Shown here piece after piece: positions 1 to 39,578 of a DNA stretch of 39,578 nt. Within the stretch, counting starts at the first letter, position 1; each line of letters starts with the position of its first letter. The notes below the pieces were generated by a model, which saw nothing but the letters and a program-made list of their open reading frames with translations, did no database searches and had not been told where the DNA came from. The position numbers were made by a program, and so were the translations under genes. This DNA comes from Elusimicrobia bacterium CG1_02_37_114 (GTDB lineage Bacteria > Elusimicrobiota > Endomicrobiia > CG1-02-37-114), in assembly GCA_001871125.1 (NCBI GenBank), contig MNXB01000064.1:1-39578 (forward strand), read 5' to 3'.

Positions 1-1513
1 GGTTATCGCCCAGATAGTCAAGGAACATCAAAAAAATAATAAAGCAAAACTCATTGTCTGTGACCCGCGGTATGTCGGACTTGCAAAATATGCCGATGTT
101 TTTATTCAGCATACGCCGGGGACAGATGTTGCTTTGCTCAATGGAATTATGAATGTTATACTGACCGAAGGTCTTGAAAACAGGGATTTTATAGAACAGC
201 ATACTGAAGGATTTGAAGAAGCAAAAAAGGTGATTTTGAAATATGACTTAGAAACTGTAAGTAAGATTACGAATGTAGATAAAGATATAATAAGACAGGC
301 AGGACAAATCATAGGTAACGCAAAATCCGTGATGATTTTCTTTACGATGGGTATAACCCAGCATACAACAGGCGTTGATAATGTTCTGTCAGTTGCTAAC
401 CTTAATATGTTGACGGGGAATGTGGGGAGACCGGGTGCAGGTGTTATGCCTTTGCGTGGGCAGGCGAATGTCCAGGGTGCCTGTGATATGGGAGTTCTTC
501 CCAATGTGTTTACAGGATACCGGAAGGTTAATGACCCCGCAGTGAGAGAAAAATTTGAGAATGACTGGGGCGCAAAACTTCCGGATAAACCGGGAAGTCC
601 CGTGACAGAATTTGCAGAAAAATCATTAAAAGGAGAAATGAAAGCAGTGTATGCTATGGGCGAAAACCCTTTAATGACAGAAGCAGATATTTCTCATGTA
701 AAAGAGGGTTTTGAAAAACTTGAGTTTCTTGCTGTCCAGGATATATTCCTTTCTGAGACAGCAAAACTTGCTGATGTGGTTTTTCCTGCAGCTGCTACGT
801 ATGAAAAAGACGGGACTTTTACGAATACAGACAGGACTGTTCAACTCTTAAGACCAGCGAGAATCAAACCTGAAGGGACAAAGTTTGACTGGGAAATTGT
901 CCGTGAAGTTTCTAAGGCAATGGGTTATGAGATGAAGTACAAGTCCAGTGCTGAGATTATGGAAGAAATAGCAGAAGGGACGCCATCATATTGCGGAATC
1001 AGGCATAAAAGGTTAGAAAAAAATGGTTTACAATGGCCCTGCACGGATGAAAATCACCAGGGGACAGAAATCTTGCATAAAGGCGGGATTTTTAAAACAT
1101 CTTCAGGTAAGGGAATATTCTCTGCTGTGGAATACAAACAGGCACAGGAACTCCCTGACGAAGAATATCCTTTTATTTTGACAACAGGAAGAATTCTTTT
1201 CCATTATCATTCTGGCAATGAAACCAGAAGAGTGAAAGTATTGGATGCTTTTGTGCCTAAAAATTATGTTGAGATTAATCCGGAAGATGCTAAAAAAATG
1301 GGTATTAAAGATAATAATCTTGTCAGGGTATCCACCAGGAGAGGAAGTATTGAATTGAATGCCCGTATATCAGAACAGCCCAAAGAGGGAGTGATTTTTA
1401 TTCCTTTCCATTTCCGGGAAGCGTCTGCGAATGTTTTGACGAATCCTGCGTTGGACCCGAAGTCAAAAATACCGGAGTTTAAAGTTTGTTCAGCAAAAAT
1501 AGAGAAAGTATAA
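1..1513 (+). CDS. fdhA: Formate dehydrogenase alpha subunit, molybdopterin oxidoreductase (5' end cut by window)
   Basis: The frame is open from base 2 and lacks only upstream sequence, so this is the C-terminal part of a molybdopterin-family oxidoreductase that interconverts formate and CO2. Visible family motifs are TPGTDVALLNGIMN, GVDNVLSVANLNMLTGN, GRPGAGVMPLRGQANVQGA and GENPLMTEAD, then the C-terminal molybdopterin-dinucleotide binding domain with TTGRILFHYHSGNETRR and IPFHFREASANVLTNPALDP. These match the FdhF/FdhA type rather than nitrate or DMSO reductases. The 4Fe-4S motif and the Sec/Cys metal ligand lie upstream of the window and cannot be judged. The nearby tungstate transporter and MGD genes suggest a W- or Mo-bis-MGD enzyme; which metal is used is inferred only. 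The track's internal ATG at 134 is not the real start. Confidence 0.93.
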   Translation, partial: VIAQIVKEHQKNNKAKLIVCDPRYVGLAKYADVFIQHTPGTDVALLNGIMNVILTEGLENRDFIEQHTEGFEEAKKVILKYDLETVSKITNVDKDIIRQAGQIIGNAKSVMIFFTMGITQHTTGVDNVLSVANLNMLTGNVGRPGAGVMPLRGQANVQGACDMGVLPNVFTGYRKVNDPAVREKFENDWGAKLPDKPGSPVTEFAEKSLKGEMKAVYAMGENPLMTEADISHVKEGFEKLEFLAVQDIFLSETAKLADVVFPAAATYEKDGTFTNTDRTVQLLRPARIKPEGTKFDWEIVREVSKAMGYEMKYKSSAEIMEEIAEGTPSYCGIRHKRLEKNGLQWPCTDENHQGTEILHKGGIFKTSSGKGIFSAVEYKQAQELPDEEYPFILTTGRILFHYHSGNETRRVKVLDAFVPKNYVEINPEDAKKMGIKDNNLVRVSTRRGSIELNARISEQPKEGVIFIPFHFREASANVLTNPALDPKSKIPEFKVCSAKIEKV

Positions 1514-1614
1514 AGGCATAGAAATTTCAATGGTTCCTATAACTTATTGATTTGTGTTTACAGAAATATTTTTGTGAAACATAGTAAGTCTGTTGAAGAA
1601 AAAATTTTGTTTAG

Positions 1615-1902
1615 ACATGGGACCAGGCATTGACATTCTGTGAGGGATTAAGTTATGCGGGTTATTTTGACTGGCGATTGCCCAATAGAAGGGAAGTTAT
1701 AAGCATTGTTGATTACGGAGAACAATTTCCAGCAATAAACACAACATATTTTTCAAACACAAAGAGCAGTTGGCACTGGACATCCACAACATATGTGCCG
1801 AATGCTTCCTACGCTTGGTCCTTGTCTTTCAACTATGGCTATGTGGACTACAGCGATAAGGCCAATGGCTACTATGTCCGTCCGGTGCGTGGTGGCCCGT
1901 GA
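1615..1902 (+). pseudogene. C-terminal fragment of an Lcl/DUF1566 domain protein
   Basis: About 90 residues match the C-terminal half of the Lcl (DUF1566, C-type-lectin-like) domain: CEGLSYAGYFDWRLPNRRE, then WHWTST and an aromatic-rich end closing with YYVRPVRGG. The frame is closed by a TAG at 1612, the only early start is a TTG at 1630, and there is no signal peptide or N-terminal domain, so it is probably the 3' remnant of a larger surface protein. Its last 120 bases look more G+C-rich than the surroundings. Such domains are usually secreted, and some are targets of diversity-generating retroelements. No reverse transcriptase or template repeat was seen here. It could also be a short intact gene started at TTG. 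Confidence 0.55.
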
Positions 1903-1966
1903 GTATTGGTTATTTGATTATTTTATACTATATGTAATTTCTTTACAAACCAATAAGGCTGGTGTC

Positions 1967-2023
1967 TTGTCGTCAACCAGATATCAAGGCAGTAAGTACA
2001 AAATTCTTGACAGAATTATTTAA
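1967..2023 (+). pseudogene. Possible N-terminal remnant of a D12-class DNA adenine methylase
   Basis: A TTG-started stretch encodes STRYQGSKYKILDRII before a stop. This resembles the SAM-binding N-terminal motif (RYxGSKxKLL) of Dam-like D12 adenine methylases. Nothing downstream continues the family in any frame I could follow. The match is short, so coincidence is possible. Confidence 0.3.
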
Positions 2024-2060
2024 ATTGTATAAAATATGTTACAGATGGAATATTTACTAA

Positions 2061-2096
2061 CAAAGAATGGGTAACAAAGAATGGGCAAAGAATGGG
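2061..2096 (+). repeat. Three near-tandem copies of an 11-mer CAAAGAATGGG
   Basis: Exact copies of CAAAGAATGGG start at 2061, 2075 and 2086, the first two separated by TAA and the last two abutting. The array runs into the dispersed ATGGGAACGGTTCT repeat, so it may be slippage at a repeat boundary. Confidence 0.7.
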
Positions 2097-2105
2097 AACG
2101 GTTCT
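2092..2105 (+). repeat. Dispersed repeat copy, ATGGGAACGGTTCT
   Basis: One of three copies in the window of ATGGGRACGGTTCT (others at 2634 plus strand and 38366 minus strand). All lie outside genes. Repeats of this kind often mark the ends or debris of small mobile elements, but no transposase is attached here. Confidence 0.5.
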
Positions 2106-2205
2106 GATTCTTTAAGAACAACAGCAGAAAATATTGGCACTGGAGGAAGCAATCGTAGAATTAAAAAGGTGAAATAGTAAGATAATACTGTTAATGGAGT
2201 AACAA

Positions 2206-2347
2206 TTGCGTTATAATTTTGAGTGGGACAATAGAAAGGCGAAACAAAATATTCACAAGTCGTGAAATTGATACATCATCTTGCGGTATTCGCATCATCT
2301 CTGCACGTAAAGCAACAAAGGGAGAAATAAAACAATACGAGGAGTGA
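2206..2347 (+). pseudogene. brnT: BrnT ribonuclease toxin, inactivated by an internal deletion and frame change
   Basis: The start reads LRYNFEWDNRKAKQNIHKS then a stop at 2263, which matches the first 18 residues or so of BrnT toxins (a FEWD..K...N..KH motif). The adjacent frame, from about 2258, reads through GIRIISARKATKGEIKQYEE to a TGA at 2345, which is the BrnT C-terminus. The middle of the roughly 90-residue family is missing and the two halves are in different frames, so no active RNase can be made. The intact antitoxin gene follows after 5 bases, the normal brnT-brnA order. Confidence 0.78.
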
Positions 2348-2352
2348 AGATT

Positions 2353-2553
2353 ATGAAGAAAGAGTATGATTTTTCTAAGGGTAAACGGGGTAAATTTTAT
2401 CGTCCTGGTGCCGAACTAAATTTCCCTATTTATCTGGAGCCAGAGATAGCCGATTTCATGCGTAACATTGCTGGGAAAAAAGGCACCGACGTTGAGACGA
2501 TAGTAAATGACTGGCTCAAAAAAGATATAGGGTTAGTTCGGTCTGTTAGATAG
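2353..2553 (+). CDS. brnA: BrnA-type antitoxin
   Basis: A 66-residue protein beginning MKKEYDFSKGKRGKFY, the N-terminus typical of antitoxins partnered with BrnT. It continues with a ribbon-helix-helix-like segment (LNFPIYLEPEIADFMRNIA, then KGTDVETIVNDWLKKDI). I place the start at ATG 2353, with GAGGAG about 8 bases upstream, rather than the GTG at 2344 used by the ORF track. The family binds and neutralises BrnT and represses its own operon. Here the toxin is broken, so the protein may be a relic, a free repressor, or an anti-toxin against incoming BrnT elements; that is inference. Confidence 0.75.
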   Translation: MKKEYDFSKGKRGKFYRPGAELNFPIYLEPEIADFMRNIAGKKGTDVETIVNDWLKKDIGLVRSVR

Positions 2554-2633
2554 TACAAACTTAGATTTTTTAATCCTTCTATCAGAACATCATATAAAGG
2601 GACGGAGTTGACTTGGTTGACTTGCGGAAAAAA

Positions 2634-2647
2634 ATGGGGACGGTTCT
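2634..2647 (+). repeat. Dispersed repeat copy, ATGGGGACGGTTCT
   Basis: Second copy of the ATGGGRACGGTTCT repeat, located between brnA and mobA. It shares its core with 2092-2105 and with the minus-strand copy at 38366-38379. Confidence 0.5.
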
Positions 2648-2782
2648 TAATTAAACGAATTATGAATTTTAGGAGAAAATTGATGAGTGTGCCAAGCAAA
2701 GTTCTTTGTTTTCTTGAGTGGGTTAAAACAAAACTCCCATCTTGAGTTTAGACAAAGGGGAGGAAGCCAATTTTATAGTTTT

Positions 2783-3391
2783 ATGAAAGATATTTCAGGA
2801 GTGATATTAGCCGGTGGTAAGAGCAAGAGGATGGGATATCCTAAAGCTTTTTTAACCATAGGTGGTAAAAGAATTATAGACAGGATACTGGAAGTATTTA
2901 TGGTATTTTTTGACGAGATACTTATAGTTACGGATGACAGAAGCAGGTTTGCAGAATTTAAAAATATAAAAGTAGTGGAGGATTTAATCAAGGGGATAGG
3001 ACCGCTTGGTGGAATATATACGGGTTTGAAGTCAATATCAAAAAGCAGAGGTTTTTTTATGGCATGCGATATGCCGTTTCCGCATATCGGTTTAATAAAA
3101 AAACTATTAGATGTTTCAAAAAACGGCAATTTTGATTGTGTCGTTCCATATTCGGAAAAGGGGGTAGAACCTTTGTATGGAATATATGCTAAAAGTATAC
3201 TGGTTAAATTGGAAGATTCATTGCCCCGACGAGAAAGACAGACAAAAGAATTTTCTGTAAATAAATTTCTGGAATGTTGTAATTGTAAATATATTAAGCC
3301 CGAACCCGAAGAATTGTCATCGTTTTACAATGTTAACACACAGGATGACCTTAAGGAGATAGAAATAGTCCCACGCAGTTTTCTCCATTAG
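2783..3391 (+). CDS. mobA: Molybdenum cofactor guanylyltransferase
   Basis: MobA attaches GMP to molybdopterin to form the MGD cofactor used by formate dehydrogenases. The N-terminal nucleotide-binding signature ISGVILAGGKSKRMG with a following K-A is clear, as are GPLGGIYTGLK and MACDMPF, where the Asp coordinates Mg. I start at ATG 2783 (202 aa, the usual family length). The track's GTG at 2687 would add 32 residues with no family counterpart. No strong Shine-Dalgarno sits just before 2783; a GGGGAGG lies about 20 bases upstream, so the start is less certain than the function. It heads the cofactor operon downstream of the fdhA gene it serves. Confidence 0.9.
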   Translation: MKDISGVILAGGKSKRMGYPKAFLTIGGKRIIDRILEVFMVFFDEILIVTDDRSRFAEFKNIKVVEDLIKGIGPLGGIYTGLKSISKSRGFFMACDMPFPHIGLIKKLLDVSKNGNFDCVVPYSEKGVEPLYGIYAKSILVKLEDSLPRRERQTKEFSVNKFLECCNCKYIKPEPEELSSFYNVNTQDDLKEIEIVPRSFLH

Positions 3392-3419
3392 AAGCAATGT
3401 CGAAAACTATACGCTGGGA

Positions 3420-3446
3420 CATCCGAAAGGAGGACATTTTCGGATG
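3420..3446 (+). promoter_or_regulatory. Start-codon hairpin with the Shine-Dalgarno in its loop (modE-like gene)
   Basis: CATCCGAAA (3420-3428) is the exact reverse complement of TTTCGGATG (3438-3446), whose last three bases are the ATG of the modE-like gene. The loop GGAGGACAT carries the Shine-Dalgarno. Folded RNA would hide the start codon in a 9-bp stem. The same stem occurs at ptsH (26578-26603). Confidence 0.75.
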
Positions 3447-3788
3447 GAAATTAAATCTAAAGTCTGGATTGAAAAAGATGGGAAGCTTATATTCGGTAAG
3501 GGTAAGTCGGATTTACTGAAAGCAATAGGGCAGGCTGGTTCTATAAGCGGCGCTTCTAAAAAGATGAATATTTCTTTCAGACATGGATGGGGATATATTA
3601 CTGCCATAGAAAAACGGTTGGGTGTTAAACTCCTGGAAAAGTCAAAAGGCGGAAAGGATAAGGGCGGTTCATCTCTCACGCCTTTAGCAAAAGACCTCAT
3701 TAAGAAATACGATAAATTAGAAAAACTGGTTGACGAATTTGTGGACAGAAAATTCAGGGAGATATTCGGCGAATGGAGACAGAAATAG
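3444..3788 (+). CDS. ModE-type molybdate-responsive regulator, DNA-binding domain only
   Basis: A 114-residue protein with the LysR/ModE-like winged helix: an N-terminal segment KSKVWIEKDGKLIFGKGKSD, then LLKAIGQAGSISGASKKMN and an R/H-rich recognition region ending in LGVKLLEKSKGGKDKGGSSLTPLAK. Full ModE adds two molbindin domains that bind oxyanion; these are absent, so metal sensing must be lost, indirect or done by another protein. Its place between mobA and moeA supports a role in controlling the Mo/W operon. It overlaps moeA by 16 bases, implying coupled translation. The start is fixed by GGAGG ten bases upstream, within the hairpin noted above. Confidence 0.85.
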   Translation: MEIKSKVWIEKDGKLIFGKGKSDLLKAIGQAGSISGASKKMNISFRHGWGYITAIEKRLGVKLLEKSKGGKDKGGSSLTPLAKDLIKKYDKLEKLVDEFVDRKFREIFGEWRQK

Positions 3789-5041
3789 ATATGATTAAAT
3801 TTGAAGCAGCGCTCAAGAAAGTCCTGGCTAAGGCAGATATATTAGGTATTCAGGAGTTACCTGTAGATAAAACTATAGGATATGTCCTCGCTGAGAATAT
3901 CAGGGCAGGATATGATATGCCACTTTTTAATAAATCTGCTATGGACGGATATGCCGTACACAGCAATGATTTAAAAATTGTTCCCGTGAGACTAAAATGT
4001 GTGGCAACCATCAGGGCAGGGGAGAGTTATTCCTTCCGTAGGAACAAAAGAACTGTTAAAAAAGGGGAATGTGTTAAAATAATGACGGGTTCACCGTTAC
4101 CCAGGGGTACGGATTCAGTCGTGATGGTTGAATATACCGAAGAAGATAATAATGGTTGGATAAGAATCCTTAAGAGGGTAAATCCGGGTGAAAATGTATG
4201 TTTTAAAGGTGAAGATGTAAAAAACGGCAGTGTTGTTCTCGGGAAAGGTATGCTTATAAGGGGACCCGAAGTAGCTATAATTTCAAGTTTGGGAATAACG
4301 AAAGTAAAAGTTTTTAGGAAACCTACTGTCACTATTCTGAATACAGGTGATGAAATAGTTGAACCGGGTAATAAATTAACCTATGGAAAAATTTATAACA
4401 GTAACGGGCATATGTTATTGTCTTTATTCCGGGATATGGGTATAAAAGCCAGGTATCTGGGCATTGCTAAGGATGAAGAGAAAATTTTAACAAAAAAAAT
4501 AATGGAAGGGTTTAATTATGATATTTTTCTTATATCAGGCGGTGTTTCAATGGGCGATTATGACCTTATTCCTGCTGTGCTTGGAAAATGCGGTGTGAAA
4601 AAGATGTTCCATAAGATTAAAATAAAACCCGGTAAACCGGTCTTCTTTGGAATCAAGGAAAATAGATTAATTTTTGGTATCCCGGGAAATCCTGTTTCAA
4701 CCTATCTGGTTTTCTTAATCTTAATTAAACCAGTGATAGATAAAATGATGGGTAAGAAACCGGATTTGAACATCAGGCGGGGAATATTGAAGGAAGATTT
4801 TAAACAAATACCCGGAAGGAAACATTTCGTTCCAGCAAAAGTTATTGATAAATTAGATAATCCTGCGGATAAATTAGATAATCCTGCGGATAAACGGGGA
4901 CTGCTGAAGGTATATCCTGTAAGAGGTTATCATGGTTCTGCAGATATATTTTCGCTTTCTCAGGCAAATGCTTTTATGATAATAGACGAAAATGTTTCCT
5001 TGCTAAGAAGGAACAGATGGGTAAATCTGATACGATGGTAA
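3773..5041 (+). CDS. moeA: Molybdopterin molybdenumtransferase MoeA
   Basis: MoeA inserts molybdate (or tungstate) into adenylated molybdopterin. The order of motifs is standard: FNKSAMDGYAV near the N-terminus, IMTGSPLPRGTDSVV, GENVCFKGEDV, TILNTGDEI, SGGVSMGDYD, then IKIKPGKPV and FGIPGNPVSTYLVF, followed by the C-terminal beta domain. At 422 residues it is slightly long because of an in-frame insertion near residues 359-374 containing two copies of DKLDNPA from a 21-bp tandem repeat, just before the C-terminal strand LLKVYPV. That loop should tolerate insertion, so the enzyme is probably active. The gene overlaps modE upstream by 16 bases and moaA downstream by 25. Confidence 0.95.
   Translation: METEIDMIKFEAALKKVLAKADILGIQELPVDKTIGYVLAENIRAGYDMPLFNKSAMDGYAVHSNDLKIVPVRLKCVATIRAGESYSFRRNKRTVKKGECVKIMTGSPLPRGTDSVVMVEYTEEDNNGWIRILKRVNPGENVCFKGEDVKNGSVVLGKGMLIRGPEVAIISSLGITKVKVFRKPTVTILNTGDEIVEPGNKLTYGKIYNSNGHMLLSLFRDMGIKARYLGIAKDEEKILTKKIMEGFNYDIFLISGGVSMGDYDLIPAVLGKCGVKKMFHKIKIKPGKPVFFGIKENRLIFGIPGNPVSTYLVFLILIKPVIDKMMGKKPDLNIRRGILKEDFKQIPGRKHFVPAKVIDKLDNPADKLDNPADKRGLLKVYPVRGYHGSADIFSLSQANAFMIIDENVSLLRRNRWVNLIRW
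4847..4894 (+). repeat. Tandem 21-bp repeat inside moeA, encoding DKLDNPA
   Basis: Two perfect 21-bp units (4847-4867 and 4868-4888) are followed by a partial third (GATAAA). The unit is GATAAATTAGATAATCCTGCG. The same unit with one mismatch occurs in the GH57 gene at 25010-25030, read in the same frame, and a 14-base core recurs in the acetyltransferase gene (36273-36286, minus strand). Confidence 0.85.
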
Positions 5042-5979
5042 ACTATCTTCGCATTTCAGTAACAGACAGATGTAATTTGCGGTGTATATATTGTATGCCG
5101 TATGGAAAAAATAATTTCCTTCCAGCTCGGGAAATATTGACTTTTGAAGAAATAGTGAAAACTGTAATGATACTTAACCGGAAAGGCATTGAATATATAA
5201 GAATAACCGGGGGAGAACCTTTAATGAGGCGAAATCTTGAGGTGCTCATTAAAAAATTAAAAGAAGAAACTTCACAGAAGGAAATAAGTATGACGACAAA
5301 TGGAATTCTTTTAGACGGTAAACTTTCCCAGTTAATGGAAGCCGGGCTGGATAGAGTTAATATTAGTTTGAATACTTTTAAAAGAAACAGATACGAACAA
5401 TTGACCGGATTAGATAAATTTGAAGAAGTTTTTTCTACTGTAAAACGTATTCTGTCCGAATCGGTCATTCCACTGAAAATAAATATTGTTCTCCTGAAAG
5501 GAATTAACGATGATGAGATAGAAGATTTTGCTGATTTTACAATAAATAATAAAGTATGCGTGAGATTCATAGAGTATTTTTCAACCGATAACAGTAAATT
5601 GCACTTTGAATTAATATCAGGTAGTTTGGTTAAAGAAAAGATAGAAAAAAAGTTTGGTGAACTGATTCCCTGTGAAGTCAGGGGAAATGGGCCTGCGATA
5701 AATTACAGAATAAATAATGCTCAGGGGCAAATCGGTTTTATAAATACAGTAACCGGTAATTTCTGTAGAAGTTGTAATAGATTAAGGCTGACCGCCGAAG
5801 GTAAGATTTATCCCTGTCTTTTATCTCCACGCAGTATTGATGTAAAAAATATGTTAAGAAATGGCATTAAAGAAGAAAAGATTAAGATGTATATGGATAA
5901 TCTTATATTTGAAAAGCATAACTATTCAAAAAAGCGAGTAAGGGAACATGAATTTGTGATGAGTGATATGGGAGGATAG
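5017..5979 (+). CDS. moaA: GTP 3',8-cyclase MoaA (radical SAM)
   Basis: MoaA carries out the first step of molybdopterin synthesis, converting GTP to 3',8-cyclo-GTP. The radical-SAM cluster motif CNLRCIYC is at residues 19-26 and RITGGEPLMRRN binds SAM. The second, C-terminal 4Fe-4S cluster that holds GTP is represented by FCRSCNRLRLTAEGKIYPC. The length of 320 residues is normal. The start at 5017 has an AAGGA just upstream and overlaps the moeA end by 25 bases; the ATG at 5035 is possible. The family's usual C-terminal glycine pair is present (DMGG). Confidence 0.95.
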   Translation: MGKSDTMVNYLRISVTDRCNLRCIYCMPYGKNNFLPAREILTFEEIVKTVMILNRKGIEYIRITGGEPLMRRNLEVLIKKLKEETSQKEISMTTNGILLDGKLSQLMEAGLDRVNISLNTFKRNRYEQLTGLDKFEEVFSTVKRILSESVIPLKINIVLLKGINDDEIEDFADFTINNKVCVRFIEYFSTDNSKLHFELISGSLVKEKIEKKFGELIPCEVRGNGPAINYRINNAQGQIGFINTVTGNFCRSCNRLRLTAEGKIYPCLLSPRSIDVKNMLRNGIKEEKIKMYMDNLIFEKHNYSKKRVREHEFVMSDMGG

Positions 5980-5984
5980 AGGGT

Positions 5985-6461
5985 ATGAGAAATGGTATGA
6001 TTGATGTGAGCAGTAAAAAGGAAACCAAACGAGTGGCAAAGTCTCAGGCAGTTATTAAACTTAAAAAGGAAGTGATGGACCTTATAAAGAATAAAAAAGT
6101 TATAAAAGGTGATGTGCTGGAAAATGCACGTTCAGCAGGAATATTGGCTGCTAAAAAAACGTCTGATTTAATTCCACTCTGTCATCCTTTGAGAATTACT
6201 GATATTAAAATATCTTTTTCCTTTACAGATAACGGTATTGTAATTATTTCCCAGGTGTCCGCAATAGAAAGAACAGGTGTTGAAATGGAAGCACTGGTTG
6301 CCTGTGCAATTTCTGCATTGACTGTTTATGATATGTGCAAGATGTATGACAGGTCAATAGAGATTACGGATGTTATGTTGTTGGAAAAACGTGGAGGCAA
6401 AAGTGGCTGCGTGTTCACACGAATAAGTGTGAACGAGCCACGCAGGACGGCGAGTTGGTGA
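5985..6461 (+). CDS. moaC: Cyclic pyranopterin monophosphate synthase MoaC, with a repeat-derived tail
   Basis: MoaC turns the MoaA product into cyclic pyranopterin monophosphate. Recognisable blocks are MIDVSSKKETKRVAKSQ, AGILAAKKTSDLIPLCHPL, GVEMEALVACAISALTVYDM and the end motif LLEKRGGKSG. GGAGG lies before the ATG. Family members normally stop a few residues after GGKSG; here about 20 further residues are encoded by a hairpin-forming, G+C-rich element (6404-6467). The tail is therefore probably a late addition without catalytic role. MoaD, MoaE and MoeB, needed for the next step, are not in this window. Confidence 0.94.
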   Translation: MRNGMIDVSSKKETKRVAKSQAVIKLKKEVMDLIKNKKVIKGDVLENARSAGILAAKKTSDLIPLCHPLRITDIKISFSFTDNGIVIISQVSAIERTGVEMEALVACAISALTVYDMCKMYDRSIEITDVMLLEKRGGKSGCVFTRISVNEPRRTASW

Positions 6462-6467
6462 GCCGTC
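6404..6467 (+). repeat. Double hairpin element over the moaC 3' end
   Basis: GTTCACAC (6413-6420) pairs with GTGTGAAC (6427-6434), extended by TGCGTG (6408-6413) with CACGCA (6439-6444). A second stem pairs GACGGC (6446-6451) with GCCGTC (6462-6467). It is richer in G+C than its surroundings and extends the moaC frame. No second copy was seen in the window, so calling it a mobile repeat is inference. Confidence 0.6.
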
Positions 6468-6490
6468 GGGGTGACCAAGGAATAAATAAT

Positions 6491-7414
6491 ATGGGGAAAA
6501 TATTATCTGTTTGCGTGAGTAAAGAGAAGGGAGTACCAAAAAAGAACATAGGCAAAGGAATTGTCAAAGAAAATTACGGGCTTGTCGGAGATGCTCATTC
6601 CGGGCCCGGGATAAGGCAGATAAGCTTACTTGCCAAAGAGAGCCTTGAGGAGATAAGGAAAAAAGGTATTAAAATCGGGTGCGGTGGTTTCGGGGAAAAT
6701 TTTACAACGTCCGGTATGGAACTTACAAGTTTAACGATAGGAACAAATCTTAAAATCGGAAATACTGTTGTTGTAGAAGTTACACAGATAGGTAAGAACT
6801 GTAAAAAACCTTGTAATATTTATAAGAAACAAGGTATGTGTATTTTACCTTCACAGGGAATATTTGCCAGGGTCCTGAAAGGAGGTAATGTAAGACAGGG
6901 TGACGCAATTGAAATAATTAATCATGGAAAGATTTCAGCAGGTATTCTTATAATAAGCGACAGGAGTGCAAGGGGTGAGAGGAAAGATGAAAGTGGAATC
7001 ATTATAGTAAATGAGTTGAAAAAAATAGACGGAGATGCTGTAAGATATAAAATAATACCTGACGATACCGTGATTATCTCGTCGACCCTGAAGGACTGGT
7101 CAGGTATAAATGGGCTGGATTTAATCGTCACCAGCGGAGGGACAGGTTTTTCTCCAAGGGACGTTACACCCGAAGCAACCAAAAAGATATTGCAGAAAGA
7201 AGCGCCGGGTCTTTCTGAATTGATGAGGATGAAGTCAGGAATAAAAAATGAACGCGCGTATCTATCACGGGGAGTTGCCGGAATCAGGGGGGAAACTCTG
7301 ATTATAAACCTTCCGGGAAGCCCAAGAGCAGTTGGGGAGTGTCTTGAGATATTATTCCCGGTTTTAGCTCATGCAATTGAAGTAATGAAAGGGGAGGTTA
7401 AAGATTGTTTTTAA
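6491..7414 (+). CDS. MOSC domain fused to a MogA/MoaB-type molybdopterin adenylyltransferase
   Basis: The first 145 or so residues form a MOSC domain (GDAHSGPGIRQISLL, then GGFGENFTTSG, and a late Cys pair in CKKPCNIYKKQG), a fold used to carry sulfur or molybdopterin. The remaining part is a MogA/MoaB domain that adenylates molybdopterin before metal insertion: AGILIISDRSARGERKDESG, IVTSGGTGFSPRDVTPEAT and INLPGSPRAVGECLEI. I start at ATG 6491 (MGKILSV), with AAGGA upstream, rather than the TTG at 6455. The product would act directly before MoeA. Its end overlaps tupA by 10 bases. MOSC-MogA fusions are known in other anaerobes. Confidence 0.9.
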   Translation: MGKILSVCVSKEKGVPKKNIGKGIVKENYGLVGDAHSGPGIRQISLLAKESLEEIRKKGIKIGCGGFGENFTTSGMELTSLTIGTNLKIGNTVVVEVTQIGKNCKKPCNIYKKQGMCILPSQGIFARVLKGGNVRQGDAIEIINHGKISAGILIISDRSARGERKDESGIIIVNELKKIDGDAVRYKIIPDDTVIISSTLKDWSGINGLDLIVTSGGTGFSPRDVTPEATKKILQKEAPGLSELMRMKSGIKNERAYLSRGVAGIRGETLIINLPGSPRAVGECLEILFPVLAHAIEVMKGEVKDCF

Positions 7415-8178
7415 CGATTTGTTACCTGTCCGGGATTGTTTTGACACTTGCTTCTACTACCTCCACGTTGGATTCAGGATTATTTGATGTCCTGATACCG
7501 CCGTTTGAAAAAAAATACAACTGTAAAGTGAAAGTAATTGCCGTCGGGACCGGGCAGGCAATACGGCTTGCAAAAGATGGTAATGCAGACGTAATACTGG
7601 TTCATGACAGGAAATCAGAGGAGCAATTTATATCCGGGGGTTACGGTGTGAAAAGGTTTGACGTAATGCACAACGATTTTTTTATTGTCGGTCCCAAAAA
7701 TGACCCTGCAAAAATAAAAGGACTTAAATCCCTGGATGCTTTTAGAAAGTTATACGAGATGAAATCCGCGTTTGTTTCACGCGGTGATGATTCAGGCACT
7801 AACAGGAAGGAATTATATCTCTGGGAAAAATCAGGAATAAAACCTTCAGGTAAATGGTATATTGAGAGTGGCTCGGGTATGGAAGTCACGCTGCGTATCG
7901 CCAACGAAAAAATTGCATACACTTTGTGCGATAGGGCTACCTGGTTATCACATAAAAAGGAACTAGATGCCCTTGATTTGCTTGTTAAAGATGATAATGA
8001 ACTCTATAACCCGTATTCGGTAATTGCTGTTTCGCCTTCAAAATATCCCTGGGTTAAATATGATATGGCAAAAAAGTTTATAGAGTTTATAACAGGGGCT
8101 GAGGGGCAGGACATTATAAAAAATTATGGAGTTGATAAATTCGGGGAACGGTTGTTTTTCCCGGATGTTATTAAATAA
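7405..8178 (+). CDS. tupA: Tungstate-binding protein of an ABC importer, TupA-type
   Basis: This is the extracytoplasmic solute-binding component of a TupABC importer. After a short hydrophobic leader the mature start reads LASTTSTLDSGL, the TTS-type motif by which TupA grips tungstate. Further family sequence is GTGQAIRLAKDGNADVILVH, SRGDDSGTN and TLCDRATWL. The start is a TTG at 7405 with GGGGAGG 8 bases upstream, overlapping the previous gene. The leader lacks the usual basic N-terminal residues, so export may be weak or the start may differ. Tungstate rather than molybdate is assigned from the motif; both oxyanions are possible. Confidence 0.9.
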   Translation: MFLTICYLSGIVLTLASTTSTLDSGLFDVLIPPFEKKYNCKVKVIAVGTGQAIRLAKDGNADVILVHDRKSEEQFISGGYGVKRFDVMHNDFFIVGPKNDPAKIKGLKSLDAFRKLYEMKSAFVSRGDDSGTNRKELYLWEKSGIKPSGKWYIESGSGMEVTLRIANEKIAYTLCDRATWLSHKKELDALDLLVKDDNELYNPYSVIAVSPSKYPWVKYDMAKKFIEFITGAEGQDIIKNYGVDKFGERLFFPDVIK

Positions 8179-8184
8179 ATATTT

Positions 8185-8814
8185 ATGGAAATCCTGGGAA
8201 TTGTAATCCTCTCGCTTGTAGTTTCAGGCAGTGCCACGGTTATCGCTGGATTAATAGGCGTACCGGCAGGCGCTTTTATTGCAATAAAGGAATTCAGGTT
8301 TAAAAGATTAATTATTGGTTTTGTCAATACATGGCTTGCCTTTCCTGCTGTGGTTATCGGGCTACTTGTATATATTTTTCTCAGCAGGGGTGGACCAATG
8401 GGAATATTAGGATTCCTGTACACGCCTTACGCTATGATAATAGCCCAGTCAATCCTTGCAGTCCCTATTATTACTGCACTCACCCTTTCTGCTCTCAAGA
8501 ACATTGCAAAAGATACTAAAGATATTGCGTATTCTCTCGGAGCTAACAGGCAGCAGATGATTTTTACGATATTACATGAAGGCAGGTTTGCCTTTCTTAC
8601 GGCAATAATTACCGGATTTTCAAGAGTGATTGGTGAAACAGGAATGACCTTTATGGTCGGAGGAAATATCAAGGGTGCCACCCGGGTACTAACTACTTCA
8701 ATCGCGCTTGAGACAATGAAGGGTAATTTTGAAATTGGAATCGCTCTCGGAGTCGCACTTATTTTTGTTGCGTTAATCATAAACTTTATTTTACAGATGT
8801 TACAGGGCAAATAA
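8185..8814 (+). CDS. tupB: Tungstate ABC transporter permease, TupB-type
   Basis: A 209-residue inner-membrane protein with about five hydrophobic helices. The permease EAA-like loop is present (KDIAYSLGANRQQMIF, then GFSRVIGETGMTFMVGG), which docks onto the ATPase. Length and sequence fit TupB/ModB-type permeases. It lies 6 bases after tupA, and its stop codon is directly followed by the ATG of tupC, so the three genes are clearly co-translated. Confidence 0.92.
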   Translation: MEILGIVILSLVVSGSATVIAGLIGVPAGAFIAIKEFRFKRLIIGFVNTWLAFPAVVIGLLVYIFLSRGGPMGILGFLYTPYAMIIAQSILAVPIITALTLSALKNIAKDTKDIAYSLGANRQQMIFTILHEGRFAFLTAIITGFSRVIGETGMTFMVGGNIKGATRVLTTSIALETMKGNFEIGIALGVALIFVALIINFILQMLQGK

Positions 8815-9891
8815 ATGAATATCAGGACTCAAAATCTTAACAGTAACATAAATAACCTTCAAATACTCAAGAACATAAATGCGTCTTTTAATAACGAGGG
8901 CATAAACGTTTTAATCGGTCCTAACGGTGCGGGTAAGACGTCACTTTTAAGGCAGGTTACCCTCCTGGATAGACCCACATCCGGAGAAATATTTTATGAA
9001 GACAGACCAGTATCAAGGATGTCGTCCGATGAAAAAACTCTTTTTCGGAGAAAAATAGGTTTCGTGTTTCAAACACCCCTGATGCTGTCCGGGACAGTAT
9101 TTGATAATATTACTTACGGGTTAAAAATCAGGGGTATTGTAATTAATAAAAATAAAGTTGAAGAAACACTTCTTAAAATAGGTTTATCTGATAAATCTTA
9201 TCACAATGCAAAAGAACTTTCCGGCGGAGAGAAACAGAGATTATCCATTGCAAGGGTGTTGATAATTGAGCCGGAAGTATTTATTTTTGATGAGCCGACA
9301 GTAAATCTTGACCCTTTGAGCGTAAAAACCATAGAAGACATTATTTCCGGACTTGCGGGTTTGAGGAAAACAATAATTCTTTCAACACATAATTTAAGGC
9401 AGGCAATAAAATATGGCAGTAAAATATCTTTCATGAAAGACGGAGAAATTCTACAGGAGGGTGATTTTAAAGAAATATTTAACCGCCCTGCAATGCTTGA
9501 TGTTGCAGAATATTTATACTCAAAGAACATAATTTATGGAAATATTTTGAAAGAAGATGGGCAAACATATCTTATAAGAGACGATTTAAAAATAGTTGTC
9601 GTGGCGGGTAATATCAGCGGTGAAGTTGCCGGAATTCTGTCCCCTGAAGATATTTTTGTCTCAAAGACACGTTTGGACTCCAGTGCAAGGAATTGTTTCA
9701 GGGGGACCATTAAAAATATAGAATGGCTTGGTAGCGTGTATATCTTAACGGTTTGTGTCAATAAGGTATGTTTTGAAACAGTGATAACCAAACAATCTTT
9801 GATTTCTATGAATTTAAAAATAGGTGATGAAATATTTATAACATTCAAGGCAACATCAGTTCATATATTAAAAAGTCCATTATATCCTTGA
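8815..9891 (+). CDS. tupC: Tungstate ABC transporter ATPase, TupC-type with C-terminal TOBE domain
   Basis: The N-terminal 225 or so residues are an ABC ATPase: Walker [11 protein letters not shown]-loop VFQTP, signature LSGGEKQRLSIARVL, Walker B VFIFDEPT and the switch His in LSTHNL. The last 100 or so residues form a TOBE-like domain (GEVAGILSPEDIFVS through IFITFKATSVHIL). In related importers this domain can bind the oxyanion and slow transport; whether it does so here is unknown. The 3' end overlaps the convergent dus gene by 47 bases. Confidence 0.92.
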   Translation: MNIRTQNLNSNINNLQILKNINASFNNEGINVLIGPNGAGKTSLLRQVTLLDRPTSGEIFYEDRPVSRMSSDEKTLFRRKIGFVFQTPLMLSGTVFDNITYGLKIRGIVINKNKVEETLLKIGLSDKSYHNAKELSGGEKQRLSIARVLIIEPEVFIFDEPTVNLDPLSVKTIEDIISGLAGLRKTIILSTHNLRQAIKYGSKISFMKDGEILQEGDFKEIFNRPAMLDVAEYLYSKNIIYGNILKEDGQTYLIRDDLKIVVVAGNISGEVAGILSPEDIFVSKTRLDSSARNCFRGTIKNIEWLGSVYILTVCVNKVCFETVITKQSLISMNLKIGDEIFITFKATSVHILKSPLYP

Positions 9892-10819
9892 CTGTAGTTA
9901 ATTTGGTAAGTTCGGTGCGTATATGTTTTGCTCCAGGAAAATTGGAGAAATACCGGCAAAAAAGTTTCCTCATTCTGTAGATACCGATGCGTTCATCGTG
10001 AAGTTCTACTGACATTTTCAAATGGTCAATACTGACATTTTTAATTTCCTCCATAGTCGGGGGAGGAAGGACTGTCCCCTTTTCTAAGTAATGTTTTATT
10101 TCGCTGAATATCCAGGGATTTCCCAAAGCCCCCCGTGCAACAAGAATTCCGTCACATCCTGTTTCATCAAACATTTTTTTAGCTGACGGGCCCGAGAAGA
10201 TATCTCCACTTGCTATTACAGGTATTTTAACTGCTTTCTTAACCGCACTTATGGTTTCGTAAGACACCTGCCCGTTATATTTTTGTTCTGCAGTTCTACC
10301 GTGGATGAATATTGCCTTTGCTCCGGAACCCTCGGCTATTTTTGATACTTCTAATGCATTTATGGATTTATTTGCCGTATAGGAGCCGGTTCTGATTTTT
10401 ACAGAGACAGGTATTCTCAAACCATTTGCAAGTTTTTTGATTATTAAACCAAAAACATGAGTATCCTTCAATAAATAAGCCCCGCACTTTCTTTTCAATA
10501 CTTTTTTCACAGGACAGGCAGAATTTATATCAATTAAATCAATTCCCTTCTCCTGTAATACCAGAGCAGTTTCTAACAGGGCTTCAGGGTCATTGCCCAG
10601 TAATTGTGCTCCCAGTGGTTTGTCGGTATCGTTAGTTTTCATCTGAATCTCAAATGTCCTTTTGTTCTTGCGAAGTATAGAGTTATAGTCAAACATTTCA
10701 TAGAATGCAAAAGGACAACCGAACCTGCGGGAAATAGTTCTAAATGCCAGATCGCTTATACCTGACAGGGACGATAAAATTACTGGCGGGTCTATTTTTA
10801 ATTTGCCTATTTCTAACAT
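9845..10819 (-). CDS. dus: tRNA-dihydrouridine synthase
   Basis: A flavoenzyme that reduces specific uridines in tRNA to dihydrouridine. The FMN-binding N-terminus (PPVILSSLSGISDLAFR) is present, as are the active-site Cys 102 in DINSACPVKKV, KIRTGS, FIHGRTAEQKYNG, IASGDIF and LVARGALGNPWIF. Most homologues read MGCP where this has SACP, a mild substitution that leaves the catalytic Cys intact. At 324 residues it is of DusB size. It runs opposite to the tup operon with a 47-base tail overlap. There is no Shine-Dalgarno, and a promoter sits only about 12 bases before the ATG. Confidence 0.92.
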   Translation of the reverse strand: MLEIGKLKIDPPVILSSLSGISDLAFRTISRRFGCPFAFYEMFDYNSILRKNKRTFEIQMKTNDTDKPLGAQLLGNDPEALLETALVLQEKGIDLIDINSACPVKKVLKRKCGAYLLKDTHVFGLIIKKLANGLRIPVSVKIRTGSYTANKSINALEVSKIAEGSGAKAIFIHGRTAEQKYNGQVSYETISAVKKAVKIPVIASGDIFSGPSAKKMFDETGCDGILVARGALGNPWIFSEIKHYLEKGTVLPPPTMEEIKNVSIDHLKMSVELHDERIGIYRMRKLFCRYFSNFPGAKHIRTELTKLTTVKDIMDFLIYELMLP

Positions 10820-10831
10820 TATAGTGATGTT

Positions 10832-10860
10832 ATTATATATAAAATTTAAGAATTCGTCCA
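10832..10860 (-). promoter_or_regulatory. Putative dus promoter giving a very short leader
   Basis: On the minus strand TGGACG (10855-10860), 17 bases and TATAAT (10832-10837) fit a sigma70-type promoter. Transcription would begin about 5 bases before the dus ATG, consistent with the missing Shine-Dalgarno. Confidence 0.45.
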
Positions 10861-10907
10861 GTTAAAACTGGACGCTACAGGGATTCCCCAATTTATTGGG
10901 GACGAAT
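10856..10907. repeat. Paired hairpins; copy 1 of the CCCCRATTTATYGGGG repeat
   Basis: GTCCAGTT/AACTGGAC (10856-10873) is followed by the stem CCCCAAT/ATTGGGG (10886-10901). The second stem and its flanks recur at 31422-31450 as CCCCGAT/ATCGGGG. The one variable base pair is compensated, A-T against G-C, so the pairing has been preserved. Confidence 0.7.
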
Positions 10908-10909
10908 AC

Positions 10910-10938
10910 TTGATTAATATAATGATATTTGGTATATA
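10910..10938 (+). promoter_or_regulatory. Putative promoter of the RDD gene
   Basis: TTGATT (10910-10915), 17 bases and TATATA (10933-10938) precede the ATG at 10955 by a short leader that contains AGGA. The hexamers are imperfect in an A+T-rich stretch. Confidence 0.4.
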
Positions 10939-10954
10939 TATATAGGACAAAAAA

Positions 10955-12055
10955 ATGCCTAAAGAACAACCCGCCGCATCCCAGAAATATGTACTGCTTC
11001 CAGACGGAAGGACAACTCTTGTTGAAAACAAAGGTGAATATTGGTTTTCTGAAGAGGAAGGTTATTTCTGGATAGATGAAAGAGGTAATGTAGCTCTATA
11101 TGATGAAGTAAATGATAACTGGAACTGGGTAGGCAAAATTGTTTCAAGACCAGTCCAGCCCAAGCCTGTTGTTGGACCACAACTCCCCAAAATTCCTTCA
11201 ATGCCGCCGTTACCAGCAATTCCTTCACCGACTTCTGAACTTCCTTCGGGTTCTCCAACCGTAATCCGTTCTGATCAGCCAACCCCGACTATTCCAGGTG
11301 AGAAAAAAGTTGGACCTGGCGTAATAGGATCACCCGGTTTGGAAGGGAGAAGGGTGGTAGCAGGTGTTATTTTATCGGAAGACAGTGGATATATGATAAC
11401 CCCATCTAAAAAACAACCCACTACAGTGGCTGATAGCGTGAGAAGGTCTGCGGTTAGAACGAGTGCAGATATACAAATCAAATTAGGAGGGTTCTGGATA
11501 AGATGTTTTTCTGCTGTTTTAGATATATATATTGTTCTTGGTTTGAGTGCGGTTGTAATTTTCCTTACAAAACTTTTGTTAGGAATTGTTTTTAAGGAAT
11601 ATAGCCATATAATTAAAATACTAAGTATTGTCATTATAATTACTATAGGAATATTATATGAAGTATTTCTACTCGGCAAATCCGGTAAAACTATAGGTAA
11701 AAGAGTGTTTGGCTTGATGGTTTTAAGAAGTAATAATTCAATCGTAACTACCCAGATTGCCCTTAGAAGATTGATGGGCAAAGTGATTAATTTATTAACG
11801 TTTGGCATAGGCTATCTGGTGATTATGTTCAGGGAAAATAAGCAGGGATTACACGACGGTTTTGCAGGTACAAAGGTCGTTTGTATGGGTAACCCCAGCC
11901 GTATTTTGATGATTGTTATGTCTATTGTTTTGTTTTTAATTACTCTGGGAGGACCGTTGGCTGTTTACCGGAGCAAAAAGGTAAGAGAGATTGTTTTAAA
12001 ATTAGCAGTTGATTATCTGCCGGTAGAGTTTAAAAATCGGGAAGGCGGGACTTGA
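10955..12055 (+). CDS. RDD-family membrane protein with a proline-rich cytoplasmic linker
   Basis: Residues 1-50 hold a small domain rich in W, Y, E and D (GEYWFSEEEGYFWIDERGN). A proline-rich linker follows to about residue 120. From about 175 comes an RDD domain: GFWIRCFSAVLDIYI (the R and D of the family), two or three helices, GKTIGKRVFGLMV and NKQGLHDGFAGTKVV. A last transmembrane segment lies near residue 325 (ILMIVMSIVLFLITL). RDD proteins are poorly understood; some are linked to ion or solute exchange. The stop codon lies inside the antisense tRNA-Pro gene, so the last five codons or so are read from tRNA sequence. Function is unknown. Confidence 0.85.
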   Translation: MPKEQPAASQKYVLLPDGRTTLVENKGEYWFSEEEGYFWIDERGNVALYDEVNDNWNWVGKIVSRPVQPKPVVGPQLPKIPSMPPLPAIPSPTSELPSGSPTVIRSDQPTPTIPGEKKVGPGVIGSPGLEGRRVVAGVILSEDSGYMITPSKKQPTTVADSVRRSAVRTSADIQIKLGGFWIRCFSAVLDIYIVLGLSAVVIFLTKLLLGIVFKEYSHIIKILSIVIIITIGILYEVFLLGKSGKTIGKRVFGLMVLRSNNSIVTTQIALRRLMGKVINLLTFGIGYLVIMFRENKQGLHDGFAGTKVVCMGNPSRILMIVMSIVLFLITLGGPLAVYRSKKVREIVLKLAVDYLPVEFKNREGGT

Positions 12056-12110
12056 ACCCGCGACCTCACGGTCCCGAACCGTGCGCGCTAGCCAACTGCG
12101 CTACTTCCCG
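12037..12110 (-). tRNA. tRNA-Pro, anticodon CGG
   Basis: The reverse complement folds as a full cloverleaf. The acceptor stem is CGGGAAG/CTTCCCG and the anticodon stem CACGG/CCGTG with loop TTCGGGA, so the anticodon is CGG. The T arm is GCGGG-TTCAAGT-CCCGC and the discriminator is A. CCA is not encoded. The 5' end starts 3 bases after the stop codon of the upstream COG2426 gene on the same strand, so it may be processed from that transcript. T-rich sequence follows the 3' end. Confidence 0.95.
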
Positions 12111-12113
12111 AGA

Positions 12114-12605
12114 TTAAAAAATCTTTATAATACCGACTGTTGTAAGAGTTACAACAATACCTGCAATAATTACTCCAAGTGCAATTGCAGGGAATGCATA
12201 CCGTAATCTCATCCCCAAAAGATAAGATGCAACACAGCCTGACCAGGCCCCTGTCATTGGCAGAGGGATAGCAACAAAAAGTATTAGACCGAGCGTCCCG
12301 TATTCTTCTATTATTTTACTTCTTTTTTTTGTTCTTGTAAACCACCAGTCAAAAAATTTTCCCAATATACTTATCTTTGAAAGTTCTTTTGACAGATAAT
12401 TGAGAAATAAAAGAAGAGGTATGACAGGAACCAGATTTCCAATTACTGCAATAATAAATGTTTTTTGAATTGAAAAACCAAATTTTGCAATACCAAGCGG
12501 TATAGCACCACGCAATTCAGAAACAGGTAGTGCACCGAGCAGGAATACCATAAGCTCTGGTGATTTTCCCAGTAGAGATTCTAAAAATTTTATTATGTTT
12601 TCCAT
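12114..12605 (-). CDS. COG2426 (small multidrug export) family membrane protein
   Basis: A 163-residue protein with about four hydrophobic segments and the family blocks ELMVFLLGALPVSELRGAIP, IGNLVPVIPLLLFLNYL and YGTLGLILFVAIPLPMTGAW. This is the Sm_multidrug_ex/COG2426 family. The name comes from one early report and the real substrate is unknown. The gene starts 13 bases inside the end of pcm, so it is translationally coupled to it, and it ends 3 bases before tRNA-Pro. Confidence 0.87.
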   Translation of the reverse strand: MENIIKFLESLLGKSPELMVFLLGALPVSELRGAIPLGIAKFGFSIQKTFIIAVIGNLVPVIPLLLFLNYLSKELSKISILGKFFDWWFTRTKKRSKIIEEYGTLGLILFVAIPLPMTGAWSGCVASYLLGMRLRYAFPAIALGVIIAGIVVTLTTVGIIKIF

Positions 12606-13255
12606 CCATATTCACCTATTAGTGGTACAAACATACAACCACAGATTTCTCTTTTAGTGAGATTATCATTAATTTTTTCAATAACTGTGAGTATCTGATT
12701 TAACCTGTTGCCAATAGGTATGACCATTTTACCCAGGTTGCTTAACTGGTCTAACAATGGTTTAGGTACTTCGTTGCTGCCTGCAGTGATAAGTATCCTG
12801 GAATAGGGACCGAATTCCTTCCAGCCAGTCGTTCCATCCCCGATTTTGTATTTGATGTTTTTGTATCCTAATGAAGACAACAGTTTTTCTGCTTTTTCAG
12901 ACAGGTTTTTATTTCGTTCAATGGTATAGACTTCACCTGACAATTCTGAAAGTATAGCGGTCTGGTATCCGGAACCTGTGCCAATTTCAAGTGTCCTATC
13001 TTTAATTGTGAGCTGGAGCAATTCTGTCATAAGTGCGACCATGTAAGGTTGCGATATTGTCTGTCCCTCACCTGTTGGCAATGGATAGTCATTATATGCT
13101 TCTGATAAGAATTTTTCAGGAACAAACAGATGTCTTGGAACTTTTAGCATTACTTCAATGACGTTTTTCTCATTGATACCCTTCTGGACAATCTGTGTTT
13201 CAACCATTTCCTGCCTTTCAGAATCAAAATTTATATTGTCTTTACCACGTTTCAT
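12593..13255 (-). CDS. pcm: Protein-L-isoaspartate O-methyltransferase
   Basis: The enzyme methylates isoaspartyl residues in damaged proteins so they can return to aspartate. Family blocks are VPRHLFVPEKFLSEAYNDYP, LPTGEGQTISQPYMVALM and the SAM-binding LEIGTGSGYQTAILSEL, with GKMVIPIG near the C-terminus. Length (220 aa) is typical. It is divergent from the hldE promoter region. A TTGACT-N17-TAGGAT element sits 8 bases before the ATG, which would leave almost no leader, but the same AGGA could also serve as a Shine-Dalgarno, so the two readings compete. Confidence 0.94.
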   Translation of the reverse strand: MKRGKDNINFDSERQEMVETQIVQKGINEKNVIEVMLKVPRHLFVPEKFLSEAYNDYPLPTGEGQTISQPYMVALMTELLQLTIKDRTLEIGTGSGYQTAILSELSGEVYTIERNKNLSEKAEKLLSSLGYKNIKYKIGDGTTGWKEFGPYSRILITAGSNEVPKPLLDQLSNLGKMVIPIGNRLNQILTVIEKINDNLTKREICGCMFVPLIGEYGWKT

Positions 13256-13263
13256 ATAAATCT

Positions 13264-13292
13264 ATCCTATAAAATTTTTTATCACTAGTCAA
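13264..13292 (-). promoter_or_regulatory. Possible pcm promoter
   Basis: On the minus strand TTGACT (13287-13292), 17 bases and TAGGAT (13264-13269) would start transcription about 2 bases before the pcm ATG. The -10 is imperfect and contains a usable AGGA, so this could instead be a ribosome binding site. Confidence 0.3.
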
Positions 13293-13308
13293 ATTTTATA
13301 ATATATTA

Positions 13309-13337
13309 TAGACAAGACTAATAAAATTTGATATAAT
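13309..13337 (+). promoter_or_regulatory. Promoter for the hldE-kdsB operon
   Basis: TAGACA (13309-13314), 17 bases and a perfect TATAAT (13332-13337) give a predicted start near 13344. That leaves an untranslated leader of about 140 bases, which contains the hairpin at 13380-13426. Confidence 0.6.
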
Positions 13338-13379
13338 CTATAGTTAATAAAAGATATGTAACTATTCAGTCAACCATTA

Positions 13380-13426
13380 GGAATTAAATCTTTAGCCTTT
13401 TAATAAAAGCCTAAAGGCTAAATTCC
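13380..13426. repeat. Long imperfect inverted repeat in the hldE leader
   Basis: The sequence is a near-palindrome: GGAATT followed by AAATCTTTAGCC, a centre TTTTAATAAAAG, then AGGCTAAATTCC. Transcribed RNA would form a long A+U-rich stem between promoter and hldE. It may be a short dispersed element or a leader control structure; nothing in the window decides this. Confidence 0.5.
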
Positions 13427-13482
13427 CGAACTTAAGACATACTTCAGTAGTTACAAAAATATATTATAAAAGGAAAGTTGTT

Positions 13483-14457
13483 ATGGAAAGAAAGTTTACC
13501 CATTGCATAAAAAGATTTCCCAAAACAGAGGTGCTGGTCATCGGTGATATAATGGTGGATAAATTTATCTACGGCAATGTATCCCGAATTTCACCCGAAG
13601 CACCGGTACCTGTCGTTGAAGTGACAGAAGAAAAATATTTAGCCGGTGGTGCAGGCAATGTAAGCAATAATATCAACTCACTTAATGCTAAAGCATACCT
13701 GGCAGGCATTATCGGAAATGATGCTGTTGGTAGAAATCTTATAGAAAATCTGAAGAAGAAAGGTATAGATATTAAAGGCATATTTATTGATGATAATAGG
13801 CCTACTTCGTTGAAAAGCCGGGTCGTAGCGCACCATCAGCAGGTGGTAAGATTTGATTGCGAAAGTAAAACGGGAATGTCATCCAAGATCACATCACAAT
13901 TATTGGATTATATTTCCGAAAAGATTCCAAAAGTAAACGCTGTCGTCATATCTGACTACGGGAAAGCAGTAATAAATCAGCAGGTACTGAAAGAATCAAT
14001 ATCTAAAGCAAAGAAATATAAGAAACCCATAATTGTGGACCCCAAGATAGAACATTTTATGGAATACCGCGAAGTGACCTGTATTACACCCAACATTAGT
14101 GAGGCAATTGCCGGGATGAGACTGCACAAGGTTAGTTCTGAAAAGGAGATTGTTGCTCTCGGGCAGTCAATTCTGAAACAACTTAACTGTAATTCGGTAA
14201 TAATAACCCGCGGTGAAAAAGGTATGTCGGTTTTTGAAAAAAACAAACCCCCTTTATATATACCGACACGTGCAAAAGAAGTATTTGATGTGACTGGCGC
14301 TGGTGATACTATTGTAGCAGTGATGAGTTTATGTCTGGCGACAGGAGCTGACCTGAGAATTTCAGCAGAAATTGCTAACTATGCTGCCGGCATTGTTGTG
14401 GGTAAGGTTGGTACAGCAACAGTTTCCGTAGAAGAGTTGAGGGCTGCATTTCAATGA
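13483..14457 (+). CDS. hldE: D-glycero-beta-D-manno-heptose-7-phosphate kinase (HldE kinase domain only)
   Basis: A PfkB-family sugar kinase of 324 residues closest to the N-terminal half of HldE/RfaE. It phosphorylates heptose-7-phosphate at C1 on the way to ADP-heptose for the lipopolysaccharide core. Evidence: LVIGDIMVDKFIYGNVSRIS, PEAPVPVVEV, GGAGNVSNNI, the second PfkB motif DVTGAGDTIVA with its catalytic Asp, and VVISDYGKAVI. The C-terminal adenylyltransferase domain of bifunctional HldE is missing and no separate copy is in the window, so this is the split RfaE1 arrangement. The stop overlaps the kdsB start as ATGA. Confidence 0.9.
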   Translation: MERKFTHCIKRFPKTEVLVIGDIMVDKFIYGNVSRISPEAPVPVVEVTEEKYLAGGAGNVSNNINSLNAKAYLAGIIGNDAVGRNLIENLKKKGIDIKGIFIDDNRPTSLKSRVVAHHQQVVRFDCESKTGMSSKITSQLLDYISEKIPKVNAVVISDYGKAVINQQVLKESISKAKKYKKPIIVDPKIEHFMEYREVTCITPNISEAIAGMRLHKVSSEKEIVALGQSILKQLNCNSVIITRGEKGMSVFEKNKPPLYIPTRAKEVFDVTGAGDTIVAVMSLCLATGADLRISAEIANYAAGIVVGKVGTATVSVEELRAAFQ

Positions 14458-15188
14458 AAGTGATTGCCGTTATTCCTGCAAGGTATGATTCAAAAAGATT
14501 TCCAGGAAAACCTATTGCCAAAATATGCGGGAAACCGTTAATTCAATGGGTGTGGGAAAAAAGCCGCAGGGTAAAGTCGATTGACAGGACGATAATTGCC
14601 ACTGACGATAAAAGAATTTTCAATACAGCAAAAAGTTTTGGCGCAGAAGTAATGCTGACTTCAAAAAAATGTAAATCAGGGACTGACCGTGTTGCCGAGA
14701 TTGCTAAAAAAATTAAATGTGATATTGTCGTGAATGTGCAGGGTGATGAACCGTTGATTTCACCGGTGACAATTGAGAAAACCGTTAAGGCACTCATGTC
14801 TGATAAATCAGCAGTTGTTTCAACACCCGTTTGCAGATTTCACACTAAAGATGAATTGAATAATCCACATACTGCTAAAGTTGTTGTTGATAATAATAAC
14901 CATGCACTCTATTTTTCGCGGTCTGTTATACCGCGTCCATTATTCACTGTGCGTAATCTGTGTTTAGGAGATTTTTATAAACACATAGGTATATATGTTT
15001 TTAGAAAGAATTTTTTGTTAAAATTTGTTAAATTACCGGCGAGCAGATTAGAAAATATTGAAAGATTAGAACAACTTAGAATTTTGGAAAACGGGTATCA
15101 GATAAAGACTGTTCTTGTCAACGACGATACAATACCCGTTGATAGACCCTGCGATATAAAAAAAGTTATCAGGAGGTTAGTTAATTAA
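14454..15188 (+). CDS. kdsB: 3-deoxy-manno-octulosonate cytidylyltransferase (CMP-Kdo synthetase)
   Basis: KdsB activates Kdo with CTP for transfer to lipid A. The signature VIAVIPARYDSKRFPGKPI with IATDDKRI, KSGTDRVAEIA, VNVQGDEPLI and LYFSRSVIP is diagnostic, and 244 residues is the normal size. It overlaps hldE by 4 bases and so shares its operon. In many relatives pyrG and kdsA follow directly; here a methyltransferase/HhH pair lies between kdsB and kdsA, suggesting later insertion. Confidence 0.95.
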   Translation: MKVIAVIPARYDSKRFPGKPIAKICGKPLIQWVWEKSRRVKSIDRTIIATDDKRIFNTAKSFGAEVMLTSKKCKSGTDRVAEIAKKIKCDIVVNVQGDEPLISPVTIEKTVKALMSDKSAVVSTPVCRFHTKDELNNPHTAKVVVDNNNHALYFSRSVIPRPLFTVRNLCLGDFYKHIGIYVFRKNFLLKFVKLPASRLENIERLEQLRILENGYQIKTVLVNDDTIPVDRPCDIKKVIRRLVN

Positions 15189-15271
15189 AGAGGAAAGCCA
15201 GACTTGACGCCCAGACGAACTCGGGCTTACTATATACGTGGTAGATTTAATAACATATTTTAAGGTGAAAG

Positions 15272-16213
15272 ATGAAAACAATGGTTAGGCAGGCTCACCA
15301 TCCTGAGCAGAGCCGAAGGAAAGTAAAATATAAGCAAAAAAGAGAAAAACAACTCTTTGTAAAAGAGATCTTGACTTCAGCACTGGTTTATAAGCCATCT
15401 ATTAACGAAATTTATAATATGGACTGTATAGAAGGGATGAAACAACTTTCCAACAACAGCATAGACCTAGTAATTACTGATCCACCTTTTGCCATAGAAT
15501 TCAAAGCAAAACGCAGTAATTACAATCGCACACAATCACGTGTCTTGGAAGGATATCAAGAGATTCCGAAAGAGAAATATTATGAATTTACTCTGCAATG
15601 GATGAAAGAAGTTCATAGAATCCTGAAAGAATCTGGTAGTATGTATGTTTTTTCAGGATGGAACAATCTTAAAGATATTCTTAATGCACTTGACGAAATC
15701 GGTTTTATTACAGTCAATCATATCATCTGGAAATATCAGTTTGGTGTGGTGACTCAAAAGAAATTTGTAACCTCACATTATCATTGCTTATATGTTTGTA
15801 AAAATGAGCAGAGAAGAAAATTCTTCCCTTATGCACGCTTTAGTAAAGGTGATAAAAAAGACACAGGCGGAAGTTTGCATTATGAAGATAAAGAAGATGT
15901 CTGGTATATAAAAAGAGAATACTGGAATGGTGACCAGAAAACCCCAACTAAACTGCCAGCAGAATTAATCAAGAAGATATTGCTTTATTCCAGTGAAGAA
16001 GGCGATGTAGTTTTGGACCCATTTTTAGGTTCGGGGCAGGTTGCAGTTGTCAGCAAAATGATTAAACGTCAATATATTGGATTTGAAATTGTGAAAGAAT
16101 ATTACGAATTTGCCAGGGAGAGACTGGAAAAAGATATTTATCGGATTAAGAGCAATCTTAAAGAAAATATTCCTCAATCGTTAGAACTATTTGATACACG
16201 AGAAATAAAATGA
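15272..16213 (+). CDS. Beta-class DNA adenine-N6 methyltransferase
   Basis: The catalytic motif IV, ITDPPFAIEF, comes at residues 68-77 and the SAM-binding motif I, LDPFLGSGQVAVVS, near residue 248. This is the order of beta-class amino methyltransferases, and DPPF points to adenine-N6 rather than cytosine-N4. The central part is probably the target recognition region; the site cannot be read from sequence. The first 18 residues come from a dispersed repeat, and ATG 15419 (MDCIEGMKQLS) is an alternative start near the usual family beginning. It ends in a 4-base ATGA overlap with the HhH-GPD-like gene, so the two are made together. Insertion inside a Kdo operon indicates horizontal arrival. 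Confidence 0.88.
   Translation: MKTMVRQAHHPEQSRRKVKYKQKREKQLFVKEILTSALVYKPSINEIYNMDCIEGMKQLSNNSIDLVITDPPFAIEFKAKRSNYNRTQSRVLEGYQEIPKEKYYEFTLQWMKEVHRILKESGSMYVFSGWNNLKDILNALDEIGFITVNHIIWKYQFGVVTQKKFVTSHYHCLYVCKNEQRRKFFPYARFSKGDKKDTGGSLHYEDKEDVWYIKREYWNGDQKTPTKLPAELIKKILLYSSEEGDVVLDPFLGSGQVAVVSKMIKRQYIGFEIVKEYYEFARERLEKDIYRIKSNLKENIPQSLELFDTREIK
15281..15320 (+). repeat. Short palindromic repeat absorbed into the methyltransferase N-terminus
   Basis: The segment encodes MVRQAHHPEQSRR and contains the stem GCTCA/TGAGC (15293-15297, 15304-15308). From memory, RQAHHPEQSR-like peptides recur at the ends of predicted proteins in uncultured bacteria and mark a dispersed repeat. Only this copy is in the window. 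Confidence 0.5.
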
Positions 16214-17370
16214 ATATTACACAAAAGAGTCAAAAATTGTTAACCACTATTGCCGAAATAGGAAGGGAATATTCTGCCAAACCGGACATACATCTTATAG
16301 ACCCATTTAATCATTTCTTCGATAAGAATAAGAACCTAATTCTAAACGAGTTAGACAAACAAGATGGTCCCTGGACCCGTCGTGAGTTAATTACCAGATT
16401 TTTGCTACTAAATGCAGTGTTAGATCAAGGACCAGATATTGAAGGACTTCGTCAACTACTGATAAAAGTTACTAATGAACTTTATCAAAGAGAGGTTAGA
16501 ATACTTCATCGTCCACTGGATTTTTTCAAAGAATTGGGTATTTCTATAGATAAAATCTGCACTGTTCATGAAGGCATTAAAAAGGTACGTGCTCCTATTT
16601 GGGCTAAAGAAAATCAGTCTAATCCTGAAAAATACAACTTATTTATGGATAACTCCAAGCAGGTACTAAATTATGCAGTATTCCGTTGGGGCGTTCCATT
16701 ATGCGTTCCTTTAATTTTAGAAAAAGATGGTAAAACACTTATTGATTATTTAGAGAGATGTAATTCTGCTGAATTGATGAGCAAGGAAATTAAGGACAAT
16801 GAGAGATATGGTCTGGGTAAAGCAATAGGAGATAAGGCAGGTCATCTCTTTGCCAAATGGTATGTCTGTAGTTTTAATTTGGCAAGAAGACAAGATAAAG
16901 GCTGGCAAAATTTATCTTTTGAAATACCTTTTGATAGTAATGCTGGTCGTATATTTTTCCGCACTGGTTTTTTATTGAACTGGGCAAATATTAAAGATTA
17001 TATAGAATGGGAAGTTGTTCAAAAAGGAAAAGGTAAAGGAGGCTTAAATTATATCAGAGTAACTAATATCAGGGGTAAGAAATCTGATGTGGCATTAAAA
17101 GACAATGGTCTCTTTGAAAGATACAAAACTATTTGCGCAGAATATCTTAGTACGAAGAAAAGACCTCGAACAATAGAAATCCAACAAATACCAAATGCTT
17201 TATTATTGAATACTGATTATGGTATTGATGAATTAGACAATGGATTAATATATATCGGCACGAATTTTTGTCTTAATCATGAGAACTCTAAATGTAAAGA
17301 TTGCCCTATAAAAGAACTGTGTGAAGGGTATAACAGTAATCCCGATCTAATTCAAAATTATAGGACATGA
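16210..17370 (+). CDS. Putative HhH-GPD/Fe-S glycosylase-like protein coupled to the methyltransferase
   Basis: I do not recognise a named family for the whole 386-residue protein, but three parts line up with endonuclease III-type glycosylases. Residues 60-75 (LITRFLLLNAVLDQG) resemble the first core helix. Residues 201-217 (GLGKAIGDKAGHLFAKW) occupy the place of the helix-hairpin-helix. Residues 237-254 (FEIPFDSNAGRIFFRTGF) resemble the strand carrying the catalytic Asp (D242) of the VDTHxxRV type. The C-terminus has C-x7-C-x2-C-x5-C (354, 362, 365, 371) in FCLNHENSKCKDCPIKELC, one residue longer than the endonuclease III iron-sulfur loop. The stretch between Asp and cluster is much longer than usual. 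Coupling to a DNA methyltransferase suggests either a base-excising restriction enzyme or a repair partner; both are inference. Confidence 0.65.
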   Translation: MNITQKSQKLLTTIAEIGREYSAKPDIHLIDPFNHFFDKNKNLILNELDKQDGPWTRRELITRFLLLNAVLDQGPDIEGLRQLLIKVTNELYQREVRILHRPLDFFKELGISIDKICTVHEGIKKVRAPIWAKENQSNPEKYNLFMDNSKQVLNYAVFRWGVPLCVPLILEKDGKTLIDYLERCNSAELMSKEIKDNERYGLGKAIGDKAGHLFAKWYVCSFNLARRQDKGWQNLSFEIPFDSNAGRIFFRTGFLLNWANIKDYIEWEVVQKGKGKGGLNYIRVTNIRGKKSDVALKDNGLFERYKTICAEYLSTKKRPRTIEIQQIPNALLLNTDYGIDELDNGLIYIGTNFCLNHENSKCKDCPIKELCEGYNSNPDLIQNYRT

Positions 17371-17547
17371 AAAGACAGATGCTTTTTTAATTTGTTGAAT
17401 TATTGGATTTGTTTTGTGCTGGTTTAGATGGCAAAGGTCGCCAAATGCGATGATTGTTCCTTTTCTGAGATATTTGAACATCTTTATCAGCAGAGTAATT
17501 GTTTCGACGGATTTTGAAGTTCGTCTACCGTCAAGTGTGGGGGAGAC
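17371..17547. other. Gap between the HhH-GPD-like gene and kdsA
   Basis: No complete gene. On the minus strand an open stretch of roughly 80 codons without a good start (about 17350-17595) includes FKYLRKGTIIAFGDL, which looks protein-like but overlaps the kdsA start and was not assigned. It may be chance or debris of a gene displaced when the methyltransferase pair arrived. No pyrG remnant was found. Confidence 0.3.
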
Positions 17548-18372
17548 ATGGGTAATGTCATTAAAATAAATAATATAAAAATTGGAGAAGGAGAACCACT
17601 GGTGCTCATTGCAGGTCCATGCGTAATTGAATCCGAGGAATTGACACTGAATACTGCAAAGAAGATAAAAGAAATCACTGCCAGGGTTGGGATACCGTAT
17701 ATTTTTAAATCTTCATATGATAAGTCTAACCGGTCCTCAGTAGATTATTACCGTGGTCCCGGTATAAAACAAGGATTGAAAATACTTGAACGGATAAAAA
17801 AAGAAGTCGGCGTCCCGGTACTTTCTGATGTCCACTGCCAGACAGAAATTGAGGAAGCATCCAGAGTCCTTGATGTGATACAAATACCAGCATATCTATG
17901 CCAGCAGACAAGTTTAGTTGTTTGGGCAGCTAAAACAGGCAAAGTTATTAATATTAAAAAAGGACAATTCCTTGCTCCCTGGGATATGAAGAAAATCTGT
18001 AAGAAAGCCGAATCAACAGGTAATAAGAATATAATATTGACAGAAAGAGGAACATGTTTGGGATACAATAACCTTGTATGTGATATGAGGTCAATACCTC
18101 TAATGCAAAAAATAGGTTATCCTGTTATTGTAGATATTACACATATTTTACGCATGCCAGGGCCTCCTTCAACTGAATCTTCAGGTGGTCAGCCCGAATT
18201 TATAGCGGTTCTGGCACGGGCAGCAGTTGCCTGCGGGTGTGATGGGTTGTTTCTGGAAGTTCATCCAGAGCCACAAAAAGCATTGTGTGATGCATCAAGT
18301 ATGCTCAATCTTGAAGAATTAGAAGAATTACTGATTTCTGTAAAAAAGATAAGCGAGATTGTCCGGAAATAA
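17548..18372 (+). CDS. kdsA: 3-deoxy-8-phosphooctulonate synthase (Kdo-8-phosphate synthase)
   Basis: KdsA condenses phosphoenolpyruvate with arabinose-5-phosphate. Diagnostic blocks are LIAGPCVIES, GIPYIFKSSYDKSNR, PVLSDVH, IQIPAYLCQQTSL, TERGTCLGYNNLV, DITH, SSGGQPEF and FLEVHPEP. Cys 25 in AGPC marks the metal-dependent class; the metal-free E. coli type has Asn there. The length of 274 residues is normal. GGGGGAG precedes the ATG. A dispersed repeat begins exactly at the stop codon. Confidence 0.96.
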   Translation: MGNVIKINNIKIGEGEPLVLIAGPCVIESEELTLNTAKKIKEITARVGIPYIFKSSYDKSNRSSVDYYRGPGIKQGLKILERIKKEVGVPVLSDVHCQTEIEEASRVLDVIQIPAYLCQQTSLVVWAAKTGKVINIKKGQFLAPWDMKKICKKAESTGNKNIILTERGTCLGYNNLVCDMRSIPLMQKIGYPVIVDITHILRMPGPPSTESSGGQPEFIAVLARAAVACGCDGLFLEVHPEPQKALCDASSMLNLEELEELLISVKKISEIVRK

Positions 18373-18416
18373 ACTATAATGTCCCGCCTGACGACGGGCA
18401 GGCAAGACCTGACCCC
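18371..18416 (+). repeat. 46-bp dispersed repeat, copy 1
   Basis: The block runs from AAACTATA through GTCCCGCCTGACGACGGGCA to GACCCC and matches 33106-33151 at 44 of 46 positions by eye. It contains the alternative stems CCCG/CGGG and GCCTG/CAGGC. It starts at the kdsA stop codon and ends at the ATG of the next gene. Confidence 0.85.
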
Positions 18417-19226
18417 ATGGAAAAGATTGATTATGGTTTAAAATTTCTAAGAGATGTATTAAAGGTGGAATCTCTGCATTTTGGCTACTGGGATAACGGT
18501 GTGCCGACCACACTGGCTAACCTCAGATTAGCGCAGGTTAAATATATTGACCACTTAATCAAATTTATTCCTGAAGGTGTCAGTTCTATACTTGATGTAG
18601 GTTGCGGTACAGGTGTAGTGGCAGATAGACTTGTAAATAAAGGTTATAAAGTTTTATGTATATCCCCGGATGTTTACCAGGAGAAAATATTCAAAGAAAG
18701 GTTAAACATACCTTTTCGTTTGACGAAATTTGAAGATTTTGATACTGATTCAAAATATGACCTTATTCTTATGTGTGAGAGTATGCAATATCTTGATTTG
18801 GATAAAACATTTGCAAAATGCCGGGAAATACTGAATCCAAAAGGATACATACTAACATCTGATTATTTCAGGAAAGTTAATACTAACTACTATAAAACCT
18901 GTTATGTTGAAGAAACCTTTCTTAAGAAATCAGAGCAATATGGTTTTCATGTTATAAAGCATGAAGACATTACTGAAAATGTAGTGCCTACACTGGAATT
19001 TGCAAAAAACATATACAAAGATTATGCTCTGCCGGTAGCAGAAATCTTTAGTGGATATATAAACCAGGAATATCCGGGAGTAGCAAAAGTTGGTGGTTTT
19101 TTATTGGGGAATAAATTGAAAAAACTTCACAAATATATCTATACACATACAGAAGAAAAACTTGATACAAAAAAATTTGCTCAGTTTGTAAAATACGGTA
19201 TTTACCTATTGGGGGACGCTACTTGA
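18417..19226 (+). CDS. Class I SAM-dependent methyltransferase, substrate unknown
   Basis: A 269-residue Rossmann-fold methyltransferase: the SAM motif ILDVGCGTGVVADRL is near residue 58, the acidic loop partner follows, and LILMCESMQYLDLDKTF with LNPKGYILTSDYF forms the later strands. The N-terminus (ESLHFGYWDNG) resembles small-molecule or lipid methyltransferases, but the substrate cannot be called. The gene is bracketed by repeats: the 46-bp repeat ends at its ATG, and the last codons (GDAT, stop) lie in another repeat (19211-19240). Both sides carry CAAGRYCTGACCCCATG. It interrupts the kdsA-kdsD order and looks like an inserted cassette. Confidence 0.8.
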   Translation: MEKIDYGLKFLRDVLKVESLHFGYWDNGVPTTLANLRLAQVKYIDHLIKFIPEGVSSILDVGCGTGVVADRLVNKGYKVLCISPDVYQEKIFKERLNIPFRLTKFEDFDTDSKYDLILMCESMQYLDLDKTFAKCREILNPKGYILTSDYFRKVNTNYYKTCYVEETFLKKSEQYGFHVIKHEDITENVVPTLEFAKNIYKDYALPVAEIFSGYINQEYPGVAKVGGFLLGNKLKKLHKYIYTHTEEKLDTKKFAQFVKYGIYLLGDAT

Positions 19227-19240
19227 AAATTGCTACTTTA
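19211..19240 (+). repeat. Dispersed 30-bp repeat, copy 1, containing the methyltransferase stop codon
   Basis: GGGGGACGCTACTTGAAA and the following ATTGCTACTTTA match 38329-38358 almost exactly. The TGA in ACTTGA ends the methyltransferase reading frame, so the repeat set the C-terminus. Confidence 0.8.
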
Positions 19241-19291
19241 GTTTGCTTAATTTCACATTTCAAGGTCTGACCCCATGTCTGGAGGAGACAC

Positions 19292-19942
19292 ATGAAACTT
19301 TTTATTGACAGCGCTGATGTTGACGAAATAAGGACAGTTTTTTCCTGGGGGTTACTTGATGGAGTAACGACCAACCCGACACTGATTGCCAAGCAGAATA
19401 AAAACCCTGAAGAATTGTTAAAACAAATAAGTAAAGTTGCTGACTTGCCCGTCCTTGCTGAACCCGTCAGTACAGACTATGAGGGGATAATAAAAGAGTC
19501 CAATAAACTCACCCGAATTTCAAAAAATATTGTTGCCAAAATTGCTATGACCATGGAGGGTGTCCGGGCGGTAAGTACACTTTCAAAGAAAGGAATAAAG
19601 ACCGCTTTAACTCTGATATTTTCGCCGGCCCAGGCAATCCTTGCAGCAAAAGCAGGTGCTGACTGGATATGCCCTTTTGTAGGCAGATTGGATGATGCCG
19701 GCGAAAGAGGTCTGGACTTGGTAAAGAACATTGTTCAGATATACAAAATTCATAATTATAAAACCAAAGTCCTTGTTGTCTCGGTAAGAAATTCAGATCA
19801 TATATCTTTTTCTGCACTTTATGGAGCAGATGCAGTTTCTGTCCCTTTTAAAGTCATTCAGCAAATGTCCCAACATTCATTGACAGATGCCGGGATTAAA
19901 AAATTTCTTGAAGATTGGTCAAAATCAGGAGAAACAAAATGA
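19292..19942 (+). CDS. Transaldolase/fructose-6-phosphate aldolase family protein
   Basis: A 216-residue short transaldolase (FSA/TalC type): MKLFIDSADVDEI, GLLDGVTTNPTLIAK, the Schiff-base lysine K83 in NIVAKIAMT, TLIFSPAQAILAAKAGADWI and PFVGRLDD are present. Sequence alone does not separate transaldolase (pentose phosphate carbon shuffling) from fructose-6-phosphate aldolase. Most close relatives have VKIPMT where this reads AKIAMT. GGAGGAG precedes the ATG. The stop overlaps the next gene as ATGA, which links it to the zinc-ribbon and kdsD genes; it may help supply pentose phosphate to KdsD. Confidence 0.9.
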   Translation: MKLFIDSADVDEIRTVFSWGLLDGVTTNPTLIAKQNKNPEELLKQISKVADLPVLAEPVSTDYEGIIKESNKLTRISKNIVAKIAMTMEGVRAVSTLSKKGIKTALTLIFSPAQAILAAKAGADWICPFVGRLDDAGERGLDLVKNIVQIYKIHNYKTKVLVVSVRNSDHISFSALYGADAVSVPFKVIQQMSQHSLTDAGIKKFLEDWSKSGETK

Positions 19943-20190
19943 AATGTCCAAAATGTAATGCCGAAAACAAAAACGATGCAAAAATTTGCAAAAAGTGCGG
20001 GACGCAGATAATTGTGGAACCTCTCTGGAAACCCTCCTGGAAGTGGCATGTTAAAACATTGGCAATAATTTACGTTTTTTTAATTATCCTGTTCTTTTTA
20101 TTGAACTGGTTGTTAAAGCCCTATATGAGGCAGCTCCCAAAGGATGTAACGCCCTGGCTCAATAAAGAAGTCAAAGAGGGTGTTAAATGA
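19939..20190 (+). CDS. Small zinc-ribbon membrane protein
   Basis: An 83-residue protein. Residues 1-25 form a zinc ribbon with two CxxC pairs (MKCPKC and CKKCG), followed by a single transmembrane helix (IIYVFLIILFFLLNWLL) and a short tail. The start is ATG 19939, in a 4-base overlap with the transaldolase stop; the track's 19915 start is a shadow. Its own stop overlaps the kdsD start as ATGA. Function is unknown; it may be a membrane-anchored partner in envelope synthesis, but this rests on position only. Confidence 0.8.
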   Translation: MKCPKCNAENKNDAKICKKCGTQIIVEPLWKPSWKWHVKTLAIIYVFLIILFFLLNWLLKPYMRQLPKDVTPWLNKEVKEGVK

Positions 20191-21155
20191 GTAAAAAAAT
20201 AATATCAAGAGCAAAAAAAACAATAGCAATTGAATTATCAGGTGTCCGGGAACAACTTAAACACATAAACTCTGGTTTTGTTAAATCAGTTGAAACGATA
20301 AATTCATGCAGAGGACGTGTTGTTGTCATTGGTGTAGGCAAGTCAGGTCTTATAGGACGCAAAATCGTTGCTACCTTTTCTTCAATTGGTGTGCCGTCAA
20401 TATTTGTTCACCCAACCGAGTTAATACACGGAGATTTGGGTATGATTCTTCCGGAGGATACAGTGATTATCCTTTCGTATTCAGGTGAATCAGAGGAAAT
20501 AAAGAAAATTCTGCCTATGTTGAAAGAATTGAAAATGAAAATTATTGCAATCACGGGGAGAAAGAAATCATTTCTGGCAAAATTTGCTGATTTTGTTATA
20601 GACGTTTCTGTTGATAAAGAGGCGTGTCCATTTAACCTGGTTCCGACAGCATCTACCACTGCTATGCTTGTTATAGGTGACGCACTTGCAATGTCGGTTG
20701 GTGAACTGAGAGGGTTTAAAAAAGAAGATTATGCAAGGTTGCATCCCGGGGGAACATTAGGGAAGAAACTCAATCTGAAAGTTAATCAAATTATGCATTC
20801 AGACAGGGATAACCCTGTTATAAACCAGAATGCAACAGTAGGGCAGGCACTGATAGTTATGACGGAGAAAAAACTTGGTGCGACAAGCGTTGTGGATGGC
20901 AGGGGCAGACTTACCGGATATTTTACTGACGGCGATTTAAGAAGAAAACTGCAATCTGATTCAAATATTCTTAAACGTAAACTCAATACCATAATGACAA
21001 AATCTCCTAAAACCATAACAGGCGATGCCCTAGCATCGGAAGCAGCAGAAACGATGAAAAAATATAACTGTGATAACTTACCCGTTATTGATAATAAACG
21101 GCGAGTCATAGGTATGATTGATGAACGTGATTTGATTGCCATAGGTATAAAGTGA
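20187..21155 (+). CDS. kdsD: D-arabinose-5-phosphate isomerase (KdsD/KpsF), SIS plus two CBS domains
   Basis: The enzyme makes arabinose-5-phosphate from ribulose-5-phosphate for KdsA. An N-terminal SIS domain (VVIGVGKSGLIGRKIVATFS, IHGDLGMI, ILSYSGES, LVPTASTTAML, RLHPGGTLGKKL) is followed by two CBS domains (QIMHS and IMTKSPKTI start them). At 322 residues it is typical. It overlaps the previous gene by 4 bases. The phosphatase KdsC that usually follows is absent, so it must be elsewhere or be replaced. Confidence 0.95.
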   Translation: MSKKIISRAKKTIAIELSGVREQLKHINSGFVKSVETINSCRGRVVVIGVGKSGLIGRKIVATFSSIGVPSIFVHPTELIHGDLGMILPEDTVIILSYSGESEEIKKILPMLKELKMKIIAITGRKKSFLAKFADFVIDVSVDKEACPFNLVPTASTTAMLVIGDALAMSVGELRGFKKEDYARLHPGGTLGKKLNLKVNQIMHSDRDNPVINQNATVGQALIVMTEKKLGATSVVDGRGRLTGYFTDGDLRRKLQSDSNILKRKLNTIMTKSPKTITGDALASEAAETMKKYNCDNLPVIDNKRRVIGMIDERDLIAIGIK

Positions 21156-21162
21156 TAATTAG

Positions 21163-22023
21163 ATGTCTCTAAAAGCAGATCTATTACATTTTGTTATAAG
21201 GATAATACAGACAACTTTGTTTTTCGTCCCTCTTAGATTAGCCCAGAAGCTCGGAGCCGTTTTTGGTTTTATCGCTTATTATTTTTTCCCGCAACACAGG
21301 AAATTAACTTTGGGCAATCTGAAATTTTGTTCTATGAATACTTCTATCGCTCATAGAGTATTTGTCAACCAGGGCAAAAATCTTTTTGAATTATTTAAAT
21401 TTTATAGACTCAATAAAAAAAATATTGATAAATTTGTTAAACTAGAAGGCAAAGAGTTCCTGGATAAAGCATTAAATTATAAGAAAGGCGTAATTGTTTT
21501 GATAGCTCATTTCGGCAACTGGGAACTTCTCTCTCAGACGCTGGTTCTACATGGATATAAGTTTAATGCCACTGCCCGCAAAGTTTATATTAATCAACTT
21601 GAACGTCTTCTGATGAAAATCAGGGAATCCAAAGGAGCAAACATAATAACCCGCAGAGAACAGGGTACCATTAAAGAGACCTTTAATGTATTAGACAGGA
21701 ATGAGTTGTTAGGGATGTTGATTGACCAGAATACAAAAGCTGCCCGCGGAGTTTATATAAATTTTTTTAACCACAGGGCATACACCCCGACTGCACTTGT
21801 CCGGATTGCTCTTAAAACAAACAGCACTGTTATACCGGGATTCATACATCGTCAGAAGAATGACACTCATATACTTGAAATTATGCCGCCTGTCAGATTT
21901 TCATACGAGGGTAACCAGGAAGATAAAATAATGAAAAACACTCAGATACTAAGCGATATTATTGAATCCCAGGTAAGAAAATATCCTGACCAGTGGGTAT
22001 GGTTTCATCGGAGATGGGATTGA
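21163..22023 (+). CDS. LpxL/LpxM-family lipid A acyltransferase
   Basis: A 286-residue membrane-anchored acyltransferase of the lysophospholipid acyltransferase (HtrB) superfamily. The N-terminal hydrophobic segment is followed by the HX4E catalytic motif HFGNWE (H116, E121), MLIDQNTKAARGVYINFF and the end motif PDQWVWFHRRW. It would add a secondary acyl chain to Kdo-lipid A at the inner face of the cytoplasmic membrane. Which position it acylates cannot be read here. The position between kdsD and lptC fits a lipopolysaccharide operon. Its end overlaps the lptC start. Confidence 0.88.
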   Translation: MSLKADLLHFVIRIIQTTLFFVPLRLAQKLGAVFGFIAYYFFPQHRKLTLGNLKFCSMNTSIAHRVFVNQGKNLFELFKFYRLNKKNIDKFVKLEGKEFLDKALNYKKGVIVLIAHFGNWELLSQTLVLHGYKFNATARKVYINQLERLLMKIRESKGANIITRREQGTIKETFNVLDRNELLGMLIDQNTKAARGVYINFFNHRAYTPTALVRIALKTNSTVIPGFIHRQKNDTHILEIMPPVRFSYEGNQEDKIMKNTQILSDIIESQVRKYPDQWVWFHRRWD

Positions 22024-22568
22024 AGCAATACAAACTACTAATTCTATTTTTATTATTTATCTTATCCTGTAATACAAATAGTATAAACAATGTGGAGAAA
22101 ACACAGGATAATACCCCTTCTCCTCCGGAGCAGGTACTGAACAAATTCAGTGCTTACGGGACAAAAGAAGGTAAAAAAATATGGTATTTGACAGCTGAAA
22201 AGGCATACGTCTATGAGTCAAAAAACATTGCATTATTAGAAAAATTTAATGTTAAATTTTTTAAGACTGACAAGAACACAAATTTACCCACTAATCAAAT
22301 AAGTTCTGTGATAAAGTCAAATAAGGGAGAGATGGACATAGGCAAGAATGATTTTCATACAATAGGAAAAACCACAGTAATCACAGCAGACAATGAAATA
22401 CTTGAATGTGAGGATTTAAAATACGTTGACAGGGAGAAAAAAATTTTTACTGATTCATCGGTTGTAATTACACGAAAAGATTCTGTTATCAAAGGAAAGG
22501 GATTAGAAGCCACACCTGACCTTTCGTCAGTAATTGTAAAAAACAATCGCGTTGAAATAAAAAAATGA
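22014..22568 (+). CDS. lptC: LPS export protein LptC, predicted lipoprotein form
   Basis: LptC takes lipopolysaccharide from the LptBFG complex and passes it to LptA. The N-terminus (MGLKQYKLLILFLLFILSC) ends in a lipobox, so this version appears lipid-anchored at Cys 19 rather than held by a transmembrane helix as in E. coli. The rest is a beta-jellyroll-like sequence: WYLTAEKAYVYESKNIALLE, NKGEMDIGKNDFHTIGKTTV and LECEDLKYVDREKKIFTDSS. Start ATG 22014 overlaps the upstream stop; the track's 21993 start lies well inside lpxL. lptA follows after one base. Confidence 0.86.
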   Translation: MGLKQYKLLILFLLFILSCNTNSINNVEKTQDNTPSPPEQVLNKFSAYGTKEGKKIWYLTAEKAYVYESKNIALLEKFNVKFFKTDKNTNLPTNQISSVIKSNKGEMDIGKNDFHTIGKTTVITADNEILECEDLKYVDREKKIFTDSSVVITRKDSVIKGKGLEATPDLSSVIVKNNRVEIKK

Positions 22569-22569
22569 G

Positions 22570-23145
22570 ATGAAAATATTTAATTGGGCGATTTTCATAT
22601 TTCTGTGTCTTGTTATAAATGTTTATTCTACTGAACCTGAAATAAAGATTAGTTCAAAAAAGGTTGAATTTCTTAAATTAGAAGGTAAAACTATATTTAC
22701 AGATAACGTGAGAATGCTACAGGGTAAAAATTATATATTTGCCGATAGAATGGTGAAGGACGACAAAAATAAAATTATTGAGGCAGAGAACAATGTAATA
22801 ACTTTCTATGAGACTCTAAATGGTCAGACACTTAAAATATCCGGCAATAAATTGCACTATGATTTGTTAAAGGAAGAGATACATTTACCGGGAAGGCCAT
22901 ATCTGGTTTACACTGATTCATTCACGGGTTCCAGCGGAGAAATCATATCTGACGATGTTACATTTTACAGGTCAGAGGGCAGAATGGTTTTTGAAGGCAA
23001 TGTTCAGATAGACAAATTCCGGTTTAATACAGACGATAATAAATATTTATCCAGATTTAGTGCCGATAAAATCATGTTTTTTATTAATGAGAAAAGAATT
23101 TTATTTAAAGAAAATGTTTATGCAAAAATAGAAGAGGTTGATTAA
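22570..23145 (+). CDS. lptA: LPS transport periplasmic protein LptA
   Basis: A 191-residue OstA/LptA-type protein with a signal peptide ([14 protein letters not shown]). The beta-jellyroll repeats [37 protein letters not shown] and [11 protein letters not shown] are the usual LptA repeats that bridge the periplasm. Gene order lptC-lptA-lptB supports the call. It starts one base after lptC and ends one base before lptB. Confidence 0.87.
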
Positions 23146-23146
23146 C

Positions 23147-23881
23147 ATGACTTCACGAAAAGTAACTCTATTAGCGGAAAAGTTGGTAAAAAAATATCGT
23201 AATAAAAAGGTTGTGGATAATGTTACCATTGAAATCAATAAGGGCGAAATCATCGGTTTACTCGGGCCTAACGGTGCCGGTAAAACAACTATCTTTAATA
23301 TGGTAGTCGGTCTGATAAAACCAGAGGGAGGTAAAATTTTCCTGGGTGATATTGAAATCACTAAAATGCCAATGTATAAAAGGTCGCGCGAAGGGATGTC
23401 TTATTTACCACAGGAACCATCAATATTTCGTAAACTTACTGTTGAGCAAAACCTGATGGCAATACTTGAAATGTTAGATTTTTCAAAAGAAATCAGACAA
23501 TCCAGAGTCAACGAACTATTGAAGGAATTTGGACTTGAGAAGTTACGTAAACAAATGGCCTACTCCCTCTCGGGTGGTGAAAAGAGACGGTGCGAAATTG
23601 CACGGGCACTTTTGAGTAACCCGACATTTCTGCTGCTGGATGAACCATTTGTAGGAATCGACCCGATTACGGTTACAGAAATTCAGGGTATGATAGCTGA
23701 TTTGAAGAAAAAAGGAATAGGTATATTAGTAACTGACCACAATGTTCGTGAAACACTGGAGATTATTGACCGTGCCTATATAATATATGAGGGCAGGATA
23801 CTTTTTGGAGGTGATGCACAGGAACTCATTAGCAATCCTGAAGCAAGACGTGTTTATCTGGGTAAAAATTTCCAGGTATAA
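23147..23881 (+). CDS. lptB: LPS export ABC transporter ATPase LptB
   Basis: The cytoplasmic ATPase that powers extraction of lipopolysaccharide through LptFG. Walker [11 protein letters not shown]-loop [19 protein letters not shown] (the LptB hallmark), signature [15 protein letters not shown], Walker [14 protein letters not shown] and switch TDHNVRETL are intact. I start at ATG 23147 after GAAGAGG; the TTG at 23138 is unlikely. LptF and LptG are not in the window. Confidence 0.95.
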
Positions 23882-23906
23882 TTAGAAGAAGGAGGAAGAA
23901 ACATCT

Positions 23907-24365
23907 GTGATAAAAATCTTTGATTTTCTTTGTCAAAAAGCCGTTACACTTGAAATTAAATCACGAGACAAAAAAGGTTCAATAAGTGAACTTATTGAGT
24001 TGCTGCTTAAAGAAAAAAAAGTAAAAGATTCTGTAAAAGCATTAAATGCTGTCATGGAAAGAGAAAAATTAGGCACAACAGGAGTCGGTCAGGGAGTTGC
24101 CATACCTCACGGCAGAGTGGATACCGTCAGTGAACTTGTAGGAGCATTTGGTATTTCAAAACAGGGGATACAATTTGACTCGCTTGATGGCGAACCGGTA
24201 CATTTGGTTTTTTTATTACTTTCACCGCCTGATTCAGCAGGGTATCATTTGCGGGCTATAGCACGTATATCGCGACTTTTTAAGGATAAATTTTTCAGAC
24301 AGGCATTACTTGATGCGACTGACGTAGAAGAAGTATTAAAAATTATTCGTCAGGAAGATGAATAA
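23907..24365 (+). CDS. ptsN: PTS EIIA-type protein (PtsN/fructose family)
   Basis: A 152-residue EIIA domain with the phosphorylatable His 68 in GVAIPHGR, preceded by ALNAVMEREKLGTTGVGQG and followed by PVHLVFLLLSPPDSAGYHL. It takes phosphate from HPr. No EIIB or EIIC is nearby, and position after lptB mirrors the lptA-lptB-rpoN-hpf-ptsN order of Proteobacteria, so a regulatory PtsN role is more likely than sugar uptake. The start is GTG 23907 with a strong GGAGGAAG upstream. Confidence 0.88.
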   Translation: MIKIFDFLCQKAVTLEIKSRDKKGSISELIELLLKEKKVKDSVKALNAVMEREKLGTTGVGQGVAIPHGRVDTVSELVGAFGISKQGIQFDSLDGEPVHLVFLLLSPPDSAGYHLRAIARISRLFKDKFFRQALLDATDVEEVLKIIRQEDE

Positions 24366-24381
24366 TGCCGCACTCAAAGTA

Positions 24382-24397
24382 GAGGCATTTTCGGATG
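24382..24397 (+). promoter_or_regulatory. Conserved start module GAGGCATTTTCGGATG of the GH57 gene
   Basis: GAGGCATTTTCGGATG ends with the GH57 ATG and matches the 3' arm of the start hairpins of the modE-like gene and ptsH. The pairing arm CATCCGAAA is absent here, so this copy should stay open. Confidence 0.55.
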
Positions 24398-26494
24398 AAA
24401 AAACTGTATTTTTTATTTGGTGTTCATAATCATCAGCCAGTCGGTAATTTTCCGCATGTATTTGACAGAGCATATAAACTTGCCTATAGCCCGTTTATAA
24501 AGCTAATGCAGGCACATCCAGGGGTTAAATGGACACTGCACTGCAGCGGAATACTGTGGGATTATTTTGAAGAAAAGCGTCCGGAATACCTAAATATTGT
24601 CAGGAAACTTATTGGTTCCGGTCAGGTTGAACTACTTACAGGCGGTTATTATGAACCTATACTTTCTATTTTACCCGATAGAGATAAATTAGGACAGGTA
24701 AACAAACTTACAGAATTTATCAGGGAAAAATTCAACTTCCAGCCCAGGGGCGCCTGGCTTGCTGAACGTATATGGGAAGGTTCGTTAGCAAAAATTCTTA
24801 AACAATCAAATCTTGAATATACAATACTTGATGACCATCATTTCATTTCAAATGGACTCTCTAAGAAAGATTTAAATGGATATTACATAACCGAAGAGCA
24901 GGGACATGCTCTAAAAATTTTTTCTATAAGCGAGACGTTGAGATACAGTATACCCTGGCGTCCTGTCCAGGATACAATTGAATATTTTAAAACTATGGCA
25001 GCAGAGTCGGATAAATTAGATAATCCTACGGATAATCCATGTGTCGTTATGATAGATGATGGTGAAAAATTCGGACTCTGGCCAGGAACAAATAGACTTG
25101 TCTATACCAGCAGATGGTTAGATAAATTCCTTACCGCAATTGAACAAAATTCAGACTGGCTAAAAACTCTTACATTTAGTGAATTTGTTAAGACTTTTCC
25201 TGCCAGGGGGAGAGTATATTTAGCTCCGGCGAGCTATTTTGAAATGACACAGTGGTCCTTACCTCACAAAGCGCAGTCAGAACTGGAAGATGTTCTTGAA
25301 GAGTTAGAGCATTTACCCGGGGGTGAGAGAATAAAAAAGTTTATTCATGGGGGGATATGGCAGAATTTTCTGGTGAAATATCCCGATGCAAACAATATGC
25401 ACAAAAAAATGCTGTATGTAAGCAATAAAATAGATAATTTTAAAGACACTACCCACCATACTAAAGCACTTGATTCTCTCTACGCAGGTCAGTGTAACTG
25501 TGCCTACTGGCATGGTGTATTCGGCGGTCTTTATCTGCCGCATTTACGCCTGGCAATTTATAAGAAACTTATACGGGCTGAAACCTTATTGAATAAGGAG
25601 CAGAAGTCTGATATAGAATTAAGGAATATTGATTTTGATTGTGATGGGAAACAGGAAATAATTTTGGAGACAAATGCCCAGAATTTATATATCAGACCCC
25701 ATAGCGGCGGTACAATATTTGAGTGGGATATAAAAGGATGCGGGGTCAATTTGCTGGGAGTGATTACCAGATATAAAGAAACCTATCACGATAAATTAGC
25801 AGAGATAGTAGAACTAAAGAAGAAAAAATTAGCTTCCGGTATAAGCGCTGCTTTGCTGGGATTATATAAAAGTAAAGGCAAGAAACTTATTAAATATGTA
25901 CATCATGATTTCTATAACAGAGTTTCTTTGATTGACCATTTCTTTCACAAAAGCACAAAGCTTGAGGATTTTTACAGGTGTCAGTACATTGAACAGGGAG
26001 ACTTTATCCAGGGAGAATATGATTATGACATTATTGACGAGAGAAAAGAAAACGGTGCAATGTCAGTAAGACTTGCAAAGAAAGGCCATGTTTTAATAGA
26101 GGGGACATCTTTTGCACTTGAGGTAAGAAAAACCGTAACTTTCAGTAGAAAATCAGAGGTGGTTGTGAATTATGAAATAATTAATCATTCTGATTTACCG
26201 ATTGCTTTGTGGCATGGTGTTGAGTTTAACCTTGTAGCAGGCTCAAAATCTGTTGAAAAGGAAGAAATGCTGAATAAAAAAACTTTTGAAAAGATTTACA
26301 GGGATGAAAATTTTAAGATAAAATTTGATTTTTCCCTGCCTAAAAATATCTGGATATTTCCGGTAGAAACCGTTTCTCTATCGGATAGAGGTTTTGAACG
26401 CACCTGTCAGGGAGCGTGCGTGCTATTCCATGAAAATTTCAAAATTCAACCGCATAAATCCCATTTCTGGGATATGAGTTTTGGGGTTTGCTGA
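24395..26494 (+). CDS. GH57 4-alpha-glucanotransferase/alpha-glucan-acting enzyme
   Basis: A 699-residue glycoside hydrolase family 57 protein. The five conserved regions are HNHQP (11-15), GGYYEPIL (83-90), WLAERIWE with nucleophile Glu 124, IDDGEKFG with the acid/base Asp near 221, and APASYFEMTQWSLP. The helical DUF1925 and C-terminal beta DUF1926 regions follow, the layout of Thermococcus-type 4-alpha-glucanotransferases. It should remodel glycogen or maltodextrin in the cytoplasm. Near residues 206-213 an in-frame insert (DKLDNPTD) comes from the 21-bp repeat also found in moeA. It sits between ptsN and ptsH, hinting that alpha-glucan use and PTS signalling are co-regulated. Confidence 0.92.
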   Translation: MKKLYFLFGVHNHQPVGNFPHVFDRAYKLAYSPFIKLMQAHPGVKWTLHCSGILWDYFEEKRPEYLNIVRKLIGSGQVELLTGGYYEPILSILPDRDKLGQVNKLTEFIREKFNFQPRGAWLAERIWEGSLAKILKQSNLEYTILDDHHFISNGLSKKDLNGYYITEEQGHALKIFSISETLRYSIPWRPVQDTIEYFKTMAAESDKLDNPTDNPCVVMIDDGEKFGLWPGTNRLVYTSRWLDKFLTAIEQNSDWLKTLTFSEFVKTFPARGRVYLAPASYFEMTQWSLPHKAQSELEDVLEELEHLPGGERIKKFIHGGIWQNFLVKYPDANNMHKKMLYVSNKIDNFKDTTHHTKALDSLYAGQCNCAYWHGVFGGLYLPHLRLAIYKKLIRAETLLNKEQKSDIELRNIDFDCDGKQEIILETNAQNLYIRPHSGGTIFEWDIKGCGVNLLGVITRYKETYHDKLAEIVELKKKKLASGISAALLGLYKSKGKKLIKYVHHDFYNRVSLIDHFFHKSTKLEDFYRCQYIEQGDFIQGEYDYDIIDERKENGAMSVRLAKKGHVLIEGTSFALEVRKTVTFSRKSEVVVNYEIINHSDLPIALWHGVEFNLVAGSKSVEKEEMLNKKTFEKIYRDENFKIKFDFSLPKNIWIFPVETVSLSDRGFERTCQGACVLFHENFKIQPHKSHFWDMSFGVC
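25010..25030 (+). repeat. 21-bp repeat unit inside the GH57 gene
   Basis: GATAAATTAGATAATCCTACG differs from the moeA units by one base and is read in the same frame (DKLDNPT). It falls just before the motif IV strand, in a place where relatives have a variable loop. Confidence 0.85.
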
Positions 26495-26539
26495 TGAAAC
26501 TTACATGCCCCTGCGGGGCATCAATTAACATTAAAATTA

Positions 26540-26578
26540 GTCCCCCCTTGATTTCTTCGAAATCAATACAGGGGGGAC
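26540..26578. repeat. Strong hairpin between the GH57 gene and ptsH
   Basis: GTCCCCCC (26540-26547) pairs with GGGGGGAC (26571-26578), and TTGATTTC (26548-26555) with GAAATCAA (26559-26566), with a small bulge. It abuts the ptsH start hairpin. Similar C-run/G-run hairpins occur at 31888-31953 and 37386-37422. It could act as a terminator, RNA processing site or mobile repeat. Confidence 0.75.
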
Positions 26579-26603
26579 ATCCGAAAGAGAGGATTTTCGG
26601 ATG
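26578..26603 (+). promoter_or_regulatory. Start-codon hairpin with the Shine-Dalgarno in its loop (ptsH)
   Basis: CATCCGAAA (26578-26586) pairs exactly with TTTCGGATG (26595-26603), whose ATG starts ptsH. The loop GAGAGGAT carries the ribosome binding site. Stem sequence is identical to that at 3420-3446 while the loops differ. Confidence 0.75.
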
Positions 26604-26864
26604 GAAGAAAGAATTTTACAAATAAAGAACAGATTGGGATTACATGCACGTCCTGCAGCACTTTTCGTTCAGACATCAACAAAGTTCAAATCCAGGATAA
26701 GGGTATTCAAAAATGACCAGGAAGTTGATGGTAAGAGTATTATGGGACTTATGACTCTTGCGGCAGAATGCGATTCATCCATATATATTATTATTGAGGG
26801 AGAAGATGAAAAAAAAGCAATGGAGGAACTCAGTAAACTTGTCCAAAACGGATTTAACGAATAG
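26601..26864 (+). CDS. ptsH: Phosphocarrier protein HPr
   Basis: An 87-residue HPr with the active His 15 in GLHARPAA and Ser 46 in DGKSIMGLMTLAA. His 15 accepts phosphate from enzyme I. The context around Ser 46 matches HPr proteins phosphorylated by HPr kinase, so serine control is possible, though no hprK is in the window. Translation start lies in a hairpin shared with the modE-like gene. ptsI follows after 12 bases. Confidence 0.95.
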   Translation: MEERILQIKNRLGLHARPAALFVQTSTKFKSRIRVFKNDQEVDGKSIMGLMTLAAECDSSIYIIIEGEDEKKAMEELSKLVQNGFNE

Positions 26865-26876
26865 TGAGGATAAGAA

Positions 26877-28619
26877 ATGGATAAAACAAAATCTAGTGTA
26901 GTGAAAGGAATCCCGGGGTCCCCGGGAATTGCTATCGGTAAGGTTTTTTTGATAGAAGAAGACTTTCCTGTAGTATTAAAAAAAATACCCAAAAGTATGA
27001 TAAAGAAGGAAATCTCAAGGCTTCATAATGCATTATCACAGGTTCGTGAAGAAATGTATTTAGAAAAGCATAAGATTTTGAAAGTACTCGGGAAAGAGCA
27101 TGCTCCATTAGCGGATGTTTATCTGAGAATTCTTGATGACCCCATATTGAAAAAGGACGTTGCAAATAGAATTTCTGAAGAAGGTATTAATGCTGAACAC
27201 GCACTTTCAGCAACAATAGAAAAAGTTGTGCAGTCATTTGAAAAAATAGAAGATGAGTATTTTAATGAACGGAAAAACGATATACAGGAAGTCGGTAAAA
27301 GAATATTGAGGCATTTAATGGGCTCACAAAGAAAATATATTAATGAAGCAAATGCAGATTCTACGATAGTTGCTCACAATTTAACCCCTGCGGATACTGT
27401 TGCGTTGTATGAACATAAGGTGAGTGCGTTTGCAATAGATATTGGCAGTAAAACCGCACACGCTTCTTTACTGGCACAGGGACTGGAAATACCTGCAGTC
27501 GTTGGCTTAAAAAATATTACAGCTATTGCTAACAACGGAGATGATGTCATTGTTGATGGAAATCAGGGATTGGTTATTGTAAACCCCGATGACGAAACAC
27601 TTGAAAATTATCGTAAGGAACATGAGATAGAACAGCAGGAATTGTACGAGTTAAAAAAATTACGTAATGTAGCGGCAGAAACTATTGATGGTCATAGAGT
27701 AACACTGACGGGTAATATTGATAGTATAAAAGAGGTAAAATCCATACTTGATTCAGGAGCAGAAGGCGTGGGTCTTTTTAGAACGGAGTTTCTATACATG
27801 AACCGCGATAAATTACCTTCTGAGGAAGAACAATACGAAATATATAGCAGCATTGCACAGAAAGTACTGCCTTACTCCCTTACTATACGGACTATAGATT
27901 TAGGCGGAGACAAATTAGCAAAATTTGGTTTTGACGATATTGTTGCCGAAGACAATCCTTTTCTGGGTTTACGTTCTCTAAGGTTGTGTTTGAAATATCC
28001 GGAAGTCTTTGTGGTACAATTGAAAGCGATCTTACGTGCATCGGCAAAAGGTAAAATTAAAGTAATGTTTCCTATGGTTACAGGTCTTGCAGAATTTCGT
28101 CAAGCAAAAAAGATTTTTGAGGAGACAAAGGAAGTGCTTAGAAAAAACATTCAGGATTTTGATGAAAACATAAAACTTGGTGCAATGATTGAAACACCGT
28201 CAGCAGCTCTTACAGCCGATGCGATTGCCCGCGAGGCAGATTTTCTTTCGATAGGTACAAATGACCTGATTCAATATACATTGGCAGTTGATAGAGTAAA
28301 CGAAAATGTTGCTTTTATGTATGAACCATTACACCTGTCAATCCTGAGATTATTGAGACATATAATTGAAGCAACGCATAGTGCCGCTAAATTGGTGGGT
28401 ATGTGTGGGGAAATGGCAGGCGACCCTGCATTTACAACAATACTTATGGGACTGGGCTTGGATGAATTCAGTGTCCCTCCCATAGCTGTTCCTAAAATTA
28501 AGAAAATAATAAGGTCAAGTTCGATTGCAGACTCAAAGAAACTCGTCCAGGAAATATTTGGAACGGACGATTACAATACTGTTGTGAATTTACTCCGTAA
28601 ACCCCATCAGAAAGGGTAG
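26877..28619 (+). CDS. ptsI: Phosphoenolpyruvate-protein phosphotransferase (PTS enzyme I)
   Basis: A 580-residue enzyme I that moves phosphate from phosphoenolpyruvate to HPr. The N-terminal part starts GIPGSPGIAIGKV, and the phospho-His domain has H195 in DIGSKTAHASLLAQGLEI. The C-terminal PEP-binding barrel has GVGLFRTEFLYM, RTIDLGGDK, NPFLGLRSLRL, MIETPSAALTA, SIGTNDLIQYTLAVDR and GMCGEMAGDP. All catalytic blocks look intact. Most relatives read GGRTSH where this has GSKTAH around the active His. It forms a pair with ptsH, and lepA follows after 13 bases. Confidence 0.96.
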   Translation: MDKTKSSVVKGIPGSPGIAIGKVFLIEEDFPVVLKKIPKSMIKKEISRLHNALSQVREEMYLEKHKILKVLGKEHAPLADVYLRILDDPILKKDVANRISEEGINAEHALSATIEKVVQSFEKIEDEYFNERKNDIQEVGKRILRHLMGSQRKYINEANADSTIVAHNLTPADTVALYEHKVSAFAIDIGSKTAHASLLAQGLEIPAVVGLKNITAIANNGDDVIVDGNQGLVIVNPDDETLENYRKEHEIEQQELYELKKLRNVAAETIDGHRVTLTGNIDSIKEVKSILDSGAEGVGLFRTEFLYMNRDKLPSEEEQYEIYSSIAQKVLPYSLTIRTIDLGGDKLAKFGFDDIVAEDNPFLGLRSLRLCLKYPEVFVVQLKAILRASAKGKIKVMFPMVTGLAEFRQAKKIFEETKEVLRKNIQDFDENIKLGAMIETPSAALTADAIAREADFLSIGTNDLIQYTLAVDRVNENVAFMYEPLHLSILRLLRHIIEATHSAAKLVGMCGEMAGDPAFTTILMGLGLDEFSVPPIAVPKIKKIIRSSSIADSKKLVQEIFGTDDYNTVVNLLRKPHQKG

Positions 28620-28632
28620 GACTTTCAAAGAA

Positions 28633-30426
28633 ATGCTGATAGAAAATATACGCAATTTCTGTATAGTGGCACATATTGACCACGGGAAAAGCACACTTGC
28701 TGACAGATTGTTAGAATATACAAATACAATCCCCCTGAGCCAGATGAGACCCCAGATACTTGATGGAATGGATATTGAACGGGAAAGAGGTATTACCATA
28801 AGGTCAAAGACAATAAGAATGAATTACAGAACAGATGATGGCAGAGAGTATATACTGGACCTTATTGACACGCCCGGTCATGTTGATTTTAGTTATGAAA
28901 TTTCACGCGCAATGATTGCCTGTGAAGGTGCTATCCTGGTTGTTGATGCATCCCAGGGTGTTGAAGCGCAGACGCTTGCCAATGTGTTCCTGGCAAGGAA
29001 GGCAAATCTTAAAATTATCCCTGTGATAAACAAAATAGATCTTGCTACAGCAGACATTGAAGAGACAAAAAAGCAGATAAAAGAAATTTTAAACATAGAT
29101 ACAGAACCAATACTGGTGAGTGCAAAGGAAGGTATTGGAATAAAAGAAGTACTCAATGCAATAATAACAAAACTGCCGTCACCCAAATGTAATCCGGACA
29201 GCAACTTAAGAGCAATCTTATTTGACTCTTTTTATGATTCCTATAAAGGCGTTGTAGTGTATTCAAGAGTATTTGACGGAGAAATGCGTTCCGGTATGAA
29301 ACTCACGCTGGTTTCTTCAAACAGGAGTTATGAACTCTTAGAACTGGGACACATACAGATTAAAATGATACCCTGTGAAAAACTGACCCCGGGTGAGGTT
29401 GGATATTTAATCGCTGGAATAAAAAACATTCACGAAGTAAGGATAGGCGACACTATAATAGAGAAAGACAAAGTTCCCGAAAAGATAGAAACTCACTATA
29501 CCGAAGTTAAACCGTTTGTTTTTGCCGGACTCTACACAATAAATCCTGGTGAATACGATAATCTCAGGACAGCACTGGAAAAATTACATTTAACCGATGC
29601 GTCATTCCAATATACCCCTGTCAGTTCACATACACTCGGTCCAGGGTTCCACTGTGGTTTTTTGGGTTCGTTACATATGGAAATAGTTAAAGAGAGACTT
29701 GAAAGGGAATATAAAGTAGACCTTATACTAACCCCGCCGAACGTTGTATATCGCGTGAAGACAATAAAAAAAGAAGCCGAGATAGACAACCCGACAAAAT
29801 TTCCTCCATATAATGAAATCATTGAAATCCAGGAGCCGTGTGTTAAAGTAACAATAATTAGTCCGGTTGCATATCTCAGTAACGTAATGGAATTATGTAA
29901 AAATCATCGCGGTAATTATGTGGAAATGCAGCAGGTTGATGCCAACCATGTGATTATTATTTTTGAACTGCCCTTGGCAGAAATTATCGTGGGATTCTAT
30001 GATTCGTTGAAATCTGTTTCAAAAGGTTATGCATCATTTGATTATGAGCATATTGGCTATAAACCGGGTCCTCTGGTGAAATTAGAAATTCTTATCAATA
30101 ACCAGACCATTGATGCATTCTCCTATATCATCCATGAGTCAAAATCACAAACTACCGGTCGTAAAGTTGTTGAGAAACTGAAAGAACTTATCCCGAGACA
30201 TCTTTTTCAAATTCCAATACAGGCAAAAATAAAAAATCACATAGTTGCCCGTGAAGATATTGCCGGATACAGGAAAGATGTAATAGCGAAATTATACGGG
30301 GGCGATGTAACGAGAAAAAGAAAACTATTGGAGAAACAAAAAGATGGAAAGAAAAAAATGAAACAATTCGGTAAGGTCGAAATACCGCAGGAAGTATTCT
30401 TCGCTTTAGTAAAGGAGTCGCTTTAA
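28633..30426 (+). CDS. lepA: Elongation factor 4 (LepA)
   Basis: A 597-residue ribosomal back-translocase GTPase. G1 AHIDHGKSTL, G2 RGITI, G3 DTPGHVDF, G4 NKIDL and the LepA-specific C-terminal domain (from about residue 490, with IPIQAKIKNHIVAREDI and RKDVIAKLYGGDVTRKRKLL) are all visible. Length is standard. lepB starts directly after the stop codon, a common lepA-lepB arrangement. Confidence 0.97.
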   Translation: MLIENIRNFCIVAHIDHGKSTLADRLLEYTNTIPLSQMRPQILDGMDIERERGITIRSKTIRMNYRTDDGREYILDLIDTPGHVDFSYEISRAMIACEGAILVVDASQGVEAQTLANVFLARKANLKIIPVINKIDLATADIEETKKQIKEILNIDTEPILVSAKEGIGIKEVLNAIITKLPSPKCNPDSNLRAILFDSFYDSYKGVVVYSRVFDGEMRSGMKLTLVSSNRSYELLELGHIQIKMIPCEKLTPGEVGYLIAGIKNIHEVRIGDTIIEKDKVPEKIETHYTEVKPFVFAGLYTINPGEYDNLRTALEKLHLTDASFQYTPVSSHTLGPGFHCGFLGSLHMEIVKERLEREYKVDLILTPPNVVYRVKTIKKEAEIDNPTKFPPYNEIIEIQEPCVKVTIISPVAYLSNVMELCKNHRGNYVEMQQVDANHVIIIFELPLAEIIVGFYDSLKSVSKGYASFDYEHIGYKPGPLVKLEILINNQTIDAFSYIIHESKSQTTGRKVVEKLKELIPRHLFQIPIQAKIKNHIVAREDIAGYRKDVIAKLYGGDVTRKRKLLEKQKDGKKKMKQFGKVEIPQEVFFALVKESL

Positions 30427-31401
30427 ATGGAGAAAAAATTATTTTTCGTAGGTATAGCACTATTGATTTATTCTTTATTGTTAAAAGTTTTTGTTAAAAA
30501 GAACAAATATGACAATAGAGTCACTATGGTTTTTCATGGCATATTCTACTGTGCAGCAGGAATTGTTATTGGTTTGCTTGGTCAGGTTTTACTTGGTATG
30601 TTTGGATTCATAAGTATCTCTGAAACTGAACTCAACTCCAGGATCGGTCTGTATTTCGGCATTATCGGAGGGGTGATTGGTGTTATTGCAGGTGTTATAG
30701 GAATATTAAATAAGCCGGAAAAAGAGCGTGAAAAACTGCTTAGAAAAGATTTGGATTGGAGTGATACAGGCTGGTCAGCAGTTTTACTTGCTTCTTTATT
30801 GATGTATTTTGTAGTCCAGGCGTTTAAAATACCTTCCGGCAGTATGCGTATGACTCTTGTTGAGGGAGACCATCTATTTGTAAATAAATTCATATATGGT
30901 ATTCATGTTCCTTTGACAGACGGTAAAAGGGTTCTTCCTATAAAAAAAGTCCAACACCAGGATATAATAATTTTTCTCTGTCCAAAGATAGCGTTGTCAC
31001 AGGATGAACAAAGAAGAGGTGTAGAAAAAGACTTTATAAAACGTGCAATAGGTTTACCTGGCGATACCGTAGAGATAAGGGGTAAGAAGGTTTATGTAAA
31101 TAATAAATTGCTGGAGGAACCATATCTGAACTTTGAAGATGAATATATTCAACCCAGAATAAAATTATTTAATACAAACCAAGAGTATCAGAAAGTGTGG
31201 TCTGCAGGAGGGTTTAGAAGTTTACCTGCGAGGGATAACTTTGGACCGATAACCGTTCCTCCGGGACATTTTTTTGTTATGGGTGATAACAGAGACAAGT
31301 CTTTTGATTCAAGATTCTGGGGACCGCTACCAGACAGAAATCTTAAAGGAAATGCACTTATATTGTACTGGCCAATAAATAGAATCAAGATAATTAAGTA
31401 A
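30427..31401 (+). CDS. lepB: Signal peptidase I with an extra N-terminal membrane region
   Basis: Cleaves signal peptides of exported proteins at the periplasmic face. Catalytic Ser 139 is in IPSGSMRMTL and general-base Lys 205 in IKRAIGLPGD; FFVMGDNRDKSFDSRFWG and the box VPPGH are present. The 110 residues before the usual N-terminus carry about three additional hydrophobic segments (ALLIYSLLLKVF, GIVIGLLGQVLLGMF, IIGGVIGVIAGVIGIL). Such extended forms occur in other diderm phyla. A hairpin repeat lies 1-50 bases after the stop. Confidence 0.94.
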   Translation: MEKKLFFVGIALLIYSLLLKVFVKKNKYDNRVTMVFHGIFYCAAGIVIGLLGQVLLGMFGFISISETELNSRIGLYFGIIGGVIGVIAGVIGILNKPEKEREKLLRKDLDWSDTGWSAVLLASLLMYFVVQAFKIPSGSMRMTLVEGDHLFVNKFIYGIHVPLTDGKRVLPIKKVQHQDIIIFLCPKIALSQDEQRRGVEKDFIKRAIGLPGDTVEIRGKKVYVNNKLLEEPYLNFEDEYIQPRIKLFNTNQEYQKVWSAGGFRSLPARDNFGPITVPPGHFFVMGDNRDKSFDSRFWGPLPDRNLKGNALILYWPINRIKIIK

Positions 31402-31450
31402 AATCCTGAAGGATTAACTCCAGGGATTCCCCGATTTATCGGGGACGATT
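31402..31450. repeat. Hairpins after lepB; copy 2 of the CCCCRATTTATYGGGG repeat
   Basis: AATCC/GGATT (31402-31415) is followed by the stem CCCCGAT/ATCGGGG (31429-31444) within AGGGATTCCCCGATTTATCG. Copy 1 at 10879-10907 has CCCCAAT/ATTGGGG, a compensated difference. No T-run follows, so a classical terminator is unlikely. Confidence 0.7.
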
Positions 31451-31476
31451 TCTTGGAATGACGAAGGAACTCATTT

Positions 31477-31884
31477 ATGCTCCAGTGGATAATTTTAGCA
31501 GTAATATTTTTCATCATTGAAATACTTACCCCAGGAGTTTTCTTTTTCAGTTGTTTAGGAGTTGGTGCTATACTTGGAGGACTGATAACTTTAGTTAGTT
31601 CACAATGGATATTGCCCTGGTTGGTGTTTATTTTTTCGTCAGTAATTATGATTTATTTTGTGAGACCTGCCGTTAAACGGCTTGTCAAATTTGAACCCAA
31701 GAAATCCAATGTAGATGCACTTATTGGCAGAGAAGCGGTTGTAACACAGGAAATTATCCCGCCGAAAATGGGCCTGGTAAAAGTCGGTGGCGAATTATGG
31801 AATGCAGAATCCAGTGAGAAAATTGAAAAAGATAAAAAAGTTGAAATAGTAAAAATTGAAGGCACCCATGTGGTAGTAAAATAA
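31477..31884 (+). CDS. NfeD-family protein (short form)
   Basis: A 135-residue protein with an N-terminal membrane region (QWIILAVIFFIIEILTPGVFFF and two further helices to about residue 63) and a C-terminal OB-fold-like domain (DALIGREAVVTQEI, GLVKVGGELWNAES, VEIVKIEGTHVVV). This is the short NfeD type that partners with stomatin/SPFH proteins, and the stomatin gene follows. The pair is thought to organise membrane protein quality control or microdomains. Confidence 0.9.
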   Translation: MLQWIILAVIFFIIEILTPGVFFFSCLGVGAILGGLITLVSSQWILPWLVFIFSSVIMIYFVRPAVKRLVKFEPKKSNVDALIGREAVVTQEIIPPKMGLVKVGGELWNAESSEKIEKDKKVEIVKIEGTHVVVK

Positions 31885-31887
31885 TTC

Positions 31888-31953
31888 AATCCCCCTTGTT
31901 CCCCCTTTTATTCCTACGGAACCTACTTCGGTAAAGGGGGATATTGGGGGATT
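31888..31953. repeat. Nested C-run/G-run inverted repeat between nfeD and stomatin genes
   Basis: AATCCCCC (31888-31895) pairs with GGGGGATT (31946-31953). Inside it CCCCCTTTTA (31901-31910) pairs imperfectly with TAAAGGGGG (31932-31940), and a small TTCC/GGAA hairpin lies in the loop. It belongs with the other C/G-run hairpins near ptsH, the nitroreductase gene and lpxI. Confidence 0.7.
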
Positions 31954-31968
31954 AAAAAGGAGACAGCA

Positions 31969-32865
31969 ATGGCAGAAATACCGGCAGGACTTATTTTTGT
32001 ATTAGTAATTTTAGCAATTGTGTTCATAGCAAGCGCAGCAAAAATTGTTAAACAAAATGAGAAAGGATTAGTTGAAACACTTGGGAAATATACCCGCACG
32101 GTGGATTCCGGACTGACGATTATTTTTCCAATAATCCAGCACATTCGCAGGGTGGATTTGCGTGAGCAGGTCATTGATGTCCCTCCACAGAACGTCATTA
32201 CCAAGGACAATGTTCTTGTTACTGTTGATGCTATAATTTATTTTCAAATTACAGACCCGTTCAAGGTGGTTTACAATATTGTAAACTTTGCGATGGCAGC
32301 ACTTAAACTTGCACAGACGAACCTCCGTAATGTGATTGGCGACCTTGAACTTGACCAGACACTGACAAGCAGGGAAAAAATTAACCTTCAACTCAGGGAG
32401 GTACTTGATGAAGCAACCGACAACTGGGGCGTTAAGGTTACCCGTGTGGAAATACAGAAGATAGACCCGCCTAAAGATATAACCGATGCCATGAGCAAGC
32501 AGATGAAAGCAGAAAGAGAAAAGAGAGCGGTTATTTTAGAATCTGAAGGAATCCGTCAATCACAGATTTTACAGGCAGAGGGTCAAAAGCAGAAGCAGAT
32601 ACTTGATGCAGAAGGCCGAGCACAGGCTATCAAGGCGGTAGCAGATGCTGAAAAATATCAGATTGAGATAGTGTTTAACGCCATACATTCAGGCAGACCT
32701 ACAAACGACCTGTTGGCTATAAAATATCTTGAAACCCTCGGCAAAATTGCTGATGGCAAAGCTACGAAGATATTCTTACCGCTTGAAACTTCAAATGTCC
32801 TCGGTTCATTAGGCGGGATTGCCGAACTCTTCAAGGAAAAACAAGAAGATAAAAAAGAAGGATAA
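31969..32865 (+). CDS. Stomatin/SPFH (band 7) family protein
   Basis: A 298-residue SPFH protein: one N-terminal membrane helix (GLIFVLVILAIVFIASAA), then the band-7 domain (KIVKQNEKGLVETLGKYTRT, VDLREQVIDVPPQNVITKDNV) and a coiled-coil AE-repeat region (MKAEREKRAVILESEGIRQS and on). It likely forms membrane-bound oligomers with the NfeD partner just upstream. AAGGAGA precedes the ATG. Confidence 0.94.
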   Translation: MAEIPAGLIFVLVILAIVFIASAAKIVKQNEKGLVETLGKYTRTVDSGLTIIFPIIQHIRRVDLREQVIDVPPQNVITKDNVLVTVDAIIYFQITDPFKVVYNIVNFAMAALKLAQTNLRNVIGDLELDQTLTSREKINLQLREVLDEATDNWGVKVTRVEIQKIDPPKDITDAMSKQMKAEREKRAVILESEGIRQSQILQAEGQKQKQILDAEGRAQAIKAVADAEKYQIEIVFNAIHSGRPTNDLLAIKYLETLGKIADGKATKIFLPLETSNVLGSLGGIAELFKEKQEDKKEG

Positions 32866-32884
32866 TAGTTAGGAGGTGTTGAAA

Positions 32885-33073
32885 ATGTCATCAGTAAAAC
32901 AAGAAGTTATTAAGTTAATAAAAACTTTACCAGATGGAGTTGATTACGATAAGATTATGGCAGAAATTTATTTCAGACAGAAAGTTGACAAAAGCTTAAA
33001 ACAGATAGAACAGGGCAAAGTTGTCAGTCATGAGCAAGCAAAGAAAAGGATATCTAGTTGGATAAAAAAGTAG
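32885..33073 (+). CDS. Putative antitoxin (partner of a ParE/RelE-type toxin)
   Basis: A 62-residue acidic/basic helical protein (KQEVIKLIKTLPDGVDYDKI, then FRQKVDKSLKQIEQGKVVSH and EQAKKRISSWIKK). This looks like the small antitoxins that precede ParE/RelE toxins; the QIEQGKVVSHEQA segment is typical. I start at ATG 32885 with AGGAGG upstream, not the GTG at 32876. The toxin frame begins inside its 3' end but is truncated after 18 codons, so the module is inactive as a killer. Confidence 0.65.
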   Translation: MSSVKQEVIKLIKTLPDGVDYDKIMAEIYFRQKVDKSLKQIEQGKVVSHEQAKKRISSWIKK

Positions 33074-33114
33074 AAAAAATAATTTGGACTGAAGATGGGA
33101 TATATAAACTATAA
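33058..33114 (+). pseudogene. Truncated ParE/RelE-type toxin start
   Basis: A TTG-started frame overlapping the antitoxin end reads KKVEKIIWTEDGIYKL then stop. KIIWTE is a common opening of ParE-type toxins. The break coincides with the start of the 46-bp repeat (33106), so repeat insertion probably deleted the rest. Confidence 0.5.
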
Positions 33115-33826
33115 AGTCCCGCCTGACGACGGGCAGGCAAGACTTGACCCCCAAAGAACATCAATAATTGTACCGGTATATAACGAAGAAAAGACAGTTG
33201 TTGATGTCATAGAACATCTCAAGAAGTTACCTTTCAACAAGGAAATCATAATTATTGACGATGGTTCAACTGACGGGACAAGAGAGATATTGTCAAACAT
33301 TAAAGATTTGGCTGTTAAGATTGTCTTTCATGAAACCAATAAGGGAAAAGGGTCAGCAATAGCTACGGGGCTTAAGAATGCGGAAGGTGAGATAATTGCA
33401 ATACAGGATGCTGATTTGGAATATGACCCCAATCAGCTGGTGGAGTTAATTAAGCCGATACAGGATAATAAGGCGGATGTGGTTTATGGTTCAAGGTTCT
33501 TGAAGGAAAATCCGAATATTTATAAGAGGTATCTGCTGGGCAACAAGTTCATTACCTGGCTTATAAATATCTTTTATGAAGCACATTTTACCGACTCTTA
33601 TACATGTTATAAGATTTTCCGGAAAGAAATAATAGAAAAATTTAATCTGGAGTCAAAAAGATTTGAAGTTGAAGCAGAAATAAGTATAAAAGTTGCAAAA
33701 GAGAAAATCACTTTTTTGGAAATTCCGATAGATTATAATCCAAGATCTTTAGAACAGGGTAAAAAAATAAGTTTTAAAGATGCAATAAAAGGTGTACTGA
33801 CGATACTGAAATACAAATTCAAATAA
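33095..33826 (+). CDS. Family 2 glycosyltransferase, DPM1/polyprenyl-phosphate type
   Basis: A GT-A glycosyltransferase: SIIVPVYNEEKTVVDVIEHL, IIIIDDGSTDGTREI, NKGKGSAIATGLKNAEGEI, the DxD-like metal site in IQDADLEYDP, and VVYGSRFL. No membrane domain follows, so it is the short dolichol-phosphate-mannose-synthase-like form, perhaps loading a sugar on a polyprenyl carrier. The true family start is around SIIVPVYN. The preceding 22 residues come from the 46-bp repeat and from toxin-remnant sequence, and no Shine-Dalgarno precedes ATG 33095. The repeat may therefore have replaced the original start; expression is uncertain. Confidence 0.85.
   Translation: MGYINYKVPPDDGQARLDPQRTSIIVPVYNEEKTVVDVIEHLKKLPFNKEIIIIDDGSTDGTREILSNIKDLAVKIVFHETNKGKGSAIATGLKNAEGEIIAIQDADLEYDPNQLVELIKPIQDNKADVVYGSRFLKENPNIYKRYLLGNKFITWLINIFYEAHFTDSYTCYKIFRKEIIEKFNLESKRFEVEAEISIKVAKEKITFLEIPIDYNPRSLEQGKKISFKDAIKGVLTILKYKFK
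33106..33151 (+). repeat. 46-bp dispersed repeat, copy 2
   Basis: Matches 18371-18416 at 44 of 46 positions by eye, in the same orientation, with GTCCCGCCTGACGACGGGCA at its core. It joins the truncated toxin to the glycosyltransferase and supplies the codons for NYKVPPDDGQARLDP in the latter. Confidence 0.85.
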
Positions 33827-33831
33827 AATTT

Positions 33832-33888
33832 TTATTTCTTGCCGAGATGGAGTGCTACACGAATTATGTCTCTCCTTGATGTTAATCC
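33832..33888 (-). pseudogene. 3'-end duplicate of the CBS-domain gene
   Basis: On the minus strand this reads LTSRRDIIRVALHLGKK then stop, matching the end of the intact CBS gene at 35547 (ISRRDIIRVALQLGKK). The DNA agrees at 43 of 48 positions by eye over 33832-33879 and 35547-35594, both starting exactly at the stop codon. It is either the left-hand direct repeat made when the AbiE module integrated or the remnant of a tandem paralogue. Confidence 0.8.
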
Positions 33889-33929
33889 ATTGAAAATCAC
33901 CCGTTTGAGTTAATTTGTTTTAAAATATC

Positions 33930-33958
33930 TGGACAAAATCATCGGCATTTGCTATAAT
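33930..33958 (+). promoter_or_regulatory. Promoter of the abiEi-abiEii operon
   Basis: TGGACA (33930-33935), 17 bases and perfect TATAAT (33953-33958) place the transcript start near 33965. A GGGGG Shine-Dalgarno lies before the ATG at 33992. Confidence 0.7.
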
Positions 33959-33991
33959 ATGCCTATGAAAATAACCAGGGGGTGTTGAACT

Positions 33992-34594
33992 ATGGATAAA
34001 AAACAAGAACAGATTGTTAAGATATTCAAAATCCACAATGGGTATGCCAGGTCTAAAGATATCCTGGCCAATGACATCCACTCACGAGACATAAAATCTA
34101 TACTGGAAAAAGGGCTAATAATCAAAGTCAAAAATGGCCTTTATAGACTAGCCGATACTCCTGTTATTACTAACCAGAGTTTTATTGATATTACCTGTGC
34201 TATTCCAGAAGGAGTTATATGCCTTCTTTCAGCTCTATCTTATTATGAACTAACAACCTTTAATCCTTCAGTAATTTCGGTAGCCATACATCGGAAGTCT
34301 TGGAAACCCAAAATCGAATATCCTCCTGTAGAATTTTATTATTTTTCTACAAAGCAATTTGAATCAGGTATAGATATAATAAAGATTAACGATCATAAAA
34401 TTCGTATCTATTACCTGGAAAAAACGATATGTGACTGTATCCGGTACCGTAATAAACTTGGACTTGATGTAGCTAAGGAAGGTCTGTCTGAATATCTTAA
34501 ACGCAAGGACCGTAATCTTGAGAAACTTCTGAAATATGCTGAAATTTGCCGGGTTAAACCACTACTAAAGACATGGCTTAATGTTATGGTTTGA
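33992..34594 (+). CDS. abiEi: AbiEi-type antitoxin/repressor
   Basis: A 200-residue AbiEi protein: an N-terminal winged helix (QIVKIFKIHNGYARSKDI, SILEKGLIIKVKNGLYRLAD), then the AbiEi body (GVICLLSALSYYELTTF, VSVAIHRKSWKP-like region, IRIYYLEKTICDCIRYRNKL). In AbiE systems this protein represses the operon and counters the AbiEii nucleotidyltransferase, giving phage defence by abortive infection. It has its own promoter. The toxin gene downstream is frameshifted. Confidence 0.9.
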   Translation: MDKKQEQIVKIFKIHNGYARSKDILANDIHSRDIKSILEKGLIIKVKNGLYRLADTPVITNQSFIDITCAIPEGVICLLSALSYYELTTFNPSVISVAIHRKSWKPKIEYPPVEFYYFSTKQFESGIDIIKINDHKIRIYYLEKTICDCIRYRNKLGLDVAKEGLSEYLKRKDRNLEKLLKYAEICRVKPLLKTWLNVMV

Positions 34595-34608
34595 AGGAAA
34601 AGATAAAT

Positions 34609-35520
34609 ATGAAAAAAGAGATTAAAAATAAGGCTGCTTCCATAAGGGTAAAACTTATGAATATTGCAAGAGAAGATAATATAGATTTTGATGCTTTATT
34701 ACTGCGATATTTTCAGGAAAGATTACTCTATAGGCTCTCTATTTCAGATTTTTCTGACCGCTTTATATTAAAGGGAGGTTTGCTCTTAATCTGTTTAAAG
34801 ATGCCAAAGTATCGTCCAACTAAAGATATTGATTTTCTCGCTGATCAGGTAAAGAACGATATTAACGAAATTAAAAATATTTTCAGCAATATTGCTGGGA
34901 TATCTTGTAATGATGGTGTTAAATTTATTCCTTCTTCAATAAGTTCAGAAAGGATAAAAGAAGACGCAGACTACGAAGGGATACGGTTGAAAATTGATGC
35001 TACTTTGGATCAAGCAAGGAAGAAGTTACAGATAGATATTGGTTTTGGAGATATAATAATTCCTGAATCTACTCAAATGGAATTTCCGTCCCTATTTAGA
35101 GGATCCACCCAAAATTAAAGTTTACTCGGTTGAAAGCATCATATCTGAGAAGTTTGAAGCCATGATAAAACTATCTATGGTTAATAGTCGTATGAAGGAT
35201 TTTTATGATGTTTATTTTCTTTCAGTTGGTCACAATTTTAAAGGCGATGAACTTAAAAAGCTATTGAAACGACTTTCAAAAGAAGAGAAACCCCTATGCC
35301 GGATATTCCATTAATTTTTAAGTCAGAATTTCAGAATGACAAAGAAAAACAAAAGATGTGGATTGCATTTCTTCGTAAATCACGACTTCATGATGTAAAT
35401 CGCGATTTTAATGAAGTAATGCAAAGAATAACCGCATTTCTGAAACCAATTATTCATTCAATCATAGGAAAATCGGAAATAAAAAAATCTTGGATTGCTA
35501 AATCTGGTGTTTGGGGATAG
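34609..35520 (+). pseudogene. abiEii: AbiEii nucleotidyltransferase toxin, two compensating frameshifts
   Basis: Segment 1 (34609 to about 35095) has the nucleotidyltransferase motif ILKGGLLL with RPTKDIDFL. It then runs to a stop at 35116, while the family sequence continues in the next frame as LEDPPKIKVYSVESIISEKF through MKDFYDVYFLS to about 35290. A second shift returns to the first frame, with MPDIPLIFKSEFQNDKEKQK to the stop at 35520. The two shifts (+1 near 35090, -1 near 35290) restore the frame, and no other damage is visible. Both lie beside base runs (TTT, CCCC). Start is ATG 34609 after GAAGGA. Either a recent pseudogene or two sequence errors. Confidence 0.82.
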
Positions 35521-35546
35521 TAAATACTGAAATTAGAAATTCTGGT

Positions 35547-35930
35547 TTATTTCTTACCGAGTTGAAGTGCAACACGAATTATGTCTCGCCTTGAAATAAT
35601 CCCGAGCACTTTGCCATCTTCAACAATGGGTACTCTCCTGAACTGATGCTGTCCGATAGCCAGAGTAATTGAATCAATATCTGCATCCGGCGGGAAACTC
35701 GTCACGTTTTTTGTCATTGCCTCTTTAACTTTGGTATTGTGCAGATTCCCGCTGAAAGCGAAATTGAGAATGTCTTTTTCTGAGATTATCCCTATCATCT
35801 TCTTATCAGCATCTATGACCGGCATACCACTGATTTTCTTTGTTATCAGAATCTCGATTGCATCTGCTAATGTAGCATCAGGACTGATGGTTATTACATC
35901 CTTCGTCATTAAATCTTTTGCCTTTAGCAT
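35547..35930 (-). CDS. Two-CBS-domain protein
   Basis: A 127-residue stand-alone CBS pair: CBS 1 has DLMTKDVITISPDATLADAI with GMPVIDADKKMIGIISEKDI, and CBS 2 has AMTKNVTSFPPDADIDSI with RRVPIVEDGKVLGIISRRDI. Such proteins sense adenine nucleotides and regulate partners; the partner is not evident. GGAGG precedes the ATG. Its last 48 bases are duplicated at 33832-33879 across the AbiE module. Confidence 0.92.
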   Translation of the reverse strand: MLKAKDLMTKDVITISPDATLADAIEILITKKISGMPVIDADKKMIGIISEKDILNFAFSGNLHNTKVKEAMTKNVTSFPPDADIDSITLAIGQHQFRRVPIVEDGKVLGIISRRDIIRVALQLGKK

Positions 35931-35944
35931 CTTATTCCCTCCTG

Positions 35945-36403
35945 TTAAATTTTTTTCTCAAGGATAAACATTTTTAAATTAGGTAAATCAATTATATCTT
36001 TCTCTTTAAAGCCATTCTTCAGGCAGACTTTCAGAGCTGTCTGCATCATATCTGTTCCGCGGAATATAACTTTATTATAACTGTGTTTTTTACAAAAATC
36101 AAGTGCTTTGTTTATAAGTTCACTGCCATATCCTTTTTGTCGGAATTCTTTCTTAACGAATAATCTTCGTAAAAGAGCCGTGGAGCGAGTATCTTCTTTT
36201 ATTCCGACAGTCCCTATAATCTGACTGTCTATTTCAGCAACAAGAAAAATGTCATTCTTTCCGCCATAATATTCCGCAGGATTATCAATGTCTTCTACCG
36301 GATAAACTTTACTACTCTCCGGAAGTTCTTTATCCATTATACCGGCGATGAGTTCCTTGACCTGATAACCGTCTTCTGAATTTGCCTGCCTGATTTTAAT
36401 CAT
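35945..36403 (-). CDS. GNAT-family N-acetyltransferase
   Basis: A 152-residue GNAT protein: IKIRQANSEDGYQVKELIAG, FLVAEIDSQIIGTVGI and the acetyl-CoA loop RRLFVKKEFRQKGYGSELIN, followed by ALDFCKKHSYNKVIF. The substrate is unknown. I start at the internal ATG (MIKIRQ, 36403), which matches family starts; the track's extra 18 residues overlap the upstream gene. It shares 8 bases with the flippase-like gene. DIDNPAEYY near residue 37 uses the same 14-base core as the 21-bp repeat of moeA. Confidence 0.87.
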   Translation of the reverse strand: MIKIRQANSEDGYQVKELIAGIMDKELPESSKVYPVEDIDNPAEYYGGKNDIFLVAEIDSQIIGTVGIKEDTRSTALLRRLFVKKEFRQKGYGSELINKALDFCKKHSYNKVIFRGTDMMQTALKVCLKNGFKEKDIIDLPNLKMFILEKKI

Positions 36404-37361
36404 CCTGGCCCCCTGAACTTTTAATTTTTTCAATAATATTTTTGAAATTGAATTCAAAACGTTCTCTGACGAGAAAAATAAAAATTATGCCTATGAATAA
36501 ATAGTTTATACAAAATATTAACAGTTGTGCACTGAGAACGCTTGCCTCCGGAAGCCCTATCTGATGATAGAGAAAAACCGCGGAGGCTTCCCTTATACCA
36601 AGACCCGCAACACTTATTGGAATGAAGGCAATTATTGTTACCATACAGTTAATAAAAAGGATTTTCCAGAAGGGGCAACTTATGCCAAACGCAAAAAATG
36701 CCATAAGTATACCGAGGGCTATTACTCCCCAACTTACGAGTATGACAAAAAGACTTAATAAAAGATTTACTTTATATTCTTTGAAATAGGCGCTGATAGT
36801 ATTGGAAAATCCCGTAAATATTTTTGCATAATTGCCCAGCAATTTCTTAAACAGATTTATACCTTTTGGAGTGAACAACAGGAAGCAGACCGATATACAA
36901 CCAAACAGGAACAATGTGCTTAACCTCAAAGTATCCTTCTTACTGAAGAAAAGGGAAAAACTACTAAGAGCGAGAGTTCCGCACAGGAGAAGGTTTCCTA
37001 TCTTATTTAACAATATGACCGCTGTTCCCGTCCCAATACTGATATTTTCCTTCTTCAAAAAATAAACAAGGGAAAACTGACCTGTGTTGGCAGGAAAAAA
37101 TATACCTACCGCCACTGAATAGAGCAGGTATTTCATTAACCGGAAAAATGGCATATTTGGAGCATAAGGGTCAAGTAGTATTTTAAAACTTAATGCATTG
37201 AGAAACATAACTGAAACCAATACTGCCATAGATAAAAAAACATATAATATTTTCGTAGTAGTGAATGTCAGATAAAACCTGTCCGGTCCCACACGGTAAA
37301 TCAGGAATGTAAAAAGCCCCAGACCGATTAGTAATCTCAAATAATTTGACAATTTTTTCAC
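36396..37361 (-). CDS. LPG synthase TM/UPF0104-family flippase-like membrane protein
   Basis: A polytopic inner-membrane protein of about 322 residues with seven or eight hydrophobic segments and the family motifs FFPANTGQFSLVYFLKKE, LLNKIGNLLLCG and ISVAGLGIREASAVFLYHQ. The family (AglD-like, C-terminal-domain-less MprF) is linked to lipid or glycolipid flipping. I choose GTG 37361, with GGGAGG 8 bases upstream. The track's ATG at 37430 would take its first 20 residues from the hairpin repeat 37386-37422. The gene is coupled to the GNAT gene by overlap. Confidence 0.86.
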   Translation of the reverse strand: MKKLSNYLRLLIGLGLFTFLIYRVGPDRFYLTFTTTKILYVFLSMAVLVSVMFLNALSFKILLDPYAPNMPFFRLMKYLLYSVAVGIFFPANTGQFSLVYFLKKENISIGTGTAVILLNKIGNLLLCGTLALSSFSLFFSKKDTLRLSTLFLFGCISVCFLLFTPKGINLFKKLLGNYAKIFTGFSNTISAYFKEYKVNLLLSLFVILVSWGVIALGILMAFFAFGISCPFWKILFINCMVTIIAFIPISVAGLGIREASAVFLYHQIGLPEASVLSAQLLIFCINYLFIGIIFIFLVRERFEFNFKNIIEKIKSSGGQDD

Positions 37362-37385
37362 TTGAAAATCCTCCCATTCAAGTGT

Positions 37386-37422
37386 CCCCCCTGCCAGTTT
37401 TACGTTAGTAAAACTAGGGGGG
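37386..37422. repeat. C-run/G-run hairpin between nitroreductase and flippase genes
   Basis: CCCCCC (37386-37391) pairs with GGGGGG (37417-37422), and AGTTTTAC (37396-37403) with GTAAAACT (37408-37415) around a GTTA loop. It lies just after the nitroreductase stop codon on the minus strand. Confidence 0.75.
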
Positions 37423-37426
37423 ATTT

Positions 37427-38278
37427 TCATTTTTCAACCCAACTGACGATATACTCTGTTCTTGGTAATAAATTTATTACAGAAGGTGTTTCTGTTATCC
37501 AGTCACCCTTGAGTCCGATATGTTTTGCAGTGAGTTCAAAATGGCACATAGCTATTCCCATATCAATACGTTGAAGGTCAACACTGACTAATTTGTTGTA
37601 GCCGGTAGTTCTCTGAAGATAAAAATGAAGTTTGTTGTTTTGCTTAACGATACGCCAGGGTTGTCTGTTAGAGGCAGAAGGAGCTAATCTCAACATTGAT
37701 AAAGGCTGATAATAAGTTTCATCGCCGGCTTCATTCAGCGGATTGTTAAACGACTCTTTGAAAAATAATTCGTTCCATAGTTTTCTTTTATCAGATCCTG
37801 CCATTTTGCGAATAGCAGAATCCGTTAAGCTGGATTTTTGTGCAGGATAACCTATTGGAGTTATTGCGGGCAGGATTTCGTTTGGTTGTAGATTTATTTT
37901 TTTACTAAAACTTGCTCTGTTGAATGTTCCTCCGAGCCAGCAGGTCCCAATCTCAAATTGTGTTGCAAACAAAATTATTTTTTCTAAGCCATATCCAAAA
38001 TCTTCCCAGCATTTTGCTGAATCCGAAACCACTGCCCCTGTAATAAAGGTTTTTGCTCCTTTAATGATTCTGTATGTTCCCAATTTTTTTGATTCTTCGT
38101 CAGGCAGATTTGATATATCAATGAGTTGGAATCTTACCTTACTTCCGAATGGGACGGTTATATTGGCAAGTGAATCTGTTATTTTTTCCAGTATCTCTTT
38201 TTCAATGGGTTTGGGTTCAAAAGTCCTGCAGGATTTTCGCTGTTTTATGATTTCAGTAATTAACTTAAAAAGTTCCAT
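37427..38278 (-). CDS. Nitroreductase-like protein (TM1586-type duplicated fold)
   Basis: A 283-residue protein with two nitroreductase half-domains. The first begins ITEIIKQRKSCRTFEPKPI and contains FGYGLEKIILFATQFEIGTCW followed by LGGTF. The second has LSMLRLAPSASNRQPWRIV and VDLQRIDMGIAMCHFELTA. This fits the putative TM1586-type nitroreductase family, which binds flavin; the natural substrate is unknown. No Shine-Dalgarno precedes ATG 38278, and a strong promoter ends 7 bases before it, so the mRNA should be leaderless. It is divergent from lpxI. Confidence 0.88.
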   Translation of the reverse strand: MELFKLITEIIKQRKSCRTFEPKPIEKEILEKITDSLANITVPFGSKVRFQLIDISNLPDEESKKLGTYRIIKGAKTFITGAVVSDSAKCWEDFGYGLEKIILFATQFEIGTCWLGGTFNRASFSKKINLQPNEILPAITPIGYPAQKSSLTDSAIRKMAGSDKRKLWNELFFKESFNNPLNEAGDETYYQPLSMLRLAPSASNRQPWRIVKQNNKLHFYLQRTTGYNKLVSVDLQRIDMGIAMCHFELTAKHIGLKGDWITETPSVINLLPRTEYIVSWVEK

Positions 38279-38285
38279 TGGTAAA

Positions 38286-38315
38286 ATTATATAAATTTAT
38301 ATCTATAATAGTCAA
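38286..38315 (-). promoter_or_regulatory. Promoter of the nitroreductase gene, leaderless
   Basis: On the minus strand TTGACT (38310-38315), 18 bases and perfect TATAAT (38286-38291) are followed by TTTACCA and the ATG. The predicted start is at or one base before the A of ATG. Confidence 0.7.
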
Positions 38316-38328
38316 GGTAGCGAGGGTA

Positions 38329-38358
38329 GGGGGACGCTACTTGAAATTTGCTACTTTT
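38329..38358 (+). repeat. Dispersed 30-bp repeat, copy 2
   Basis: GGGGGACGCTACTTGAAATT and the following TGCTACTTTTA match 19211-19240. Here it lies between the divergent nitroreductase and lpxI promoters, next to a minus-strand copy of the AGAACCGTCCCCAT repeat. Confidence 0.8.
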
Positions 38359-38365
38359 AAGAATT

Positions 38366-38379
38366 AGAACCGTCCCCAT
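38366..38379 (-). repeat. Dispersed repeat copy, ATGGGGACGGTTCT on the minus strand
   Basis: AGAACCGTCCCCAT on the plus strand is the reverse complement of the copy at 2634-2647. It ends 8 bases before the lpxI -35 box. Confidence 0.5.
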
Positions 38380-38387
38380 ACTTTCCT

Positions 38388-38416
38388 TTGACAATCTGTA
38401 TGAAATTTTATATACT
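38388..38416 (+). promoter_or_regulatory. Promoter of lpxI, leaderless
   Basis: Perfect TTGACA (38388-38393), 17 bases and TATACT (38411-38416) predict transcription starting near 38423, which is the A of the lpxI ATG. No Shine-Dalgarno is present between them. Confidence 0.75.
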
Positions 38417-38422
38417 TTCAAT

Positions 38423-39235
38423 ATGATTTTAGAAGAAAAAATCGGATTGATTGCCGGTAAAGGTATGCTTCCTGTATTATCTGCGCAGGGGGCAAAAAAA
38501 CTTGGTAAAAAAGTTTATGCTGTCGGGCTAAACAGCGATGTGGAAAATGAAATAAAAAAATATGTATATAAACTTAAGTTTATAAGTACAGGCAGATTGG
38601 GGTCAATAATAGAATTCTTTAAGAGAAATGATATAACTAAAGTAATAATGGTTGGACTGATAAAACATAAACTTATTTTTGATAATATTGAAATGGATGA
38701 CCGTACAAAGAGAATGTTTGACTGTATGAAAGATAAAAAAGCCGATTCAATACTGGGTGCTGTCTGCAAGGAATTGCAAAAGGACAATCTTGAATTAATA
38801 CCGGTCACAGAGGTACTGGACGATTCCCTTGTGCCAAGGGGTATGCTGACAGGAAAACGTCATATCAGCAGACAGGAGAACGAAGATATAATGTTCGGAT
38901 TTGATATTGCAAAAAGGGTTGGGGGACTTGATATTGGACAGACCATAGTGGTTAAAGATAAATCAATTGTTGCCATTGAAGCAATGGAAGGCACGGATAT
39001 GTGTATTTTGCGGGCAGGTGAGATTTCAGGCGGAGGATTTGTGGTTGTTAAAGTGGCGAAGCCACAGCAGGACTGGCGGTTTGATTTGCCTGTAATAGGT
39101 ATGAAGACAATAAAAACAATAAAAAAAGCAAAGGGCAAGATACTGGCGGTTGAATCAGGAAAAACATTGATTCTTGAAAAAGAAAAAACCATTAAATTAG
39201 CAGATAAAGAAGGAGTTATTGTCGTAGGGATATAA
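38423..39235 (+). CDS. lpxI: UDP-2,3-diacylglucosamine pyrophosphatase LpxI
   Basis: LpxI hydrolyses UDP-2,3-diacylglucosamine to lipid X, replacing LpxH in many diderms. The DUF1009 sequence is clear: KIGLIAGKGMLPVLSAQGAK, IMVGLIKH, DSILGAVCKELQ, VLDDSLVPRGMLTGKR, GQTIVVKDKSIVAIEAMEGT and DLPVIGMKTIK. I start at ATG 38423 (MILEEKIGLIAGKG, 270 aa); the track's upstream 25 residues run through a repeat and the promoter. It supplies lipid A synthesis for the envelope genes in the middle of the window, though it stands apart from them. Confidence 0.95.
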   Translation: MILEEKIGLIAGKGMLPVLSAQGAKKLGKKVYAVGLNSDVENEIKKYVYKLKFISTGRLGSIIEFFKRNDITKVIMVGLIKHKLIFDNIEMDDRTKRMFDCMKDKKADSILGAVCKELQKDNLELIPVTEVLDDSLVPRGMLTGKRHISRQENEDIMFGFDIAKRVGGLDIGQTIVVKDKSIVAIEAMEGTDMCILRAGEISGGGFVVVKVAKPQQDWRFDLPVIGMKTIKTIKKAKGKILAVESGKTLILEKEKTIKLADKEGVIVVGI

Positions 39236-39265
39236 AAATCCCCCTCAATCCCCCTTTAATAAAGG

Positions 39266-39287
39266 GAGGGTGTTAAAAAACACCCTC
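39266..39287 (+). terminator. Hairpin after lpxI, possible terminator
   Basis: GAGGGTGTT (39266-39274) pairs with AACACCCTC (39279-39287) around AAAA. Just upstream are C-run/G-run elements (CCCCCTTTAATAAAGGG). There is no clean T-run after the stem, so rho-independent termination is only possible, not certain. Confidence 0.4.
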
Positions 39288-39367
39288 TGTCGTCGTTATT
39301 TTAATAATTCAAAATTTTACTTATACCCCCATAATTTTGTAAAATGTATCTACGGAGGTACAAATCA

Positions 39368-39578
39368 ATGTCCATGAAAATTAATAAACAATTATCTTTC
39401 GCTATGTATGAAGCTAACATTAAATTTGCTAATGACCCTATGAAATTACTTTTTGATAAAATTGATCTTGCTTTTATCTATCCTTTAGTTGAACCTCACT
39501 ACAAAAAAGGTGGCAGAGATTCTTTTGATCCTATTTCCATTTTTAAAGCTCTTTTATTCATTTATATGGATACGAAAA
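39368..39578 (+). mobile_element. Insertion sequence transposase, N-terminal part (cut by window end)
   Basis: The frame from ATG 39368 runs open to the window edge (70 codons). The sequence DPISIFKALLFIYM preceded by KGGRD is the DUF772-type N-terminal domain of DDE transposases of the IS4/IS5/IS1182 kind. GGAGG lies about ten bases before the ATG. The left terminal repeat should lie between 39290 and 39350 but could not be identified without the other end. Family assignment within the DDE group is open. Confidence 0.75.

Follow-up and report, generated by a model that had tools for sequence, protein, structure and literature searches.

The divergently oriented genes lpxI and a TM1586-type nitroreductase are preceded by back-to-back sigma70-type promoters, and these would transcribe both genes into leaderless mRNAs. 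The genes lie in the window (the whole stretch of DNA analysed here, 39,578 nucleotides), which is one contig of a 2.09-Mb assembly of 130 contigs. The leaderless arrangement would be one of two builds that recur at first genes throughout the genome, and we assign a probability of about 0.78 to this reading. The features concerned are listed by position in the window.

37427-38278, minus strand: TM1586-type nitroreductase gene, 283 aa (Pfam TM1586_NiRdase, E 5.4e-39)
38286-38291, minus strand: nitroreductase -10 box TATAAT (promoter score 8.7, spacer 18; 7 nt to ATG)
38310-38315, minus strand: nitroreductase -35 box TTGACT (direct reading, pattern search and promoter scoring)
38330-38377, no strand assigned: REP-like inverted repeat GGGGACG...CGTCCCC, between the two -35 boxes and outside both promoters
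38388-38393, plus strand: lpxI -35 box TTGACA (direct reading, pattern search and promoter scoring)
38411-38416, plus strand: lpxI -10 box TATACT (promoter score 9.5, spacer 17; 6 nt to ATG)
38423-39235, plus strand: lpxI gene for UDP-2,3-diacylglucosamine pyrophosphatase, 270 aa (Pfam LpxI_N, E 2.7e-33; LpxI_C, E 6.9e-47)

Read directly from the sequence, the lpxI promoter is TTGACA-17-TATACT-6-ATG on the plus strand, with TTCAAT as the 6 nt between the -10 box and the ATG at 38423. The nitroreductase promoter on the minus strand is TTGACT-18-TATAAT-7-ATG, with TTTACCA (38285-38279) leading up to the ATG at 38278; a pattern search returned the same 40-nt match (38276-38315). Boxes, spacers and distances are those reported for both promoters in the initial annotation, which had also stated that neither gene has a Shine-Dalgarno (SD) sequence; in agreement with this, the SD match length was 0 for lpxI and for the nitroreductase gene. 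The start codon is ATG in both cases.

These start codons are sound and are fixed by domain matches. In LpxI, the LpxI_N match opens at residue 6, corresponding to profile position 1, and residues 7-17 form the motif IGLIAGKGMLP, within which the next ATG falls. The domain match of the nitroreductase opens at residue 7 (profile position 2), and the reading frame stays open for just ~6 codons above the ATG. LpxI is 38-40% identical to named database matches, one of which is an Elusimicrobia MAG. Just behind lpxI, at 39369-39578, lies a reading frame that by eye resembles an IS transposase and runs off the end of the window and contig.

The usual distance from a -10 box to the transcript start is 6-9 nt. 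For -10 boxes at 6 nt (lpxI) and 7 nt (nitroreductase), this predicts initiation by RNA polymerase at the ATG or no more than 1 nt away from it: the lpxI transcript should begin with the A of its ATG, and that of the nitroreductase gene 0-1 nt ahead of its own, which gives a predicted leader of 0-1 nt. The earlier prediction that both transcripts begin at the start codon is supported by this rule. Ribosomes would then start at the 5'-terminal AUG without SD pairing, a mode of initiation that leaderless mRNAs of other bacteria are known to use.

The frequency of this layout was determined over 1.80 Mb (86%) of the assembly, taken as stretches, in which 1714 genes were called by our own gene caller using a dicodon model. 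Starts were chosen from the coding score, the start codon and the SD, without any promoter or -10 signal. Genes were divided into 587 that are first in a transcription unit and 749 that are operon-internal, and a sigma70 two-box score was computed at each distance from the start. The 3' end of the 16S gene reads CACCTCCTTT, and an SD of at least 4 nt was present in about half of the first genes and of the internal genes, against 13% of random ATGs. A sigma70-type promoter (score of at least 6) ending 5-10 nt before the start was found for 40 of the 280 first genes without SD and for 2 of the 307 with SD (Fisher p = 8.5e-12), and for 6 of the 749 operon-internal genes. With the minimum score raised to 7, there were 31 such cases, and shuffles gave a mean of 0.21 and at most 2.

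When counted per nt, the promoters of first genes without SD were sharply concentrated at distances of 6, 7 and 8 nt. In first genes with SD, hardly any lay at 0-19 nt and their number rose at 20-60 nt, and internal genes were flat, with no peak across distances; the reversed-motif control was likewise flat, with a value of 1. The genome-wide scan for close -10 boxes at starts lacking an SD, which had been suggested as a check, thus yielded a peak at 6-8 nt, in first genes only. Counting of hexamers gave almost no peak when the -35 box was ignored and the start calls were poor; it emerged with two-box scoring and was clear once the starts had been improved and the genes separated by SD. In E. 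coli K-12, taken as negative control, the peak was absent, with 1 of 169 first genes at score 6; few sites exceed the cut-off there, however, so the power of this control is low. As the short-distance peak is confined to first genes without SD, leaderless starts constitute a distinct minority class. First genes would accordingly be of two builds, either with an SD and a promoter 20-60 nt upstream, or without SD and with the -10 box right in front of the start codon.

The leaderless-type layout was detected directly in 40 of 587 first genes (7%). A promoter at 20-60 nt was detected in 73 of the 307 first genes with SD (~24%), and on the basis of this detection rate a rough upper estimate is that near 30% of first genes are leaderless. 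The initial annotation had proposed that leaderless starts may be common; a separate class does exist, but it is a clear minority (7%, perhaps up to ~30%) rather than common, as an SD precedes about half of the genes, and SD-led starts dominate in the genome. The candidates are ordinary genes, among them argG, gmk, queH, a ddl-like ligase, a lipB/birA-like ligase and a BrnT-family gene. For several of them, including argG, gmk and queH, domain matches start at residues 4-8, which fits the called starts. ATG is the start codon in 51 of 55 candidates and TTG in none, a preference that is weak evidence because the gene caller itself favours ATG. Two neighbouring called genes (L094:6295-6933 and L094:6884-7333) have an identical 44-nt upstream promoter sequence, apparently as the result of a tandem duplication.

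The promoters could be real and most transcripts could nevertheless start a few nt further upstream, giving leaders of 2-8 nt. Promoter distances in the genome are indeed spread over 5-11 nt, and such a leader is predicted for dus, one of two further genes in the window for which the initial annotation had proposed a similar layout.

9845-10819, minus strand: dus, tRNA-dihydrouridine synthase (Pfam Dus, E 5.8e-70; promoter score 7.7 at a distance of 12 nt)
12593-13255, minus strand: pcm, protein-L-isoaspartate methyltransferase (Pfam PCMT, E 7.5e-62; promoter score 7.2 at a distance of 8 nt)

In dus, TATAAT ends 12 nt before the ATG and there is no SD, so that the leader of about 5 nt claimed for this gene holds as a prediction. 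The pcm gene, which had been added with a 'perhaps', has TTGACT-17-TAGGAT-8-ATG; the -10 box is weaker and contains AGGA, which makes the assignment plausible only. Against short leaders as the general case, distances of 6-8 nt are the most frequent and agree with transcription that begins at the AUG or beside it, and promoters at 5-19 nt are almost absent from first genes with SD. We consider it unlikely that lpxI and the nitroreductase gene have leaders of this kind, and leaderless transcripts remain the preferred reading.

It is improbable that the boxes arose by chance, with the real promoters located elsewhere and leadered transcripts translated without SD. In favour of chance AT-rich matches, the GC content of the genome is 37% and about half of its genes are without a clear SD. 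Both sites, however, are near-consensus in boxes and spacer. The pattern TTGACA-16..19-TATAMT, as found at lpxI, has a single occurrence in the window, where shuffles give an expectation of 0.07. Sites scoring at least 8.6, the level of these two promoters, have a genome-wide density of 0.047 per kb of strand, and any one start would have such a site 5-10 nt in front of it with a probability of ~3e-4; here there are two, pointing apart. Two-box scoring of the 144-bp gap between the genes found no stronger competing promoter, the next best score being 5.0, and the specificity of the genome-wide peak at 6-8 nt for first genes without SD also argues for genuine promoters.

The 72 bp that separate the -35 boxes contain the inverted repeat, an element of 48 bp that has near copies at L105. 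Its place between the two -35 boxes would suit an operator of a co-regulated divergent unit, but this is very improbable since the repeat belongs to a dispersed REP-like family (38 copies of the core AGAACCGTCCCC in 1.80 Mb), the genome has eight matches to a Y1 (RAYT-like) transposase, and repeats of this kind show no significant enrichment at leaderless genes (5 of 40 versus 34 of 547, p = 0.17). The Y1 transposase family is tied to REP repeats. We have rejected an operator role and treat the repeat as a putative insertion. An Rfam search found no family in the region. Elsewhere in the window (18380-19300), short CTGACCCC/GGTCTGACCCC repeats are located right before gene starts and may represent another dispersed repeat type.

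Bacteria are well known to have leaderless genes, and the pair described here is a new occurrence of an already known kind. A survey of 953 bacterial genomes (Zheng et al. 2011, PMC3160421) found TA-led (leaderless) genes in 207; within most groups, they are the minority. With a -10 box within about 5-10 nt of the start, a -35 box at normal spacing and no SD, lpxI and the nitroreductase gene fit this class, and their share of the first genes in this genome (7% by direct detection, up to ~30% by estimate) is within the range of that study, the main text of which names neither Elusimicrobia nor any lineage tied to the genome of the window. In Deinococcus-Thermus, a -10 box directly before the open reading frame drives leaderless mRNA, in about a third of D. 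radiodurans genes (PMC12340547). The adjoining -10 box is common to both systems, but the motif in Deinococcus-Thermus is TANNNT with the -35 box as an optional enhancer, whereas the candidates in this genome were found by a TTGACA-type -35 box plus TATAAT and are a minority. As summarized in PMC9581028 (citing Lomsadze 2018), GeneMarkS-2 predicts leaderless transcription in 21.6% of bacterial species, where it concerns up to 40% of transcripts. The leaderless class as outlined there resembles this genome, classed by our own gene caller, in that SD-led and leaderless genes are mixed. In the literature searched, there was no leaderless report for a lineage tied to the genome of the window, PMC10783764 offering an Elusimicrobiota anti-SD table only. 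A little-studied lineage would hereby join those that have a clear leaderless class beside SD-led genes, which bears on the calling of gene starts and the reading of promoters in this lineage.

The lpxI gene appears to have joined the class without SD when an operon was split. In relatives with a readable neighbourhood, lpxI lies directly behind lpxA or overlaps it, has no promoter and usually no SD; the exception is L015, from a genome of the class, with no open reading frame close upstream of lpxI. The gene order at L007 is fabZ-lpxA-lpxI-oxidoreductase-lpxB. In the genome of the window, an apparently fused lpxC-fabZ gene and lpxA are found beside groEL/groES, with convergent groEL after lpxA; the oxidoreductase gene and lpxB are on another contig, and lpxI stands alone. 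The loci of the split operon are as follows.

L110:3070-5129
L144:290-2411

The simplest reading of this one case is that the operon broke up in this lineage and that lpxI gained a promoter against a start that already was without SD, which would make it a tangible case of operon loss combined with the acquisition of a leaderless promoter. Whether a leaderless promoter adjacent to the start codon is the usual route, throughout the order, by which genes leaving operons become independently expressed is a tentative extension that we regard as doubtful. If true, operon-internal genes without SD, such as lpxI behind lpxA, would need just a -35/-10 pair before the ATG to stand free, and the break-up of operons would supply the leaderless class.

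The layout recurs in four relatives of the order, which were examined through loci with the strict pattern TTGAC-18..20-TATAAT-6..8-ATG. At plus-strand loci, the ATG opens a reading frame of at least 100 aa in 17 of 20 cases, against 18% of all ATGs, and at the remaining loci this holds for 8 of 9. As judged by eye from N-terminal sequences, the genes include coaD, valS (two genomes), lexA and a KsgA-like methylase, and further those for a PHP-domain protein and an RnfC-like protein (two genomes each). For coaD, the layout is present in G002 (L186) and in the genome of the window (L055, 6 nt), which represent two families of the order. In the genome of the window, the orthologues of the genes for the PHP-domain and lexA-like proteins have other arrangements, and the absence of the layout from several such orthologues indicates that it turns over. 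For the nitroreductase, the order offers no close orthologue, and lpxI is operon-internal in relatives; conservation thus lends no support to the layout at these two genes, although it does at coaD.

Plain pattern counts in 60 genomes of the class, a blunt test in which distances of 5-8 nt were compared with 13-16 or 12-15 nt, gave 59 versus 34 in the order and 275 versus 185 in the other class genomes, with no excess in genus g5 (103 versus 101). The loose pattern gave 23 versus 20 in the genome of the window, and hand-summed counts with a stricter pattern were 31 versus 17 in the order and 92 versus 79 elsewhere outside g5. Over the class, these counts are only suggestive of a wider occurrence.

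One gene family with several members of the leaderless type is that of the AAA_14/DUF4143 ATPases, of which ~22 genes or fragments are present in the genome. Five of them have leaderless-type promoters.

L035:50052-51218
L142:4793-5941
L144:6088-7197
L166:7957-9297
L081:168-1346

Enrichment of the family among leaderless genes was not significant (3 of 14 versus 39 of 573, p = 0.07). AAA_14/DUF4143 genes with leaderless-type promoters were also seen in the relatives, at L206, L209 and L214.
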